From: Candidatus Thorarchaeota archaeon
GTDB taxonomy: Archaea; Asgardarchaeota; Thorarchaeia; Thorarchaeales; Thorarchaeaceae
Assembly: GCA_016840825.1 (NCBI GenBank)
Contig: JAEORN010000204.1
Coordinates: 1 to 57,453 of the forward strand
Direction: 5' to 3'
DNA: 57,453 nucleotides
The notes beneath the pieces are model-generated. The model saw nothing but the letters and a program-made list of their open reading frames with translations. It was not told where the DNA came from and did not search any database. Of the stretch, positions 1-57,453 are shown in pieces (the stretch's first letter is position 1; every line of letters begins with the position of its first letter). The position numbers and the translations under genes were made by a program.

Positions 1-1132
1 AAGCTTGTGCTCCAAATATCTCGATAGCCTGCATGACACCTTCATGAATGGAATTGAGGAGGTTCACAGGTGAATTGGGAGGAGCGTGTGACTTTAATTC
101 TGAAAGTACAGATACCTGTCTATTGATGATAGATGCGCTTTGACCCAGTTGCATAGAAGGAGTCAAGTAAGAGCTCACATGACCATAGCCTATTTGTTCT
201 TCCTCCAGGAGCTCTAGATAAGTGAAGATGCCTTGAAGCAAATTCCCGATCTTATGACTCCACATGTTTAGTATATATTCGCTTTCAGACATTGCTTTTT
301 CGTACTGTGTGGTTCTGAGTGTTACTTCCTCTTCTAATTTCCTAAGAGGATAGATGATCGAAGCATGTGCGATTCCCACCACTTGAATCAAAATTCCAGA
401 GATTACAATTGAAAACCAAATGATTTCTTGAAAGCTTAGTGGAGATTGTTGAATCAAAAGGAGGGTCGATGCTACTATCCAATGTATAAGGCTGAGAAGC
501 AAAGCCAAATCCAAGCTATTTCTATGATTTCTATAGGTTCTCACTAGTTTTACTATCGCTAGTAATGCTGAAAGAACAACTGCAAATGCTATGAGCCATG
601 AAATGAGCGCGATTCTACCTAGTCCTTCTCCTTCCTGTACTGATACAAATACAGGATCTGGACTAATGAAGAACCAGAGATTCAAAAGTGGCATAACTAT
701 ACCACTCCATAAGAGAAATCCGTATTTTCGCATTTTGGATATCTGCTCACCGAGAGTTCCAAAAAGAACTCCTGGGGAGAGGACGAATCCAAATAGCATG
801 ATTAGTGTCCGATTCCTATCACGATTTGCAAATGGCGATATGCCAATCATTGCGACATTTGTTACCATATAGAATAAACCAGTAATAATGAGATTTACTG
901 CAACGAAGAAGAATACAAGACTCCTAAATTGTCCATCTATACGATAGCTGATATATGAAAATCCAAGCAAGAGACTGGCTATTAGAATTTCGAGGGGTCC
1001 GAGAATAGATAGCAGAAATGCAAGCTCAGAAGAAGAGAGAATAATAAAGCCCTGACCTGAGATGAATAGATATGCAACTGTTAGAAAGGAAAATCCGGAG
1101 ATTGCATATAGTACTATCTCAATCTTCTTCAA
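1..1132 (-). CDS. membrane sensor histidine kinase, C-terminus cut by window edge
   Basis: Read on the minus strand from a TTG at 1132, this frame stays open to the window edge. The first ~260 residues are a run of about seven hydrophobic segments, a 7TM-like membrane sensor module. A short linker follows, then a phosphoacceptor-like helix reading MWSHKIGNLLQG, where the His sits in a kinase H-box like those of the neighbouring kinases. The ATPase domain must lie beyond the left edge. TTG was chosen because the only upstream in-frame codons before a TAA offer no ATG or GTG, and a GGAG lies about 10 bases upstream. It lies 97 bases downstream of a response regulator and may be its partner. Function as a kinase is inferred from the H-box only. 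Confidence 0.7.
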   Translation of the reverse strand, partial: MKKIEIVLYAISGFSFLTVAYLFISGQGFIILSSSELAFLLSILGPLEILIASLLLGFSYISYRIDGQFRSLVFFFVAVNLIITGLFYMVTNVAMIGISPFANRDRNRTLIMLFGFVLSPGVLFGTLGEQISKMRKYGFLLWSGIVMPLLNLWFFISPDPVFVSVQEGEGLGRIALISWLIAFAVVLSALLAIVKLVRTYRNHRNSLDLALLLSLIHWIVASTLLLIQQSPLSFQEIIWFSIVISGILIQVVGIAHASIIYPLRKLEEEVTLRTTQYEKAMSESEYILNMWSHKIGNLLQGIFTYLELLEEEQIGYGHVSSYLTPSMQLGQSASIINRQVSVLSELKSHAPPNSPVNLLNSIHEGVMQAIEIFGAQA

Positions 1133-1229
1133 TATACACTTACTCCATTCTAGGTGTATATGATATTGATGTTAATAATCATGTTTTGGGGGTACGTTAT
1201 CAATCCTTTTCGGACCAGATTGATATGAT

Positions 1230-1619
1230 TCATCTTCTTGAGTGTGCTATTCCAAGGATTGATACAATTGAGGTTTCAAGCTCGTTCAAACTGAAAGGTT
1301 TCCTTAGGAATTGGTCAATACCCACCTCATGAGCTAGCTGCTTGATGCTATCATCGGCAGAAATCATGAGGATATTCTGGTTGGGATTAATTGCTAAAAT
1401 CTCTTGACTTGCTGTGAGGCCATCTTTGAAAGGCATTCGATGATCCATTATGATAAGATCGGGATAATTCGTTAATGACCTATAGAATTCAACGGCATCC
1501 CTACCGTTGAATAGGGAGGTAATGACTTTGTGACCACATTTTTCTAGGAACAACTCATAGAATGCAATGAGGTCAGCGTTATCCTCAACGATTACGAGTG
1601 TACCAGAAACCTCAGTCAC
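1230..1619 (-). CDS. single-domain response regulator (REC), copy 1
   Basis: A stand-alone receiver domain of 129 residues with no output domain. The acidic pocket is VEDN near residue 11, the phosphoacceptor is D59 in IIMDHRMP, and the conserved Lys is K107 in RKPF. The start is GTG, placed 5 bases after a GGTGTGAT ribosome-binding site at the end of the upstream kinase gene, whose stop is only 6 bases away. It should accept phosphate from that kinase and act by protein-protein contact, since no DNA-binding domain is present. It is closely similar to the regulator at 3091-3477, with D59 in the same position, so the pair arose by duplication. Confidence 0.9.
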   Translation of the reverse strand: MTEVSGTLVIVEDNADLIAFYELFLEKCGHKVITSLFNGRDAVEFYRSLTNYPDLIIMDHRMPFKDGLTASQEILAINPNQNILMISADDSIKQLAHEVGIDQFLRKPFSLNELETSIVSILGIAHSRR

Positions 1620-1625
1620 AATACA

Positions 1626-2654
1626 TCACACCCTCAAGAGCTTTATAGTGAACGAAGTACCTGCTGTGAAATCTTCTGGTGAATCGTATCGATTCGTTGC
1701 ACAAATTTCACCTCCAATTCCTCTAACAATCCTCCGAACGATTGACAACCCCAATCCAGAACCCTTCAGTTCAGTCCTTGTAAGTCCGAATCGGTCGAAT
1801 ACTTGTTCTTTGAGCTCGTCATGTATTCCCACTCCATGATCACTATACGTTATAATGACGAATTCTTCACTTTGTTCAGCATCTAGTTCAACCTCGATTT
1901 CTTGTTGCGTTTCTTTCCTATACTTAATCGAATTTGTGAGGAGATTGATGAATACGTTCTCTAGAAGCGGATTTCCCTTCACAAGTAGATTCGTGTCCTC
2001 AAATCTCATCTTGAGATTAATCGGAAATGACGGATATCCAGTTTGTACCCTATTCTTGGCAGATTCGCAAATTTGAAGCAATGAAATTGGTTCGGTTTGA
2101 ATTACTTCGTTATTCTCACTTAGTAAATGCAAAACCTTCACGTTATCAACCAACATCGTATTTTCAAGGATGGCTTGATAGCTTACAGAAAGCAACCGAG
2201 AAAATTTCAATTCATTGAGTGATTTTGGATCGGATTTCATGATGGCAATAATAAGTTCCAAATTGGCAAGGGCTACTGTATTGTAATTAATCAAATCATG
2301 AGTCATCAAGTCAAGAAGAAGTGTAGAGATCTCCTTTTCGCGCTTTAATCGAAGTTCACTTTCCATTAATTCCCGTTGTTTCAACCCCTGAAGAAAGCTA
2401 TAGAAGAGAAATCCCCAGAAAAGAGGTTCCATAACTTGAAGAACGTCTTCAAAGGGGTCCAAAACTGGAGAAATTCCAGTCCATTCCAATAGATTACTGA
2501 TACTATGAAATAGAACAAGAAGGATGAGTATTGTTAGGATTAATTTACTTCCAGTTTTCATTGGATGCTTTCTATACGCAAATATGAGGAGCAGAGATAT
2601 TGCTGAGCTAAGGAAAGTTATGAAATCTATAAATGGAATAAATTCTTCAAACAT
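1626..2654 (-). CDS. sensor histidine kinase of tandem module, copy 1
   Basis: Two to three N-terminal membrane helices (about residues 5-90) are followed by a short coiled linker, an H-box with H119 in LMTHDLINYN, and an HATPase_c domain (N-box ENVFINLLTNS, G1 DHGVGI, G2 GSGLGLSIV). There is no PAS or HAMP domain, so sensing must lie in the membrane part or in the small membrane protein encoded just upstream. The frame is open to 2672, but ATG 2654 is preferred: it overlaps the upstream stop (ATGTTTGA), has GAGGGTGG in front, and matches the N-terminus of the paralogous kinase at 3485-4495. That gives 342 residues. The partner regulator starts 6 bases downstream. Confidence 0.9.
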   Translation of the reverse strand: MFEEFIPFIDFITFLSSAISLLLIFAYRKHPMKTGSKLILTILILLVLFHSISNLLEWTGISPVLDPFEDVLQVMEPLFWGFLFYSFLQGLKQRELMESELRLKREKEISTLLLDLMTHDLINYNTVALANLELIIAIMKSDPKSLNELKFSRLLSVSYQAILENTMLVDNVKVLHLLSENNEVIQTEPISLLQICESAKNRVQTGYPSFPINLKMRFEDTNLLVKGNPLLENVFINLLTNSIKYRKETQQEIEVELDAEQSEEFVIITYSDHGVGIHDELKEQVFDRFGLTRTELKGSGLGLSIVRRIVRGIGGEICATNRYDSPEDFTAGTSFTIKLLRV

Positions 2655-2934
2655 CGCAACCACCCTCTTCAATCCGTAATTCCTGCCACATCCAGATTAG
2701 AAGAAAAACAGAGCTTAGCGCAAAGAACGCATGCTGAATAACATTCAGAATGTCCGGAAAGATGAACAGTTCTATGATTGAAAAAAGAAAACCGGTAACA
2801 AGAAAGATAAAGGATGTGAGGAGGAGGGTGCGAGAAGAAAAAGCTTTCAGATGCTTCCAATTTATAATGATGAAAATAAGTACTCCTACTCCGATTAGTA
2901 ATACCATGTACTTACTTTCACTAAGTGCCTGCAT
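2647..2934 (-). CDS. small membrane protein of two-component module, copy 1
   Basis: A protein of about 95 residues with three predicted membrane helices (LLIGVGVLIFIIINW, a central stretch, and ALSSVFLLIWMW). No known family was recognised. The frame is open from 2994, but ATG 2934 aligns exactly with the start of the paralogue at 4492-4776 and has GAGGGATG upstream, so it is preferred. Its stop overlaps the start of the kinase gene by 8 bases, implying translational coupling. I infer that it forms part of the sensor with the kinase, perhaps supplying membrane helices that in other kinases are fused. A TATA-like ACTTTATTAC lies about 35 bases upstream of this start. Confidence 0.75.
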   Translation of the reverse strand: MQALSESKYMVLLIGVGVLIFIIINWKHLKAFSSRTLLLTSFIFLVTGFLFSIIELFIFPDILNVIQHAFFALSSVFLLIWMWQELRIEEGGCDV

Positions 2935-3090
2935 CAGCAGTGTGCATCCCTCATCAAATGGTATAGTGTAATAAAGTACACAAAAAACCATCATTTATCT
3001 ATATCTGATATAAACGATAAAAAATAATGGAAAGTGGAATGACTCATTTATCAATAGGTTATGAATAGTAGGTGCTCATTCACGACATAG

Positions 3091-3477
3091 TTACAAATTG
3101 TCAAGTGGATTCAACATAGCTGCCATTGTTTGAAGGAGCTCAGAAATATTAAAGGGCTTTTTGAGAAATCGAATAATTCCCAATTGTGATACGTTATATT
3201 GAACACTAGTATCTGCTGAAACGATGAGTATCTTTTGCCGGGGATTCATGCCTAGTATCTCTTGACTGGTCATCAATCCATCTTTTAGTGGCATACGATA
3301 ATCCATTAGAATGAGAGCAGGATATTCAGATATTGATTCATAGTATTTAATCGCTTCTTGTCCATTCTCGCAACGACTTTGAATAGTATACCCTTTCATT
3401 CCTAGAATCCTTTCATAAAGCTGGCAAAGTTCCAGATTGTCTTCGACTATCATTATCTGAGTAGAAGCTGGTTCCAC
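3091..3477 (-). CDS. single-domain response regulator (REC), copy 2
   Basis: A receiver-only protein of 128 residues: acidic pocket VEDN, phosphoacceptor D59 in LILMDYRMP, conserved Lys in KKPF. The frame is open to a GTG at 3492, but the GTG at 3477 has an ideal GGTGAT 6 bases upstream and gives an N-terminus of the same length as the paralogue at 1230-1619. It overlaps or abuts the end of its kinase gene, which indicates co-translation. No output domain is present, so it probably signals by binding another protein or serves as a phosphate sink. Confidence 0.88.
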   Translation of the reverse strand: MEPASTQIMIVEDNLELCQLYERILGMKGYTIQSRCENGQEAIKYYESISEYPALILMDYRMPLKDGLMTSQEILGMNPRQKILIVSADTSVQYNVSQLGIIRFLKKPFNISELLQTMAAMLNPLDNL

Positions 3478-3484
3478 TTCAACA

Positions 3485-4495
3485 TCACCCACCTGCGAGG
3501 CGAAGGATGAAAGCTACACCAGGAGACGAAGCATCAGGAGTGGCTCTTCGATTCACTACCGGTATATCGCCACCAAGAGACTCGACAATCCTTTTTGAAA
3601 TTGATAAACCAAGTCCGGTTCCCTTTCGCTCATGGGGAGCAACAGCAAATCGGTCGAAGATACGCTCTTTCAAATCATCAGGAATCCCAATCCCCTTGTC
3701 ACTGTAGGTAATAAAAGTAAAGGATCCTTCTTGGCGGATTTCGATATCAATTGATATCACATTCTGATCGGGCTTTCTATATCTAACTGAATTCGTTAGC
3801 AGATTGATAAATACATTTTCTAAAATGGCATGACCTTCCACTAATAGCTCCTGATTATTAGGGGAGAATGCGATGGTCAATTGATATTCTGGATATATTG
3901 CTTGAGTTTTTTCTTTAGCGGACTCTATCACAGCAATCAATCTGACAGGCGCAATCTGAAAACTCTCCTTCATCTCAAGCATTTGGTGAAGAATTTTCAC
4001 ATTTTCAATCAGCAATGAATTTGCCTTGATGGATCGCATACTAGCGGTCACCAAGTCTGAAAGTTTCACATCTTGAGCGACGAACTGCGATAATAGCTCC
4101 ATATTTCCAAGAGCCACTGTGTTATAGTTGATCAAATCATGAGTCATTAGATCAAGAAGAAGCTCGGTAACGTTTTTCTCATCTCTTAGTTGGATTTGAC
4201 TATCTAGCAATTCCTGCTGTTTGAATCCCTGAATGAAACTGTAGAATAAGAAACCCCAGAACAGAGGTTCCACAACTTGAATGACATCTTCAAATTGATC
4301 CAATTGACTACTTATGCCAGTCCATTCTAGTAGATTGCTAAAGCTGAAGAATATCTCAAGACAGAGAATGACTAGTAATATGATCTTGCTAGACGCCTTG
4401 ATTGGATCTCCCCGAAATTTGATGAGGAAAAGAAATGCAATGAGAATGAATATGATAGTGATACCGTCTGCCACTGGCACATATTCAGTGATCAT
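3485..4495 (-). CDS. sensor histidine kinase of tandem module, copy 2
   Basis: A 336-residue paralogue of the kinase at 1626-2654, with the same layout: N-terminal membrane helices, the conserved stretch SNLLEWTGIS near residue 55, H119 in LMTHDLINYN, N-box ENVFINLLTNS, G1 DKGIGI, G2 GTGLGLSI. The ATG overlaps the stop of the upstream small membrane gene as ATGA. Its sensory region is as short as that of copy 1. Phosphate would go to the adjacent receiver protein. The two kinases differ throughout, so the duplication is not recent. Confidence 0.92.
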   Translation of the reverse strand: MITEYVPVADGITIIFILIAFLFLIKFRGDPIKASSKIILLVILCLEIFFSFSNLLEWTGISSQLDQFEDVIQVVEPLFWGFLFYSFIQGFKQQELLDSQIQLRDEKNVTELLLDLMTHDLINYNTVALGNMELLSQFVAQDVKLSDLVTASMRSIKANSLLIENVKILHQMLEMKESFQIAPVRLIAVIESAKEKTQAIYPEYQLTIAFSPNNQELLVEGHAILENVFINLLTNSVRYRKPDQNVISIDIEIRQEGSFTFITYSDKGIGIPDDLKERIFDRFAVAPHERKGTGLGLSISKRIVESLGGDIPVVNRRATPDASSPGVAFILRLAGG

Positions 4496-4776
4496 TGGGC
4501 TTCACTCCTCCTATGTGGGAATTCTTTCCAGAACCATATTGCAAGCAAGATTGCACTAATTGCATAGCAAACATGCTCGAAAAAGTTGAGTATATCTTCC
4601 AAGAAAAAGCCTTCAAGAATTGTCAGAATCCAACCTAATATTGACACACAGAAAGATAGAACGAGAATCCTGCGAGTCGCCAATGGCTCTAGATGCTTCC
4701 AGTTCAGGATGATGAAGAATAGCACACCGATTCCTATCAGCAGGACAATGATCTCGTTCTCTTGGTCTAGCTGCAT
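4492..4776 (-). CDS. small membrane protein of two-component module, copy 2
   Basis: A 94-residue protein with three hydrophobic segments (IIVLLIGIGVLFFIIL, a middle helix, and AISAILLAIWFW) and a basic stretch after the first. It aligns over its whole length with the protein at 2647-2934. The shared INWKHL/LNWKHL after helix 1 is the most conserved part. It is the first gene of its operon: GAAGGGTTG precedes the ATG, and a TATA-like GTATGTATAC sits about 25 bases further up. The ATGA overlap with the kinase gene ties the two together. Family unknown; a sensor-partner role is inferred. Confidence 0.8.
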   Translation of the reverse strand: MQLDQENEIIVLLIGIGVLFFIILNWKHLEPLATRRILVLSFCVSILGWILTILEGFFLEDILNFFEHVCYAISAILLAIWFWKEFPHRRSEAQ

Positions 4777-4952
4777 GATTCAACCCTTCAGCTGCGAAGT
4801 ATACATACCCGTGTTTTTCAATGTTATTGGTTGTTCCTGATGACACTCTGTTTGAGGGAATAATGAGCGTATGGATGAAAATGGATTGAATGTGCAGATC
4901 GAAAAATCAATTCTTAAATACTAATACTTGGAAATATATATGGTGGAAAGGA

Positions 4953-5129
4953 ATGCGTCGGAGAATGGTCCTCATTGCACTCTTCATCTTCATTGTCATC
5001 AGTATCACTGGAGGGCTTGGATTTCTTAATTTCTTACCGGGACCAGTAGGGATACTATTGTGGTTATCTAGTTTCATTTTCCTCTTTATCACTAGGATAC
5101 GCGTGACTGCTTCAGGAAATCTTGAGTAG
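4953..5129 (+). CDS. small two-helix membrane protein
   Basis: A 58-residue protein beginning MRRRMVLIAL with two hydrophobic helices separated by a Gly/Pro-rich turn (LNFLPGPVG). The frame continues upstream to 4890, but a TATA-like TTAAATA at about 4914-4920 would start transcription near 4940, so the ATG at 4953, with a purine-rich GGAAAGGA just upstream, is the better start. It stands alone between opposing operons. No family recognised; reality as a gene is moderately supported by the promoter and by its membrane character. Confidence 0.5.
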   Translation: MRRRMVLIALFIFIVISITGGLGFLNFLPGPVGILLWLSSFIFLFITRIRVTASGNLE

Positions 5130-5153
5130 GAAATTCATCAAAGCAAAGTGTAG

Positions 5154-5423
5154 CTAGACTCTATCATCGAATCGATATTGAGTGTACTTGCCACAATCCA
5201 TGCATAGGAGTTCTTCTTCAACGACAGTCCCGTCAGCATTGGCACCAGAGGTATGATAGATTACGGTGGTGTTTGTACCTCTACAGGCTCTACATTTCGA
5301 GAATTGACCAACTCTCAATTTTGGTGTGTCATCCTTAGCCCACTTTCTCGATTCACTTGTCCAGGCGTTTGTACACTCATCTTCATTCTCATATGCCCAC
5401 CCCCAATCAGTATCTTTTGCCAT
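5154..5423 (-). CDS. small zinc-ribbon protein
   Basis: An 89-residue acidic protein with a C-terminal zinc ribbon: C44-x2-C47 (CRAC) and C74-x2-C77 (CMDC), resembling the TFIIS/RPB9-type ribbon with a long beta hairpin between the knuckles. The N-terminal part is rich in Trp and acidic residues. GGAGATT lies before the ATG and a TATA-like CTATATTTG about 30 bases further upstream, so it is probably transcribed separately from the LRR gene, which ends in a terminator in between. It could bind nucleic acid or a protein partner; no specific family could be named. Confidence 0.75.
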   Translation of the reverse strand: MAKDTDWGWAYENEDECTNAWTSESRKWAKDDTPKLRVGQFSKCRACRGTNTTVIYHTSGANADGTVVEEELLCMDCGKYTQYRFDDRV

Positions 5424-5494
5424 ATTCTATAATCTCCAATACCATATTCAAATATAGAATCGTAATAAAAAGCATGCATTGCTGTTTGTGAAAG

Positions 5495-5538
5495 CAAAAA
5501 GAATTGAAGGAAAGTGCGGTTGGTTATCTCCACTTTCC
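5495..5538 (-). terminator. hairpin plus T-tract after the LRR gene
   Basis: On the minus strand GGAAAGTG (5531-5538) pairs with CACTTTCC (5509-5516), with the LRR stop codon in the loop, and TTCAATTCTTTTT follows. The 3' arm is part of a 15-base sequence repeated exactly at 6553-6567, below the selenoprotein gene. Confidence 0.55.
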
Positions 5539-6468
5539 ATCAATATAATTTCTTGGCACTTCATCTGACCATTTGATTGCAACGTCATCATCAACAAGTA
5601 GGATGTTAGATGGTGGTATTTCTCCTTCATTATTGACTATCGGAGCAACATTCACAAATCTAAGCGGATTCGAGGTGAGGTCAATTGAAGGTAATCTATC
5701 AAAATCGGATAGGAATGAAAGATCGATCACAGATATTTTATTACTGCCTAAATTTAGTTTCTTGAGATGCTTAAGACCACGTAGTTGATCAAGATTGAGT
5801 ATTTGGTTATATGATAGCATATTCCATTCTCGTTGAGGTCTCCTAATCACAACTGGATCATAATCATCAACAATCATCCATTGCGTAATCAGTCTATTAC
5901 GACTCAAGTCTATTTCTTCTACACTTGGACATGATGGAAATGTGACACCACAAAGCTCACTATTAAGCGTCGCGTGGATTGTGCGAAGCCTGTCGTTCTG
6001 AGAGAGGGGCGTAAGATCAAGATATCTTAGTGACAACGTGTCTAGTTTTATTTCCTCTAGCTTGCTACATTTGGAAAGGGGCGTTAAATCCAGCTGTTTA
6101 AATGCACTAATACCTTGAATTCCAGTTATCCAGATTCGTTTGAGTTTTTTGCACATTCCAAGTGTAGTGAGGTTAAGCTGGTAGTTCCAATGGCCATCAT
6201 GGCCGGTATGTATCCCTTCAAGGACAACAACCTCAAGATTAGGAAGGCTAGATAGGACACTGAGATCTACTCCATTCTGTTCCCACATCTTATCGTTCTG
6301 CTCACTCTGATCGAGTTCACTTTCTTTCAGTGTGCTAAAAGTATCTCTCCATACCAGATGCACTTCTCTTATATTTGGATTCCCTAATATACCATTGATA
6401 TCCTCAGGTCTGCTTCTCCATCTATCGAGTATGAAGATATCCTCTAGATCTTTTCTTTTAGATGCCAT
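5524..6468 (-). CDS. leucine-rich-repeat protein
   Basis: A 314-residue protein with no signal peptide or membrane helix, so probably cytoplasmic. From about residue 85 it shows irregular leucine-rich repeats of the form LxxLxxLxLxxxxL, for example SSLPNLEVVVLEG, LKHLKKLNLGSNKI and FDRLPSIDLTSNPL, with conserved Asn or Ser in the turns. LRR proteins of this kind are protein-binding scaffolds. The partner is unknown. The ATG has GAGGGT 8 bases upstream, and an AT-rich TATA-like element lies near 6503-6510. The neighbouring zinc-ribbon gene is downstream on the same strand but separated by a terminator. Confidence 0.8.
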   Translation of the reverse strand: MASKRKDLEDIFILDRWRSRPEDINGILGNPNIREVHLVWRDTFSTLKESELDQSEQNDKMWEQNGVDLSVLSSLPNLEVVVLEGIHTGHDGHWNYQLNLTTLGMCKKLKRIWITGIQGISAFKQLDLTPLSKCSKLEEIKLDTLSLRYLDLTPLSQNDRLRTIHATLNSELCGVTFPSCPSVEEIDLSRNRLITQWMIVDDYDPVVIRRPQREWNMLSYNQILNLDQLRGLKHLKKLNLGSNKISVIDLSFLSDFDRLPSIDLTSNPLRFVNVAPIVNNEGEIPPSNILLVDDDVAIKWSDEVPRNYIDGKWR

Positions 6469-6535
6469 TCTATCATACCCTCTCTACGAGATGTAATTGG
6501 TCTATATTATCTGCAACTTGGAGATTAATATTTTG

Positions 6536-6560
6536 AAATTAAAAAAGAAGAATGAAGGAA
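6536..6560 (-). terminator. T-tract ending the hdr-mvh-vhuU transcript
   Basis: On the minus strand the base of the SECIS stem (ending GCACTTTCC) is followed by TTCATTCTTCTTTTTTAATTTC, a typical archaeal T-rich terminator. It separates this operon from the LRR gene promoter. Confidence 0.6.
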
Positions 6561-6634
6561 AGTGCGGGCGACCCTTGCGGGGTTGTCCGGTCCAACCCGA
6601 GTTTCGGTTGGACCTTCATGCGCCGCCCAGCACT
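6561..6634 (-). promoter_or_regulatory. SECIS element, eukaryote-like core
   Basis: Minus-strand RNA structure overlapping and following the selenoprotein stop codon. AUGA (6619-6616; its UGA is the stop codon) is followed by a perfect 9-bp helix, GGUCCAACC (6614-6606) with GGUUGGACC (6597-6589). The 8-base apical loop GAAACUCG carries three unpaired A. GGA (6588-6586) after the helix can supply the GA of the non-Watson-Crick quartet. About 11 bases separate AUGA from the apical A run, as in eukaryotic SECIS elements. A lower stem pairs AGUGC-U-GGGCG with CGCCC-GCACU, and a small ACCC/GGGU hairpin sits on the 3' side. Structure is seen directly; SECIS function is inferred from it and from the in-frame UGA. 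Confidence 0.8.
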
Positions 6635-6780
6635 AGTTCCTTCCTGGCTATCTCGTGCAACTCACCATCGTCATCCTCGCGAATGACGACCATGTGAGCC
6701 GCACATGATAGTCAGCAGTCATAGCAGCGTACGACCATCTCGATGAGATTGAGTACGCCTTCCGGTATTTCGTCAGTCAT
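6616..6780 (-). CDS. vhuU: selenocysteine-containing C-terminal piece of the NiFe hydrogenase large subunit (VhuU type)
   Basis: A 54-codon gene interrupted by one in-frame TGA (6714-6712, codon 23). Read as Sec it gives RCYDC-U-LSCAAH, the counterpart of the C-terminal NiFe-binding motif RSYDPCLSCATH that the upstream large-subunit gene lacks. U23 and C26 would be two of the four Ni ligands. Residues 30-54 follow the His after which maturation proteases cut related subunits, so they are probably removed. The ATG has AGGAG 9 bases upstream, overlapping the MvhA stop. In Methanococcus the same split Sec subunit is VhuU. Odd: Cys replaces the usual Pro before Sec. The motif match makes a plain stop at codon 23 unlikely. 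A SECIS overlaps its 3' end. Confidence 0.88.
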
Positions 6781-6792
6781 CTTTTATTTCTC

Positions 6793-8109
6793 CTAGGTCT
6801 TTACCAGTGGGTCGGGTAGTTTCAGACTGTCGAGGGCCTTGTCCTCGAAGATCTGCTTCGCTGCGGTCATGAGTGACTTCTCAATACCAGCGATGTTGTT
6901 GTTCGTTGCGACAATTAGATTGGCATGAACCAACATGCCATCTTCATCGCTGACGTAATTATGCATGAGGGTTCCTCTTGGAGCCTCTACAATTCCTACG
7001 CCCTCTCCTGCTTTTGGCTCTACATCCGAGAGTTTCACATCTTTGCTTACAATCATTGGATCCTCAAGTAGTGTCTTGATCCATTCTGCTGCTTGTACGA
7101 GTTCTACAATGCGAGCGTAGTGATAGACAAAGGTGTGATGTGATGGTCTACCAACAAGCTCACGCATCTCCTTAAGGGCTGCATCTGCCAATGGCGTTGC
7201 CATCTTATCTGCAACATTGCACCTGGCCAGAGTATTTGCTCGCCATATACCATCAGGATATCCAGCAGGTTTGTAGTATATGTGACTTGCATATGAGTGC
7301 GGAGCAATATGCTCACCATAGTACTTGGTATAGTCTTTAGGCTCAAAGTCAGCGACTATCTTTCCTGTAGGATCCATGACACGTACGTTTCCATCATAGA
7401 TGTCCAGTACACCATTATTTGTCAACCCAATATAATAGGTTGGAGTGACTGCAACTTTGGTAATGACATCGATGTATGCATTAACAACAGTCTTCGCAAG
7501 CTCAACCGTCTTATTGACGTTCTCAAGCATCTCGGGGACTTTCTTCAGCCATTTGTCACGGTCCTCCTCTGGTAGAGCATGTAGCATACCTCCTGGAATG
7601 CCCGTAACAGGATGAACTGCCTTGGCTCCAATATCACGAATCAGTTCTTGACCGAATTCCATGATCTTGATGGCTTGTACAGTCACATCCGGAAGATGTT
7701 TGAGTACAGCAGCAACATTCCTCACTGAAGGATCAGCGAATGGTCCGAATACGAAATCTGGTGCCGCGAGGGCATAGAAGTGAATTGCATGAGAGGATAG
7801 CTGCTTAGCCTCAATCATCAGTCTGCGTAGCTTGATGGCAGCGGGAGGTGGAGTGACATCCCATGCAGCCTCGACTGCTTTGATTGACGCCAAGTGGTGA
7901 GGTATCGGACATATGCCACAGATTCGTGGAGCAATTCTTGGAGCTTCCTCCATTGGTCGTCCAGTTAGGAACTGCTCGAAGAATCGAGTAGAACCGACAT
8001 TGTACTGAATATCTTTTACTTTGTTATCCTTGCCCAGCTTGATTGTAAGAGCACCATGGCCTTCTAATCGAGTGACTGGATCGATTTTGATAATCTTGTC
8101 TTCAGTCAT
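6793..8109 (-). CDS. mvhA: F420-non-reducing hydrogenase large subunit, C-terminally split
   Basis: The large subunit of the Mvh/Vhu-type NiFe hydrogenase, which oxidises H2 and passes electrons through MvhG and MvhD to heterodisulfide reductase. The N-terminal Ni ligands are present (C64 and C67 in RICGICPIPHH). The protein ends at residue 438 with PDPLVKT and has no DPCxxCxxH motif, which is normally at the C-terminus. That motif is encoded separately by the small selenoprotein gene starting 13 bases downstream. The start ATG directly follows the MvhG stop. Active-site assembly must therefore join two polypeptides, as in Methanococcus VhuA/VhuU. If the UGA downstream were not read, this hydrogenase would lack half of its nickel site. 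Confidence 0.95.
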   Translation of the reverse strand: MTEDKIIKIDPVTRLEGHGALTIKLGKDNKVKDIQYNVGSTRFFEQFLTGRPMEEAPRIAPRICGICPIPHHLASIKAVEAAWDVTPPPAAIKLRRLMIEAKQLSSHAIHFYALAAPDFVFGPFADPSVRNVAAVLKHLPDVTVQAIKIMEFGQELIRDIGAKAVHPVTGIPGGMLHALPEEDRDKWLKKVPEMLENVNKTVELAKTVVNAYIDVITKVAVTPTYYIGLTNNGVLDIYDGNVRVMDPTGKIVADFEPKDYTKYYGEHIAPHSYASHIYYKPAGYPDGIWRANTLARCNVADKMATPLADAALKEMRELVGRPSHHTFVYHYARIVELVQAAEWIKTLLEDPMIVSKDVKLSDVEPKAGEGVGIVEAPRGTLMHNYVSDEDGMLVHANLIVATNNNIAGIEKSLMTAAKQIFEDKALDSLKLPDPLVKT

Positions 8110-9045
8110 TTATGCTTCCTCCCTCGCTCTCTTTGCATCCTCATGTTTGATTCGCATTCGATTCAAATGACTTGTACCATATGTGAATCTATAGAACATG
8201 CTTAGAGGGTCCTTTACCTGCTCCATCAGCTTCTCAGGTTCTATTGGAGCATATGTTCCGAGCATTGACATTGCAGCAGCTCCAAAGTCTTGCATGATTG
8301 GAGGAGGTGGTCCAAAGCAGCCACGACATGTAGCTCCTTTATTCACACATTGCCCCTCACAGAGACCCCAAGTACTCGAACCGACGCAGATGTACCCTTG
8401 TTCAAGTAGACATCTGTCAGGGTCAGCATGACCAGTGAATGGTCGAAGGATTTCAGATATGGGGGTTTCCTTCTTCTCTCTAGAACAATAATGACATACT
8501 GTGTGTGGTGGTAAGTCCAGAGGTTCTCCAGTCAGAAGTGAATTGACCGCTGTTGCGATCAGCTTGGAGGTTGGAGGACATCCGGGCAGGTATATGTCAA
8601 AGTCAACGTAGTCGGAATTTGGCCGTACAACCGGCTCAATCTTTGGAACGTTCACTGAGGGAACCTTGCCGCCACTGAATGTCTTATTCTCTCTATATTT
8701 AGTATCATAGCATTCTTCAATGTCTGATAGATTCGCTAAAGCAGCAACACTTCCAAAGCATGCACATGAACCAAGTGCAATCAAAATCTGACACTTGTCA
8801 CGCATGATTTTCAGAAGATGTACATCCTCTGAGGTTCTAGCCATCCCCTCATAGAAACCGACGACTATAGATTTGTCATCATATCCTTCGAGGTGATGAA
8901 GCTTGAAGTCTGCTACTGCTTGCCAGTATTTGATTTCTAATTTCGGTAGCACATCTGCTAAACCGAGATGGATGTCAACTAGGCTTTGATAGCATCCCCA
9001 GCACGAGGAGCCTTGAGCCATTGCGACAGGTACCGGATCACCCAT
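8110..9045 (-). CDS. mvhG: F420-non-reducing hydrogenase small subunit
   Basis: A 311-residue electron-transfer subunit of the Mvh NiFe hydrogenase. The proximal cluster motif is C15-x2-C18 (SSCWGC), followed by GSCACFGS and LPGCPPTS. The C-terminal half has the further cluster-binding cysteines (HYCSREKK, CLLEQGYICVG, GLCEGQCVNKGATCRGCFG), so three Fe-S clusters are expected. No twin-arginine signal is present, so the enzyme is cytoplasmic, as usual for Mvh. It abuts mvhA with no gap and follows the small winged-helix gene by 2 bases, in one operon. Confidence 0.96.
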   Translation of the reverse strand: MGDPVPVAMAQGSSCWGCYQSLVDIHLGLADVLPKLEIKYWQAVADFKLHHLEGYDDKSIVVGFYEGMARTSEDVHLLKIMRDKCQILIALGSCACFGSVAALANLSDIEECYDTKYRENKTFSGGKVPSVNVPKIEPVVRPNSDYVDFDIYLPGCPPTSKLIATAVNSLLTGEPLDLPPHTVCHYCSREKKETPISEILRPFTGHADPDRCLLEQGYICVGSSTWGLCEGQCVNKGATCRGCFGPPPPIMQDFGAAAMSMLGTYAPIEPEKLMEQVKDPLSMFYRFTYGTSHLNRMRIKHEDAKRAREEA

Positions 9046-9047
9046 TT

Positions 9048-9281
9048 CTAGACCTCCTTGATGGCATAGACCAGCTCATGGCTCTCTTCTCCAGTAACCT
9101 CGATATCTCCCCATTTGAGCATCCCCATAAGATTCCAGACTACTAGTGCTGGAGAGAGCTCAGTTTTCTTGGAAATCGAAGCTACCGTGTTTGCGCCGCC
9201 AGTTAATGCCTCTTTTATTACCTTTCGTTGTTTACGCACATCACTGTGCTTTTGCTCAAAATATGTCGAGAAGCGTCTCAT
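9048..9281 (-). CDS. small winged-helix-like protein inside the mvh operon
   Basis: A 77-residue protein between mvhD and mvhG. Residues about 15-60 read as a helix-turn-helix (IKEALTGGANTVASISKKTELSPALVVWNLMGML split over three helices), resembling short winged-helix domains. The frame opens at a GTG at 9287, but the ATG at 9281 forms an ATGA overlap with the mvhD stop and has GAGGGAG upstream. With no Cys it cannot carry a cluster. It could regulate the operon or act as an assembly or scaffold factor for the complex; its tight packing inside the operon favours a role tied to the complex. Function not established. Confidence 0.7.
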   Translation of the reverse strand: MRRFSTYFEQKHSDVRKQRKVIKEALTGGANTVASISKKTELSPALVVWNLMGMLKWGDIEVTGEESHELVYAIKEV

Positions 9282-9721
9282 CTCCACTCCCTCTCTATTG
9301 GTCCAAGTTCCTTGACTTGGTCTACAAGTGTTCGCACTCCATCTGCGAATATCTGTGCCTCAGAGGCACTTGCCCATTGAAGTCGTACTCGCTTTGGATC
9401 GACACCTGATTGTTCAATCACTTTCTCCATCAATGCCCACCGCGCTCGAGCTTTGAGATTGCCGCTTGTGTAATGGCAATCACCAGGGTGGCAACCTGAA
9501 ACCAGCACTCCATCAGCACCCATATCAAGTGCTGCTAGGATGAATTCTACATCGATTCTACCTGTGCAGTTCACTCGAAGTATCCTAGCATTAGGAGGGT
9601 ATTGTATTCGTGATGTTCCAGCAAGGTCAGCACCAGCATAGGAACACCAGTTGCAACAGTATGCAACAATGCGGGGTTCCCAACCGTGGTCGACCTTGGT
9701 CTTGCTTGCCGATGCTGTCAT
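9278..9721 (-). CDS. mvhD: MvhD, electron-transfer subunit linking hydrogenase to Hdr
   Basis: A 147-residue [2Fe-2S] protein that transfers electrons from the hydrogenase to HdrA. The typical cysteines are present: C22, C23 and C26 (YCCNWCSYAGADLAG), C52 (NCTGRID), and C77 and C82 (SGCHPGDCHY). All are encoded as Cys; there is no in-frame TGA here, unlike VhuD of some methanogens. It sits directly after hdrA (stop and start adjacent) and overlaps the next gene, which supports one HdrABC-MvhADG complex. Confidence 0.96.
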   Translation of the reverse strand: MTASASKTKVDHGWEPRIVAYCCNWCSYAGADLAGTSRIQYPPNARILRVNCTGRIDVEFILAALDMGADGVLVSGCHPGDCHYTSGNLKARARWALMEKVIEQSGVDPKRVRLQWASASEAQIFADGVRTLVDQVKELGPIEREWR

Positions 9722-11503
9722 CTATGCACCACCTCCTGCAGGGGGTTCTAGCATAGGACAGAGAAACGCCTCCACCATAGCTAGAATCTGATCATTAGTT
9801 GAGTGGAGCATGATAATAGCACTACTTGGACAGCCTGCCGCACATGTACCACATCCATGACATTTAGCTTCTGTTACATATGCGATATGGGGGTCATGAG
9901 ACTCATCCCAAGTGATAGCACCATATGGACATCCAGTTAGGCAAGTTGCACATGAGGAACATAGCTCAGGAATCACTCTTGAAACAGTAGATTCAATCTC
10001 AACTGCACCCTTAGCCATAAGTCCGACAGCTTTTGCAGCGGCACCACTCGCATCAATGACTGCTTCAGATGCATTCTTCGCAGCCTGTGCAGCTCCAGCA
10101 ATCATGATCCCAGCTGTATGAGTCGTCACAGGGTTAAGCTTGACATGCTCTGGATTGAAGAATCCATCACCGCTTCGCGTTAAGCTGAAGGTGTGGCTGG
10201 TTTCCTCGATGCCCTCTGGCGGAACCATTGCGGATGCAAGGACAATGATGTCAGGATGGAATTCAAGATTCGTGTCAGCGAGAATGTCGCGCCAAGTCAA
10301 AGTCAACTTACCCCGATTCACAGCAACCTTAGGTTTCTGCTCGGGTGGAAACTTGGTGTAGATAACATGCTTCTGCCTTGCGATTCGCTGGAAGTCCTCG
10401 TGCTCTTTACCGTATGTTCGAATGTCTTGATAGAGGATGAGAGATTCCTCAAGTCTATCAGCCATGATACCTGCGGTCTTTGCCAATGCAGAACAACAAT
10501 ATCGAGAACAATGCTCATGTCCTTTGACGCCAGGCTCTCGAGAACCCACGCAACCAATATAGGCCACCTTCTTAACGGGTTTACCATCACTAGGTCGGAG
10601 GTATTGCTCTTCCTCTGGCTTGGATTGTAGATCAGCCAAAGTCATAACGTCTGGTGATTCACCATAGCCAAAGTATCCTATTGGTATGAAGGGTTGGAAT
10701 CCTGTCGTCACTATTACGGTCCCAATCTCGTACATCTTAGGTGTTTTCAATCCTTGAATTGTGACTTCTGCTTCGAAGTTGCCGACATAGCCTTCGAAGT
10801 TTGTGATAATAGCACCTGTACGAACCTCAATCTTCTTGTGCTTCTTGACTCGGTCTATGAGAGGTTTCAACACCTCAGAACCAGGCTGGTCACCAGGGAA
10901 CATGTGGGACCATTTTCGAACATTACCTCCAAGTTCACTTTCTCTCTCAACAAGTACAACTTCGAATCCTCTATCTGCAACATCCAAAGCAGCTCGAAGG
11001 CCCGCGATACCACCACCAACAATAAGCACTCGTGGGGTGATCTCCACCTTCTTGATTGGTAACGCTTCGAGATTTGCCGCTCGGGCTACTGACATTCGAA
11101 CGAGGTCCTTCGCTTTCTCCGTAGCTTTCTCAGGTTCACGCATATGACACCATGAAACATGTTCTCGAAGATTGACTTGCTCGAATAGGTATCTGTTTAG
11201 ACCTGCTTCTTCCACAACCCTACGGAAGGTAGGCTCATGCATTCGTGGAGAGCAACTTGCTACTACAACTCTATTCAGATGATATTCAGCAATCTTAGTG
11301 CGGATGGTCTCTTGTCCTGCATCACTGCAAGTAAACATCTCATGAGTCGTGAATACAACATTTGGTAATTTGGCAGCTGACTCAGCTACCGCAGCCACAT
11401 CAACGACTCCAGCAATGTTATGACCACAATGGCATACAAATACACCAATGCGAGGTTCTACCGTAGTGTCGACGACTTTTGTTTCAACGCTATCTTCTGT
11501 CAT
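9722..11503 (-). CDS. hdrA: heterodisulfide reductase subunit A (flavin, bifurcating)
   Basis: A 593-residue HdrA. The N-terminal domain has GVFVCHCGHNIAGVVDV and FTCSDAGQ; the FAD-binding Rossmann fold is VLIVGGGIAGLRAALD near residue 150; CVGSREPG plus CSRYCC is the cysteine-rich inserted motif; and two C-terminal [4Fe-4S] motifs follow (CSSCATCLTGCP, CHGCGTCAAGCP). HdrA holds the flavin that splits electrons from H2 between ferredoxin and a disulfide. The frame opens at 11521, but the ATG at 11503 makes an ATGA overlap with the hdrB stop and has GGGGTGG upstream. It is shorter than the second HdrA in this operon, which carries a GltD insertion. Confidence 0.95.
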   Translation of the reverse strand: MTEDSVETKVVDTTVEPRIGVFVCHCGHNIAGVVDVAAVAESAAKLPNVVFTTHEMFTCSDAGQETIRTKIAEYHLNRVVVASCSPRMHEPTFRRVVEEAGLNRYLFEQVNLREHVSWCHMREPEKATEKAKDLVRMSVARAANLEALPIKKVEITPRVLIVGGGIAGLRAALDVADRGFEVVLVERESELGGNVRKWSHMFPGDQPGSEVLKPLIDRVKKHKKIEVRTGAIITNFEGYVGNFEAEVTIQGLKTPKMYEIGTVIVTTGFQPFIPIGYFGYGESPDVMTLADLQSKPEEEQYLRPSDGKPVKKVAYIGCVGSREPGVKGHEHCSRYCCSALAKTAGIMADRLEESLILYQDIRTYGKEHEDFQRIARQKHVIYTKFPPEQKPKVAVNRGKLTLTWRDILADTNLEFHPDIIVLASAMVPPEGIEETSHTFSLTRSGDGFFNPEHVKLNPVTTHTAGIMIAGAAQAAKNASEAVIDASGAAAKAVGLMAKGAVEIESTVSRVIPELCSSCATCLTGCPYGAITWDESHDPHIAYVTEAKCHGCGTCAAGCPSSAIIMLHSTNDQILAMVEAFLCPMLEPPAGGGA

Positions 11504-12375
11504 TGAACCACCCCACAACAATCAATTACTGAGTGCGGATCTATCTTGTTCAGTTCGACGCCAAGAACATCCTCACCTATTCCCAACGCAGGTCCTAGGA
11601 ACTGCGGAATGGGAAGGACTGGGATCTTCTTTCTGCTACCTGCTCGTTCTCCAAACTGTACTTGGGTAAGTTGGATATCGCAAAAGACACAAGCTGTAAC
11701 AATGCCATCAGCCCCAGCCTTCGTGATGTTGTCGATTTTATCTAGACCGATAGTTGCTGCAACAGCTTCATCCATTGCTAGCATAGGTCCACCGCAACAA
11801 CGAGTTTTACCAGGATAATCAACTGAAGCAGCTCCCGCCGCTTCTACCAATCGATCTAGGATAGTGGGATTCTCTGGATCGTCTACCTGTACTATCTCGT
11901 AGGGACGAGTAACATGACAGCCATAGTGTGCCGCGAGTTTTACACCTTCATATGGTTTGACAACTGCTCTCTCGATTTTGTCAAAGCCAATATCCTCTGC
12001 AAGCACTTGTAATAGATGACGGACACGTATCTTCCCTGTGTACTTTAGCCCTTCCTCTGCTAACAGTGAATTCACTTCATCTCTAGCGCGAATATCGTGA
12101 TCAAGTAGGTGCTTGATAGTCTTCAATGAGCCAGAGCAAGCTCCACATAGTGCAAGGATATCTTTCTCCTCTCTCTCTGCAAGAGCAAGTATCCTTCCGC
12201 TCATAGAGGCATATGCCATCTTGTCCATTGACTCAACATATTGTGCTCCACAGCAGTTAGTGTCCTTCATTTCAATGAGATTGACTCCCAATTTCTTGAG
12301 CACTGCAATCGTAGCAGCCTCATACGCAGGAAGTCTAACCGGTGTAGTGCAACCTCTGTATAGTAGTAAGTCCAT
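11500..12375 (-). CDS. hdrB: heterodisulfide reductase subunit B
   Basis: The catalytic subunit, 291 residues, with both CCG domains that bind the noncubane [4Fe-4S] clusters: first C9, C41-C42-G, C77-x2-C80; second C153, C193-C194-G, C229-x2-C232. All ligands are intact. In methanogens it reduces CoM-S-S-CoB; in non-methanogenic Asgard archaea the disulfide or other acceptor is not known. It overlaps hdrC by one base and hdrA by four, so the three are translationally coupled. Confidence 0.96.
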   Translation of the reverse strand: MDLLLYRGCTTPVRLPAYEAATIAVLKKLGVNLIEMKDTNCCGAQYVESMDKMAYASMSGRILALAEREEKDILALCGACSGSLKTIKHLLDHDIRARDEVNSLLAEEGLKYTGKIRVRHLLQVLAEDIGFDKIERAVVKPYEGVKLAAHYGCHVTRPYEIVQVDDPENPTILDRLVEAAGAASVDYPGKTRCCGGPMLAMDEAVAATIGLDKIDNITKAGADGIVTACVFCDIQLTQVQFGERAGSRKKIPVLPIPQFLGPALGIGEDVLGVELNKIDPHSVIDCCGVVQ

Positions 12376-12911
12376 TATCTTGCTCCCTCCGCTTGCTTCT
12401 TCCTCTCGAAGTACCGTTTCCTAACTTTCTCTGCGAATTCATGATTCATCTCAAGATTGGGGTTCAATCCTAAATCATCCCGCTCGTCTTCTTGAAAGTC
12501 CGTGTAGGAATCCTTTAACATCCAACCGTCCTCCAAGACAGTTTCGAGTGTATCTTTGAAGACCTTTGGAATATGACCCTCCCTTGCCGCAATGACGCGG
12601 ACCGCATGGAAAATCTCCGCAGGAGAAACTCCTTCTTGGCAGCGTTCCTCACACATCCGACAGTTGAGACATAGCCATGATTGGTCACTGCCTAGAACCT
12701 CTTCACGCTTCCCGAGAATGATCTTCTGTATCATCCGTCGAGGCCGGTAAAGGTCATTCGCATTGGCAACCACACAGCTGGCTGTGCAGATACCACATTG
12801 GACGCACTTGTTAATAGCTTCCCCACCCTCTACCATCGCAACCTCGCGTGCAAAGCTGGAAGTGGGAATGTGAACATGTTCTTCAGATTTGGATTTTGTT
12901 TCTGTAGCCAT
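12375..12911 (-). CDS. hdrC: heterodisulfide reductase subunit C
   Basis: A 178-residue ferredoxin-like subunit with two [4Fe-4S] motifs, C36-x2-C39-x2-C42-x3-C46 and C81-x2-C84-x2-C87-x3-C91. It carries electrons from HdrA to HdrB. The hydrophilic N- and C-terminal ends give no membrane helix, so it belongs to the soluble HdrABC type rather than HdrDE. It follows the HdrA-GltD gene by 10 bases in the same operon. Confidence 0.95.
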   Translation of the reverse strand: MATETKSKSEEHVHIPTSSFAREVAMVEGGEAINKCVQCGICTASCVVANANDLYRPRRMIQKIILGKREEVLGSDQSWLCLNCRMCEERCQEGVSPAEIFHAVRVIAAREGHIPKVFKDTLETVLEDGWMLKDSYTDFQEDERDDLGLNPNLEMNHEFAEKVRKRYFERKKQAEGAR

Positions 12912-12921
12912 TTCTTATCAC

Positions 12922-15732
12922 CTACCTCGACTTGGAAGCCTCCAGTTCTGGCTCAGAAGCCACTGGGGCTAATACAACACTAGACCCTGCATTCTGCATT
13001 GTACTCAAGACAATAGAGGCCCGCATCGCAGCTGCACTACCAGCCGTCACGGAGTCAGGTATGTCCTTTGGGCCATCTGCACATCCGCACACGTAGATAC
13101 CATCCTCGCTAGTATCAACAGGCTCGATGAGATCATTCCGTACATCGATATATCCTTCCTCGGATAGGTCGATACCAAGCTCAGCAGCAATCTCGTCCAT
13201 ATCATCTGGTGGTTGTAGACCAGGACTTAGCACCAAGAGATCATGTTCTATCTTCTGAACTGCACCACTCTCAGTGTTCTCTACCTGAATGATGAGGTTA
13301 CCATTCGTGGGATTCTCATCAACCTCAGCCACGCGACCTCGCAGGAATGTAACTCCGAAACGAGTCTTTGCCATCTCATAGAACTCTTCGAAGCCCTTTC
13401 CAAATGCACGTATATCTGCATAGTACATTGATACATTTGCCTCTGGGTCGTGCTCTCTCGCCATCACAGCATTCTTGATACCATACATGCAACAGACGCG
13501 ACTGCAGTTCGGGACATCTTTCTGTGTGTCTCGTGCTCCGACGCACTGCACGAAACCAATATTCTTGGGCATTTTCCCATCGCTGAATCGAATCAAATGT
13601 CCTTGAGTCGGTCCAGCTGCATTGATGAGGCGTTCATATTCCATAGCAGTGATAACGTTCTGGAACTTGCCATAGCCCAAACGTTTGTACTTACTTACAT
13701 CAAATAACTTGTAGCCAGTAGCAACCACGATTGCACCTACGTTGAGACGCATATGTTCCTCTTTCATTGAATGATCAATCGCTTCCCGCTCACAGGCTTC
13801 AACACAGCTCATGCACTCACAGCAGTGTGTACAATTCAGGCATCGTCCGGCCTCACTAATTGCTTTCTCCTGATCAAACCCGAGCTCGACCTCCGTGAAG
13901 TCACCTTTCCTGCTTGATATGCTCTGATAGGGCATGAAAGCTCGTGCTTGCGGTTGGAAATGAGCCTGATCGACTGTTGGTTTTGCAACTCTGTATATCT
14001 CAGGTTCTCTACCAGCTCTGAGGTCCTCCCCGCGGAGATATCTATCAATAGAGATAGCAGCTTCACGTCCTTGACCAACTGCTTGAACAACAGTAGCGGG
14101 ACCCAAGACACAGTCACCACCTGCGAAAACATCCTTCATGCTTGTCTGCAGTGTGACCTGATCAGCAATGATGGTTCCCCATTCTGTAGTATCGAGTCCG
14201 TTGTGAAGCGGGATAGGTTCTACAGATTGTCCTACAGCTACAATCATGGTATCAGCGACTACAGTGAATTCAGAGTCAGGGATTGGGCGAGGTCTTCGTC
14301 GTCCTGAGTGATCAGGCTCGCCAAGACGCATTCGGATACACTTGACACCTTGGATGGCTCCACTTTTCGTGATCACCTCAACAGGGTTTGTCAAAAACAT
14401 AAATCTGATACCTTCTTCACGTGCTGCTTCTACCTCAGTGGGAGTAGCTGGAATCTCAACCTGAGAACGCCGATAAATCATCGTCACTTCTTGGGCGCCC
14501 ATTCGAAGCGCTACTCTACAAGAGTCTACTGCAGCATCACCGCCGCCAATGACAACAACTCGTTCTCCAACCTCCACTCGTTCGTTGGAGGCAATCTTAT
14601 CCAAGAACTCAATGGCGTGATAGACACCCTTTGATTCCTCTCCCGCTATCATCAGTTTATTGCTTTGACTTGCACCAGTCCCAATGAAGATAGCTTTATA
14701 CCCTTCCTTCTTGAGTTCATCAATCGATTGGATATCCCTATCACAAATGAAGTCTACTCCGTGCTTTCCAACCCAATGAATCTCCTCACGAAGTATCTCT
14801 CTTGGAAGTCGATACTCTGGTATAGACCATTTCAAGAGACCTCCCTCTTCAGATCGTTTTTCGAAGACTGTGACCGGGTAGCCTTTGCGAGCAAGTTGGT
14901 ACGCACAGGATATACCTGCAGGACCAGCTCCTATAACTGCCACCCTCTCCTCCTTGTCAATCTTCGATTCTACAGGAATCTGAGTTCCATACTCTCGCTC
15001 ATAATCTGCTAGGAATCTGTGAAGATTTCGTATGCTAATGCTCTCATCGTACTCTCCTCGCTGGCATTGACCTTCACACCAACTAACACATACCCTTCCT
15101 AGTGTTCCAGGGAATGGTACAGCGTCCCGAACGATCTTTATGGCATCAGCGAATCGTTCCTGATTTAGTAATGTTACAAAAGCCTGCGCATTTACCTGTG
15201 CTGGACAATTGATACGACAAGCGGGGTGATCTCGTTTGTCGATTGTATAAACATTAGGAGTTGCTTGTGGGAATGGAAGATAGGTTGCTTTCCTGAAACC
15301 GAGACCTTGGTCGAATTCATTTGAGGTCTCTATCGGGCATACTTCAACACAAGCACCACACCCTGAGCATTTATCCTCCAAGATGTATCGCGGCTTTCTT
15401 AGTACTTCCACATGGAAGTTTCCAGCTTTACCAGTCACTCTCTTGACTTCCGAATATGTAAGAAGTTCGATATTCGGATGTCGTGCTACTTCGCTAAGTC
15501 GGGGAGTCAAGATACATGCAGAGCAATCAAGGGTTGGGAACGTCTTGTCGATCGCTGCCATTCTACCGCCTATACTGGGGGTCTTTTCGACAAGATGGAC
15601 CTTGAATCCTTGATTTGCTATATCAAGTGCCGCCTGCATGCCAGCTACTCCGCCGCCGATCACGAGAGCACTGGAAGCCTGGTCGTTTGCTCCTATAGCA
15701 TCATTCGTTTGCGTCGGTTTTTCAATTGTCAT
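12922..15732 (-). CDS. hdrA: HdrA with inserted GltD-like NAD(P)H oxidoreductase domain
   Basis: A 936-residue fusion, first gene of the operon. Residues 1-135: HdrA FAD domain (VIGGGVAGMQAALD, CSACILTPRL) and a [4Fe-4S] motif CSGCGACVEVCP. About 170-580: a complete GltD-like module with CRINCPAQ, CVSWCEGQCQ, an FAD fold VAVIGAGPAGISCAYQLA, an NAD(P) fold VVVIGGGDAAVDSC and AGGDCVLGP. About 625-650: CLNCTHCCECMSCVEAC. The rest is the second half of HdrA, with CVGARD and CSRVCCMYG. The GltD part offers an NAD(P)H entry or exit site, so the complex may link H2, ferredoxin, NAD(P)H and a disulfide. GAGGAGCT lies before the ATG. Similar HdrA-GltD fusions occur in bacteria and archaea; substrate choice is inference. 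Confidence 0.93.
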   Translation of the reverse strand: MTIEKPTQTNDAIGANDQASSALVIGGGVAGMQAALDIANQGFKVHLVEKTPSIGGRMAAIDKTFPTLDCSACILTPRLSEVARHPNIELLTYSEVKRVTGKAGNFHVEVLRKPRYILEDKCSGCGACVEVCPIETSNEFDQGLGFRKATYLPFPQATPNVYTIDKRDHPACRINCPAQVNAQAFVTLLNQERFADAIKIVRDAVPFPGTLGRVCVSWCEGQCQRGEYDESISIRNLHRFLADYEREYGTQIPVESKIDKEERVAVIGAGPAGISCAYQLARKGYPVTVFEKRSEEGGLLKWSIPEYRLPREILREEIHWVGKHGVDFICDRDIQSIDELKKEGYKAIFIGTGASQSNKLMIAGEESKGVYHAIEFLDKIASNERVEVGERVVVIGGGDAAVDSCRVALRMGAQEVTMIYRRSQVEIPATPTEVEAAREEGIRFMFLTNPVEVITKSGAIQGVKCIRMRLGEPDHSGRRRPRPIPDSEFTVVADTMIVAVGQSVEPIPLHNGLDTTEWGTIIADQVTLQTSMKDVFAGGDCVLGPATVVQAVGQGREAAISIDRYLRGEDLRAGREPEIYRVAKPTVDQAHFQPQARAFMPYQSISSRKGDFTEVELGFDQEKAISEAGRCLNCTHCCECMSCVEACEREAIDHSMKEEHMRLNVGAIVVATGYKLFDVSKYKRLGYGKFQNVITAMEYERLINAAGPTQGHLIRFSDGKMPKNIGFVQCVGARDTQKDVPNCSRVCCMYGIKNAVMAREHDPEANVSMYYADIRAFGKGFEEFYEMAKTRFGVTFLRGRVAEVDENPTNGNLIIQVENTESGAVQKIEHDLLVLSPGLQPPDDMDEIAAELGIDLSEEGYIDVRNDLIEPVDTSEDGIYVCGCADGPKDIPDSVTAGSAAAMRASIVLSTMQNAGSSVVLAPVASEPELEASKSR

Positions 15733-16377
15733 GTTGTTAGCTCCTCAAGCTGTAATTGTACAGTCTAACCTGCTAGAACAAAGAACTATGGAACCTGATG
15801 CCCTCTGATTTGCTCCACTTAAAATCCCACGAGTTACAATCTGTAATATAGTATACCTTTGCACGAACACTTCACTCTCGTTGGCCTTCAAGCAAGGCGA
15901 ATCCATGCATCAGAGGTACGGTCGAATGTAGTCAATGTTTGTCAACAGGCTAGTAATAGGCCGTACATGAGTTAGACTGTCGACGAAATAAGTTTACGCA
16001 GTATAAAAACGTTCACGTTTTCGGGTTTTCTTTTTCAAATCCTAACCATTTTCCTAGTTTTTGTTCATTTTGTAACATTTAATAAAGGTCTTTTGTTTTG
16101 AGCTTACGAATGGAAACCAGAAAATGTATGTTATCAGACTGAATGGAAGTCGAACAAGTATGATAACGATAATGGGGTTAGTTATCCGTGTTTGCTTTCA
16201 TACATAGCTGTTTCATTTTGTAATTGATTACGAATTGATAGTTACATGACAGTTCTAGCATGAAATCATTAATAATTTGCAAGTTAAAGGGATACTAGAA
16301 ATTTCAATTGGTAACTAAAAGAGAGTGATATTCTAGTTTCAAATATCAGCGGAAGGAGAATTATCGTTTTCGGACAT
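15733..16377. other. 645-base noncoding region between the hdr operon and pckG
   Basis: No convincing gene. It holds the promoter of the hdr-mvh operon (listed separately), the T-rich 3' end of the PEPCK transcript near 16330-16377, and a perfect inverted repeat AAAACGT-TC-ACGTTTT at 16006-16021 that overlaps a TATA-like sequence readable on either strand. A smaller palindrome GTAAT-TG-ATTAC lies at about 16219-16230. The length is unusual for this compact window, so a regulatory leader or small RNA is possible, but no stable long structure was found by eye. Confidence 0.5.
15820..15862 (-). promoter_or_regulatory. candidate promoter of the hdr-mvh-vhuU operon
   Basis: On the minus strand AAAGGTATACTATATTA (15860-15844) resembles BRE plus TATA. 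Transcription would begin near 15825, leaving a leader of about 90 bases before the HdrA-GltD start, with GAGGAGCT as ribosome-binding site. Confidence 0.45.
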
Positions 16378-18315
16378 TTATGCAAATAGAGTTGGTGAAA
16401 TACATTCACCTCGGTTTTCTTTTAGTTCCACAAGTTTGCTTCGTTGTTCATTCAGGATGGAGAAGAGGAGTTCGGGCGTATCAGACACGGATTCCTTGTA
16501 GGTTTTCTCGATTCTGTCAATTTTTGCTAGAAGCTCAGGGACTCGAATCTTGAACTGTTCCTCGTATTCTTGTATAGTGTATTCTTTGTCCAGATATTTC
16601 TCGAAAAGCTTCTGCAGATCCTCATGATAGGGGATATAACCAATTGGCGTTTCAATTGCACCAACCTCACCATGAACTCGAAGCTCCATCCACTTCAACC
16701 ATACTTGCTTATCCGACTTATCGGTTATGAATTTACAATCCTTATCCTTCAGGAAGTAGTTGACAGCGAATATTAGAGGAATCCTTTCCAGATTGGAAAC
16801 GAAATCAAGATGGTTCTGAATATACTTCCCTAAAGGAATAGATATGAAATCTAGATTTGAGAAAGGTTGGAATGCTCGCACCCCACTAGGACCTAGTGTC
16901 GCAGCAGTCGTTTCTGATTCTAAACTCGCACCCATAGTTATTACTCCATGTTCCCAATTCAACGACTGCTGAACTGGCACCCATGTATCACTATCGCGGC
17001 CTCCATAGATGATACCACCAATCTCCACACCTCTTGGATCATCCAGGGTATCATCCAAATTTGCGAGACCTTCAAGACCAATGGTGTATCTTGCATTCTT
17101 ATGGGCGAAAGGAATGAGTTCACCATCACGGTCGACCTTTCCTTCGAACCATTCTCCAGAGTGATTGATTCCAAGCTTTGGTAACTCTAATCCATCATCC
17201 AACCATCTAGGCTCAGCGTCATCGGTGATAAGAACATTTGAGAAAATAGCTGGTTGCTTTGAATGAAGTACATCCCAAATAACAGGATCATCCTTTGCAG
17301 TAACAGACCGAATGATTCCAAAAATTCCTTTCTCCACATTCACTCCACGGACTTTGCCTTCCATTTCTCGTAGGTAAGTCAGATCATCGCCTACAATGGA
17401 ATTTGCTCGAACCATCGATGTGCTTGTCTTTCCACAACCTGAAGGAAAAGCTCCTGTGAAATACGTTTTCCGTCCGGAAGGTCCATGAATCGCCATCAAA
17501 AACATGTGCTCTGCGAGCCAACCTTCCCGGTCAGCTTTGCGTATCGCAAGACGAAGAGCGAGCTTTTTCAACCCAATAGTGTTTCCAGCGTATTGCGTAT
17601 TCACGCTGTATACAGTGTTCTCCTTGTAGTCGATCATGACTCCCCGTTTCTTCCAATCAGTGCTAACCGAATGAATGAGCTTTCCTGAAGAATGTAGCAT
17701 CCAAAAGATCTCCCTATCCTCAGGCATCCTTCTGAAATAATCATATCCTCTGCGATAGAGAAGGTCTTCACTATGAGCTACATAGAATGAGTCAGTGATT
17801 TGTACAGCAGGGATAGAGAAGGGAGAGTCTAATGGTCCGAGTACAAAGAACCGTACAACCATCTTCTTGTGTTCCATACTGCAACTGAGTCTTTGCTTAA
17901 CCGATTCAAGGCCACGATCGCGATTCATTTGAGAGAGCTGTTCACCTAGAGTTTCACCTTTTGGTACAAGGTAAACTGTGCTTTCCTTATCTCTAGCTTG
18001 ATCAAAGTATCCATCAAAGTGTACTGTGTGATAGGGATTCGCTAAAGGTGTTTCTTCTCCTCGAGCGATAGCAGTTCTGCGAATGTACTCAGTATCCATC
18101 TGTGAATCATTGCACACAAAGACCTTCATTGGTCTGCATAGCTCAATAGCATCCGCGACGAACTTGTGAACTCTTCTATTAGGAATAGCAAGGAGTTTTC
18201 TGAAATTGACGTCAGTTAGCGATTTTTCAAGCACGGATATAATATCATTCACAGTACAGTCCTCGTTAAAGAGTGGTGGACTAGTCAGAAATTTGACAGT
18301 TCCAATATAACACAC
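16378..18315 (-). CDS. pckG: phosphoenolpyruvate carboxykinase (GTP)
   Basis: Interconverts oxaloacetate + GTP with PEP + CO2 + GDP. The 645 residues match the archaeal GTP-dependent family: HTVHFDGY near residue 110, P-loop FPSGCGKTSTSMV near 290, metal and guanine region GDDLTYLRE and NVEKGIFGI, and SLNWEHGVITMG further on. The start is GTG at 18315; no good ribosome-binding site is visible, so it may be leaderless. It is divergent from the AOR gene. In anaerobic archaea it serves gluconeogenesis or PEP/oxaloacetate balance, and could supply the PEP used by the PEP-utilising-fold protein at 40864-43581 if that enzyme uses PEP. Confidence 0.96.
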   Translation of the reverse strand: MCYIGTVKFLTSPPLFNEDCTVNDIISVLEKSLTDVNFRKLLAIPNRRVHKFVADAIELCRPMKVFVCNDSQMDTEYIRRTAIARGEETPLANPYHTVHFDGYFDQARDKESTVYLVPKGETLGEQLSQMNRDRGLESVKQRLSCSMEHKKMVVRFFVLGPLDSPFSIPAVQITDSFYVAHSEDLLYRRGYDYFRRMPEDREIFWMLHSSGKLIHSVSTDWKKRGVMIDYKENTVYSVNTQYAGNTIGLKKLALRLAIRKADREGWLAEHMFLMAIHGPSGRKTYFTGAFPSGCGKTSTSMVRANSIVGDDLTYLREMEGKVRGVNVEKGIFGIIRSVTAKDDPVIWDVLHSKQPAIFSNVLITDDAEPRWLDDGLELPKLGINHSGEWFEGKVDRDGELIPFAHKNARYTIGLEGLANLDDTLDDPRGVEIGGIIYGGRDSDTWVPVQQSLNWEHGVITMGASLESETTAATLGPSGVRAFQPFSNLDFISIPLGKYIQNHLDFVSNLERIPLIFAVNYFLKDKDCKFITDKSDKQVWLKWMELRVHGEVGAIETPIGYIPYHEDLQKLFEKYLDKEYTIQEYEEQFKIRVPELLAKIDRIEKTYKESVSDTPELLFSILNEQRSKLVELKENRGECISPTLFA

Positions 18316-18562
18316 TCGCCAGCTGCAAACTTAAGAATAATTCGTTGTTTCAGTAAATGAGCATTTGCACGATAAAGTAAGAGAGATTATGACTTCATCG
18401 ACATATAGAGATGGTCAATCCTTCATGATCTATGACTACAACAGACCAATATGTTCTTTCGTGCATGTCGCCTACGACAAGACTCAAATGGGAGCGAAGC
18501 GCGAATCGCCTCAGTTGCCTTGGAGGATTGAAGGCAGAAACCATGCAGTGGTGTTTCTAATG

Positions 18563-20743
18563 CTAAAAGAGTTCACCTATATAGTGCCCAAAATTGAGCG
18601 TGGGTATGCAAATCAAACGCTCTATGTGAATCTTAGCAACAATGAGATCAAGATAAAATCTGTCGATCAGAAGATGAAGGAAACCTTCACTGGAGGAAAG
18701 GGATTCGATCTATGGTTGATGTGGAATGGTCTTCCTAAAGATCGAATTGTCAAGTGGGATGACTCCGAGAATGAGATTTGCATAGCTACAGGACCTTTAG
18801 GAGGCGTGACTCAATATCCTGGAGCAGGAAAGTCAATAGTGACTACTATATCTCCAACCACAGGAATCCCAATTGACTCCAATGTAGGAGGATATTTTGG
18901 ACCACATCTCAAGTTCAGCGGATTCGATGCGATGGAGATTCAAGGCAAAGCCAACAAAGATGTATACGTATTGATTGATGGTGATCACGGGAAAGTACAG
19001 ATTTATGACGCTTCAGACCTTCCAAACACGGCATACGAGATAACACGTGTACTCAGCGAACGTCATACTGAGAAAGAAGGAAAGGATATGTCGGTCGTTA
19101 CTGCAGGTCCGGGAGCTGAGCATGCATGGATGGGATGTCTTAATTTTAGCTGGTGGGATATGCGTCGCAATGTCCCGAGATACAAGCAGGCTGGTCGTGG
19201 AGGAATTGGCACTGTCTTCAGGAATAAAAGGATCAAAGCTCTAGTCTGCAAATTGGAAAAAATCACCCTTGATATGAACAACCCAGCGGATGAGGAGGCA
19301 GTCAAGACAGTAGGACGCGAACACTCAGGAGAGATTCTTGAGCTGGATCCAAAGCAAAATAGAATGAGGGTTGTCGGTACCGGACATCTACCAAGTATCA
19401 TGGATGAGTTCGATCTCCTTCCAACACGTAATTTCAGAACTGGAGGAGATCCTGCTGCGAAATCTCTCTTTGCTGATGTTTGGGAGAAGATATTCAGCAA
19501 CCCTGGAAAGGGATGGGACGGATGCTGGAGACCCTGTGCGATCAATTGCTCACACTGCATAGAGGGTTTCGTTCCCAAGACAGGTCCGTTCAAAGGTAAG
19601 AATGTCGTTGTTGACGGTCCTGAGTATGAAACCATAGCAGGCTGCGGGTCAAATATTGGTGTGTTTGATCCACACTATGTCGCTGAATTGAACTTCTATT
19701 GCGACGCTTATGGAATTGATACAATCTCATTTGGTACCACCATGGGCTTTGTTATGGAACTCTTTGAAGAGGGACATATTGATGAGAAGGCAACAGGTGG
19801 ACACAAACTAACCTGGGGTGCAGGGGATGCAGCGTTAGCTGTTCTTCACGAGATAGCTGAAGGGAAAGGCTTTGGTGGCGAACATTTCGGTAAGGGCACT
19901 CATTACCTAAAGAGCTACTTTGGAAACAACTTCGGAGTAGACAAGCAGGTCATGCAAGATATCGGCATGGAACACAAGGGTCTCGAATACTCAGAATATG
20001 TGACCAAGGAGAGTCTTGCACAACAGGGCGGCTATGGACTTACACTCAAAGGACCTCAACATGACGAGGCGTGGCTCATTTTCCTCGACCAAGTTCACAA
20101 CTACATACCTACATTCGAGGATAAAGCTGAGGCATTGCACTACTTCCCGAACTGGCGCACATGGTTCGGTTTGAATGGATTGTGTAAATTGCCTTGGAAC
20201 GATGTCGTACCTGCAGATAATGCAAAGACATCCGAACCAGCCAAGGTTCCAGGTCATGTAGCATTCTATGCACGATTCTTCGAAGCGATGACCGGACGAC
20301 CCACAAAAGGTGAGGACCTCATTCATATGTCCGAGAAAGTCTACAACTTCCAGCGTATCTTCAACATCAGACAGGGCAAGGGGCTCAGATTGCATGACTC
20401 ATACATCCCATACAGGAGCGCTGGTCCGGTCACTGATTGGGAGTACGAATCCCGACAGGACAGATACGATGGACAGCTCAAAGAAGCTGGTGTCGACATC
20501 AGTGGCATGTCGACAACGGAGAAGAACAAGAAGCTCCGTGAGATGAGAGAGGAACGCTATAGGCTTCTCACTGATGCTGCCTACAAGCGTCGTGGCTGGA
20601 CACGAAACGGTGTTCCTCAGATGGAGAAGGTCAAGGCACTTGGTCTTGATTGGATTCCGGAAGTTGTTGAGATTGTCAAGAAGTACGAGAGCTCTGAACC
20701 TCCAAAAGACACTCTGCCAGCGAGCGATGAAGCTTGGAATTAG
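18563..20743 (+). CDS. aor: tungsten aldehyde:ferredoxin oxidoreductase family enzyme
   Basis: Oxidises aldehydes to acids with ferredoxin as acceptor, using a tungsten bis-pterin cofactor and one [4Fe-4S] cluster. The pterin-binding segment GIPIDSNVGGYFGPHLKFSG and the cluster cysteines CWRPCAINCSHC plus a distal Cys in GLNGLCKLPW are present. The open frame extends upstream to a TTG at 18365, but AOR proteins of this subgroup begin just before GYANQTLYVNLSN, and ATG 18563 has GTGGTG 6 bases upstream. That gives 726 residues, longer than classical ~605-residue AORs. The 66 upstream in-frame codons could be a real N-terminal extension. The substrate is not predictable. Reduced ferredoxin would connect it to the Hdr/Mvh system. 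Confidence 0.9.
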   Translation, partial: LKEFTYIVPKIERGYANQTLYVNLSNNEIKIKSVDQKMKETFTGGKGFDLWLMWNGLPKDRIVKWDDSENEICIATGPLGGVTQYPGAGKSIVTTISPTTGIPIDSNVGGYFGPHLKFSGFDAMEIQGKANKDVYVLIDGDHGKVQIYDASDLPNTAYEITRVLSERHTEKEGKDMSVVTAGPGAEHAWMGCLNFSWWDMRRNVPRYKQAGRGGIGTVFRNKRIKALVCKLEKITLDMNNPADEEAVKTVGREHSGEILELDPKQNRMRVVGTGHLPSIMDEFDLLPTRNFRTGGDPAAKSLFADVWEKIFSNPGKGWDGCWRPCAINCSHCIEGFVPKTGPFKGKNVVVDGPEYETIAGCGSNIGVFDPHYVAELNFYCDAYGIDTISFGTTMGFVMELFEEGHIDEKATGGHKLTWGAGDAALAVLHEIAEGKGFGGEHFGKGTHYLKSYFGNNFGVDKQVMQDIGMEHKGLEYSEYVTKESLAQQGGYGLTLKGPQHDEAWLIFLDQVHNYIPTFEDKAEALHYFPNWRTWFGLNGLCKLPWNDVVPADNAKTSEPAKVPGHVAFYARFFEAMTGRPTKGEDLIHMSEKVYNFQRIFNIRQGKGLRLHDSYIPYRSAGPVTDWEYESRQDRYDGQLKEAGVDISGMSTTEKNKKLREMREERYRLLTDAAYKRRGWTRNGVPQMEKVKALGLDWIPEVVEIVKKYESSEPPKDTLPASDEAWN

Positions 20744-20881
20744 CAAATTGCTTATGAGGGGCAGCACTTGCCCTTCAATTTATCCTCACATCAATAATTC
20801 GAGTTTTGGAGATTGCCAAGAAATAGAGAAAGGATTAATACATCCCATGAATACAATAAAACCACTCGGAGGGCTTTCGTG

Positions 20882-22738
20882 ATGAATAGCAAAACAGCTG
20901 CGATAGTGCTAATTCTAGGTACTTTGCTGGTCGGTCAAATGCTAGTAGGTGTAGCGTCAGCATCGACAGAGGTAGTAACGGAACCTCAAGTGGACAAGAT
21001 AGTCTTCAAGATTATTTCAGGAACCAGTCAGCAAGTAACTGCTCTGCAAAGCGGAACAATCGATATCATTGGCAATGCATTAGGTGATACCTCGTACTAT
21101 TCAATACTTGATGCCGATGAGAACATTGATGTGACCAGGGATCTTAGGAATGGATATGCTTGGATGATGATCAATTGTCAACGCTATCCACTTAATATCA
21201 CAGCCTTTCGAAGGGCTATTGCATTTGCACTAGACAAGGAGTATATCTCTAGTACAATCCTCAGTGGGTTTGCACAGCCCTTGGATTCAGTGATACCCGC
21301 AGATAATCCGCTGTCAATCGAAAGTGAATTAGAAACCACTTACTATAGCAAATCGATATCTATCGGACAGCAGCTTCTTAGTGATGCAGGATTTGAGAAT
21401 ATCGATGGTGATTCCTATCTAGAAGCTCCCGATGGCTCGAATTTTGATATTACAGTTGAAACAGGATCCAATTTTGGTGTGGCACCTGCGGTTGGAGAAG
21501 CCTTTGAAGATGCTTTGAATGATCTGAACATCAATGTGACTTTGGACACATCTTATAGTTATGACTACATTTCAAGGGTTACGATATACAAGGATTATGA
21601 CATTGCCCTAATGGGTAGGAATTATGAAGACCTAGATGTACGATGGCTTGTTGACGAGTTTCATTCTGATAACTATGATTCATCCATATTCAATGCGCCA
21701 GGATTTGTGAATAATACCTACGATGACTACTGCACTCAATTCATCGAGGCAATCACATTTTCTGAGTTGGAAACAGCAGCAACCAAGTTACAGGAAATCC
21801 TGTGGTTTGAGTGTCCTGTCATCATCTGCTACCAGAATCACATGATCTATGCGAATCGAAATGATGAATTTGGGGGGTTTGTCTTAGATCCATTAGAAGG
21901 TACTTCTAGCTGGTGGACAAATATGAAGGTCCATCCACTGAGTGGTACTGGAGGTACCTTGGAGTGGAGTCTCGATCAAGACATTAATTCATTCAACTAT
22001 CTGGTCTATCCCACAGAAAATGGAAAGAAAGTATACAGAATGCTCCTAGATTCTCTACTGGTTACTGGTGTTGACGAATACATGGTTCCCAATCTAGCAA
22101 TTGATTGGGAAATTCAAACTCATGATGATGATCCAGCGATTATCGACGGTCATATGAAGATCACATTCGATTTACTACAAGGTACTGGATGCTCAGATGG
22201 AAGTGAGCTAACATCATCAGATGTGAAGTACTCGCTTGATTTCTGCAAAGATGCAGGATCTCCACTTAGCAATGGTCTTGATGATCTAGTAGCGACCTCT
22301 GCTCCTAGCCCATACATATTCACTTGCGAGTTCTCTAAGGAATCCTATTTGAACTTGATTTCTGTCGGATTGAAACCTATCTTCAATAAGGCCTACTTGG
22401 AAGCTGAGGGTGTTACCACCTCTAACTATAATTCGTGGAATCCAGATCCGACGACAGAAGAGTATGTTACTACCGGACCATTCAAAGTCACTGGCTATAC
22501 CTCAGGGGAGTATCTGGAAATTTCTCAAAATGGGAACTACGTGCGAAACGAAGCGACAAGCACCGTTACAACGAGCACAGGTACAACAAGTACGAGTACA
22601 ACAAATACAATAACAACGAATACCAATACAACAGATAGACCGGATGACATTAATGATGTACTAACTCAAGTTGGGATTTACCTTGGCGTGGGGGTAGTGG
22701 TGGTTGTTCTTATCGTTGTCATCTTACGAAGAAGATGA
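20882..22738 (+). CDS. membrane-anchored family 5 solute-binding protein
   Basis: A 618-residue extracellular substrate-binding protein of the peptide/nickel ABC family (SBP_bac_5): signal peptide TAAIVLILGTLLVGQMLVG, then typical segments FRRAIAFALDKEYI and LLSDAGFEN, and a second lobe. A Thr/Ser/Asn-rich linker (TSTVTTSTGTTSTSTTNT) leads to a C-terminal helix and RRR, anchoring it outside the cell. The ATG at 20882 has GGAGGGCT upstream; the frame also runs to 20813 but would spoil the signal peptide. No permease or ATPase gene lies nearby, so it must work with a transporter encoded elsewhere or act as a receptor. Confidence 0.88.
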   Translation: MNSKTAAIVLILGTLLVGQMLVGVASASTEVVTEPQVDKIVFKIISGTSQQVTALQSGTIDIIGNALGDTSYYSILDADENIDVTRDLRNGYAWMMINCQRYPLNITAFRRAIAFALDKEYISSTILSGFAQPLDSVIPADNPLSIESELETTYYSKSISIGQQLLSDAGFENIDGDSYLEAPDGSNFDITVETGSNFGVAPAVGEAFEDALNDLNINVTLDTSYSYDYISRVTIYKDYDIALMGRNYEDLDVRWLVDEFHSDNYDSSIFNAPGFVNNTYDDYCTQFIEAITFSELETAATKLQEILWFECPVIICYQNHMIYANRNDEFGGFVLDPLEGTSSWWTNMKVHPLSGTGGTLEWSLDQDINSFNYLVYPTENGKKVYRMLLDSLLVTGVDEYMVPNLAIDWEIQTHDDDPAIIDGHMKITFDLLQGTGCSDGSELTSSDVKYSLDFCKDAGSPLSNGLDDLVATSAPSPYIFTCEFSKESYLNLISVGLKPIFNKAYLEAEGVTTSNYNSWNPDPTTEEYVTTGPFKVTGYTSGEYLEISQNGNYVRNEATSTVTTSTGTTSTSTTNTITTNTNTTDRPDDINDVLTQVGIYLGVGVVVVVLIVVILRRR

Positions 22739-22769
22739 ATGGAGAACCTTATTGAGTAATCGGAATTCT

Positions 22770-22807
22770 GTGAGGAGAACACGCCATTTTCCTCACTCTC
22801 GATTTTT
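22770..22807 (+). terminator. hairpin and T-tract after the solute-binding protein gene
   Basis: GTGAGGA (22770-22776) pairs with TCCTCAC (22790-22796), followed by TCTCGATTTTT. Confidence 0.5.
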
Positions 22808-22866
22808 CAGGACAAAGACTTAGGCTATAGAATTATATTGTCAGGCGGGAGTCAAGAATATTGGAG

Positions 22867-23157
22867 ATGCAACTCGTGGCAAGAACAACAAACAGGTGTA
22901 GTTCATGTGATGCGATTGTCTCAATAAAAGAGCGATATTGCCCAAAGTGTGGGGAGGAGATCCATAAGAGGAAGCTGACGAAAGAGTATTCGGGTGTTCT
23001 TCATCAGCAAGGTCGCATAGCGATAGATGATGACTGGGATGAGGAGGTATCGGTTTCTAGAGAAGCTGAAGGAGTCGCACAAGTCAGATGTGAGTCATGT
23101 GGAGCGACGAACAAACACTCACAGTTGAGATGCAGAAACTGTGGAGCGAAGTTGTGA
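22867..23157 (+). CDS. double zinc-ribbon protein
   Basis: A 96-residue protein with two zinc ribbons: CSSCDAIVSIKERYCPKCG near the N-terminus and CESCGATNKHSQLRCRNCG at the C-terminus, joined by an acidic linker. ATG 22867 is chosen; a TTG at 22861 in the same frame is also possible, with GGCGGGAG upstream. Such proteins are common in archaea and are thought to mediate protein or nucleic-acid contacts. A TATA-like AGAATTATATTG near 22830 suggests its own promoter. Confidence 0.7.
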   Translation: MQLVARTTNRCSSCDAIVSIKERYCPKCGEEIHKRKLTKEYSGVLHQQGRIAIDDDWDEEVSVSREAEGVAQVRCESCGATNKHSQLRCRNCGAKL

Positions 23158-23225
23158 AACTCTTCAGACTTCGCTTGGCTATGCTTATAGTGTGATTTAA
23201 TACCTCGCAAATAGGTTACAAGAAC

Positions 23226-23345
23226 ATGGCAGGTTTTTGGCTCCTGAAGAATCATAGACCCACGGGGAGATGGCAGTATATCTACTGCATTATTGCAATC
23301 ATTGCTTTGATACTTGTTGGTATAATTATCATATTAAAGAATTGA
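23226..23345 (+). CDS. 39-residue single-helix membrane microprotein
   Basis: A 39-residue ORF: a basic N-terminal part (MAGFWLLKNHRPTGRW) and a long hydrophobic helix IIAIIALILVGIIIIL ending in KN. A TATA-like GATTTAATACC at about 23193-23203 places the transcript start within a few bases of the ATG, so it may be leaderless. The next gene starts 86 bases later. It could be a membrane anchor or a regulator of a membrane complex. No family known to me. Confidence 0.45.
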   Translation: MAGFWLLKNHRPTGRWQYIYCIIAIIALILVGIIIILKN

Positions 23346-23431
23346 GAACAAGATGGTAAAATACTAAATTAGTCAAAGCGGTATCATAGGATTCATAAGA
23401 AAAGTAATGAATACTGTTCTGATGGATAACA

Positions 23432-23851
23432 ATGAAGATAGTTGGATATTTTGAAGGAACAGATCCTTTCGTGCTAACAAGACTAGTAGCAGAGGGATTC
23501 GGAACCCTACCGTTGGCTAATCCATGGGACAATCATGGAAAAGTCTGCTCTCGAATTGAACCTGGAGAGATAGATCTCATAATTGGATACTTGCACAAGC
23601 TTATGCCTCCTGTAGCAACATCAAAGAAAGAATTAGACCCTACATCTAAGATGGGGATATCACCTCCAAAAGATGTTTCAGCCTATGACTTGCTTTTCCC
23701 AGCAAAAACGAATAACATACCTGTGCTCGTAATCGCACCAATTGATTGCCACGACGAAGCTCAGGAATTACTTGGTGAAGCTGCCGAATTTGTTACTTTT
23801 GTAAAGCCGGAAGATCTTGAAGCGACAGCACTTGCGTTGCTTAAAAAATAG
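23432..23851 (+). CDS. uncharacterised 139-residue protein
   Basis: A soluble alpha/beta-looking protein that I do not recognise. Visible features: MKIVGYFEGTDPFVLTRLVAEG at the start (residues 1-22 suggest a beta strand and helix), a Pro-rich middle (MPPVATSKKELDP), then a strand VLVIAPIDCHDEAQELL resembling part of a Rossmann-like fold, and a C-terminal helix. No membrane segment. ATG start. It lies between a small membrane protein and an acetyltransferase on the same strand. Confidence 0.7.
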   Translation: MKIVGYFEGTDPFVLTRLVAEGFGTLPLANPWDNHGKVCSRIEPGEIDLIIGYLHKLMPPVATSKKELDPTSKMGISPPKDVSAYDLLFPAKTNNIPVLVIAPIDCHDEAQELLGEAAEFVTFVKPEDLEATALALLKK

Positions 23852-23948
23852 CACAGCGAATGATTTCGAGAAGGTATCAATCCTTCTCCTTTTTCTTAAT
23901 TTGGCTTTGAAGCACACATTTTTTACATCCACTCTTTGACAGAATCTT

Positions 23949-25196
23949 ATGTCTGGCAAACTCAAGAAATGCACCGTCGATGATAAGGAGGACATCTGGA
24001 ACATTGTGTCATATGCATATGGTGTACCTGAAACATCCAGAGAAGGATTCCTCGAACGACTAGATATCATCGCAAAGGAATTTTACTTATATGAAGTGGA
24101 CAACGAAGCCGTTGTAGCTGCTAGAATGATCCCATTCAAACAGAATATCCGAGATGTATTGAAACCCATGGGTGGTATTGGCATGGTGGCCAGCTCTCCT
24201 GAACATAGGAGAGAGGGTCATGTTCATTCTCTTATGATTGGTGTCTTAGAGGAGTTGAAACGAGAGGGATATGCAACAAGTACTCTATATCCATTCAAGG
24301 ATACTTTCTACATGGCTCTTGGTTACACAAAGATGCCAATGTCTAGAATCTTGGAAACCGATCCTCGCACACTTACTGGTGTAACCATGCCAACAGGCTA
24401 TTCGGTCAGGAGAGAGTCTGGTGATGAAGTCTTCAAACTTTGGAGAGATATCCATGAGGCTATGGTGAAAGAAACTCATGGAGCTGTGATGCGAAACGAT
24501 GATCGATGGAAAGAAAGAACCAGCGCATTCAGAGCAAAGGCAGCAGTCGCAAGGAATTCTAAGGGAGAGGCAGAAGGAATCCTGACCTATGGAACCAAGG
24601 GATACGGAGAAGGTCATGCGTGGTCTGAACCCGGACAAATCAGCATAGGAGATTTCCATTGGAAGACAATCGAGGCGCGAGATGCCATTTTGAACTTCCT
24701 CTACAAGCATGCAGATCAAATCACCAAAGTCAATATCCTCATAAATTCGAGAACTGAAGACTACTACCACTGGCTGAAAAATATCCACACTCCAGTATTA
24801 AAATCATCCATATTCAACATGGCGAGAATCGTTGATGTGAGAACAAGTTTTGAAGGCATTCGTGTTGATTCAACAGGAAGTCTGGTTCTAGAAATCATAG
24901 ATCCCCATCTTGAATGGAACAATGGTGTGTTCAGATTCTTTGAAGAAGATGGATTTCTCAGAGTTGAAGAGGTAGAAGAATCAGCGAAGACGACTCTGAC
25001 AATTGAAGGACTCACTTCTGTTCTATATGGAACTCTGAATGTTCAACAACTCAGAAGACTTGGTTGGTTAAAGGGAGATGCCTTTGAATTCACAGGTACT
25101 GAGGTTAGTGGACCAGATGGGATAAAATATAGAGGAATCGTGAATTTAGATGATTGGTTCCCGCAAATGACTCCTTGGCTAACAGAAGACTTCTAG
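23949..25196 (+). CDS. Eis-like GNAT acetyltransferase
   Basis: A 415-residue protein of the Eis family (COG4552): an N-terminal GNAT domain with GGIGMVASSPEHRREGHVHS (the acetyl-CoA pyrophosphate loop) near residue 75, then FYMALGY, a second GNAT-like domain about 150-290, and a C-terminal SCP2-like sterol-carrier fold about 300-405. Mycobacterial Eis acetylates aminoglycosides and protein lysines; the substrate here is unknown. Single gene with its own short upstream region. Confidence 0.88.
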   Translation: MSGKLKKCTVDDKEDIWNIVSYAYGVPETSREGFLERLDIIAKEFYLYEVDNEAVVAARMIPFKQNIRDVLKPMGGIGMVASSPEHRREGHVHSLMIGVLEELKREGYATSTLYPFKDTFYMALGYTKMPMSRILETDPRTLTGVTMPTGYSVRRESGDEVFKLWRDIHEAMVKETHGAVMRNDDRWKERTSAFRAKAAVARNSKGEAEGILTYGTKGYGEGHAWSEPGQISIGDFHWKTIEARDAILNFLYKHADQITKVNILINSRTEDYYHWLKNIHTPVLKSSIFNMARIVDVRTSFEGIRVDSTGSLVLEIIDPHLEWNNGVFRFFEEDGFLRVEEVEESAKTTLTIEGLTSVLYGTLNVQQLRRLGWLKGDAFEFTGTEVSGPDGIKYRGIVNLDDWFPQMTPWLTEDF

Positions 25197-25662
25197 ATGT
25201 GTGAATTTCGAGAAAGTAGAGGGAGATATCAGCTTGGAGTAGGAGAGGTCTAGTGTGGGAAAGACAATTGCTCGTGTTGATATCCCCCTCTTTTCCGCAT
25301 TTTGAGGTCGCATTTGAAAATAGAAGGTTGGTCCCTGCAACATGCTGCGTCTAAGATACTGTCATCTACATGTTGATAAGATATATTCTTGACAAAATGC
25401 GGAATTGCATGATTTGAAGGTGAACTGAGAGACTTAGGTTCGACATCTTTCATTTGTGGTACAGTTACCCAGTGTTCCACCTTTGGCACCTTCAACATTT
25501 TATTAGTGTTTTAATATATTAATATTTTTTGTTTATACTAAAATAATAGAAATAATTAAATAATAATTTATCGTGGATTGGATAGAGTGCTGCAAGAATT
25601 CATTGGTGCAAATGATTGGTTTATCTCATTAATCAAGGATCGCATCAAGAAGGTTGAATGAA
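25197..25662. other. 457-base region with a doubtful small ORF and an AT-rich promoter block
   Basis: A minus-strand frame of 82 codons (25250-25498) fills much of this stretch, but it has no recognisable domain and its composition is not clearly coding. The block 25498-25570 is extremely A/T-rich, with several TATA-like sequences on both strands. It likely carries the promoter of the plus-strand genes from 25663 and perhaps one for the doubtful ORF. Confidence 0.4.
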
Positions 25663-26787
25663 ATGTATATCCCAGAAGAAAGAGCTCTAAGACTATTGGA
25701 AGTGCAGTTTACTATCCTACCAGAAGATGAATGGTTGATTGGTTTATCTGATTTGACTTATTTTCAAGGCATAGGATTCTCAATGCCCATATCCTTCGAT
25801 TTTGAGGAAGTATTCTCAGGAGAAAAACCAATTATAATCAGCACTTCTGATGGAGTGATCCTATCTTCAGGGAATGATGAATTTGGATTAGAAAATGCCG
25901 AAGAATGCAGCAGTCAAGATTTAGGAATCCCAATTATACTGCAGGAATGTGACTTCAGAAATGGAATAGAGATTGCAGAAGAGAGTAATCCGTTCCCTGA
26001 AGATGAACTACAAAGACCGAAGCTATTAATGCATGACACCCCTCAGCTCTATGCATTTCTGCCTGGACTTTTCTATTGTTCGCAACTAGGATGTACTGTT
26101 GATGGAATACTTGTTGAGGTTTTGAATAGTGAAATTTTGGGAATGAATGTTGCTAATTTTAGAGCTGAATCTGTAAGAACCTATGATATCAAACAGGGAA
26201 TCTCAATCGATGGGAAAGGAAACATTGAGGACGTTGATTTTAACATGTCCACTACAGGTAGATTTGCAACAGGGATATCAGAAGAATTGATAGACTATTC
26301 ACAGCTCCTTGCCTTCAACTCAATGCAGCAAAGTGCATACTCAATTGAAATAGATATTGCAATCCAGATGGCAATGGTACTGGAACCAGAACAAGTTAAA
26401 CGTGCATTTGTATCTGGCCCGATCTTCACAGGACAACTAATGACATTACTTCACGATATAGAAAAGAAAGGACTCGATCCAAGAAATCGATTATATGTAC
26501 GCAATCGTGAATTTCCGAACGGAGTTATTGTTGAAGTAGAATACAGCTCGTATACTGCGATACGAAACCTATATTCAGAAGGTGGGATTCAATGCCCTTA
26601 TCATATAGGAATTGAGTCGCAAATCAGGAACCTTTCGTTTGCAAGGCTTATTGAACCGAAGATGGAAGTGGATATTGAACGAGCTGTCTTGGATGCATTT
26701 GACTTTCTCAAGTTAGAACTAGGAACTAATCCATCCAAAGATATGATGTTAGGATTGATATTCTCTGGAGGTAGAGTAATTGTCTGA
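25663..26787 (+). CDS. uncharacterised 374-residue protein
   Basis: Not recognised. A soluble, acidic protein rich in Glu, Ile and Ser, with no signal peptide, membrane helix or cysteine motif. The frame opens at a TTG at 25654, but ATG 25663 has AAGGTTGA upstream. Its last 8 bases overlap the next gene, whose ribosome-binding site GGAGGT lies inside this gene, so the two are coupled. Lower G+C than the hdr region. Confidence 0.7.
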   Translation: MYIPEERALRLLEVQFTILPEDEWLIGLSDLTYFQGIGFSMPISFDFEEVFSGEKPIIISTSDGVILSSGNDEFGLENAEECSSQDLGIPIILQECDFRNGIEIAEESNPFPEDELQRPKLLMHDTPQLYAFLPGLFYCSQLGCTVDGILVEVLNSEILGMNVANFRAESVRTYDIKQGISIDGKGNIEDVDFNMSTTGRFATGISEELIDYSQLLAFNSMQQSAYSIEIDIAIQMAMVLEPEQVKRAFVSGPIFTGQLMTLLHDIEKKGLDPRNRLYVRNREFPNGVIVEVEYSSYTAIRNLYSEGGIQCPYHIGIESQIRNLSFARLIEPKMEVDIERAVLDAFDFLKLELGTNPSKDMMLGLIFSGGRVIV

Positions 26788-27187
26788 ACGTTTTGAAGCA
26801 CTCTATGCTGAATGCGTCACCAAATGTAAAATGATGATTGACACCCAGGATAGTTCTTACATTTTCTCATTATCATCTCATCTCAAAAATCTATTCGAGA
26901 TGCTTTTAATTCGAATTGAAGAAAGAAAGGATACTCTTGAAACAGCGATAGAAGAATACACAGAAGGAGCGTGTTATGAGGTTTGCATGAGGTTCATTGA
27001 GGAATTTGGCATCTATGAAAACATTACACACCTCTCACTTCTTGCAAAGTTCATTGCGTGCGAATCATCCGTAGCATATAGCATATCTGGAGTAGTGGAT
27101 GTTTTAGATTCGCAATATAGGACCAAAAGAATAGTAGGCAGTTATATCGCAGCATTACTGTATTTGATGCAGATTCAAATTAACTAG
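26780..27187 (+). CDS. uncharacterised all-helical 135-residue protein
   Basis: A predicted all-alpha protein with Cys-containing helices (ECVTKCKMMID, CYEVCMRFIEE, FIACESS). The TTG start at 26780 is supported by a textbook GGAGGT 7 bases upstream. It overlaps the preceding gene by 8 bases and is probably its partner. Convergent with the HTH gene at 27262. No known family. Confidence 0.7.
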   Translation: MSERFEALYAECVTKCKMMIDTQDSSYIFSLSSHLKNLFEMLLIRIEERKDTLETAIEEYTEGACYEVCMRFIEEFGIYENITHLSLLAKFIACESSVAYSISGVVDVLDSQYRTKRIVGSYIAALLYLMQIQIN

Positions 27188-27261
27188 GTTCCTCAGATTT
27201 GGGGTAGAGTTTCATTCCATCTGCAGCAATGTAAGGATTACTATATTGTTTTTCAGAATAG

Positions 27262-27738
27262 TCACTCATAATGCGGAGTAACCAAAAACAGATTAATTTC
27301 ATCTGCGACCTTAGCAAGCAGTGCTATTGATGAACTATCCTCCAAGTTCATGTTTACTAGTATTTCATCAATATTCTTCGAAACTTTATTGACTTGATCT
27401 AGGTTCCTCTGTATACCTTTACGTAAAAGATCATCCAATCCCATTGCCATAACATAGACAGATTTCTTCCTTCCTCTATGTGACTGATTATTATCGGTCC
27501 GTCTAGTTATGATATCAAGTGACTCTAAACTAGAACAGACAGAAGATACAGTACTTTGCGATAGGCCAGTCATCTCAGATAATTCCTTCGCGGACAATCC
27601 ATCTGCTGAAAAAAGTCCTTGTCTATATAATATGTACAATACATTTCCTGCAGTTCTTTGTAATCCTAACCATTCAGATCCAATCTGAAGTACTTTGCTT
27701 ATTTGCGTGTTCAAGTGCTTCCTACTTTTCTTACTCAT
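27262..27738 (-). CDS. MarR/GbsR-like winged-helix regulator
   Basis: A 158-residue transcription regulator: winged helix at about residues 20-95 with recognition helix LSAKELSEMTGLSQSTVSSVCSSLE (in the ORF near residues 48-72) and a basic wing HRGRKKSVY; the C-terminal helices should dimerise. ATG 27738 overlaps the stop of the upstream kinase gene by 8 bases, so kinase and regulator are made together. It is similar to the regulator at 33352-33876 (both have a GRK(K/P) wing); the two bracket the signalling island. Confidence 0.85.
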   Translation of the reverse strand: MSKKSRKHLNTQISKVLQIGSEWLGLQRTAGNVLYILYRQGLFSADGLSAKELSEMTGLSQSTVSSVCSSLESLDIITRRTDNNQSHRGRKKSVYVMAMGLDDLLRKGIQRNLDQVNKVSKNIDEILVNMNLEDSSSIALLAKVADEINLFLVTPHYE

Positions 27739-28897
27739 ATAGAACACATCCTGCTCGAGGTAGAATAACCAACGATTCAATTCCTACCATCGGATTTTCA
27801 GCATCGCGATTTTTAACAATCAGCCTGCCCCCATATTTATTTACGATTTCTTTGGAAAAGTGAAGACCTAGGCCACCAATTCTTTGATTAGGATCAAATA
27901 TTCTGGAAATTGTGTCTTGTCTTATCCCAGGTCCATTATCTATAATAGAAATATGATATGCATTCTCAACTTCAATTACCTTGATGGTAACTTGTTTCTG
28001 CTCTTTTGAATTGTGGACAACTGAATTCTCTAATAGGTTGAAAATTAGCTGTTCTAAGAATCCATCAGCTAGAATGGTTGCATCTTTCACTTCAATCTGC
28101 TTATCAAGAATATAATCATCATTTGTTTCAGCAAGCATTTTACATGCTTCGTCAATCGCCCTGATCAAATTTCGTGCGACTAACGGAGTCCAGCGGAGTT
28201 GTTCCGACCCTCTTGCCTTAGAAATGACTGCAGCACTTCGAATAACAGCGTTCTTAATATCACTAGAAGCTTGAGTGAGTTCTATGATTTCCGTTCTAGA
28301 AAGGATATTTGATAAAAGCTCAACATTGCAAGATATGATCTGCAATTGATTGGCAATGTCATGAGCTAATAAGTCCAAGAACAATCGTGAACGTTTCATT
28401 TCCTCTTCTAGCATATGTTCAGTCCAACGTTGTTCCGTCACGTCCAACGAGTATTCTATGATCTGTACAATGTCGCCCATATCGTTAAACACAGGATAGG
28501 CATGGACTTCGAGGTATTGTTCCTCTCCTTCATTATTGAAATGGATATGCTCAACAACAACAGGTTTCTTTCTCTTTACAACCTCAATTAAAGGACATTG
28601 ATGTCCTTTACCATTGCAGGGGAAATTTACATTATGGCTATATTCAAAGCATTTCAAACCGAGAGACGAATCAATACCAGAAGCTGCATTTGCGAGCAAA
28701 ATCGAGTAATCATTCACATCTATAACAAAAAAGGGGTGAGTCAAGGATTCTAGTACTCTATGAAGAAATTCGTTGGAAAATTGTGGATCACTTTTTTTTC
28801 TAGTGCCAGCATGCCTATCATATGAATGAATCGAAGATGAATCATGTGGCGCATATGTTGAATTTGATTCACCGTATGTTTTTTTCTCTTCACCCAC
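27731..28897 (-). CDS. PAS-domain sensor histidine kinase
   Basis: A 388-residue soluble kinase. After a low-complexity N-terminus, a PAS domain begins at about residue 45 (VLESLTHPFFVIDVNDYSI) and carries a Cys/His segment (KCFEYSHN...PCNGKGHQCPL) that could bind metal or a cofactor. Then follow the H-box LDLLAHDIANQLQII, N-box NLLENSVVHN, G1 DNGPGI and G2 GGLGLHFSKEI. The frame opens at ATG 28912, but the GTG at 28897 has GGAGGTG 6 bases upstream. Together with the coupled HTH regulator and the upstream Roadblock genes it forms the signalling end of this operon. No receiver domain is adjacent. Confidence 0.88.
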   Translation of the reverse strand: MGEEKKTYGESNSTYAPHDSSSIHSYDRHAGTRKKSDPQFSNEFLHRVLESLTHPFFVIDVNDYSILLANAASGIDSSLGLKCFEYSHNVNFPCNGKGHQCPLIEVVKRKKPVVVEHIHFNNEGEEQYLEVHAYPVFNDMGDIVQIIEYSLDVTEQRWTEHMLEEEMKRSRLFLDLLAHDIANQLQIISCNVELLSNILSRTEIIELTQASSDIKNAVIRSAAVISKARGSEQLRWTPLVARNLIRAIDEACKMLAETNDDYILDKQIEVKDATILADGFLEQLIFNLLENSVVHNSKEQKQVTIKVIEVENAYHISIIDNGPGIRQDTISRIFDPNQRIGGLGLHFSKEIVNKYGGRLIVKNRDAENPMVGIESLVILPRAGCVLYE

Positions 28898-28948
28898 CAA
28901 TCGCACCTCCATTGAATTAGATAGGAGTACTACGCAGAAACGAACATC

Positions 28949-29365
28949 TCAGAGCTTGTCCTCGAGTACGCTTCTTACTTGATCAGCTGTTTTTTCTAGA
29001 GATTGCCAGACACGCTTATCTTCCACTCTTCTAAAGAAAAGAAAGCTACCGTCATCCAACTCTGTACCAATTCTAAACCATTTATCCTGAACTCTGAATT
29101 CATGAACAGCTATCGAAACTCCTGAGCCTTTGATTGTCGTTATTCGAGGATGATCGTAGCCAAGATTTTCATTTACTCTTCTAGAAGTGTCAGAGAGGAG
29201 GGATATCATGGCAGCAAGTCTATCGCTATACGAACCATTCTTCGTTGTCCCTGCAATGATAAGACCTCTTTCATTTGTTACCACACAGCTTTTGAATGGC
29301 CGCCCTATCTCCTGACCAAGGTTTTGCATTATTATCTCCAAACGTTCTGTCTTTCCTAATCTCAT
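28949..29365 (-). CDS. Roadblock/LC7-domain protein
   Basis: A 138-residue Roadblock/LC7 fold protein: RLEIIMQNLGQEI helix, strand SCVVTNERGLIIAG, helix YSDRLAAMISLLSDTSRR, and the strand pair that follows. ATG 29365 is used (GGTGG upstream), not the upstream in-frame codons that lie inside the preceding gene. Roadblock proteins form dimers that act as GTPase regulators or platforms (MglB, Ragulator). Its neighbours are another Roadblock and a small GTPase. Confidence 0.82.
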   Translation of the reverse strand: MRLGKTERLEIIMQNLGQEIGRPFKSCVVTNERGLIIAGTTKNGSYSDRLAAMISLLSDTSRRVNENLGYDHPRITTIKGSGVSIAVHEFRVQDKWFRIGTELDDGSFLFFRRVEDKRVWQSLEKTADQVRSVLEDKL

Positions 29366-29375
29366 TATTTCCACC

Positions 29376-29834
29376 CTAAGTGACTGTTTCTTCGTGTAGC
29401 TTAACATCCCAAAGATTGACAATCTCTATTATATCTCGACATAAGTTTTCAATCTCAAATGTAACCAGACCTAACTGAAGTTCACTTGGAAAAATACAGG
29501 CCAACATGACATTTTCTGCAATATGCTTTAACAGTATTGAGAAACTTACGCATCCAGCCTCTTCAGCTTCAACCATTACCTGTCGAAAATTCTTTGTAGC
29601 ATCAACAAGACGGATAAAATCTTCAGAGATTGTAATGAGACCTGCTGACATGCTACTAACGACCATTTCAATATTCTGTGGCATTTGCTCATAGAAAAGC
29701 CGATGAGCCAGGATATAACCATCCACTGTGAATATTGTTAGTCCCCATACTGGCACTCTTGATTCAAAATCTGCTAAAAGAGATCGTATTTTTTGTACAG
29801 GCGGTACTACAACACCTTCTTCTTGTATCATCAT
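29376..29834 (-). CDS. Roadblock/LC7-like protein
   Basis: A 152-residue protein with the Roadblock pattern: helix IRSLLADFESRV, strand GLTIFTVDGYILAH, helix NIEMVVSSMSAGLITISEDF, then strands FRQVMVEAEEAGCVSFSILL. The match is weaker than for its neighbours. ATG 29834 follows AAGGAG by 5 bases; a GTG 6 bases upstream is also in frame. It sits 9 bases downstream of the GTPase gene, so it is the most likely direct partner of that GTPase. Confidence 0.72.
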   Translation of the reverse strand: MMIQEEGVVVPPVQKIRSLLADFESRVPVWGLTIFTVDGYILAHRLFYEQMPQNIEMVVSSMSAGLITISEDFIRLVDATKNFRQVMVEAEEAGCVSFSILLKHIAENVMLACIFPSELQLGLVTFEIENLCRDIIEIVNLWDVKLHEETVT

Positions 29835-29843
29835 TTTCACTCC

Positions 29844-30515
29844 TTATACACTCTGGTAAGGTGCTGAAGATTCAGTAGTTTCCTCACTCACCTCACTAGC
29901 TAGTAATCTAGTCTCAATTATTCTTAGAAGGAGAATCAAGGCATCTTTACACGATTCGCTTTGTCGTGCAGACATTCCTACAGCTTGCTCAACCCCGAGC
30001 CAAGCTGCGACTTGAAGTGGATGAACGCAATCTTCACGATCTTGCTTATTGGCTATAGAAACAATTGGTATCTCACCAAATGCTGCTATGGTTTCTGTCA
30101 AAATAGCACATGCATCCCCAATCATCGCAGGATCTGAAGAATCTACAACTAGAAGAACGCCATCGGAATTACTTCTCATCGTGTCCCTGACAAATTTGAA
30201 ATGAAGTTGTCCAGGAACTCCTCTGAGTTCAATCTCCTTTGTCATCCAACCTTCATATTCTTGAGTTTCTTTCTCAAATTCCTTTTTGGGGATAATCAAA
30301 CCCATGTTATCTATTGACTTTCTAGCCCATATCACTCGTCCCAAATCAAATCCTGTTGTCGTAGAACTTCTTTCGCCTCGATAATCATCTTTCATCTCAC
30401 GTTCAACAGACATTGCGTTGGGATCCAAAGTATGTATCATTGTGGTCTTCCCAGCCTGGAAAGGACCTGTTACATAGACTTTGTAATCGTATGATTTTAG
30501 TTTGCGAATATCCAT
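29844..30515 (-). CDS. small GTPase of the COG2229/MglA-like group
   Basis: A 223-residue Ras-like GTPase. G1 is GPFQAGKTT (residues 17-25), G4 NKQD and G5 SAR. The G3 region reads RGVPGQ, where the usual Asp is absent. ATG 30515 has GGTGAT 6 bases upstream; the frame is open 13 codons further. These GTPases occur with Roadblock proteins across archaea and bacteria and act as switches; MglA/MglB is the best-known pair. It lies between Roadblock genes in one operon that also has a sensor kinase and HTH regulator. The altered G3 suggests slow or unusual hydrolysis (inference). Confidence 0.88.
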   Translation of the reverse strand: MDIRKLKSYDYKVYVTGPFQAGKTTMIHTLDPNAMSVEREMKDDYRGERSSTTTGFDLGRVIWARKSIDNMGLIIPKKEFEKETQEYEGWMTKEIELRGVPGQLHFKFVRDTMRSNSDGVLLVVDSSDPAMIGDACAILTETIAAFGEIPIVSIANKQDREDCVHPLQVAAWLGVEQAVGMSARQSESCKDALILLLRIIETRLLASEVSEETTESSAPYQSV

Positions 30516-30575
30516 TCTGATATCACCTTGTTTCTCCTTCAAGTTCATACACACGTGTTGCAGAAGAGAATCTGA

Positions 30576-30938
30576 TTATAGATTCTCCTCAACACTTCCT
30601 ACTGCTTTATCCATCTCAAAATCAATGAGTCCGATCTTTGCGTCTCGTGGAGCTGTCGCGATCAGTGCAGCGTTTGAGAGTTTTCGAACAATGATAGTCT
30701 TGTTCTCGCCCTCAATCACGATATTCTTAGGATTACCAGATTCCAATGCCGATCCGACTCTGCCACCAATAGATACTAGTGCAGCAGCCATCGCGGAAAC
30801 AGCTTTGTCATCTACACCCTTGTGAAGAGCAGCTACCATTAGCTGACCTCTATCACTGACCAGCGCACAACCATCGACCTCACTATCAGCCTCTAGTTGC
30901 TTCAAGATTTCTTCCAATTTCTTTATTTTTGCACTCAT
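30576..30938 (-). CDS. Roadblock/LC7-domain protein (MglB-like)
   Basis: A 120-residue canonical Roadblock domain: LEEILKQLEADSEVDGCALV, SDRGQLMVAAL, AVSAMAAALVSIGGRVG, NIVIEGENKTIIVRKL, ALIATAPRDAKIGLI. This is the best Roadblock match of the three in this island. The ATG follows GGAG in the stop region of the Cys-microprotein gene, so the two are co-translated; the GTPase gene follows 60 bases downstream. Confidence 0.9.
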   Translation of the reverse strand: MSAKIKKLEEILKQLEADSEVDGCALVSDRGQLMVAALHKGVDDKAVSAMAAALVSIGGRVGSALESGNPKNIVIEGENKTIIVRKLSNAALIATAPRDAKIGLIDFEMDKAVGSVEENL

Positions 30939-30950
30939 TTTACTTATCTC

Positions 30951-31073
30951 CTATTTTTCATAGAACTCACAGGTGTCCTTTTCCCGCGCAGACACGTAGA
31001 TTTTTTTCTTCTCACACCAAACCTGCCCTGCAGCATTGGTCTCACCAGCGTATTTGCAATCAGATGTCACCAT
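30951..31073 (-). CDS. 40-residue Cys microprotein, copy 1
   Basis: A tiny ORF with three Cys: MVTSDCKYAGETNAAGQVW, then CEKKKIYVS and DTCEFYEK. GGGGTGA lies 6 bases before the ATG. It is a clear paralogue of the 39-residue ORF at 31773-31892 (shared DC-YAGETNA-GQ-WCEKKKIYVS-EK-TC), which makes translation very likely. Its stop overlaps the ribosome-binding site of the Roadblock gene. Three invariant Cys and conserved acidic residues could bind a metal or form a disulfide. No family known to me. Confidence 0.8.
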   Translation of the reverse strand: MVTSDCKYAGETNAAGQVWCEKKKIYVSAREKDTCEFYEK

Positions 31074-31092
31074 TGAATTCACCCCGGCGAAA

Positions 31093-31560
31093 TTACTCCA
31101 ATGCAACGGTAAAGACACTAGCATTAACTTCAGGTGTATATTGACAGCTTGTCACAGTGCAGTTCTTGCCAGTCTTTTCATTGACAGTAGCATAGAGAAT
31201 AGCCATCATTGGGCAGGGAGGAATCATGTTTGCATCGCCTTTCCGAATGATCGTTGTTGCCGGTGCGAAAATGCACTCACCAATATCTACTTTCAATTCA
31301 TCATCGGTCGCGCTTATGATCTCACACCGCTGAACAGCTCCAGATTTCTTGATTTCAGTTGCAAAGGATTGAGCGATGGATGCGACATCACTACCTTGAA
31401 TGTTCAATCCAAGGGATGAAAGCATTCCTTTCGCGTCACCCTGAAAGGCATTTGCCATTTGGGTCCAAATCAGAGGAATATCTAATCCCATGTTCACCAT
31501 GGCTTCTGCGACTGCAACCATCACAGCATTACTGGTATCCAGAAGTCCTTTGTATTCCAT
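31093..31560 (-). CDS. uncharacterised Cys-containing sensor-like protein (V4R/MetOD-like?)
   Basis: A 155-residue protein: helical N-terminal half (NAVMVAVAEAMVNMG, IAQSFATEIKKSGAVQ), then a beta-rich half with four Cys (ECIFAP, PPCPMMAILY, NCTVTSCQYTPE). The layout recalls V4R or methanogen-output domains, small ligand-binding folds with conserved Cys, but the match is by eye only. The ATG has GGAG 9 bases upstream, and a TATA box lies near 31631-31640, so it heads the operon running through the microprotein, Roadblock and GTPase genes. Confidence 0.65.
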   Translation of the reverse strand: MEYKGLLDTSNAVMVAVAEAMVNMGLDIPLIWTQMANAFQGDAKGMLSSLGLNIQGSDVASIAQSFATEIKKSGAVQRCEIISATDDELKVDIGECIFAPATTIIRKGDANMIPPCPMMAILYATVNEKTGKNCTVTSCQYTPEVNASVFTVALE

Positions 31561-31624
31561 TTATTATAACTCCTGAGTCGTTAAGTCCTAGGTTCAGGAT
31601 GATACAACTCAACAATTATTGTAT

Positions 31625-31645
31625 TAATTTCATATATATAATTAT
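31625..31645 (-). promoter_or_regulatory. candidate promoter of the GTPase/Roadblock operon
   Basis: On the minus strand AATTATATATATGAAATT gives a strong TATA box (31631-31640). Transcription would start near 31605-31610, about 45 bases before the first ATG. Confidence 0.5.
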
Positions 31646-31669
31646 TTTAGATATATCCAAAATAATTGG

Positions 31670-31745
31670 TATTATAAAAAGAAGTGCAAAAAGGAAGAAA
31701 AAGAGGAAATATGTGAAGCTGGATCTTCAACGAGGTGAAGATCCA
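31670..31745 (-). terminator. hairpin and T-rich terminator after microprotein copy 2
   Basis: On the minus strand GGATCTTC (31745-31738 region) pairs with GAAGATCC (31729-31722 region) around an 8-base loop, and long T-rich runs follow (CTCTTTTTCTTCCTTTTTG). It separates microprotein copy 2 from the next operon. Confidence 0.6.
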
Positions 31746-31772
31746 ACATTCAAAATTTGTGTAGTAGGTCAA

Positions 31773-31892
31773 TTATCCCTTTGTATAGTCAGAACAAGTA
31801 TTCTTTTCAGTCCCTGAAACATAGATCTTCTTCTTTTCACACCATATTTGACCTACAGCGTTCGTTTCGCCAGCATATATACAATCGGACAT
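31773..31892 (-). CDS. 39-residue Cys microprotein, copy 2
   Basis: A 39-residue ORF: MSDCIYAGETNAVGQIW, CEKKKIYVS and NTCSDYTKG, paralogous to copy 1. AAGGAG lies 7 bases before the ATG, two TATA-like boxes (31914-31921 and 31948-31958) lie upstream, and a strong terminator follows, so it forms its own transcription unit. The Cys positions C4, C18 and C33 are conserved between copies, while codons differ at many third positions, the pattern of a protein under selection. Confidence 0.8.
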   Translation of the reverse strand: MSDCIYAGETNAVGQIWCEKKKIYVSGTEKNTCSDYTKG

Positions 31893-32023
31893 TTTTATTC
31901 TCCTTGGAGATTTTTATTATATACTCCAAATTTCTATTGTTTTTGATATAATAAAAAGAAATTGTGGCATTGCTCTATTGCTGTGCACTATTGCATTGCA
32001 TTATTTCTCATCTGTTCGTTTGA

Positions 32024-33283
32024 CTAATGAACGAAGCTGCAGACTAATAGATGATCTCCAGAAATTTCAAGAGGAGCTACAGATAATTCAACTACTTTCA
32101 TCTTCATACCCTTTGGAAGAAACTCGATAGTGATTATGCCTCCAGATTCTGCTTTCTTCTTCAGTTCCTTTAAGCTCTTTTTGGATAGAAAATCATCCAT
32201 TGGTAATCCATGTGCCATTGATGGTTCACACCCTGAGAGTTTGCAGAATTTCTGATTTCCAAAGATTACTTTATCATCTTGAATCACGAATTGAACTAGC
32301 TCTGACGCATCTGTAACAGATCTTAGTAGCGTCACCTCTCTCTGCAGATTTTCTTCCATTACTTTTCTTTCCGTTATATCCAGATTGTATTCTATCATCT
32401 GAACTACATTACCATTATCATCAAAAATCGGATGCGCATGTATCTCCAGATGCCTAGTACGTCCACTCACAGTATGATGAGTATGTTCTACAATGACTGG
32501 TTTTCCACTTGCTTTTAACTCTAATAATGGACAGGGATGGATTTCTCCGGAGCAAGGTTTAGAGGATTTATGCGTCAGTAAATGACAGGTTGAATCTGAG
32601 GACAATGCACCTAAACGGGCAGCTTTGTTTGCCATCAATATTGAATAGTTATTTGCGTCAATCACGTAAAAGGGGTGAGAAACTGATTCCATCACAAGGT
32701 TAAGGAATTCACTCTGTTTCTTCAGCTTATCTTCTGTTTCTTTTCGAGATGTTATATCTTCAGTAATTATCGTTACGCCAGCATCACCATCATCGAAAGT
32801 CGTTGGAATGAATTTTATATGCAAATATCTCTGTCCACTGCTGCGCTGAATTGTAGTTTCATAGGAGATATGTTTCCCCTCAATAGCATCTCGAATCGAA
32901 GAAACTGCTATTTCATCAAAAAGAAAGTCAATATTGCTTTTTGTTATATTCATCCCAATTATATTGTCGGTCTTAGCTTCAGCAAGATCAGAAAAGGTTT
33001 CGTTCACCCGAATTACACATAATTGTGAGTTCAGCATCATCACACCTTCACGTGATAGATCTAAGACTGCTTCTACTGGAAGACGGGGAGAGAGAAAGTA
33101 CATCTTTGCTGCTCCGACATTCTTCATTTCGACTTGTCCCGAAATAAGTAAAACATCAAGATATCTTGCAGTACTATTACGATTTAGGTTAATTTGAGTG
33201 GCTATCTCAGTGATAGTTAATCCCCGAGGATTATCCTTCAATGCTTCTTTAATCGACCCAAGAATCCGCTTGAACTGCCCCAA
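32024..33283 (-). CDS. HTH-PAS one-component regulator
   Basis: A 419-residue protein. N-terminal winged helix (residues about 10-65, LTITEIATQINLNRNSTARY), then PAS1 (about 75-185), PAS2 (about 200-315, with Cys/His segment TCHLLTHKSSKPC plus HPCPL) and PAS3 (about 325-415). No kinase domain. It should bind DNA in response to a PAS-sensed signal such as redox state or a ligand. The start is TTG 33283, with GGAGATT 8 bases upstream. The PAS2 Cys/His motif is the same as in the nearby kinase and in the large hybrid kinase. Confidence 0.85.
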   Translation of the reverse strand: MGQFKRILGSIKEALKDNPRGLTITEIATQINLNRNSTARYLDVLLISGQVEMKNVGAAKMYFLSPRLPVEAVLDLSREGVMMLNSQLCVIRVNETFSDLAEAKTDNIIGMNITKSNIDFLFDEIAVSSIRDAIEGKHISYETTIQRSSGQRYLHIKFIPTTFDDGDAGVTIITEDITSRKETEDKLKKQSEFLNLVMESVSHPFYVIDANNYSILMANKAARLGALSSDSTCHLLTHKSSKPCSGEIHPCPLLELKASGKPVIVEHTHHTVSGRTRHLEIHAHPIFDDNGNVVQMIEYNLDITERKVMEENLQREVTLLRSVTDASELVQFVIQDDKVIFGNQKFCKLSGCEPSMAHGLPMDDFLSKKSLKELKKKAESGGIITIEFLPKGMKMKVVELSVAPLEISGDHLLVCSFVH

Positions 33284-33351
33284 GATGTTTCAATCTCCAA
33301 TACCAAAGATCAATGAGAGATAGATTTCCTAACTCATTCGAGGGAAATCAT

Positions 33352-33876
33352 TCACTCAGTAACCTTTGCTTCTGATAAAACTCTCGATGCAACAATTTGC
33401 CTAGTATATTTTCTAAGCTGTTCAAGATTTCTATTTGTCTCCTCTTCAAGTGAATTAAGAGCTGCACGTCCGTCAACATCATAGTCATCTAAGGTGAGAC
33501 GCATAGCTTCGACTTCTCGTAAAATTCCTTCAAGTTCCAGAGACAATCTCCGTACACCAAAAGTAACTATTCCGGACAAACCCTCATTTATTTCATAGTA
33601 TGTTGGTTTTCTGCCACGACCAGGATGACTAGTATCTATTCGACTTTCGATAAATCCAAGGTTCCTAAGCTGAGATATTGCGACACTGATACTACCCCTT
33701 GAATACCCAGTTAATTCAGCTAAATCATCTGAAGAAAGGGGTTCATGTGTCCAATAATGCTCGACAAGTAGCGACGCTAAGACATCCCTTGCGGCTTCAG
33801 AAAGTCCAATCCAGTGTAGATGTTTCTTGGAAATACGCGAGAGTTTGATATATACGAGCGAGTCACGATTCACCAT
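33352..33876 (-). CDS. GbsR/MarR-like winged-helix regulator
   Basis: A 174-residue regulator with winged helix at about 20-100 (SSDDLAELTGYSRGSISVAI, wing GRGRKPTYYEI) and C-terminal helices with a coiled-coil pattern. It resembles the regulator at 27262-27738. It is divergent from the large hybrid kinase gene; the AT-rich 225-base space between holds both promoters. It is followed 68 bases downstream by the HTH-PAS gene. Confidence 0.85.
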   Translation of the reverse strand: MVNRDSLVYIKLSRISKKHLHWIGLSEAARDVLASLLVEHYWTHEPLSSDDLAELTGYSRGSISVAISQLRNLGFIESRIDTSHPGRGRKPTYYEINEGLSGIVTFGVRRLSLELEGILREVEAMRLTLDDYDVDGRAALNSLEEETNRNLEQLRKYTRQIVASRVLSEAKVTE

Positions 33877-34101
33877 TTATAGACACTTCCATTGAATGTC
33901 GAGATTATCATCTATTAATTCACCCTTTATCCTCATCCGGATATTTATTAATATTCTTATTATTACTATAAATTTCAACATATTGAAACAATCAAATCCT
34001 TTGAAATAATCACTTAAGAAGAAAGAAAGACGTCGGATTAATACTCAAAAAGCTATTAAATGAACTTTTCATCCCTCTACTGAACTCCTGGGGATTGTAC
34101 C
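33877..34101. promoter_or_regulatory. divergent promoter region, HTH regulator / hybrid kinase
   Basis: An AT-rich spacer with several TATA-like stretches (TATTTATTAATATTC near 33950, GCTATTAAATG near 34050) serving the minus-strand HTH gene and the plus-strand kinase gene. Confidence 0.45.
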
Positions 34102-37100
34102 GTGCAATATCGTGTTCTTGTCATAGATGATGATGAAGACCTCCTCTATATAACTCAAAAGAGCTTTCAATTGATAGCTCCAACTTTTGAGATAATACCT
34201 GCTACTAGTGCGCAAGAGGGTTTGCGAATCATAGCAGAGGATAATATCGACGCCATATTATGTGATTTTCATCTTGGATCAAATGCCATGAATGGACTAG
34301 AATTACTTGAATGGCTAAGAGAAGAAGGTAATTCAACGCCATTCATAATATTCACAGGAAGAAGTAGAGAAGAGGTAGCAATTCAAGCACTAAACCTAGG
34401 AGCAGATTACTACTTGGAGAAATCCTCGGATATGGAAGGATTATTCTCAGAGATAGCTCATCATATCAAGAAAGTTGTCAAAGGCAGAAAAACTGAAGAA
34501 GCTCTAATCCTTAGTGAACAGAGTTATAGAACCTTGATTCAATCTATACACGAAACGATCTTTGTTGTAAATGATATTGACTGCATTGAAGAGATTCATT
34601 CCTATAATATTCCAGATCTGGGCCCCTACTCCTCCAAGTTCCTAAACAAACATGTTACAGAGATATTTCCTGAAGTCATCTATGAGCCATATTTGCGGTT
34701 CGCTACTGAAGTAAGAGCTTCAAATTCAAGAAGAGAGTTTGAATTTAGTCTTAGACCAAATGAACAAGCGACATGGTATTCAGCAAGAATGGATCTTCAT
34801 GAGAATGGGACCAGTATTGTTGTTTCAATTAACGACATCACAGAAAGAATGCAAGCATTGCAAGCTCTAAGAGAAAGTGAAATAAAAGTCAGAACGGCAT
34901 TCGAAGACGCACCATTTGGATTTGCGTTGGTCGATTTTAGCGGACCAATACTCCAAGCAAACCATGCATTCTGTGATATGCTAGGATATACAAAAGATGA
35001 AATTTCTAAAATGCGATTCTCAATGCTCAGTCATCCAGATGACCGATCCAAAACTCCCTCTTTTGAAGATTTCAAATTTGAGGATGGTATTGGCAAGGTA
35101 CAATTAGAAAAGAGGTATTTGCATAAAGATGGAACTACTATCTGGGCAAATGTTCATTCAACAATTGCCCATGACGATAAGGGAGTTCCTCTTTATTTCA
35201 TAACACAATTCGAAGATATCACTGAAAGAAAGAGATACGAGCATGAGATATTGACTGCTCAGAAACGCTGGAGAGAAACATTTGATTCAATCCCAGATTT
35301 TGTCTCCGTTCATGATATCAATTATGTGATTCAAAGGGCCAATAGTAGCTTTCTTGAATTCCTAGGAAAAGACAAGGAAGAGGTCATAGGAAAGAAGTGC
35401 TATGAGATATTGCATCAAACCAATGAACCTCCAGAGAGTTGCCCGCATCAAAAGACATTGACGATGAAGCAGGCTCACACCGAAGTAGTAATCGACCCAA
35501 GACTAGGATGCCCCCTACAGGTCACCACCTCACCGATATTTGATGAAAGCAACGCTATAACTGGTGTTGTTCACATCGCTAGAGACATAACACAGAAAAC
35601 ACTCAATGAAACCGCACTAAAAGACTCAGAGGAAAAATACAGAAATCTTGTCGAAAACTCGCTTCAGGGTATCGCCATTATTCAAGGCGGGAGATATGTA
35701 TACTCTAATCCAGTTTATTCTACCATTTTAGAAACTACTCAAGAAGATCTAGAAACCCTTGAAGAATCAGAAGTATGGGCATATATTCATCCTGAAGATA
35801 TTCCTGAACTAAAGGAATCGATTGACAAACTAGAATCTCTGGAAATACCTTCATTCAATAGTATCTTTCGAGTCATAACTAAAATGGGATTAATAAAATG
35901 GGTCGACTCCCATTTTCAGAATTGTATGTTTCATGATAATCCAGCCCTTCAGATCTTTGGAATTGACATTACTGAAAACTATCTGAATGAGCTTGAGATT
36001 CTCGAAAAGCAAAGCAATCTCTTGAAACTCTTTGACTCGATTGGTGAGTTCGTGTGGGTAGTCGATTATGATGGGACCATAATAGAAGCCAATGAAACTG
36101 TCGTAAAGGTACTTGGGTATTCGATGGAGGAAGTCCGAGGAGCTCCAGCCATGAATTTTCATCCTGAAGAGCTTCGAGAAGAAGGTACACGCATTCTTCA
36201 AAGAATGATGGAGGGCAAGGAAACAATATGCCCCTTACCGTTATTGACAAAAGATGGACGTCATTTGCCAGTAGAAACAAGATTCAACCCAGGGACATGG
36301 AGCAAAAGAAACGTTCTCATCGCGGTCTCTCGAGAAGTAACTCCCATGCAAGTAATAGATGATGAGGATCAAAAGTATCGGTCTTTGTGCCATTCGATCA
36401 ATGATATTATCTTCGTTTTTGACCACAATATGACCTTTAAAGAAGTCTATTCAAACAATGTAAACGAACTCTATATTCCTCCGAAGCAATTCATAGGAAA
36501 AGACGTATCCACAATTCTGCCTGAATCAATAGCCCGACCATTTTCAGAAATTATTCATCGAGTTAATGATACATCTCAACCAGAATCATTTGAGTATATG
36601 CTGCCAATTCAAGGGCAAGAAAGATGGTGGGAAGCAATGATTTCAAAGCATGAGAGTGGAACCGAGATTGTTGCAGTGATTAGGGACATTTCGGAGAGAA
36701 AACGGATTGAGAATGAACTGAGGGAGCAACGCCAATATCTTATCAATGTTATAGAGTCCCTCCCCCATCCATTCTATGTTATCAATGCCACGGATTATAC
36801 TGTAAAGCTCGCCAACAAACATGCGGGATCACCATTAACTCCGGGTATTACTTGTCATCTTTTAACACATGACAATCAATTCCCTTGTGGTTCGGATAAA
36901 CATCCTTGTCCACTGGAAGTGGTGAAGAGAACAAAAGAGCCTATCGTAACTAATCATCTTCATCTGGATATGAATGGAGAATTACGGGATATTGAGGTTC
37001 ATGGATACCCGATTCTTGATGAGGACGGAAACGTAGAGGAGCTTATTGAATATTGCATCGATATCACTGATTACAAGAGAGCTTTGTCTGCGCTTGAAGC

Positions 37101-38499
37101 AAGCGAAGAAAGATTTCGTGAATTATTTGAAAAGGCACCTTTGGGATATCAAACACTAGATGATGAAGGATATATAATTGATGTTAACATTGAATGGCTT
37201 GAGATACTAGGATACGATAGAAATGAAGTGATTGGCAACCACTTCGAGGAATTCATGGGATCATCTTCGAAAAGTAGGTTTCAGTCAACTTTTTCGAGAT
37301 TCATTTCAGAAGGAGTATTACGAGATACTGAAATTGAGCTAATTAAAAAAGATGGAACTGAAATAATTGCAAGATTTAATGGCCGGATAGCCTACACTTC
37401 AGAGGGGGACTTCAAGCAAACACACTGTATTTTCCAAGACATCACTGATTGGAAGAAGGCTGAGAGTCTGGTCAGATTCGAGCGTGATAGAGCTCAAAGC
37501 TACTTGAATTTGGTAAGTGTCATAATTATAGCATTGGATACGAATGGAAATATAACTCTTCTAAACAGAAAAGGTTGTGAAACCGCTGGATATACTGAAA
37601 ATGAAGTGATAGGTTTAAACTGGATTGATCACTTTATTCCAGAATCATCTAGAAACGAGGTTAGGAAGGTATTCCAAGAAATAGTTCATGGAAACATCCG
37701 TTCCTATGAGCATATTGAGAATCGAATTGTTGACAGGCATGGTAATGAACGTCAAATCCTTTGGTACAATTCACTACTAAAGGATGAAGCGGGGAATATT
37801 ATTGGCACATTGAGCGCTGGAGAAGATATAACGGAAAGAAAGTTGGCTGATAATTTACTGAAGCGACAAAATGAAGAGCTGAGTGAGTTAGCACATATCA
37901 TGTCTCACGATCTCGGAAATAAGATGACAGCAATTGCCTCCTTAGTTGGTCTGCTCAAAAGGGAATATGACGAAGAAATCTTGGATAGAATTTCCTCTAT
38001 TGCATACCAAAGTGCGAACCTATTGAAAATTTCAGCGGAATTAGCAGATGCTGGAATAATACTCCAGCAAAAGGAAAGTGTAGATTTGGAGATCGTTGCA
38101 AGAGAAATTGCTTCCACATTTTTACCTGCTGAAGTCACATTCATCACAAAGAATTTGCTAAGAGTGAATGGTAGTTCTGAACGAATCGGTCAAATCTTTC
38201 AGAACCTTTTCAGAAATTCGATTGAGCATGGAGAAGCTACAGAAATACTTGTGGAAGGTAGAACTGAAAGAAATGGTTATTGCCTTTACATAAGCAATGA
38301 TGGAAAACCAATACCACAAGAAATAAGGAATAACATATTTCAAAAGGGATTCACAACAAAGGATAATGGAAAAGGCTTGGGATTATCCATTGTCAAGAAG
38401 TTAGTAGCAGCTCATGGGTGGAGAATCAGCTTAGTAGATTCAGAAAGAACAACTTTCAGAATATGCACAAACACATTATCGGAATTCACAAAGAAGTAA
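34102..38499 (+). CDS. hybrid REC - nine PAS - histidine kinase
   Basis: A 1465-residue soluble sensor. Residues 1-125: receiver domain with D55 in ILCDFHLG. About nine PAS domains follow (starts near 140, 265, 390, 515, 635, 750, 875, 1000 and 1125); the third has KKCYEILHQTNEPPESCPH and the seventh TCHLLTHDNQFPC plus KHPCPL, both Cys/His-rich. The C-terminus has H-box LAHIMSHDLGNKMTAI, N-box NLFRNSIEHG, DGKPIP in place of the usual DNGxGI, and KGLGLSIVKKL. The N-terminal receiver means it takes phosphate from another kinase, then integrates several signals. The start is GTG, with GGGGAT upstream. It is divergent from the HTH regulator. Confidence 0.92.
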   Translation: MQYRVLVIDDDEDLLYITQKSFQLIAPTFEIIPATSAQEGLRIIAEDNIDAILCDFHLGSNAMNGLELLEWLREEGNSTPFIIFTGRSREEVAIQALNLGADYYLEKSSDMEGLFSEIAHHIKKVVKGRKTEEALILSEQSYRTLIQSIHETIFVVNDIDCIEEIHSYNIPDLGPYSSKFLNKHVTEIFPEVIYEPYLRFATEVRASNSRREFEFSLRPNEQATWYSARMDLHENGTSIVVSINDITERMQALQALRESEIKVRTAFEDAPFGFALVDFSGPILQANHAFCDMLGYTKDEISKMRFSMLSHPDDRSKTPSFEDFKFEDGIGKVQLEKRYLHKDGTTIWANVHSTIAHDDKGVPLYFITQFEDITERKRYEHEILTAQKRWRETFDSIPDFVSVHDINYVIQRANSSFLEFLGKDKEEVIGKKCYEILHQTNEPPESCPHQKTLTMKQAHTEVVIDPRLGCPLQVTTSPIFDESNAITGVVHIARDITQKTLNETALKDSEEKYRNLVENSLQGIAIIQGGRYVYSNPVYSTILETTQEDLETLEESEVWAYIHPEDIPELKESIDKLESLEIPSFNSIFRVITKMGLIKWVDSHFQNCMFHDNPALQIFGIDITENYLNELEILEKQSNLLKLFDSIGEFVWVVDYDGTIIEANETVVKVLGYSMEEVRGAPAMNFHPEELREEGTRILQRMMEGKETICPLPLLTKDGRHLPVETRFNPGTWSKRNVLIAVSREVTPMQVIDDEDQKYRSLCHSINDIIFVFDHNMTFKEVYSNNVNELYIPPKQFIGKDVSTILPESIARPFSEIIHRVNDTSQPESFEYMLPIQGQERWWEAMISKHESGTEIVAVIRDISERKRIENELREQRQYLINVIESLPHPFYVINATDYTVKLANKHAGSPLTPGITCHLLTHDNQFPCGSDKHPCPLEVVKRTKEPIVTNHLHLDMNGELRDIEVHGYPILDEDGNVEELIEYCIDITDYKRALSALEASEERFRELFEKAPLGYQTLDDEGYIIDVNIEWLEILGYDRNEVIGNHFEEFMGSSSKSRFQSTFSRFISEGVLRDTEIELIKKDGTEIIARFNGRIAYTSEGDFKQTHCIFQDITDWKKAESLVRFERDRAQSYLNLVSVIIIALDTNGNITLLNRKGCETAGYTENEVIGLNWIDHFIPESSRNEVRKVFQEIVHGNIRSYEHIENRIVDRHGNERQILWYNSLLKDEAGNIIGTLSAGEDITERKLADNLLKRQNEELSELAHIMSHDLGNKMTAIASLVGLLKREYDEEILDRISSIAYQSANLLKISAELADAGIILQQKESVDLEIVAREIASTFLPAEVTFITKNLLRVNGSSERIGQIFQNLFRNSIEHGEATEILVEGRTERNGYCLYISNDGKPIPQEIRNNIFQKGFTTKDNGKGLGLSIVKKLVAAHGWRISLVDSERTTFRICTNTLSEFTKK

Positions 38500-38504
38500 G
38501 AATA

Positions 38505-38525
38505 GGCTCGTGAGAGCCCTTATCT
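38505..38525. terminator. hairpin between convergent genes
   Basis: GGCTC (38505-38509) pairs with GAGCC (38514-38518) around GTGA. It serves the hybrid kinase and possibly the opposing PRC-barrel gene. Confidence 0.45.
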
Positions 38526-38531
38526 AACTTC

Positions 38532-39206
38532 TTAAAGCAATCCTTGAGGACGGGGATTGAATTTCAGCGCTGCATGTCTTGCATCGCCAGGTTCATAGTC
38601 TGACTTCAATTCACGCTTGTAACGCTCGTATTCATCTTCGCATTTGCCTTCTAGCTGGAACTTCGTATACTTCAACTTGATTTCATTGCTTTTGATATGA
38701 TCAATGAAATACATCGGAATAAGCAAATCCAAGTCAGGCTGAATTCCTATTCTCTCTAGGACCTCCTCCAGCGTTCCACCGCCTGCTACCAACCATGGTT
38801 CACCATTGATATCAAACCAGATATCGATGGCACGTCCTACTTTCGTACCCTCCGAATCGATAATTGGGAGCTTCGAGAACTTGGAGAGACGCATATCATG
38901 CTCAGTGATAGTTCCTTCATCCAATGTTGTTTTCAAACTGTCAACGTCAGTTATGAGAACAACATCTTCAGTTATCTGAGAGATGCAGTCCATTTGAAAC
39001 ACAGGATCGACATCAGGTCGAAGTCCAATGGATTCCATAAACTCCTCGATTCTACCTCCACCTAGGACGATAGATTTCAAGGCTACTTTATTATCAGCGA
39101 AGGTGATGATGAAATCATTCACATTTCCTGCATGTCTACTATTTGAATCAATTACTTTCTTGTTCATCAACTGGCTAAATCGAATCCCACAACACTGGTA
39201 TGGCAA
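38532..39206 (-). CDS. protein with two PRC-barrel-like domains
   Basis: A 224-residue protein with two repeats of the PRC-barrel pattern: IRFSQLMNKKVIDSNSRHAG (about 8-27) and RLSKFSKLPIIDSEGTKVG (about 105-123), each followed by strands and a DLD/DVDP-type motif. PRC-barrel proteins bind RNA-related or cell-division factors (CdvA has one) or act as assembly platforms. The C-terminal tail is charged. The start is TTG 39206, supported by GAGGTGA about 8 bases upstream. Function unknown. Confidence 0.78.
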   Translation of the reverse strand: MPYQCCGIRFSQLMNKKVIDSNSRHAGNVNDFIITFADNKVALKSIVLGGGRIEEFMESIGLRPDVDPVFQMDCISQITEDVVLITDVDSLKTTLDEGTITEHDMRLSKFSKLPIIDSEGTKVGRAIDIWFDINGEPWLVAGGGTLEEVLERIGIQPDLDLLIPMYFIDHIKSNEIKLKYTKFQLEGKCEDEYERYKRELKSDYEPGDARHAALKFNPRPQGLL

Positions 39207-39272
39207 AAAGATTCACCTCGTATTAACTATAGTGAAATCTTATCTATATAAGGTTAGCTCAAGTATCATTTC

Positions 39273-39500
39273 TCAAGGCGGCAAGAATAGAATCATTAGA
39301 ATAAGAACAATGAGGGCAATAATGATACAACTCAACTTGGTATCAATCTCTGTGAAGCTCTTTACCAGCACACAATGACCTACATGTTCCTTGGTTTCTT
39401 CATCAAATTTCCCAATCCACAACATGCATTCTCGGCCAATGCAATTCCCATCTCGAAACGGGCAATCTCTAGCAGAATTCTCACGTAAAGTTTCAGACAT
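39273..39500 (-). CDS. tail-anchored Cys-rich small protein
   Basis: A 75-residue protein beginning MSETLRENSARDCPFRDGNC. The motif C-P-x4-C-x4-C-x2-W (CPFRDGNCIGRECMLW) plus a later Cys (GHCVLV) is a small Cys-rich fold, seen in other archaeal tail-anchored proteins; the C-terminus is one membrane helix (CIIIALIVLILMILFLPP). The frame is open to 39656, but a TATA-like AGTATAAATGG at about 39531-39541 and GGTTAGGA directly before ATG 39500 point to the shorter form. Confidence 0.65.
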   Translation of the reverse strand: MSETLRENSARDCPFRDGNCIGRECMLWIGKFDEETKEHVGHCVLVKSFTEIDTKLSCIIIALIVLILMILFLPP

Positions 39501-39559
39501 TCCTAACCACAGACAAGCAAACTCATGACACCATTTATACTTTTGTGGAAAAATCGAAA

Positions 39560-39592
39560 AATAGAATGAGATTGAGCCCATGCAGGGCTCAT
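39560..39592 (-). terminator. hairpin and T-tract after the gene at 39607
   Basis: TGAGCCC (39573-39579) pairs with GGGCTCA (39585-39591) around ATGCA; on the minus strand ATTCTATTTTTCGATTTTT follows. Confidence 0.6.
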
Positions 39593-39606
39593 CTGAAATG
39601 GTTAGT

Positions 39607-39909
39607 CTAATAGACTTCTCTAGGACTGTGGTGTAACCTATCGGGTAATTGTCCACCTTCTCCTAAGACCTCTAGCTCAAGACCTCGGCCTGCACGACCA
39701 CCACTTCTTAATAGAAAACCGGCCTTGGTGATTCCTCGAGCTTGGCGTTCAGCGGCTCTTCGGGTGATCATTGAAACACCTGAAGGTACTGTCATAAATA
39801 GCTTCTTCTGTCCTTCGTCGATTGCTAGAAGGATAGCATCTTCAGCTGCAGTTCTTGTCGTTTCATTGAACTGAGATGCTGAAGGATTGAACTCAAGATA
39901 AACTGGCAT
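39607..39909 (-). CDS. uncharacterised 100-residue protein
   Basis: A small, mostly basic protein, not recognised: MPVYLEFNPSASQFNETTRT, a helix with AILLAIDEGQKKLFMTVPSG, then an Arg-rich stretch ITRRAAERQARGITKAGF and a Gly-rich end. It lies 97 bases downstream of the PHD/RING-like gene on the same strand; an AT-rich TATTATAAGG near 39955 may give it its own promoter. It ends in a clear terminator. Confidence 0.6.
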   Translation of the reverse strand: MPVYLEFNPSASQFNETTRTAAEDAILLAIDEGQKKLFMTVPSGVSMITRRAAERQARGITKAGFLLRSGGRAGRGLELEVLGEGGQLPDRLHHSPREVY

Positions 39910-40006
39910 TGCAACAACAACTTCCCGTCTGGTTTTCGATTATCTTCTCTATCAGCCTTATAATAAAATCTCGCGCGTCCTAAAGGACCTGGAACGCAAC
40001 CGTATT

Positions 40007-40705
40007 TTATGTAGGTAATAGATGTGCTGTGTTGCAATGTGCACAAACAACAGCTTCTTCCCAGTACTCAGGCATAGGAAGAGGTGCACCACAATTCTGA
40101 CATTTCAAGCTGGTCATTTCTGAGCGTTGCTCAGGAGTAATGTCAAGTTTGAAGACTTTCTCCGCAACATCTGCTACTCCTTTACCAATCTTAGCTGCAG
40201 CCCGAGCCACAGCACTGGTCTCTTGGTCCGTCAAGGATCCGAGTCCCACCGCCTTGAAGAATGACTCGATTGCTTGGCCAACACGACTGATAAAATCACC
40301 AATTGATCTTCCTCGCTTCCAGTCCTTCACAGCCGCAAGATGGACCTCAAGTAACTCATTGTCAGGATGCCCAGGTAATTCATATCCTCTGCTCCAATTG
40401 GTTCTTTTGTCTCTTTTTGGAGATAGTATCTGTCCACAACCTGGACATTCCAACCGATACTCCTTGCCAAAGAAGCCTTTCCTATAGGATTTCTCTCCAT
40501 GATTATACCAGCATCTTTTGTGTGCAACTTTGCTACAACTTGGACATGGAAACAAGAAATACCTCTCAGGGTTGTGCTTCATTGACTTTCCAGCTGCATT
40601 TGGTACATAAGCGAGGTCTGACTGCTGGTTAGTCAACAAACCATTCCCACATATGAAGCAGGTTTTATCCTTAAATTTGTCCATCATATCAGCTGTGAGT
40701 TTCAT
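40007..40705 (-). CDS. PHD/RING-like zinc-finger protein
   Basis: A 232-residue protein with a C4HC3 cross-brace pattern: C16-x2-C19, C54-x2-C57-x4-H62-x2-C65, C87-x2-C90, the ligand order of PHD and RING-CH fingers. A linker helix region (about 120-190) follows, and then a C-terminal zinc ribbon, C202-x2-C205 and C221-x2-C224. RING/PHD-type fingers are rare in prokaryotes but known in Asgard archaea, some within ubiquitin-like systems. No ubiquitin or E2 gene is in this window, so E3 function is inference only. GAGGT lies 6 bases before the ATG. Confidence 0.75.
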   Translation of the reverse strand: MKLTADMMDKFKDKTCFICGNGLLTNQQSDLAYVPNAAGKSMKHNPERYFLFPCPSCSKVAHKRCWYNHGEKSYRKGFFGKEYRLECPGCGQILSPKRDKRTNWSRGYELPGHPDNELLEVHLAAVKDWKRGRSIGDFISRVGQAIESFFKAVGLGSLTDQETSAVARAAAKIGKGVADVAEKVFKLDITPEQRSEMTSLKCQNCGAPLPMPEYWEEAVVCAHCNTAHLLPT

Positions 40706-40863
40706 TTCTTTACCTCTACAGAAGATGGGTCTTGAGAGCTATTAAGGTATTTTGATTTGGTTTCTGTTAGAAATACGCTCTCAGAATTCCTAGGTGATTA
40801 TTCTTTTTGAGTACGAAAGGATAAAAGAGAGCCAATTTCCTTGTCGTTGAATGGTGCAGAAAC

Positions 40864-43581
40864 ATGAATCCTGAAGTGAATGTACTACCATTGGAACAGA
40901 TTTCATCTAAATCATTAGCTCTCGTTGGTGGAAAGGCAGCAAAGTTGGGGGAAATGAAAAAAAAGGGATTCAATGTGCCCGATGCATTCGTACTTACTAC
41001 AAGCGCCTTTTCAGCATGTATCAATGAGAGTAATCTTCAGGAAGTCATCTCAGAAATAATACAAGCAATAGACTATGAAGACCAAGAATCGATCACAACT
41101 GCCTCAAAGAAGGCCATTAACGCAATACATGAAATTACATTTGCATCTACGATTTTGAGTCAGATTGAAGAAGCATATCGTTCCTTAGCTGAGAAGCGAG
41201 TAGCAGTTAGATCATCAGCAACAGCGGAAGATCTTGAGGAGGCTTCATTTGCAGGTCAATATGAAACATACTTGAATGTCAATGGTTTGGAGGATCTTAT
41301 CCGACATATCAAGAAGTGCTATGCATCCCTATGGACCCCGCGAGCGATCTCTTATAGACACAAAAATAGGATTTCACATGATGCTGTCAAAATCGCAGTA
41401 CTAGTTCAGTCAATGATCGATGCAGAAAGAGCAGGAGTACTGTTTACTGATGATCCGACAGTGCCTACAAAAACTCAGATGCTGATAGAATCAAACTTCG
41501 GTCTTGGAGAATCAGTTGTTTCAGGAGTATCTACGCCAGATAGATATGTCGTTTCGAGAAAGGATAATCCACAGTATAAGGAGCATAAGCTCCTGTTCTC
41601 AGAAATTGGAACCAAAGATATCATCATCCACTCAGGGGGAATAAAACATCAAGGAGTGGAAACATCTGTAGCCTCAGACGATATCAGTCAAAAAGCATCA
41701 CTTCAGGAAGAGGAAGCTGTACGAATTGCTGAGATAGGCTATTCGTTGGAGGAATTCTTCAGGGGACCACAGGACGTGGAATGGGCAATCGACTCATCAG
41801 GTGAACTTCATATACTGCAATCGAGACCCATCACGGTTCAAAGACATAGTGAGAGTGAGGAGATTCTTTGGAGCCGCGGATACTCTGATGACTACTGGAA
41901 TGATAATGTAACGCCACTCTTCTTTGATCTATTAGGAGATCAAATAAAATACATCGTGAATATTGAACTTAATCAGATCATGGGATACAAAGGTATGCCC
42001 TCAGAGATTCTAAAGCTTCACAAAGCGCATGCGTATTTCAATCTCGAAGTCATTCGCAATAAGGTAGTAAACGAAATACCACCATTCCTAAGATCGGACG
42101 ACGTCTTGAACTATTTCCCAGAGGGAAATGGTCCCTTCGGAAAGGAAACGATGAGAAATCTACCATTTGCTACAATGAGTCGCATAATGGCAGAGATTCG
42201 GGTGATGGCATTCGATTCGCAGGGCAGCATGACAAAGACATCTGATGAATATGAGAAATGGACAAAGGAGGAATTCCTACCCTATCTCTCAAGGTTTGAT
42301 GTCGAACTTGAAGAGCTTAAAGGAAAGAATCAGCTCTTGGATTTGTGGAATCTTGCGAAGGAACTGGATAAAGTCATGATGCGTCATTTTCGAATGGTCA
42401 GGTATGGCATTCCAGTGCATAATATTGGTATGAATCTTATTGTCAATTATCTGCTAAGACGTTGGTTGGGTGAGAAGCGAGCTGTACGTTTATTTCCCCT
42501 GTTAGTTACTGGGTTGGATCACAAGACCAATGAAGCAAATCGTAGATTGGCAGAACTTGCACTTCAGGCTAAAAAGACAGAAGATGTCAAAGATTTGATC
42601 ATAAAGACACCTTCAGAGGAATTATTACCTAGATTAAGAGAGAGCAAAAGCGACAAGTCTAAAGAATTCCTTAGGAAGTATAATGACTTCATCAGTGACT
42701 TTGGAGTTAGGGGATATACAAGAGAGCCATACTATCCACGATGGCAAGAAAAGCCCTCCCTTATCTTCGATATTCTCAAGCCTCTCATCCTATCTCAAAG
42801 TAATGGACTTGTAGAGTATGGAGATAAAGTAACAAAGCTGCGGCTTGAGGCGGAGAAAGAGGTTGAGGAAGGTATCAAGAAGACGAGAAATGGCAAGATC
42901 AAATGGATGCTTTTCACTACGATATTAGGAATGAGTAGAACATACATCGCATTTAGAGAAGATCAAAGATTCAATCTTGATAGGTGGATTACAAGAAATA
43001 GAGAAATCTTTCTTGAGATCGGAAATGTATTCCAAAAGAACGGAATAATTGACAGTCCTGTGCATATCTTCTTCTTCTACAGAGCTGAAATAAAACGAAT
43101 CATAATGAATCAAGTTGATAATCTGCAGGTAATGCAAGAACGCGTCATACAACGCATGAAGGAATTTGAAGAGAATGAAGATGTGACTCCACCAAAATTC
43201 ATTCAAGGTTCAAGAGTTTATAATGATAGACTTGAGCATTCCGCAGATGACAGAACCGTATCAGGACTTCCAGCAAGTCAGGGGACTGTAACAGGAACTG
43301 TGAGAGTACTTAGAAAAATCGAAGAAATACCCCAAGTACAGGAAGGTGAGATCCTTGTAGTTCCGCGTACAGATCCTGGATGGACACCTGTGTTCGCTCA
43401 AATCGGGGGACTAGTTACTGAAACTGGTGGAATTCTCTCACATGGTGCTGTTGTATCAAGGGAGTATTGTATTCCTGCTGTTACTAACATAAGGCAAGCT
43501 TGCGACATATTGAAAACTGGACAGGTTGTCACGGTTGATGGAAACGAAGGCACAGTGACATTCCATGATGATCATGAGTGA
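40864..43581 (+). CDS. rifampin-phosphotransferase-like PEP-utilising enzyme
   Basis: A 905-residue protein with the three-part layout of rifampin phosphotransferase. ATP-grasp/PPDK N-terminal domain at about 10-325 (LVGGKAAKLGEM, VRSSATAEDLEEASFAGQ, LQSRPITV), a helical substrate-binding domain at about 335-790, and a swivelling His domain at the end (GGILSHGAVVSREYCIPAV, catalytic His about 860). It lacks the C-terminal TIM barrel of PEP synthase, so it is not PpsA. It would transfer a phosphate from ATP to a small molecule, leaving AMP and phosphate. The native substrate is unknown. It starts an operon with a DUF7064/7065 protein and a phosphatase-fold protein. Confidence 0.85.
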   Translation: MNPEVNVLPLEQISSKSLALVGGKAAKLGEMKKKGFNVPDAFVLTTSAFSACINESNLQEVISEIIQAIDYEDQESITTASKKAINAIHEITFASTILSQIEEAYRSLAEKRVAVRSSATAEDLEEASFAGQYETYLNVNGLEDLIRHIKKCYASLWTPRAISYRHKNRISHDAVKIAVLVQSMIDAERAGVLFTDDPTVPTKTQMLIESNFGLGESVVSGVSTPDRYVVSRKDNPQYKEHKLLFSEIGTKDIIIHSGGIKHQGVETSVASDDISQKASLQEEEAVRIAEIGYSLEEFFRGPQDVEWAIDSSGELHILQSRPITVQRHSESEEILWSRGYSDDYWNDNVTPLFFDLLGDQIKYIVNIELNQIMGYKGMPSEILKLHKAHAYFNLEVIRNKVVNEIPPFLRSDDVLNYFPEGNGPFGKETMRNLPFATMSRIMAEIRVMAFDSQGSMTKTSDEYEKWTKEEFLPYLSRFDVELEELKGKNQLLDLWNLAKELDKVMMRHFRMVRYGIPVHNIGMNLIVNYLLRRWLGEKRAVRLFPLLVTGLDHKTNEANRRLAELALQAKKTEDVKDLIIKTPSEELLPRLRESKSDKSKEFLRKYNDFISDFGVRGYTREPYYPRWQEKPSLIFDILKPLILSQSNGLVEYGDKVTKLRLEAEKEVEEGIKKTRNGKIKWMLFTTILGMSRTYIAFREDQRFNLDRWITRNREIFLEIGNVFQKNGIIDSPVHIFFFYRAEIKRIIMNQVDNLQVMQERVIQRMKEFEENEDVTPPKFIQGSRVYNDRLEHSADDRTVSGLPASQGTVTGTVRVLRKIEEIPQVQEGEILVVPRTDPGWTPVFAQIGGLVTETGGILSHGAVVSREYCIPAVTNIRQACDILKTGQVVTVDGNEGTVTFHDDHE

Positions 43582-43587
43582 AGCAAA

Positions 43588-44556
43588 ATGGAGCCTATAA
43601 CGCACACACCAGATAGTAAGGATCCGAATTGGAACGAGAGCTACTACTTCATCTTCTATGATAAAGAACAGAAGATAGGCGGAATGAGTCGTATAGGGTT
43701 CAAACCCAACAAACCAGAAGGGATGACATTCTTGTTCCTATTCCTTCCTAATGGGGATGTTGCCGCATATCATCAGACCGATGATTGCTCAGAGTATCCA
43801 CACACGCTCAAGGTGTTTGGTATGAGTCATGAGACTCAGCAGGATGGAACATGGAGATATAAATTCGAAGGATCCCTTGTGGTTGTGGAGAATTCAGAGG
43901 ATCTCCCACGAGCTCGTGAAAATCCAGAGTATATCAAGGATCTTGTAGAAACATCTATTGAACTAACACTTGAGCCGATCCATCACGAATATGAATACTC
44001 AGAGCATATGACATCTGAAAGCCTTGAATTGGGTAAGAAGTCGGGAGACAAACATTGGGAACAGATCGGTAGGGTTTCTGGTACAATTAGAATTGAGGAT
44101 AAAGAGTATGAAATTAGGAAATGCATGGGTCAAAGAGATCATACCCATGGGATTCGAGATTGGACAGGAATTGGCAATTGGTTTTATTTTGTTGTATGGT
44201 TCGATGAGAATCTATGCATCAACCCAGCAGCAATCGTTATGGAAGATGGAAGACTAGGAACAGGGGGCTTCATCTACAAGGACAAAGAGAACATCCCTCT
44301 AATGGATATAAAAATCAAGAGTCATGAATTTGGGATTGATGGCATCTTTCCAATTAAGACGGAACTGCAACTAATTGATGCCAATGGAGATACATACCTT
44401 CTAACTGCAGAACCAGGAGATATCATTCCAGTGCCCTTCACAGACGCGGAAGGCAATGAATCAGTACTTGTACAGTCTTTTGGTAGATTCCAACTAGACA
44501 GGAATCAGGGTGGATATGGGTCATACGAGGTTCTAAGAAGGATGGATAAGAATTAA
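43588..44556 (+). CDS. DUF7064/DUF7065 lipocalin-like protein
   Basis: A 322-residue all-beta protein of the CrtC/AttH-like superfamily, with the typical GQRDHTHGIRDW motif near residue 185 and a bipartite layout (N-terminal about 1-160, C-terminal about 165-320). Relatives bind or hydrate isoprenoid-like lipids, but most are uncharacterised. It starts 6 bases after the phosphotransferase-like gene, so the two are likely functionally linked, perhaps acting on the same hydrophobic substrate (inference). Confidence 0.75.
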   Translation: MEPITHTPDSKDPNWNESYYFIFYDKEQKIGGMSRIGFKPNKPEGMTFLFLFLPNGDVAAYHQTDDCSEYPHTLKVFGMSHETQQDGTWRYKFEGSLVVVENSEDLPRARENPEYIKDLVETSIELTLEPIHHEYEYSEHMTSESLELGKKSGDKHWEQIGRVSGTIRIEDKEYEIRKCMGQRDHTHGIRDWTGIGNWFYFVVWFDENLCINPAAIVMEDGRLGTGGFIYKDKENIPLMDIKIKSHEFGIDGIFPIKTELQLIDANGDTYLLTAEPGDIIPVPFTDAEGNESVLVQSFGRFQLDRNQGGYGSYEVLRRMDKN

Positions 44557-44609
44557 GAACCAGTAGCTTTGTCAGTTAGAATGACACGGGCTGCATTGGA
44601 GGACAAATA

Positions 44610-45257
44610 GTGTTTGAAATAATCCAAGAACCGGACTACGGATCTATATCCAGAACCGTCATCCATGTTGTGGTAAATGGAGAGCCAGATAGCAATGAAA
44701 AAGATGGCTTATCTGAACGGGGAAGGAATCAGATCTTCGAGCTTGCGAGGTCTCGTTTACTAGCAGGTCCTTCAAAGGTATACACACCAGATGCAAAGGA
44801 ATGCAAGACATCCGCCGAAATTCTTGCAAAAGAATTGTACTCATCTGTTGCCAAAATGGACTGTCTTAAAGAAATAGATTTGGGTGCAAAGGAACTTGAT
44901 GAGGAATTTCTAAAGAATGAGATGCCAAACCTATGGAATGATATCAACTATGAGCCAAAATCTGGAGAGAGTCTTCGAAACTCTCAGATACGGATCTCAT
45001 CGTGCATAGACCGACTTACTAAGATGCATCCTGAGTCAACGATTGGAGTTATTCTTCCACCTATCCAATCGATACTCTTTCATCATATCGTCGTTGGTGG
45101 CATTCCTCAAATTGAGGATTGGCTACATCTGGGTTTTGCATCGTGCGCTACCTATGAGTATTCAAAAAATGGTTGGGCACTTGTAATGCCACCAGAAAGC
45201 AGTTTCTTGAGCGATCCATCAAAAGTGGTTGACACTCTTCCTGCAGGCATTTTTTGA
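44610..45257 (+). CDS. histidine-phosphatase-fold pseudoenzyme
   Basis: A 215-residue protein of the phosphoglycerate-mutase/histidine-phosphatase fold: LSERGRNQIFELA near residue 33 and GESLRNSQIRISSCIDRL near 118 match the family. The catalytic RHG is replaced by VNG in VVVNGEPDSN, and the second SHGG becomes LPPI, so both catalytic His are gone. It cannot work by the usual mechanism and may bind a ligand or protein. The start is GTG, with GGAGG 7 bases upstream. Third gene of the operon with the phosphotransferase-like and DUF7064/7065 genes. Confidence 0.75.
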   Translation: MFEIIQEPDYGSISRTVIHVVVNGEPDSNEKDGLSERGRNQIFELARSRLLAGPSKVYTPDAKECKTSAEILAKELYSSVAKMDCLKEIDLGAKELDEEFLKNEMPNLWNDINYEPKSGESLRNSQIRISSCIDRLTKMHPESTIGVILPPIQSILFHHIVVGGIPQIEDWLHLGFASCATYEYSKNGWALVMPPESSFLSDPSKVVDTLPAGIF

Positions 45258-45275
45258 ATAAGGAAAAAAGAGAAG

Positions 45276-45292
45276 GGGAGGGAAACCCTCCC
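45276..45292. terminator. bidirectional hairpin terminator
   Basis: GGGAGGG (45276-45282) pairs with CCCTCCC (45286-45292) around AAA, between convergent genes; a T-rich run CTTCTCTTTTTTCC follows on the minus strand. Confidence 0.65.
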
Positions 45293-45302
45293 AAATTCTA
45301 TT

Positions 45303-48300
45303 CTATCGTCTTCTACGAATCACAACACATGCGATAACGACTATTATCACTGTGGCAGCAACCAAGACCATTAGACCAGAATCGCCTCCACCATTAGGAA
45401 TGGTTGAGTCTGTAGGTGAAATCAATGGGCCTGATTGATGTGCACTAGTATAGGATACGAAAACAGGATCAACACGGATCTCTTGACCGCCCCAATACTC
45501 GTAGCCAGCTGTCATGAATAGCATCGACGCATCGATGTTCCACTGAGTGATACTCTGACCACTTTCAGATTGATACATTAGACTGAATGCACCAATAGGA
45601 GCAGTCGAAGAACCAGAGATGTGTTCTACAGAGTATGCAGGATTGTCACCAGCCCAAGTGTATGGCAATCCGCCCATACTGACATTGGCATAGGGACTAT
45701 CTTCATCGCCAAATACATAGTAGTTAGCACCTGTACTTGCACCATTCGTATCAGTGACCGGCTCTGACCCAGCTTGGTATTGAGTTCGTGTTGCAGTTCC
45801 GAGAACTGCAAAGTAGTTAATTGCTAGGCTTCTGTCCTCCATTGCATCATCGCTGAAATCAATGAGGTCCCATTCACCAATCACTTGATCAACCTTGAAG
45901 GATACCGCATGATTCCACGTGGTTGGATCTTCCGCATCGTATACAACCTGATCAACCATGAATGATACATCAAAGGACATCTCAGAGATTGTCGCTTTGG
46001 TGATTCTGTAGTTGAAGTCTGTTGAGTTTAATCCAATGGCACCTTCATATGATTGTCTGAATTGCCAAGGACCGCGTATACCTTCTCCATTCTGTATTCT
46101 CAGAGGATAGATTGTTACTTCAACATCGTAAATCGATACTCCGTAACTGATATCGGTTTCAGGACTTACTGTGACATAACCAGTTCCATTGGTTGCACCA
46201 AATGGTTGGCGAACCTCAAGTGAACCAATCGCATCAATAAGCACAACATGGCTGACTTCATCAGTTATCACAGCTCCCTCTTCTATGCTGAAATCAGGAG
46301 CAGCAGGAGATGCACCCATTGGGTCATCATCGAAAATGAGCATGCCAGCATACTCAGTTCGGAAAGTAGCCCATGTCCTTGAGCTCTCACTGATAGCCAC
46401 ATTGAATATCTGTTGTGATCCCCAAGCGAACCATGTGTTTGTCCAGCTACCTGCTTCAAGCCCAGGAATCTGAGTCATATCAATGGTCCAATTCCGAGAT
46501 AGCCAAGCAACATAAGAGTACTCAGGAGCAGGGATGTCGTTACCCATGTCAGCCCACAGCATATCTTGTATCTCTTCCATCTCCGATGTAGAAACAGGAG
46601 AGAAATCATCTGCGTGATACCAATAGTATGTTTCATTGGCATTGAATTCCATTGTCAATGTAATAGCTCCCATCCAATTGAAAGCAAAGAATTCATCGCC
46701 GCCTTGTCCTGGAGTTGGATCAAATGTAACATTGACATTCATTCCTTCGGCTGTTATATTACCCCAATCCTCCCAGTATCCAGTACGTTTTACAAAGTAT
46801 TGATCTTCGGTCGTAAAGGTATTACCATCTAAGTCAATTGCTCCATCGTCCGTCACAGCCCAGACTTGCGGCACATAGATATCTACATCACCAAGTCTGA
46901 AATAGGATGGACTCCAGAGTACATCGTTTGATAAATCAATACGCTTGAAATGATCGACAAGACTAGGATAGGCAGGGTGTTCTGGAGGTACCCAGATTAT
47001 CCAATCCGCACCGCTCCAGAGTCTAATATTCTCGATCAAGCCTACTGATATGTAGGCATCATCTAGAACCATATCTGGAGCATCTAGATGAAATGATGCA
47101 TTGACATACAGCTTACTAACTTCAGCTCCGATATCCAGATGGAAGTCATTGACCTTTAACCATTCATTAATGACAATTTCAAGGGGACCAACTCGAGTGT
47201 TGGTAGCTTTGTCATAGAAGGCTCTTACGAACACAGACCATTGTCTCGACTCGTTATGTATAAAGTCCAATGTGAAATTATATGATGCTGCATACTGCCA
47301 GTAATGTGTGTCATTTTCCCCATGACCATGACCAGATAGCTGAACTGAGTAGTTAGCTAATTGAGTCGTCACATTGAAGAGATTGGTTCCATCATCAATC
47401 ACAAATGAACCATTGAACATGTCTTGAGGTTTATGAATGATGAAGGTGAAGTTCAAGGGTTCTCCTTGCTCACCAATGTCAGCAATATTTCCCTCAGCAT
47501 CGAATACAAAAGCTTCTATGAAATCAGCATTGAAAGAGAGCTTCATTGTTTGAGATATCTCAATCTCAGGACGAGGATACAGCTGTTCTCCCTCTGGGGT
47601 TTCAACAACAGACCACCAAAGGATCTCGCCAGGGTTGATTACATCACCAGTATTCCATGGCTCATTACTCATGTCAGTATTATTAGTGAAATAGCCACCC
47701 CAACGGACACCATTCTCACCATCAAACTCACCTGTGTACTCAGGCTGAGATACATAGAAATCACTCACATCAATAGTCTTATTCTCGACCATCGTGAAAT
47801 CTAGCATCCAAGCATATGTACCACCATCTAATTCCGTCCATTCAAACGATATATCTGGATATCCTGCTAAAGCAAAGGTTCCAGTTTCATTGTGTACAAG
47901 GAAAAGCATCGGACCGATTTTATAGTCAATTTCCTCCCATTCAGCTGTTTCATTATACATGCTGTTTGGCCAACCAACAGGCTGTGAGTAATTGATCCAT
48001 TGCTTATACTCCTCATTCCATGAAACTATAGCCATTGGAACAACTATGTCCCCTAATCCGTGCGGAGATGTAATCCTAACGATGAATGTATCATTGACTC
48101 CAACATAATGAGTAATATCACCATTTGTATCAACTATATCTCCATAGAAGTACTTTGGAAGGGAGAAATCTCTAGGATCTACGATCTTTCCAAGTGCAAT
48201 AGGAGGTGTTATGAACTCCCCACTTTGCAAACGAGACAACCAAGATGGTGAAACAGGACGACCTAGAGTATCAATTGCTTGCATTCCTGTCCAGAAGACA

Positions 48301-48863
48301 TCTGTCACAATTGCCTCAGTGAATGTTACTGCAAAAATAATCTCGTAAGCATCCGCTGTTTCAGAATAGGAATTGTTATTCATATCAGCAGACATGAAAT
48401 TTGACAATGATGGCTCTTGAGCTCCAGGATTGTAGTGCAGAGTAATAGGTGTTGCCCACACCTCAGAGGTCGCATTATATTCCAGAACAAAGATTGCCCG
48501 TTCTGTTCCTCGACCTCCACCTGCGGATCCCCAGAACCTGACTATTTCAAGATCTATGTCTTCACCCAAGAACGATTTTGGGATTATAATGTTGATGAAA
48601 AGCTTATCACCAACATCGACTCCATAGAAATTCTCTGAGATGTCTGTTTCATTCTCAGCATACGAAATTGTTATCGTAGGCTGTGGACCAAACATCCAAT
48701 CTGAGCTTTGTTCGCTGTGGCTTATCTCCTGAAACTCATCAACAACTTCCCATCCAACTCTAACGATTGGATCGGGATTTGTCTGAGCAGAAACAAATGC
48801 CGCTGAAGAGCATATGCCAACTAGCAACAAAGCGACTATAAATATTGTATTTATTTTGTTCAT
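45303..48863 (-). CDS. large anchored cell-surface protein
   Basis: A 1186-residue secreted protein: signal peptide TIFIVALLLVGICSSAAFVSA, a long beta-rich extracellular part with many Asn-x-Ser/Thr sites and Trp/Tyr/Asp-rich repeats, a Gly/Ser linker (NGGGDSG), one C-terminal helix and RRRR. It could be an S-layer-like or adhesin protein; no domain was recognised. The C-terminal anchor type is the same as in the solute-binding protein at 20882-22738. GAGGAG lies before the ATG. Confidence 0.85.
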   Translation of the reverse strand: MNKINTIFIVALLLVGICSSAAFVSAQTNPDPIVRVGWEVVDEFQEISHSEQSSDWMFGPQPTITISYAENETDISENFYGVDVGDKLFINIIIPKSFLGEDIDLEIVRFWGSAGGGRGTERAIFVLEYNATSEVWATPITLHYNPGAQEPSLSNFMSADMNNNSYSETADAYEIIFAVTFTEAIVTDVFWTGMQAIDTLGRPVSPSWLSRLQSGEFITPPIALGKIVDPRDFSLPKYFYGDIVDTNGDITHYVGVNDTFIVRITSPHGLGDIVVPMAIVSWNEEYKQWINYSQPVGWPNSMYNETAEWEEIDYKIGPMLFLVHNETGTFALAGYPDISFEWTELDGGTYAWMLDFTMVENKTIDVSDFYVSQPEYTGEFDGENGVRWGGYFTNNTDMSNEPWNTGDVINPGEILWWSVVETPEGEQLYPRPEIEISQTMKLSFNADFIEAFVFDAEGNIADIGEQGEPLNFTFIIHKPQDMFNGSFVIDDGTNLFNVTTQLANYSVQLSGHGHGENDTHYWQYAASYNFTLDFIHNESRQWSVFVRAFYDKATNTRVGPLEIVINEWLKVNDFHLDIGAEVSKLYVNASFHLDAPDMVLDDAYISVGLIENIRLWSGADWIIWVPPEHPAYPSLVDHFKRIDLSNDVLWSPSYFRLGDVDIYVPQVWAVTDDGAIDLDGNTFTTEDQYFVKRTGYWEDWGNITAEGMNVNVTFDPTPGQGGDEFFAFNWMGAITLTMEFNANETYYWYHADDFSPVSTSEMEEIQDMLWADMGNDIPAPEYSYVAWLSRNWTIDMTQIPGLEAGSWTNTWFAWGSQQIFNVAISESSRTWATFRTEYAGMLIFDDDPMGASPAAPDFSIEEGAVITDEVSHVVLIDAIGSLEVRQPFGATNGTGYVTVSPETDISYGVSIYDVEVTIYPLRIQNGEGIRGPWQFRQSYEGAIGLNSTDFNYRITKATISEMSFDVSFMVDQVVYDAEDPTTWNHAVSFKVDQVIGEWDLIDFSDDAMEDRSLAINYFAVLGTATRTQYQAGSEPVTDTNGASTGANYYVFGDEDSPYANVSMGGLPYTWAGDNPAYSVEHISGSSTAPIGAFSLMYQSESGQSITQWNIDASMLFMTAGYEYWGGQEIRVDPVFVSYTSAHQSGPLISPTDSTIPNGGGDSGLMVLVAATVIIVVIACVVIRRRR

Positions 48864-49113
48864 TTCAATATCTCCTCATTGATATCGATACTTGCGTTTC
48901 AACCAAGATATTGAATAGCTTAGGAATGCCTGTTCTAAGATCAAAAAATGATCAGGCGCGGATACGCAAGCATATTCATTCGATATCATTTCGTGTGTCA
49001 TCAAAGGATACTTCCTTTTATCCTCTGATAGAAGAAACCATTTGACTGCAAAGAGTAATGCGAAGGATTACTATTAAAGCCCGATGTATGAATCGTCTAG
49101 AAAAAGCATCCAC

Positions 49114-50082
49114 CTATTTTTCTGCATACAAGATATTCCCCAGCTTCTTGAGATGGGCTTTTCCCTTTGTTTCAAGAACTCGAACCAAGTCTTGAGTTTC
49201 AGCCAACGCAAGAATTAGCTGTCCAGAATCATAATCACCATAGATTCTTCGAGACAAATCATAGATTGAAATTGGAGTGGAGGAAAGATATCCCAAAGCC
49301 TGATCGAACTTGCTGTTATAATCAGCTAGTAATGCATCAATCCTTGGTCCTAGGTTATCTATGATACTGCGGTGTCCAGGAAGAACCTTGTATCCGTCAT
49401 ACTTCCGCACCTTCTCCAAAGAATCGAAATATTTCAAAATGGAGATGCCTAATATTCCATCAAAGTCCAAACTGGGATTTGATGAGATATCTCCTAGAAT
49501 GTGGTCTCCGGAAAACAACACTCTTCTCGATTCCAAAGCATAGCAAATTGAACCAAGAGAATGCCCAGGCACCCAGATTGCAGTAAGATCTCCTAATCCA
49601 GTTCTAATCTTTCCTCCATCCTCGATATGATTTACTTCTACCACAGATTCTCCAAATTTCAGAAAATAATTAGCAAGAGCTTGATGTGAATCTAAGATTC
49701 CCTCTTCAACAGGAGCTCCAGATTCTACCGCAATCCTATGATAGGCACGCATCCGATCTTCGATATAGCCTTCATAATCTACAATCCGTTCTGAATCTAT
49801 CTCATGTATCCATGTTGTTACCTTTCTTGGGCTATGGTCAATGATAGTCTTTGTCAATCCGATGTGATCAACATGCCCATGAGTTAGGCAAATCTGTTCA
49901 ATATCATCAATTGAGTATCCAATATCTGAGATGCCGCTTTCAAATTGCTGAAGAGCTAGTGAGGACTTCACACCTGTATCAATCAATGTTAAAGGATGCC
50001 CTTCAATAAGGTAAGAATTGACAGGACCAACAGGAAATGGTGTTGGGACTTGGATTTGATGAATGCCTTCTGCTATCTGCAA
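49114..50082 (-). CDS. metallo-beta-lactamase-fold hydrolase
   Basis: A 323-residue MBL hydrolase with metal ligands THGHVDH (near residue 80), further His in PGHSLGSI and Asp in SGDHILGD, and PGHRS near the end; a C-terminal winged-helix-like part follows, as in lactamase_B/LACTB2-type enzymes. The open frame runs upstream inside the debranching-enzyme gene. A TTG at 50082, five bases after that gene's stop and with AGGAG about 10 bases upstream, is the likely start; ATG 50127 is an alternative. The substrate (thioester, RNA or other) is not predictable. Coupled to the debranching-enzyme gene. Confidence 0.85.
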   Translation of the reverse strand: MQIAEGIHQIQVPTPFPVGPVNSYLIEGHPLTLIDTGVKSSLALQQFESGISDIGYSIDDIEQICLTHGHVDHIGLTKTIIDHSPRKVTTWIHEIDSERIVDYEGYIEDRMRAYHRIAVESGAPVEEGILDSHQALANYFLKFGESVVEVNHIEDGGKIRTGLGDLTAIWVPGHSLGSICYALESRRVLFSGDHILGDISSNPSLDFDGILGISILKYFDSLEKVRKYDGYKVLPGHRSIIDNLGPRIDALLADYNSKFDQALGYLSSTPISIYDLSRRIYGDYDSGQLILALAETQDLVRVLETKGKAHLKKLGNILYAEK

Positions 50083-50086
50083 CTGA

Positions 50087-52105
50087 CTAAAGCTCCTGAA
50101 AATAGACTCTAAGTAGCTCAGCGACATTTCGAGCTCGTGAAACAACTCCCCGGTCTCTGTAAGGTTTCGATCCATCGAACATATCTGAGATAGTCCCCAG
50201 ACAACCACTTCGAATAGTATCTAGTACCGGGCGGAAGAACCTCTTCTCAGCATATGCTTTATTCTCAGCTGTTCGTCCTTTAACAGCTAGATAAGCAGAT
50301 ATGAAAGGTCCTATTAACCAAGGATGAACCGTTCCCTGATGAGTAGCACCTGCACGACTCCTTGGACCTCCAGTCAATGCACGAGCATATCTTTGATCTT
50401 TAGGCGACAGAGTGCGAAGGCCATATGGAGTCAGCAATTCCTCTTGTACGGTCTTCAAAACAGACTTTTCCATGTCATGTTCTAGAATTCTATATGGAAG
50501 ACTCAAGGCTATAATTTGATTCGGACGGATTGAATCATCCTTCTCTTCATCAGATATCAGATCATACAGATATCCAAGTTTCTCGTCCCAAAATGCTTGA
50601 ATAAATGCTTCTCGAATCCATGATGCGACAGCTCGATATTCATATGGATCTCTTCCCATCATTTGCGACATATCACCCATAGCCATGAGTGCATTGTACC
50701 ACAACGCATTGACTTCAACACATTTTCCAATTCTGGGAGTAGCACACCAATTCCCAATTCTTTCATTCATCCAAGAAACTTCTACTCCTTCAATACCTGA
50801 ACAGATAAGTCCGTCATGGTCTTCATGGATATTGAATTTTGTACCAATCCTGAATGCAGTGATTATAGACTCCATTGTTTCCCAGATGATACCCCGTAGA
50901 AACTCAACATCATTTGTTGCATCTATATAACGCTTGACTGCAATGATAAACCATAACGACGCATCAACCGAGTCGTACTCTGGTTGAATCCCTCTGTCAG
51001 GAAAGTCATTTGCGATCAAGCCATAGCGAGAATATCTCGCATATGTCGTTAGTATCTCACGAGCATCTTGGAATCTGCCTATTGCAACACTAAGACCAGT
51101 GTGGGCTATTACTGCATCAAGTCCGATATCAACAAGTTCATGAAATCCAGCCAGAATAGATTTTCTTCCTGTTGAGGCTCTATCAACAATGAAAGTATCG
51201 GCATTATACACGAGCCATTCGATATCCTCATCTCGAGACCGTTCGGTCAAGGCATAGGCACGGTCATTGAGTACCTTCCTTCTACGAAGTTCGTCAAATC
51301 GTATTTGGGCAAAATCCTTCCTTTCTGCATTAGCAAGTGAGCCCAAATCATGCATGAGCGTCTTCTGACTTTGACCTACAGCGAAGAGAAAACTAAGGTA
51401 ATGCTCACCAGGCTCCAGTATTGTATGAAACACACCGGGAATGAATAGTTCTTCCTGATGGGGTAATCCCTTTGCTTTGTCTTTTCTATAAATCTGTGGC
51501 GAAGATACCTTCAGCTTTGTCTTCATAAATTCAGCATCAGGAGTATAAGCATACATCCACGGACTGATCTCACGATCATCATATGAGAAATAGGAATGCT
51601 CGTCAAGTACTTCTATTGCAGGTGTGAAATCCAATTTCGGTCTTAGATGATTGATAGGTCGACAGGTTTGGTAAGGAGTTACTGTCAACACTGTTTCTTC
51701 TGTGTTCTTGAACTCGTAGTTTACGATGGTGATATTTCTTCTATGGGCCATGAACACAGTCTTGTTCATTGAAACACAATCAGTTGCATAGGACATTTGA
51801 GGAAGTGGATTGAGTACAAATCGAGTAATGTTTCGGTATCCTCGTTGTGTGACTCCAGTAGCAGTATGTTCAGTACCTAAATTGCAGGGTTCAGCAGTAC
51901 TTGTTGCAACCACTTCATCAAGTCGAGAAAGAGTTAGCCACCGATCTACTGGAGGATTTAGGGAAGATACTAAGAGACCGTGATGACTTCTAGTATTCAT
52001 TCCCACTATTGTAGATGAGGCATAGCCCCCCAAGCCATTCGCATAGAGATATTCGAATGTGACTGCTCGGTTCAGCCTCAGATCTGCTTCCTCTAGTATT
52101 ATCAC
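50087..52105 (-). CDS. glycogen-debranching enzyme, amylo-alpha-1,6-glucosidase type (GH133)
   Basis: A 672-residue archaeal/bacterial debranching enzyme: N-terminal GDE_N domain (EYLYANGLGGYASSTIVGMN, NTRSHHGLL) and C-terminal alpha/alpha-barrel amylo-1,6-glucosidase with DRGIQPEYDSVDASLWFI and TPYGLRTLSPKDQRY plus GTVHPWLIGPF. It removes alpha-1,6 branches in glycogen or starch. The start is GTG 52105; GTGAGAT lies upstream. With PEPCK in the window it suggests glycogen storage. Confidence 0.92.
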   Translation of the reverse strand: MIILEEADLRLNRAVTFEYLYANGLGGYASSTIVGMNTRSHHGLLVSSLNPPVDRWLTLSRLDEVVATSTAEPCNLGTEHTATGVTQRGYRNITRFVLNPLPQMSYATDCVSMNKTVFMAHRRNITIVNYEFKNTEETVLTVTPYQTCRPINHLRPKLDFTPAIEVLDEHSYFSYDDREISPWMYAYTPDAEFMKTKLKVSSPQIYRKDKAKGLPHQEELFIPGVFHTILEPGEHYLSFLFAVGQSQKTLMHDLGSLANAERKDFAQIRFDELRRRKVLNDRAYALTERSRDEDIEWLVYNADTFIVDRASTGRKSILAGFHELVDIGLDAVIAHTGLSVAIGRFQDAREILTTYARYSRYGLIANDFPDRGIQPEYDSVDASLWFIIAVKRYIDATNDVEFLRGIIWETMESIITAFRIGTKFNIHEDHDGLICSGIEGVEVSWMNERIGNWCATPRIGKCVEVNALWYNALMAMGDMSQMMGRDPYEYRAVASWIREAFIQAFWDEKLGYLYDLISDEEKDDSIRPNQIIALSLPYRILEHDMEKSVLKTVQEELLTPYGLRTLSPKDQRYARALTGGPRSRAGATHQGTVHPWLIGPFISAYLAVKGRTAENKAYAEKRFFRPVLDTIRSGCLGTISDMFDGSKPYRDRGVVSRARNVAELLRVYFQEL

Positions 52106-52252
52106 AGCAGGTATCTCACATTCTTTCTTTGCTCACTAGAATACTTCAAGACTTTAAGCATTGTGTGCCACGGGTGATACTGGCTCAAACAGACATTGTC
52201 TTAAGGGATTCGGATTCAAAAACGCTAGATTGATTGATTAGGTGATGCAAAA

Positions 52253-53500
52253 ATGGTGACTCCAGATCATCCAGTGATAACACCGCCCGCCCGCCGCATC
52301 GGAGGACTTACTGGTAACCTCTGGAGATTGGCATTAGTTATTGGTGTAGCACAATTTTCAATGAGCGTCTGGACATGGCAATTCGGGATATATATAGAAA
52401 CTATTGTTGAACCTTGGCAAATGGGTTTGACTTTTACAGCCAGTTCAATTGCAGGATTAATTGGAGTACCATTATCAGGATATGTTTCCGATTTTATAGG
52501 AAGAAGAAAGACCTTACTCTCAGCATATATCCCAATGATGATAGGATTGTTCTTTCTCTTCTCATTCCCAGTGTGGCCACTGCTCCCAATTTTCTATGGT
52601 CTAATCCAATTTGGATGGAGCTTTGTTGTCATCATGGCTAGAGCAGCTCCCGCGGATCAAATCTCACAGGATAATGGGAGAGATGCTGGTAGAACTTTCA
52701 CAATGGTACTCTTGCCTGCGTTCGCTATGGATGGCTTGAGCCCATTGTTAGCATCATTGCTACTTATCTCAGGAGTTCCGCAAAGAAATCTTCTCATTTT
52801 AGGAGGTATAGGAACCATCATTGCATTCATTGTGAGTGCAATCTTTGTGAGAGAAACCCTAAGTACAAGTATTCAAGAAAAGGCGAGAGCTGGACCGATT
52901 ATATCACTACGCGGATTGGGTAAAGATTTCTGGTTGATAGTAGTCGGACTTCTTGGACTTTACATGTCATTTGGAATGGCGTTTCCCTATCTTGGAAATC
53001 TTGTAGTTGACGAATGGTATGTCAGCACATCCGACTGGGGAATAATCTGGTGTGTATCCTCATTAACAATCGCAGCGCTTTCATATTATGGCGGTAAGTT
53101 CGCTGATAAAGGTCTAAAGAAATCGATGGGACTTGGAGTGTTCTTTACTGCTTTGATCATATTATTCCATGCACTATTAGAAGGAATTGTGGTCCTATTG
53201 TTAATTAACATCTTTTGGGGGTGCATCGTTGTTTTGTGGATTGCTTCTGAGAGAGCACTTGTTGTTCAGGGTGTTTCAGAGGACAAGAAAGGTAGAGCAC
53301 TTAGTACGTTTCAGGCAGCTATGAGTACCTCCCAAATGATTATGATGAATGTGGGTGCAGCTATTTGGACAATATATGGAAGTCTAAGATTCCTTTTCCT
53401 AGTAGCAGGAATTGTAGCACTTGTTAGTATGATTCCTCTTTCAATATCTTTGAAATATATCAATTTGAGAGATGCCCAAGAAATTTCAAGCACAAATTAA
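52253..53500 (+). CDS. MFS transporter
   Basis: A 415-residue major-facilitator protein with 12 predicted helices and the loop 2-3 motif GYVSDFIGRRKTL (residues about 77-90). GGTGAT lies 6 bases before the ATG. Substrate unknown. It is convergent with ribA: the two stop codons share the palindrome TTAA. Confidence 0.9.
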   Translation: MVTPDHPVITPPARRIGGLTGNLWRLALVIGVAQFSMSVWTWQFGIYIETIVEPWQMGLTFTASSIAGLIGVPLSGYVSDFIGRRKTLLSAYIPMMIGLFFLFSFPVWPLLPIFYGLIQFGWSFVVIMARAAPADQISQDNGRDAGRTFTMVLLPAFAMDGLSPLLASLLLISGVPQRNLLILGGIGTIIAFIVSAIFVRETLSTSIQEKARAGPIISLRGLGKDFWLIVVGLLGLYMSFGMAFPYLGNLVVDEWYVSTSDWGIIWCVSSLTIAALSYYGGKFADKGLKKSMGLGVFFTALIILFHALLEGIVVLLLINIFWGCIVVLWIASERALVVQGVSEDKKGRALSTFQAAMSTSQMIMMNVGAAIWTIYGSLRFLFLVAGIVALVSMIPLSISLKYINLRDAQEISSTN

Positions 53501-54210
53501 GATTCATGGGAAAATGTCATTACAGTATCAACATCTGTAATTTCAGCCTTATCTCCAAGTAGGTGTCCACTCTTCTGAGCCTTTGTTTCAAGATAGGATT
53601 TATTGAATTCATTTGTCTTGATGATCAAGGGAACGCGTTCTGTAATCACTATTCCATGACTTGATAGCTGCTTGACCTTATCAGGATTATTTGTCAATAA
53701 CCGGATAGACTTTACATCCAGTGTTCGTAGTATGTGAGCCGCAATCCCATAATCTCTCTGATCAGGTTGCCAACCTAGAAGCAAATTCGCCTCTATTGTA
53801 TCGAATCCTTGATCCTGTAGAGCATATGCTTTGATCTTTTCAGTTAGTCCAATATTTCGACCTTCCTGTCGAAGGTAGAGGAGCACACCTTCACCTTCCT
53901 CTTGAATCCGCTTTAGAGACTCAAGAAGCTGCTCTCTGCAATCACACCGTTTGCTACCCAATACATCTCCAGTTAGACATTCTGAATGAGCACGAACAAG
54001 CACATTCTCTTTACCAACAATATCTCCCTTGATGATAGCTGTGTGCTCCTTTCCATCACATGGACTAACAAGTGCACAAATCTGAAACTCACCAAACTGA
54101 CTTGGTAGATCAGCGATTCCAACTAATTGCACACAACAATCATAGGGATCGCATATGTGATTCTTACTGGCTTCAAGTAATTCGTCAATTTGCATAGTGG
54201 TTAGTTTCAT
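53497..54210 (-). CDS. ribA: GTP cyclohydrolase II
   Basis: Opens GTP to the first riboflavin precursor, 2,5-diamino-6-ribosylamino-pyrimidinone phosphate. Zinc ligands are in the HSECLTGDVLGSKRCDC motif, and the catalytic region LRQEGRNIGL is intact, as is GIAAHILRTLDV. 237 residues, single domain, without the RibB domain. Most archaea use the unrelated GTP cyclohydrolase III (ArfA), so this bacterial-type enzyme suggests transfer. CGGTGT lies before the ATG. Confidence 0.94.
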   Translation of the reverse strand: MKLTTMQIDELLEASKNHICDPYDCCVQLVGIADLPSQFGEFQICALVSPCDGKEHTAIIKGDIVGKENVLVRAHSECLTGDVLGSKRCDCREQLLESLKRIQEEGEGVLLYLRQEGRNIGLTEKIKAYALQDQGFDTIEANLLLGWQPDQRDYGIAAHILRTLDVKSIRLLTNNPDKVKQLSSHGIVITERVPLIIKTNEFNKSYLETKAQKSGHLLGDKAEITDVDTVMTFSHES

Positions 54211-54354
54211 TTTATTACACCGATACCTCGAGTGTGGAACAGCTCAATATTATAGGTTTGGTTTTGGTTTCTTGAAAAGATTTAAGAGATGCATAAGAAA
54301 AGGTGCGCAGTCAAATTTCCAGTACATATTTGTATAGAAGGCGTTTTATGAAAT

Positions 54355-56157
54355 ATGCTCCCCAAAGCGATTACTGAACAACGAGTCAAGATCTATTTCT
54401 TGGCGGCCATTGTCGGACTGGCTGCAGGACTCTCGGCAGTTGCATTAAGATATCTAATCTATGGCATCAGTCTCTTGTTTGTTGTAATCCCTAATACTCT
54501 AGGGCCATTTGGTTGGATTTTAGCTCCAGCAATCGGCGGGCTGTTCGTTGGGATTATTGTCATTAAATACGCTCCAGAAACAAAAGGACATGGCGTTCCT
54601 GAGATAATGGAATCCTATGCCCTTAAAGGAGGAAAAATTAGAGTTCGGACTCCATTACTAAAAAGCCTTGCATCTGCAATTTGTATTGGATCAGGGGGCT
54701 CATCTGGAAGAGAGGGACCGATTGCTCAGATTGGAGGCGGCGTTGGCTCAGCTATTGCTCAATATTTGAAGCTGAATGCTAGAATGACAAAAACACTAGT
54801 AGTCTGTGGAGTCTCGTCTGGAGTAGCAGCAACCTTCAATGCACCATTAGGAGGATTCCTATTTGGGATTGAAGTAATAGCGGGAGGAATTGTCGGTTTC
54901 TCTGTTATCCCAGTCATTCTTGCCTCTGTGATTGCTACTGCAGTTTCAGGGCTTCTTATTGGTGAATATCCTGCATTTGAATCTCCCTTATTCTCAATGG
55001 GAAACTACATTGAGTTGGTATTCTTTTTTGGGCTGGGTATATTTTTGGGTCTGCTAAGTGTTGCTTGGAGTCGCGGATTCTATAAAATCGAGAATTTGTT
55101 TGATAGGCTCAAAGTTTCACCCTATGCACTACCTATTTTGGGAGGTGCTCTTGTAGGATGTCTCGCCATAATCGTTCTTTTCTTGGAAACGCAATTTGGA
55201 TATTCGGGATCTTTCAAACCAGAAGATCCGCTGTTTCCTGCCATAATGGGAGTTGATTATGCATTCATCAACTCAGCACTATCGGGAGCAGTCGTGATTG
55301 GAGCTTTATTGTGCTTTGGTTTTCTGAAGGCAGTTGCTACCTCAATAACCCTTGGATCAGGCGGCTCAGGTGGTGTATTTGCTCCTACACTCTACATAGG
55401 AACAGCTGTAGGAGGTGCATTTGGGCTTGTCCTCTCTTTCCTCTTCCCCTCTATCGTGACACAACCTATGACGTTCGCACTTGTAGGGATGGCTGCACTA
55501 TTCGCAGGAACAGGAAGAGCTCCAATTACGATAATCGTGATGGTAATGGAGATGACAAAGGACTACTCCATGATATTGCCTCTTATGATAGCTGTTTCAA
55601 CATCCTTTTTGATCTCTTCCATGATAGAAGAAAACAGCATTTACACCTTCAAGCTGATTCGTAGAGGAGTGAACATCAATCAGAGTCGATACATTGGCGC
55701 ATTAAAGGATGTGAGGGTCTCTCAAATAATGACTCCGAAACCAACCATACTAAAACCAGCAATGTCTGTGGAAGAAGTGCTCGCAATAGTCGATGCGACC
55801 CAACCTACTAAATTTCCAGTAGTTGAAGAGGATGGTCGAATCATAGGCATCCTTCTCACTGAAGACCTATTTCACGAAGCTAAAGATCGAACGAAACCAA
55901 TACTCGTTAGAGACATTATGAGCACAAACTTCATACATCTCAATCCGAACTGTACCATGGACAGTGTTGTACATGAGATGCTAGCTCGACAGGAGGGCCA
56001 TGCAGCAATTGTTGATCCTGATAATCCCGATATCATGCTAGGGTTCATTACGAAAGCAGATGTTCTAAGAGCGTATGAATTTGCTATCAATCAGCTTCAG
56101 GAAGATGGAGAGTTGATTGAGGACATCTCACCAGCGGATTTAGTTGATGTAAAATAG
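54355..56157 (+). CDS. ClC-type chloride channel/antiporter with CBS pair
   Basis: A 600-residue ClC protein: about 10-12 helices with GSGGSSGREGPIAQ (gating Glu in GREGP near residue 120), GSGGSGGVFAPTLYIG near 335, and a C-terminal pair of CBS domains (about 455-590) that may bind adenine nucleotides. The presence of the gating Glu leaves both channel and H+/Cl- antiporter possible. Confidence 0.94.
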   Translation: MLPKAITEQRVKIYFLAAIVGLAAGLSAVALRYLIYGISLLFVVIPNTLGPFGWILAPAIGGLFVGIIVIKYAPETKGHGVPEIMESYALKGGKIRVRTPLLKSLASAICIGSGGSSGREGPIAQIGGGVGSAIAQYLKLNARMTKTLVVCGVSSGVAATFNAPLGGFLFGIEVIAGGIVGFSVIPVILASVIATAVSGLLIGEYPAFESPLFSMGNYIELVFFFGLGIFLGLLSVAWSRGFYKIENLFDRLKVSPYALPILGGALVGCLAIIVLFLETQFGYSGSFKPEDPLFPAIMGVDYAFINSALSGAVVIGALLCFGFLKAVATSITLGSGGSGGVFAPTLYIGTAVGGAFGLVLSFLFPSIVTQPMTFALVGMAALFAGTGRAPITIIVMVMEMTKDYSMILPLMIAVSTSFLISSMIEENSIYTFKLIRRGVNINQSRYIGALKDVRVSQIMTPKPTILKPAMSVEEVLAIVDATQPTKFPVVEEDGRIIGILLTEDLFHEAKDRTKPILVRDIMSTNFIHLNPNCTMDSVVHEMLARQEGHAAIVDPDNPDIMLGFITKADVLRAYEFAINQLQEDGELIEDISPADLVDVK

Positions 56158-56243
56158 ATTGAGTTAACCTCAAGGAATTATGCATCGTTATGCCTATATG
56201 GAGGCTCTGTAATTACGAACATCCATAGTGAGAGGAATCAAGG

Positions 56244-57314
56244 ATGACACCAAATATCGAGGAAACTCTTGCCGCCTCGCAAGAGTGGCTCAAAGAGAAT
56301 ACAAAGAGGTATGCATTCAAGAAACTCGAGAGAGAGGTAATCACAACGGGTGTTTGTGTTGAGTGTGGTACCTGCGTATCAAATTGCCCAGTCGATGCTA
56401 TTACTGCTTCACGAGTTGAAAACAAATATGTGCCAGAGCTAACTGGAAATTGCATTTCATGTGGAATTTGCTATGCTATGTGTCCAAGGTCTCTGACCCT
56501 ATCCGATGATCTCATTGGATCATATATTTCAATTCACAAAGCACGATCGAAGATTGAAGGAGGAAAACGTCAGGATGGAGGAGCAGCTACAGCATTAATG
56601 GTATCTCTACTAAGAAAAGGAGAGATTGATGCAGCCGTTGTTGCAAAACAAGGGCAAGATCCATGGCTCCCAATTTCATTTATAGCTACAAACGAAGATG
56701 ATGTCCTACATTCAGGTGGAACGATCTACACACATGCACCAATTGTAGAAGGACTAATGAATGCCTTCGATGAAGGACATAATAAGGTAGGAGTTGTTGG
56801 TACTGCATGCAATATTGATGCTATTTCTAGATTACAAAATCATCCAGCTGGTTTTCTCTCATTAGCGAAAGATACAGAGGTTATCAAGGTAGGACTATTC
56901 TGCATGGAATCCTTTGAGCATCGAGGTCTCAAGGATTTCCTGAAGACTAATGGGATAGATATAGACAAGATATCTAGGATGGCTATAGCTGGTGGAAAAT
57001 TCACCATTACAACTGCTGGAGGAGAAAGTAAGGAATGGCCTATTGCAGATTTGAACTCTATCGCAGCAAGGTCTTGTTCTTACTGTCATGATCTAACAGC
57101 GAAATCCTCAGATATTTCCTGTGGGAATATTGGTTCTGAAGAGGGATGGACAACAGTCATTATCCGAACCAAAGTGGGAGAAAAGGCATTCAATATGGCA
57201 TGTAAAGAAGGTCTTATTGAAAGTGAAGAACTGGATGACAAGTCTATTCAAACAGTTCTGAATGTTTCACGCTCAAAAGCCACAAGATATTACAGCATGG
57301 AGCCCTCACACTAG
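56244..57314 (+). CDS. FrhB-family F420/ferredoxin-linked oxidoreductase subunit
   Basis: A 356-residue protein of the coenzyme F420 hydrogenase/dehydrogenase beta family. Two N-terminal [4Fe-4S] motifs (CVECGTCVSNCPVDA; CISCGICYAMCPRS), then the FrhB domain with GGAATALMVSLLRKG and VGVVGTACNIDAISRL, and further Cys (SCSYCHD, SCGNIGS). Such proteins pass electrons between ferredoxin and F420 or other flavin partners. It stands alone here, followed by a THEP1-like NTPase gene. Confidence 0.9.
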   Translation: MTPNIEETLAASQEWLKENTKRYAFKKLEREVITTGVCVECGTCVSNCPVDAITASRVENKYVPELTGNCISCGICYAMCPRSLTLSDDLIGSYISIHKARSKIEGGKRQDGGAATALMVSLLRKGEIDAAVVAKQGQDPWLPISFIATNEDDVLHSGGTIYTHAPIVEGLMNAFDEGHNKVGVVGTACNIDAISRLQNHPAGFLSLAKDTEVIKVGLFCMESFEHRGLKDFLKTNGIDIDKISRMAIAGGKFTITTAGGESKEWPIADLNSIAARSCSYCHDLTAKSSDISCGNIGSEEGWTTVIIRTKVGEKAFNMACKEGLIESEELDDKSIQTVLNVSRSKATRYYSMEPSH

Positions 57315-57336
57315 GAATGGAGGCAATTCCAAATAG

Positions 57337-57453
57337 ATGAACATCCTGTTAACAGGAAAACCAGGTGTTGGTAAAAGCACTGTCATTCAGAAAATCATAG
57401 AGCATCTAGGGACTGAGAAGGTTGCAGGATTTTGGACAATGGAGATCAGAATT
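57337..57453 (+). CDS. THEP1-like nucleoside triphosphatase, cut by window edge
   Basis: The first 39 codons of a P-loop protein: NILLTGKPGVGKSTVIQK followed by AGFWTMEIR, the start of THEP1-type archaeal NTPases. GGAGG lies upstream. The rest is outside the window. Confidence 0.7.
   Translation, partial: MNILLTGKPGVGKSTVIQKIIEHLGTEKVAGFWTMEIRI

Follow-up and report, generated by a model that had tools for sequence, protein, structure and literature searches.

The open reading frame at positions 6616-6780 on the minus strand of the DNA analyzed here, a 57,453-nucleotide stretch from Candidatus Thorarchaeota archaeon (referred to as the window), very probably encodes an Asgard-type VhuU. Codon 23 of this frame is a UGA that is likely read as selenocysteine (Sec), and the peptide would supply the UxxCxxH strand that the hydrogenase large subunit VhuA lacks. 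Sequence comparisons support this assignment by a complementary split between the two genes, a conserved UGA, an open frame behind it, homologs with Cys in place of Sec, covarying helices in a 3' element, and the Sec machinery of relatives. The arrangement of a small Sec peptide and a VhuA without the motif is of a kind already reported in archaea including Asgard archaea, and vhuU of the window is one more member of a reported Asgard selenoprotein family.

The vhuU frame lies 12 nt past the vhuA stop and consists of 54 codons and a TGA stop. Its coordinates had been given correctly in the earlier note; the strand, which was left unstated there, is the minus strand. Translation also confirmed that codon 23 is TGA (6714-6712) and that the frame stays open to a second stop, with 31 further codons up to the TGA at 6618-6616. 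The product is MTDEIPEGVLNLIEMVVRCYDC-U-LSCAAHMVVIREDDDGELHEIARKELVLGGA. By homology, the in-frame TGA (6712-6714) occupies the position of a Ni ligand as the first residue of UxxC, and the preceding Cys22 codon (6715-6717) replaces the Pro of the DPC/DPU motif. The NCBIfam model for VhuU, NF041786, matches the peptide with TGA read as Cys at 8e-16 and 57.6 bits, which is below the curated cut-off of 70 bits for this equivalog and counts against membership. Two traits of VhuU are present, namely the in-frame UGA at the first Cys position of the CxxCxxH motif and the location of a short frame beside a vhuA without the C-terminal CxxC motif; in place of the Pro before Sec (DPU), the window has DCU. 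By its sequence, the peptide is a homolog that would work like VhuU and stands outside the NF041786 equivalog by score.

The neighboring vhuA gene (6793-8109, minus strand) encodes a large subunit with the N-terminal motif RICGICPIPHH. Its C-terminus reads LKLPDPLVKT directly before the stop codon, and D-x-C-x-x-C-x-x-H is absent, as had been claimed for the gene annotated as MvhA in the earlier note. The sequences of both products likewise bear out that the motif behind the TGA complements the one missing from VhuA. Upstream of vhuA and in the same direction, family searches identified genes for an MvhG/VhuG-like small subunit (8110-9045) and for HdrA-like (9722-11521), HdrB-like (11500-12375), and HdrC-like (12375-12911) proteins. 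The same minus-strand series includes an mvhD/vhuD-like gene without in-frame TGA (9278-9721) and a long hdrA-like gene (12922-15732) encoding 936 amino acids with an inserted GltD-like NAD(P)-binding region. A frame of 79 amino acids between the mvhG- and mvhD-like genes (9048-9287, minus strand) has no Pfam or NCBIfam match. The VhuU peptide and VhuA would together make up a [NiFeSe] hydrogenase, with MvhG, MvhD, and the Hdr proteins as its coupling partners. In other NiFe hydrogenases, the tail behind the motif His is removed, and by analogy the VhuU tail after His29 may be cleaved.

Pooled searches yielded 128 vhuU copies including the window, made distinct by their 120-nt context, after exclusion of six chance motif matches (three with R-TGT and one each with G, F, and S before TGA). 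All 128 copies have TGA at the codon and keep the motif-final His. Among named records, 37 loci encode a VhuA relative, and a frame with TGA at the same codon accompanies 31 of these; the remaining six comprise three loci lacking such a frame within 900 nt, one that ends at a contig edge, one that is masked, and one that is truncated. For three VhuA paralogs (L028, L029, L030; 68-69% identity), no motif of the VhuU type occurs within 900 nt. Of 227 Asgard genomes searched, 146 contained a match. Directly upstream of vhuU, a vhuA is found in 103 of the 128 copies, none of which carries the motif. In the remaining 25 copies, vhuA is cut or missed by the pattern in three (L085, L140, L141), an hdrB-like frame precedes vhuU in 11, and at most 721 nt of upstream sequence is available in 11. 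The hdrB-like assignment was judged by eye (L092, L094, L099, L109, L113, L120, L125, L134, L136, L145, L155). Beside an intact vhuU copy, one locus, L226 (G005 contig C24), contains two additional 3' ends of vhuU that look decayed, each with a 3' element.

The earlier note had named a plain stop at codon 23 in homologs, with a full-length MvhA elsewhere, as a finding that would speak against Sec; all 128 small homologs have TGA, and four further proteins have Cys at this position. One of these, P0002, reads YDCCLSCAAH (DCC..C..H), and the other three (L089, L159, L176 from the Asgard genomes G214, G110, G192) read DCCLSCSAF with Phe for the final His. An early TAA in the tail of one vhuU copy (L153) counts against the Sec reading. 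In a VhuA tree of 112 rows, built by a quick method and rooted at the midpoint, the window groups with L001 and L002 in a clade whose records mostly bear Thorarchaeota names. The label "Thorarchaeota clade" is ours and follows these named loci; a second large clade is labeled "probably Lokiarchaeota" from its AAAAA loop only, which the main text of PMC11227280 gives for Lokiarchaeia.

The machinery for Sec insertion was searched in the genomes of 33 relatives. Matches over the cut-off were found for tRNA-Sec in 27, for SepSecS in 31, for EFsec/SelB in 28, and for SelD in all 33; the best SelD match contains an in-frame TGA in 30 of these. PSTK was matched at E<=1e-3 in 30 genomes (29 at <=2.2e-28) and in none above the curated cut-off. 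This counts against the Sec reading, as does the lack of over-cut-off matches for tRNA-Sec in six, EFsec in five, and SepSecS in two of these draft genomes. In G001 and G002, which are the nearest relatives, PSTK, tRNA-Sec, SepSecS, and EFsec are encoded side by side on one contig each (L227 on contig C69 and L228 on contig C266, respectively). The SelD match lies in a frame of about 750 amino acids without TGA in three loci (L255, L256, L257 in G009, G017, G032). The window itself contains no tRNA genes. The Sec machinery, which the earlier note had made a test of its claim, is thus present in relatives as tRNA-Sec, SepSecS, PSTK-like protein, EFsec, and Sec-type SelD. Together with the conserved TGA and the 3' element, it supports the proposal that the frame is the Sec-encoding half of a split NiFe-hydrogenase site.

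Behind the in-frame TGA, the minus strand is predicted to form a SECIS-like three-way junction (6554-6644). The fold of this 3' region has -52.9 kcal/mol and a z of -4.69. In its lower stem, the last codons of vhuU (within 6644-6622) pair with 6570-6554. A kink-turn-type hairpin (6586-6619) has AUGA at 6619-6616, the 3' GA at 6587-6586, and a 9-bp stem (6614-6606 with 6597-6589) closed by the loop GAAACUCG. For the type I eSECIS-like element of Asgard archaea, the main text of PMC11227280 gives a core of NNGA and [G/A]A, an upper stem of 7-15 bp with at most two mismatches, and an apical loop of 8-20 nt; the window has AUGA/GA, 9 bp without mismatch, and the 8-nt loop GAAACUCG. A covariance model of alignment A1 (37 sequences, the window being among the training sequences) matches 6553-6655 with 100 bits and detects no further elements in the window besides the one of vhuU. 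No Rfam family matches the window at gathering score. By its modeled fold, the 3' element is predicted to direct Sec insertion. Passages of PMC11881835 report that a lokiarchaeal SECIS failed in M. maripaludis, which counts against this role, and the recognition of archaeal SECIS elements without SBP2 is described as an open question in passages of PMC9499178 and PMC11881835.

The terminal TGA of vhuU (6616-6618) also serves as the UGA within the AUGA core. In a scan with a strict type I pattern, 97 of the 128 vhuU copies matched, compared to 107 of 2560 shuffles; the misfits count against the Sec reading. When the pattern was relaxed, core UGA and stop codon coincided in 111 of the 116 copies terminated by UGA, and the other five are those without a detected core. 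Every UGA terminator for which a core was detected thus lies within that core. At a score of >=6, 110 of these 116 copies have the core at the stop codon versus 67 of 2320 shuffles, although the vhuU copies are related and hence represent few independent events of core and stop overlap. Of the 12 copies terminated by UAA or UAG, 11 have the core 5-45 nt further on, and it was not found in one. In total, the relaxed scan did not detect a core in six of the 128 copies, which also counts against the Sec reading. An overlap of UGA stops with AUGA is described as frequent in Lokiarchaeia in the main text of PMC11227280. As the terminal UGA is located within the core, a ribosome arriving there would have unfolded the element and would read the codon as a stop. 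Accommodation of the in-frame UGA would occur by tRNA-Sec delivered by EFsec while the 3' element is folded, so that the SECIS would work for the upstream UGA only and would be erased by the ribosome before the terminal UGA.

The junction includes a second, small hairpin, ACCC-CGCAA-GGGU (6571-6583, minus strand). RNAalifold returned the same three-way junction for A1 (37 copies of the Thorarchaeota clade) and A2 (40 copies of the second large clade), consisting of the lower stem using the last codons, the kink-turn hairpin, and the small hairpin with a YGC loop. In A1, 14 of 21 pairs are changed on both sides, as are 10 of 18 in A2, and none of 500 shuffles reached the observed covariation on any measure but one, for which one of 500 did. 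Alignments A1-A3 (37, 40, and 19 sequences) were built from the 97 strict-scan matches of the 128 copies and therefore lean to the model; L124 was dropped at a contig edge, and A3 aligned poorly and was left out of the results. The YGC loop is present in 36 of 37 sequences in A1 and 38 of 40 in A2. The second hairpin alone shows double changes in one of four pairs in A1 (12 cells); it is constant in A2 without covarying pairs, which counts against the proposed reading.

The same topology was found at the 3' ends of selD in relatives, in alignment A5, which was made independently. The TGA form of selD occurs in 30 genomes, of which 27 loci were fetched; two of these (L266, L278) lack the gene end, leaving 25 sequences. 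Double changes affect 12 of 17 pairs and three of four pairs of the second hairpin, and 22 of 25 sequences have the YGC loop. The selD stop is TGA in all 25 genes and is located at the core position (L258-L284).

In the 33 relatives, the A1 covariance model also detected elements directly 3' of cysS. The SECIS-like three-way junction is found in seven of 26 cysS loci (L238, L242, L244, L247, L248, L250, L252), with L253, which is cut before the gene end, included in the 26. Two more model matches in L251 (14 and 12 bits) were attributed to chance. The lower stem lies about 10-37 nt past the cysS stop. In alignment A4 (n=7), which was fitted to the vhuU model, 13 of 21 pairs and two of four pairs of the second hairpin are doubly changed, and the YGC loop is present in six of seven sequences. 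The element is patchy, being present in G007 and absent from its close relative G004. There is no in-frame stop or UGA inside the cysS frames of element-bearing loci. Read-through of a UGA at the cysS stop was rejected as the target of the element, since the stops of these genes are mixed (TAG in two, TAA in two, and TGA in three). A conserved UGA-bearing small frame upstream of cysS was also rejected, because this stretch looks promoter-like and is also conserved at cysS genes without the element. Judged by title, none of the papers listed by a literature search deals with a cysS element.

Several other explanations have to be weighed against read-through with Sec. A sequencing error at codon 23 was rejected in view of the TGA in 128 copies distinct by context. 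These copies and the preference for synonymous changes behind the TGA also show that the codon is not there by chance: in 40 related sequences, compared ungapped in all, non-independent pairs, the synonymous share of single-base codon differences is 0.69 versus 0.25 expected for the 14 codons after the TGA and 0.86 versus 0.22 for the 14 codons before it. Codon 23 could be an ordinary stop, in which case vhuU would be a decayed or regulatory frame of 22 codons and the hydrogenase would lack its Ni-binding strand. Although the evidence for read-through comes from sequence and the Sec machinery is known from relatives' genomes, this explanation is very improbable, as the motif behind the TGA is kept in 128 copies with a synonymous bias, Cys replaces Sec in P0002, L089, L159, and L176, the 3' element covaries, and relatives possess the machinery. 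Hardly any probability is likewise given to a reading of UGA as another amino acid such as Cys or Trp by near-cognate suppression. The Cys forms show that Cys is tolerable at codon 23, but suppression would leave the SECIS-like element without a purpose and is opposed by tRNA-Sec, SepSecS, and EFsec in most of the 33 relatives and by SelD with its own TGA in 30 of them.

Two further alternatives concern only parts of the Sec-inserting VhuU. The second hairpin might be a stem filler or part of a terminator outside SECIS function, which agrees with its GC-rich sequence and with the lack of covariation in A2. This is rather unlikely, because the hairpin is inside the lower stem and not beside a T run, its YGC loop recurs in vhuU (36/37 and 38/40), selD (22/25), and cysS elements (6/7), and pairs are doubly changed in A1 (1/4), selD (3/4), and cysS (2/4). 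The residue before the TGA is Cys in 125 of the 128 vhuU copies, Pro in two (L166, L171), and Asn in one (L177), whereas one-piece Asgard MvhA proteins have DPC in all eight fetched of at least 17. The judgment in the earlier note that Cys for Pro is unusual therefore applies to the comparison with PDB 9sfi and these MvhA proteins; among the split Asgard forms, it is the norm. As the P-U and N-U copies are nested inside a C-U clade in the VhuA tree, Cys appears to be the ancestral residue of the split Asgard form. It is about an even chance that Cys22 is a merely tolerated replacement of Pro with no function of its own: the position can change, as the P-U and N-U copies within the C-U clade indicate, and Cys is kept in the Cys forms (DCC) as well, so that it is not tied to selenium, whereas 125 of 128 copies, spread over the clades of the VhuA tree, have Cys here despite variation elsewhere in the peptide, which speaks for a role. 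As a tentative guess, Cys22 may provide a thiol that pairs with Sec close to Ni, for example by a reversible Se-S bond under oxidation. A Cys directly before the Ni-binding Sec is a natural variant of the DPC/DPU motif and may bear on oxygen or redox protection.

A joint reading of these features would combine a SECIS of two hairpins in a junction, in which the eukaryote-like kink-turn hairpin is complemented by the YGC-loop hairpin as a further docking site, a core with the stop UGA that is erased by the ribosome having used it ahead of the gene's own stop, the Cys-Sec pair at Ni, and an element behind cysS that would act as a switch tying the supply of cysteinyl-tRNA to the state of the Sec machinery. 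As a whole, this combination is doubtful. The second hairpin in the vhuU, selD, and cysS elements provides a concrete place to seek the missing SECIS-binding factor, which would concern the archaea closest to eukaryotes. In its main text, PMC11227280 describes the core, upper stem, and lower stem of the element and contains neither the word hairpin nor a mention of Cys before Sec, and a passage of the review PMC9499178 ascribes a single apical loop to the Lokiarchaeota SECIS. Within the main text of PMC11227280 and the passages of the other cited papers, the Cys before Sec, the second hairpin, and the cysS element are apparently new.

Several known systems share parts of the arrangement. A structural counterpart is PDB 9sfi, in which a tiny peptide (chain M, 27 amino acids) and a large subunit without the C-terminal motif (chain g) form the same split. 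Chain g is a 418-residue VhuA with 1.3e-129 to VhuA of the window. In the alignment with chain M, which extends to AAHM, U or X is at the first position of xUxxC; U23 of the window is opposite X, which is taken as Sec, and C22 is opposite Pro. Compared to VhuU as represented by NF041786 and 9sfi, the window peptide thus has Cys, not Pro, before Sec and a 25-residue tail after His. Its 3' element is eukaryote-like, in contrast to the GAA_A type of methanogen SECIS elements. In the [NiFeSe] hydrogenases of sulfate reducers, a DPxxxC motif contributes Sec or Cys as the terminal Ni ligand; these enzymes and one-piece MvhA likewise use a Sec or Cys ligand, but in a single chain and with Pro before the ligand. 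Thioredoxin reductase has a C-terminal Gly-Cys-Sec-Gly redox pair, in which Cys and Sec are also adjacent, but the fold is unrelated and the pair of the window is beside a metal site, so that this is a resemblance only. The VhuU arrangement known from Methanococcus, to which the earlier note had referred, is indeed known there but also in Asgard archaea, as the main text of Huang et al. (2024, PMC11227280) reports Sec-containing FrhA, MvhA, and VhuU in this group, Thorarchaeia included. With the Asgard selenoproteins and eSECIS elements described there, the window shares the family, the lineage, the AUGA_GA core, the upper stem of 7-15 bp, the apical As, and the UGA stop overlapping AUGA, which is stated there for Lokiarchaeia.
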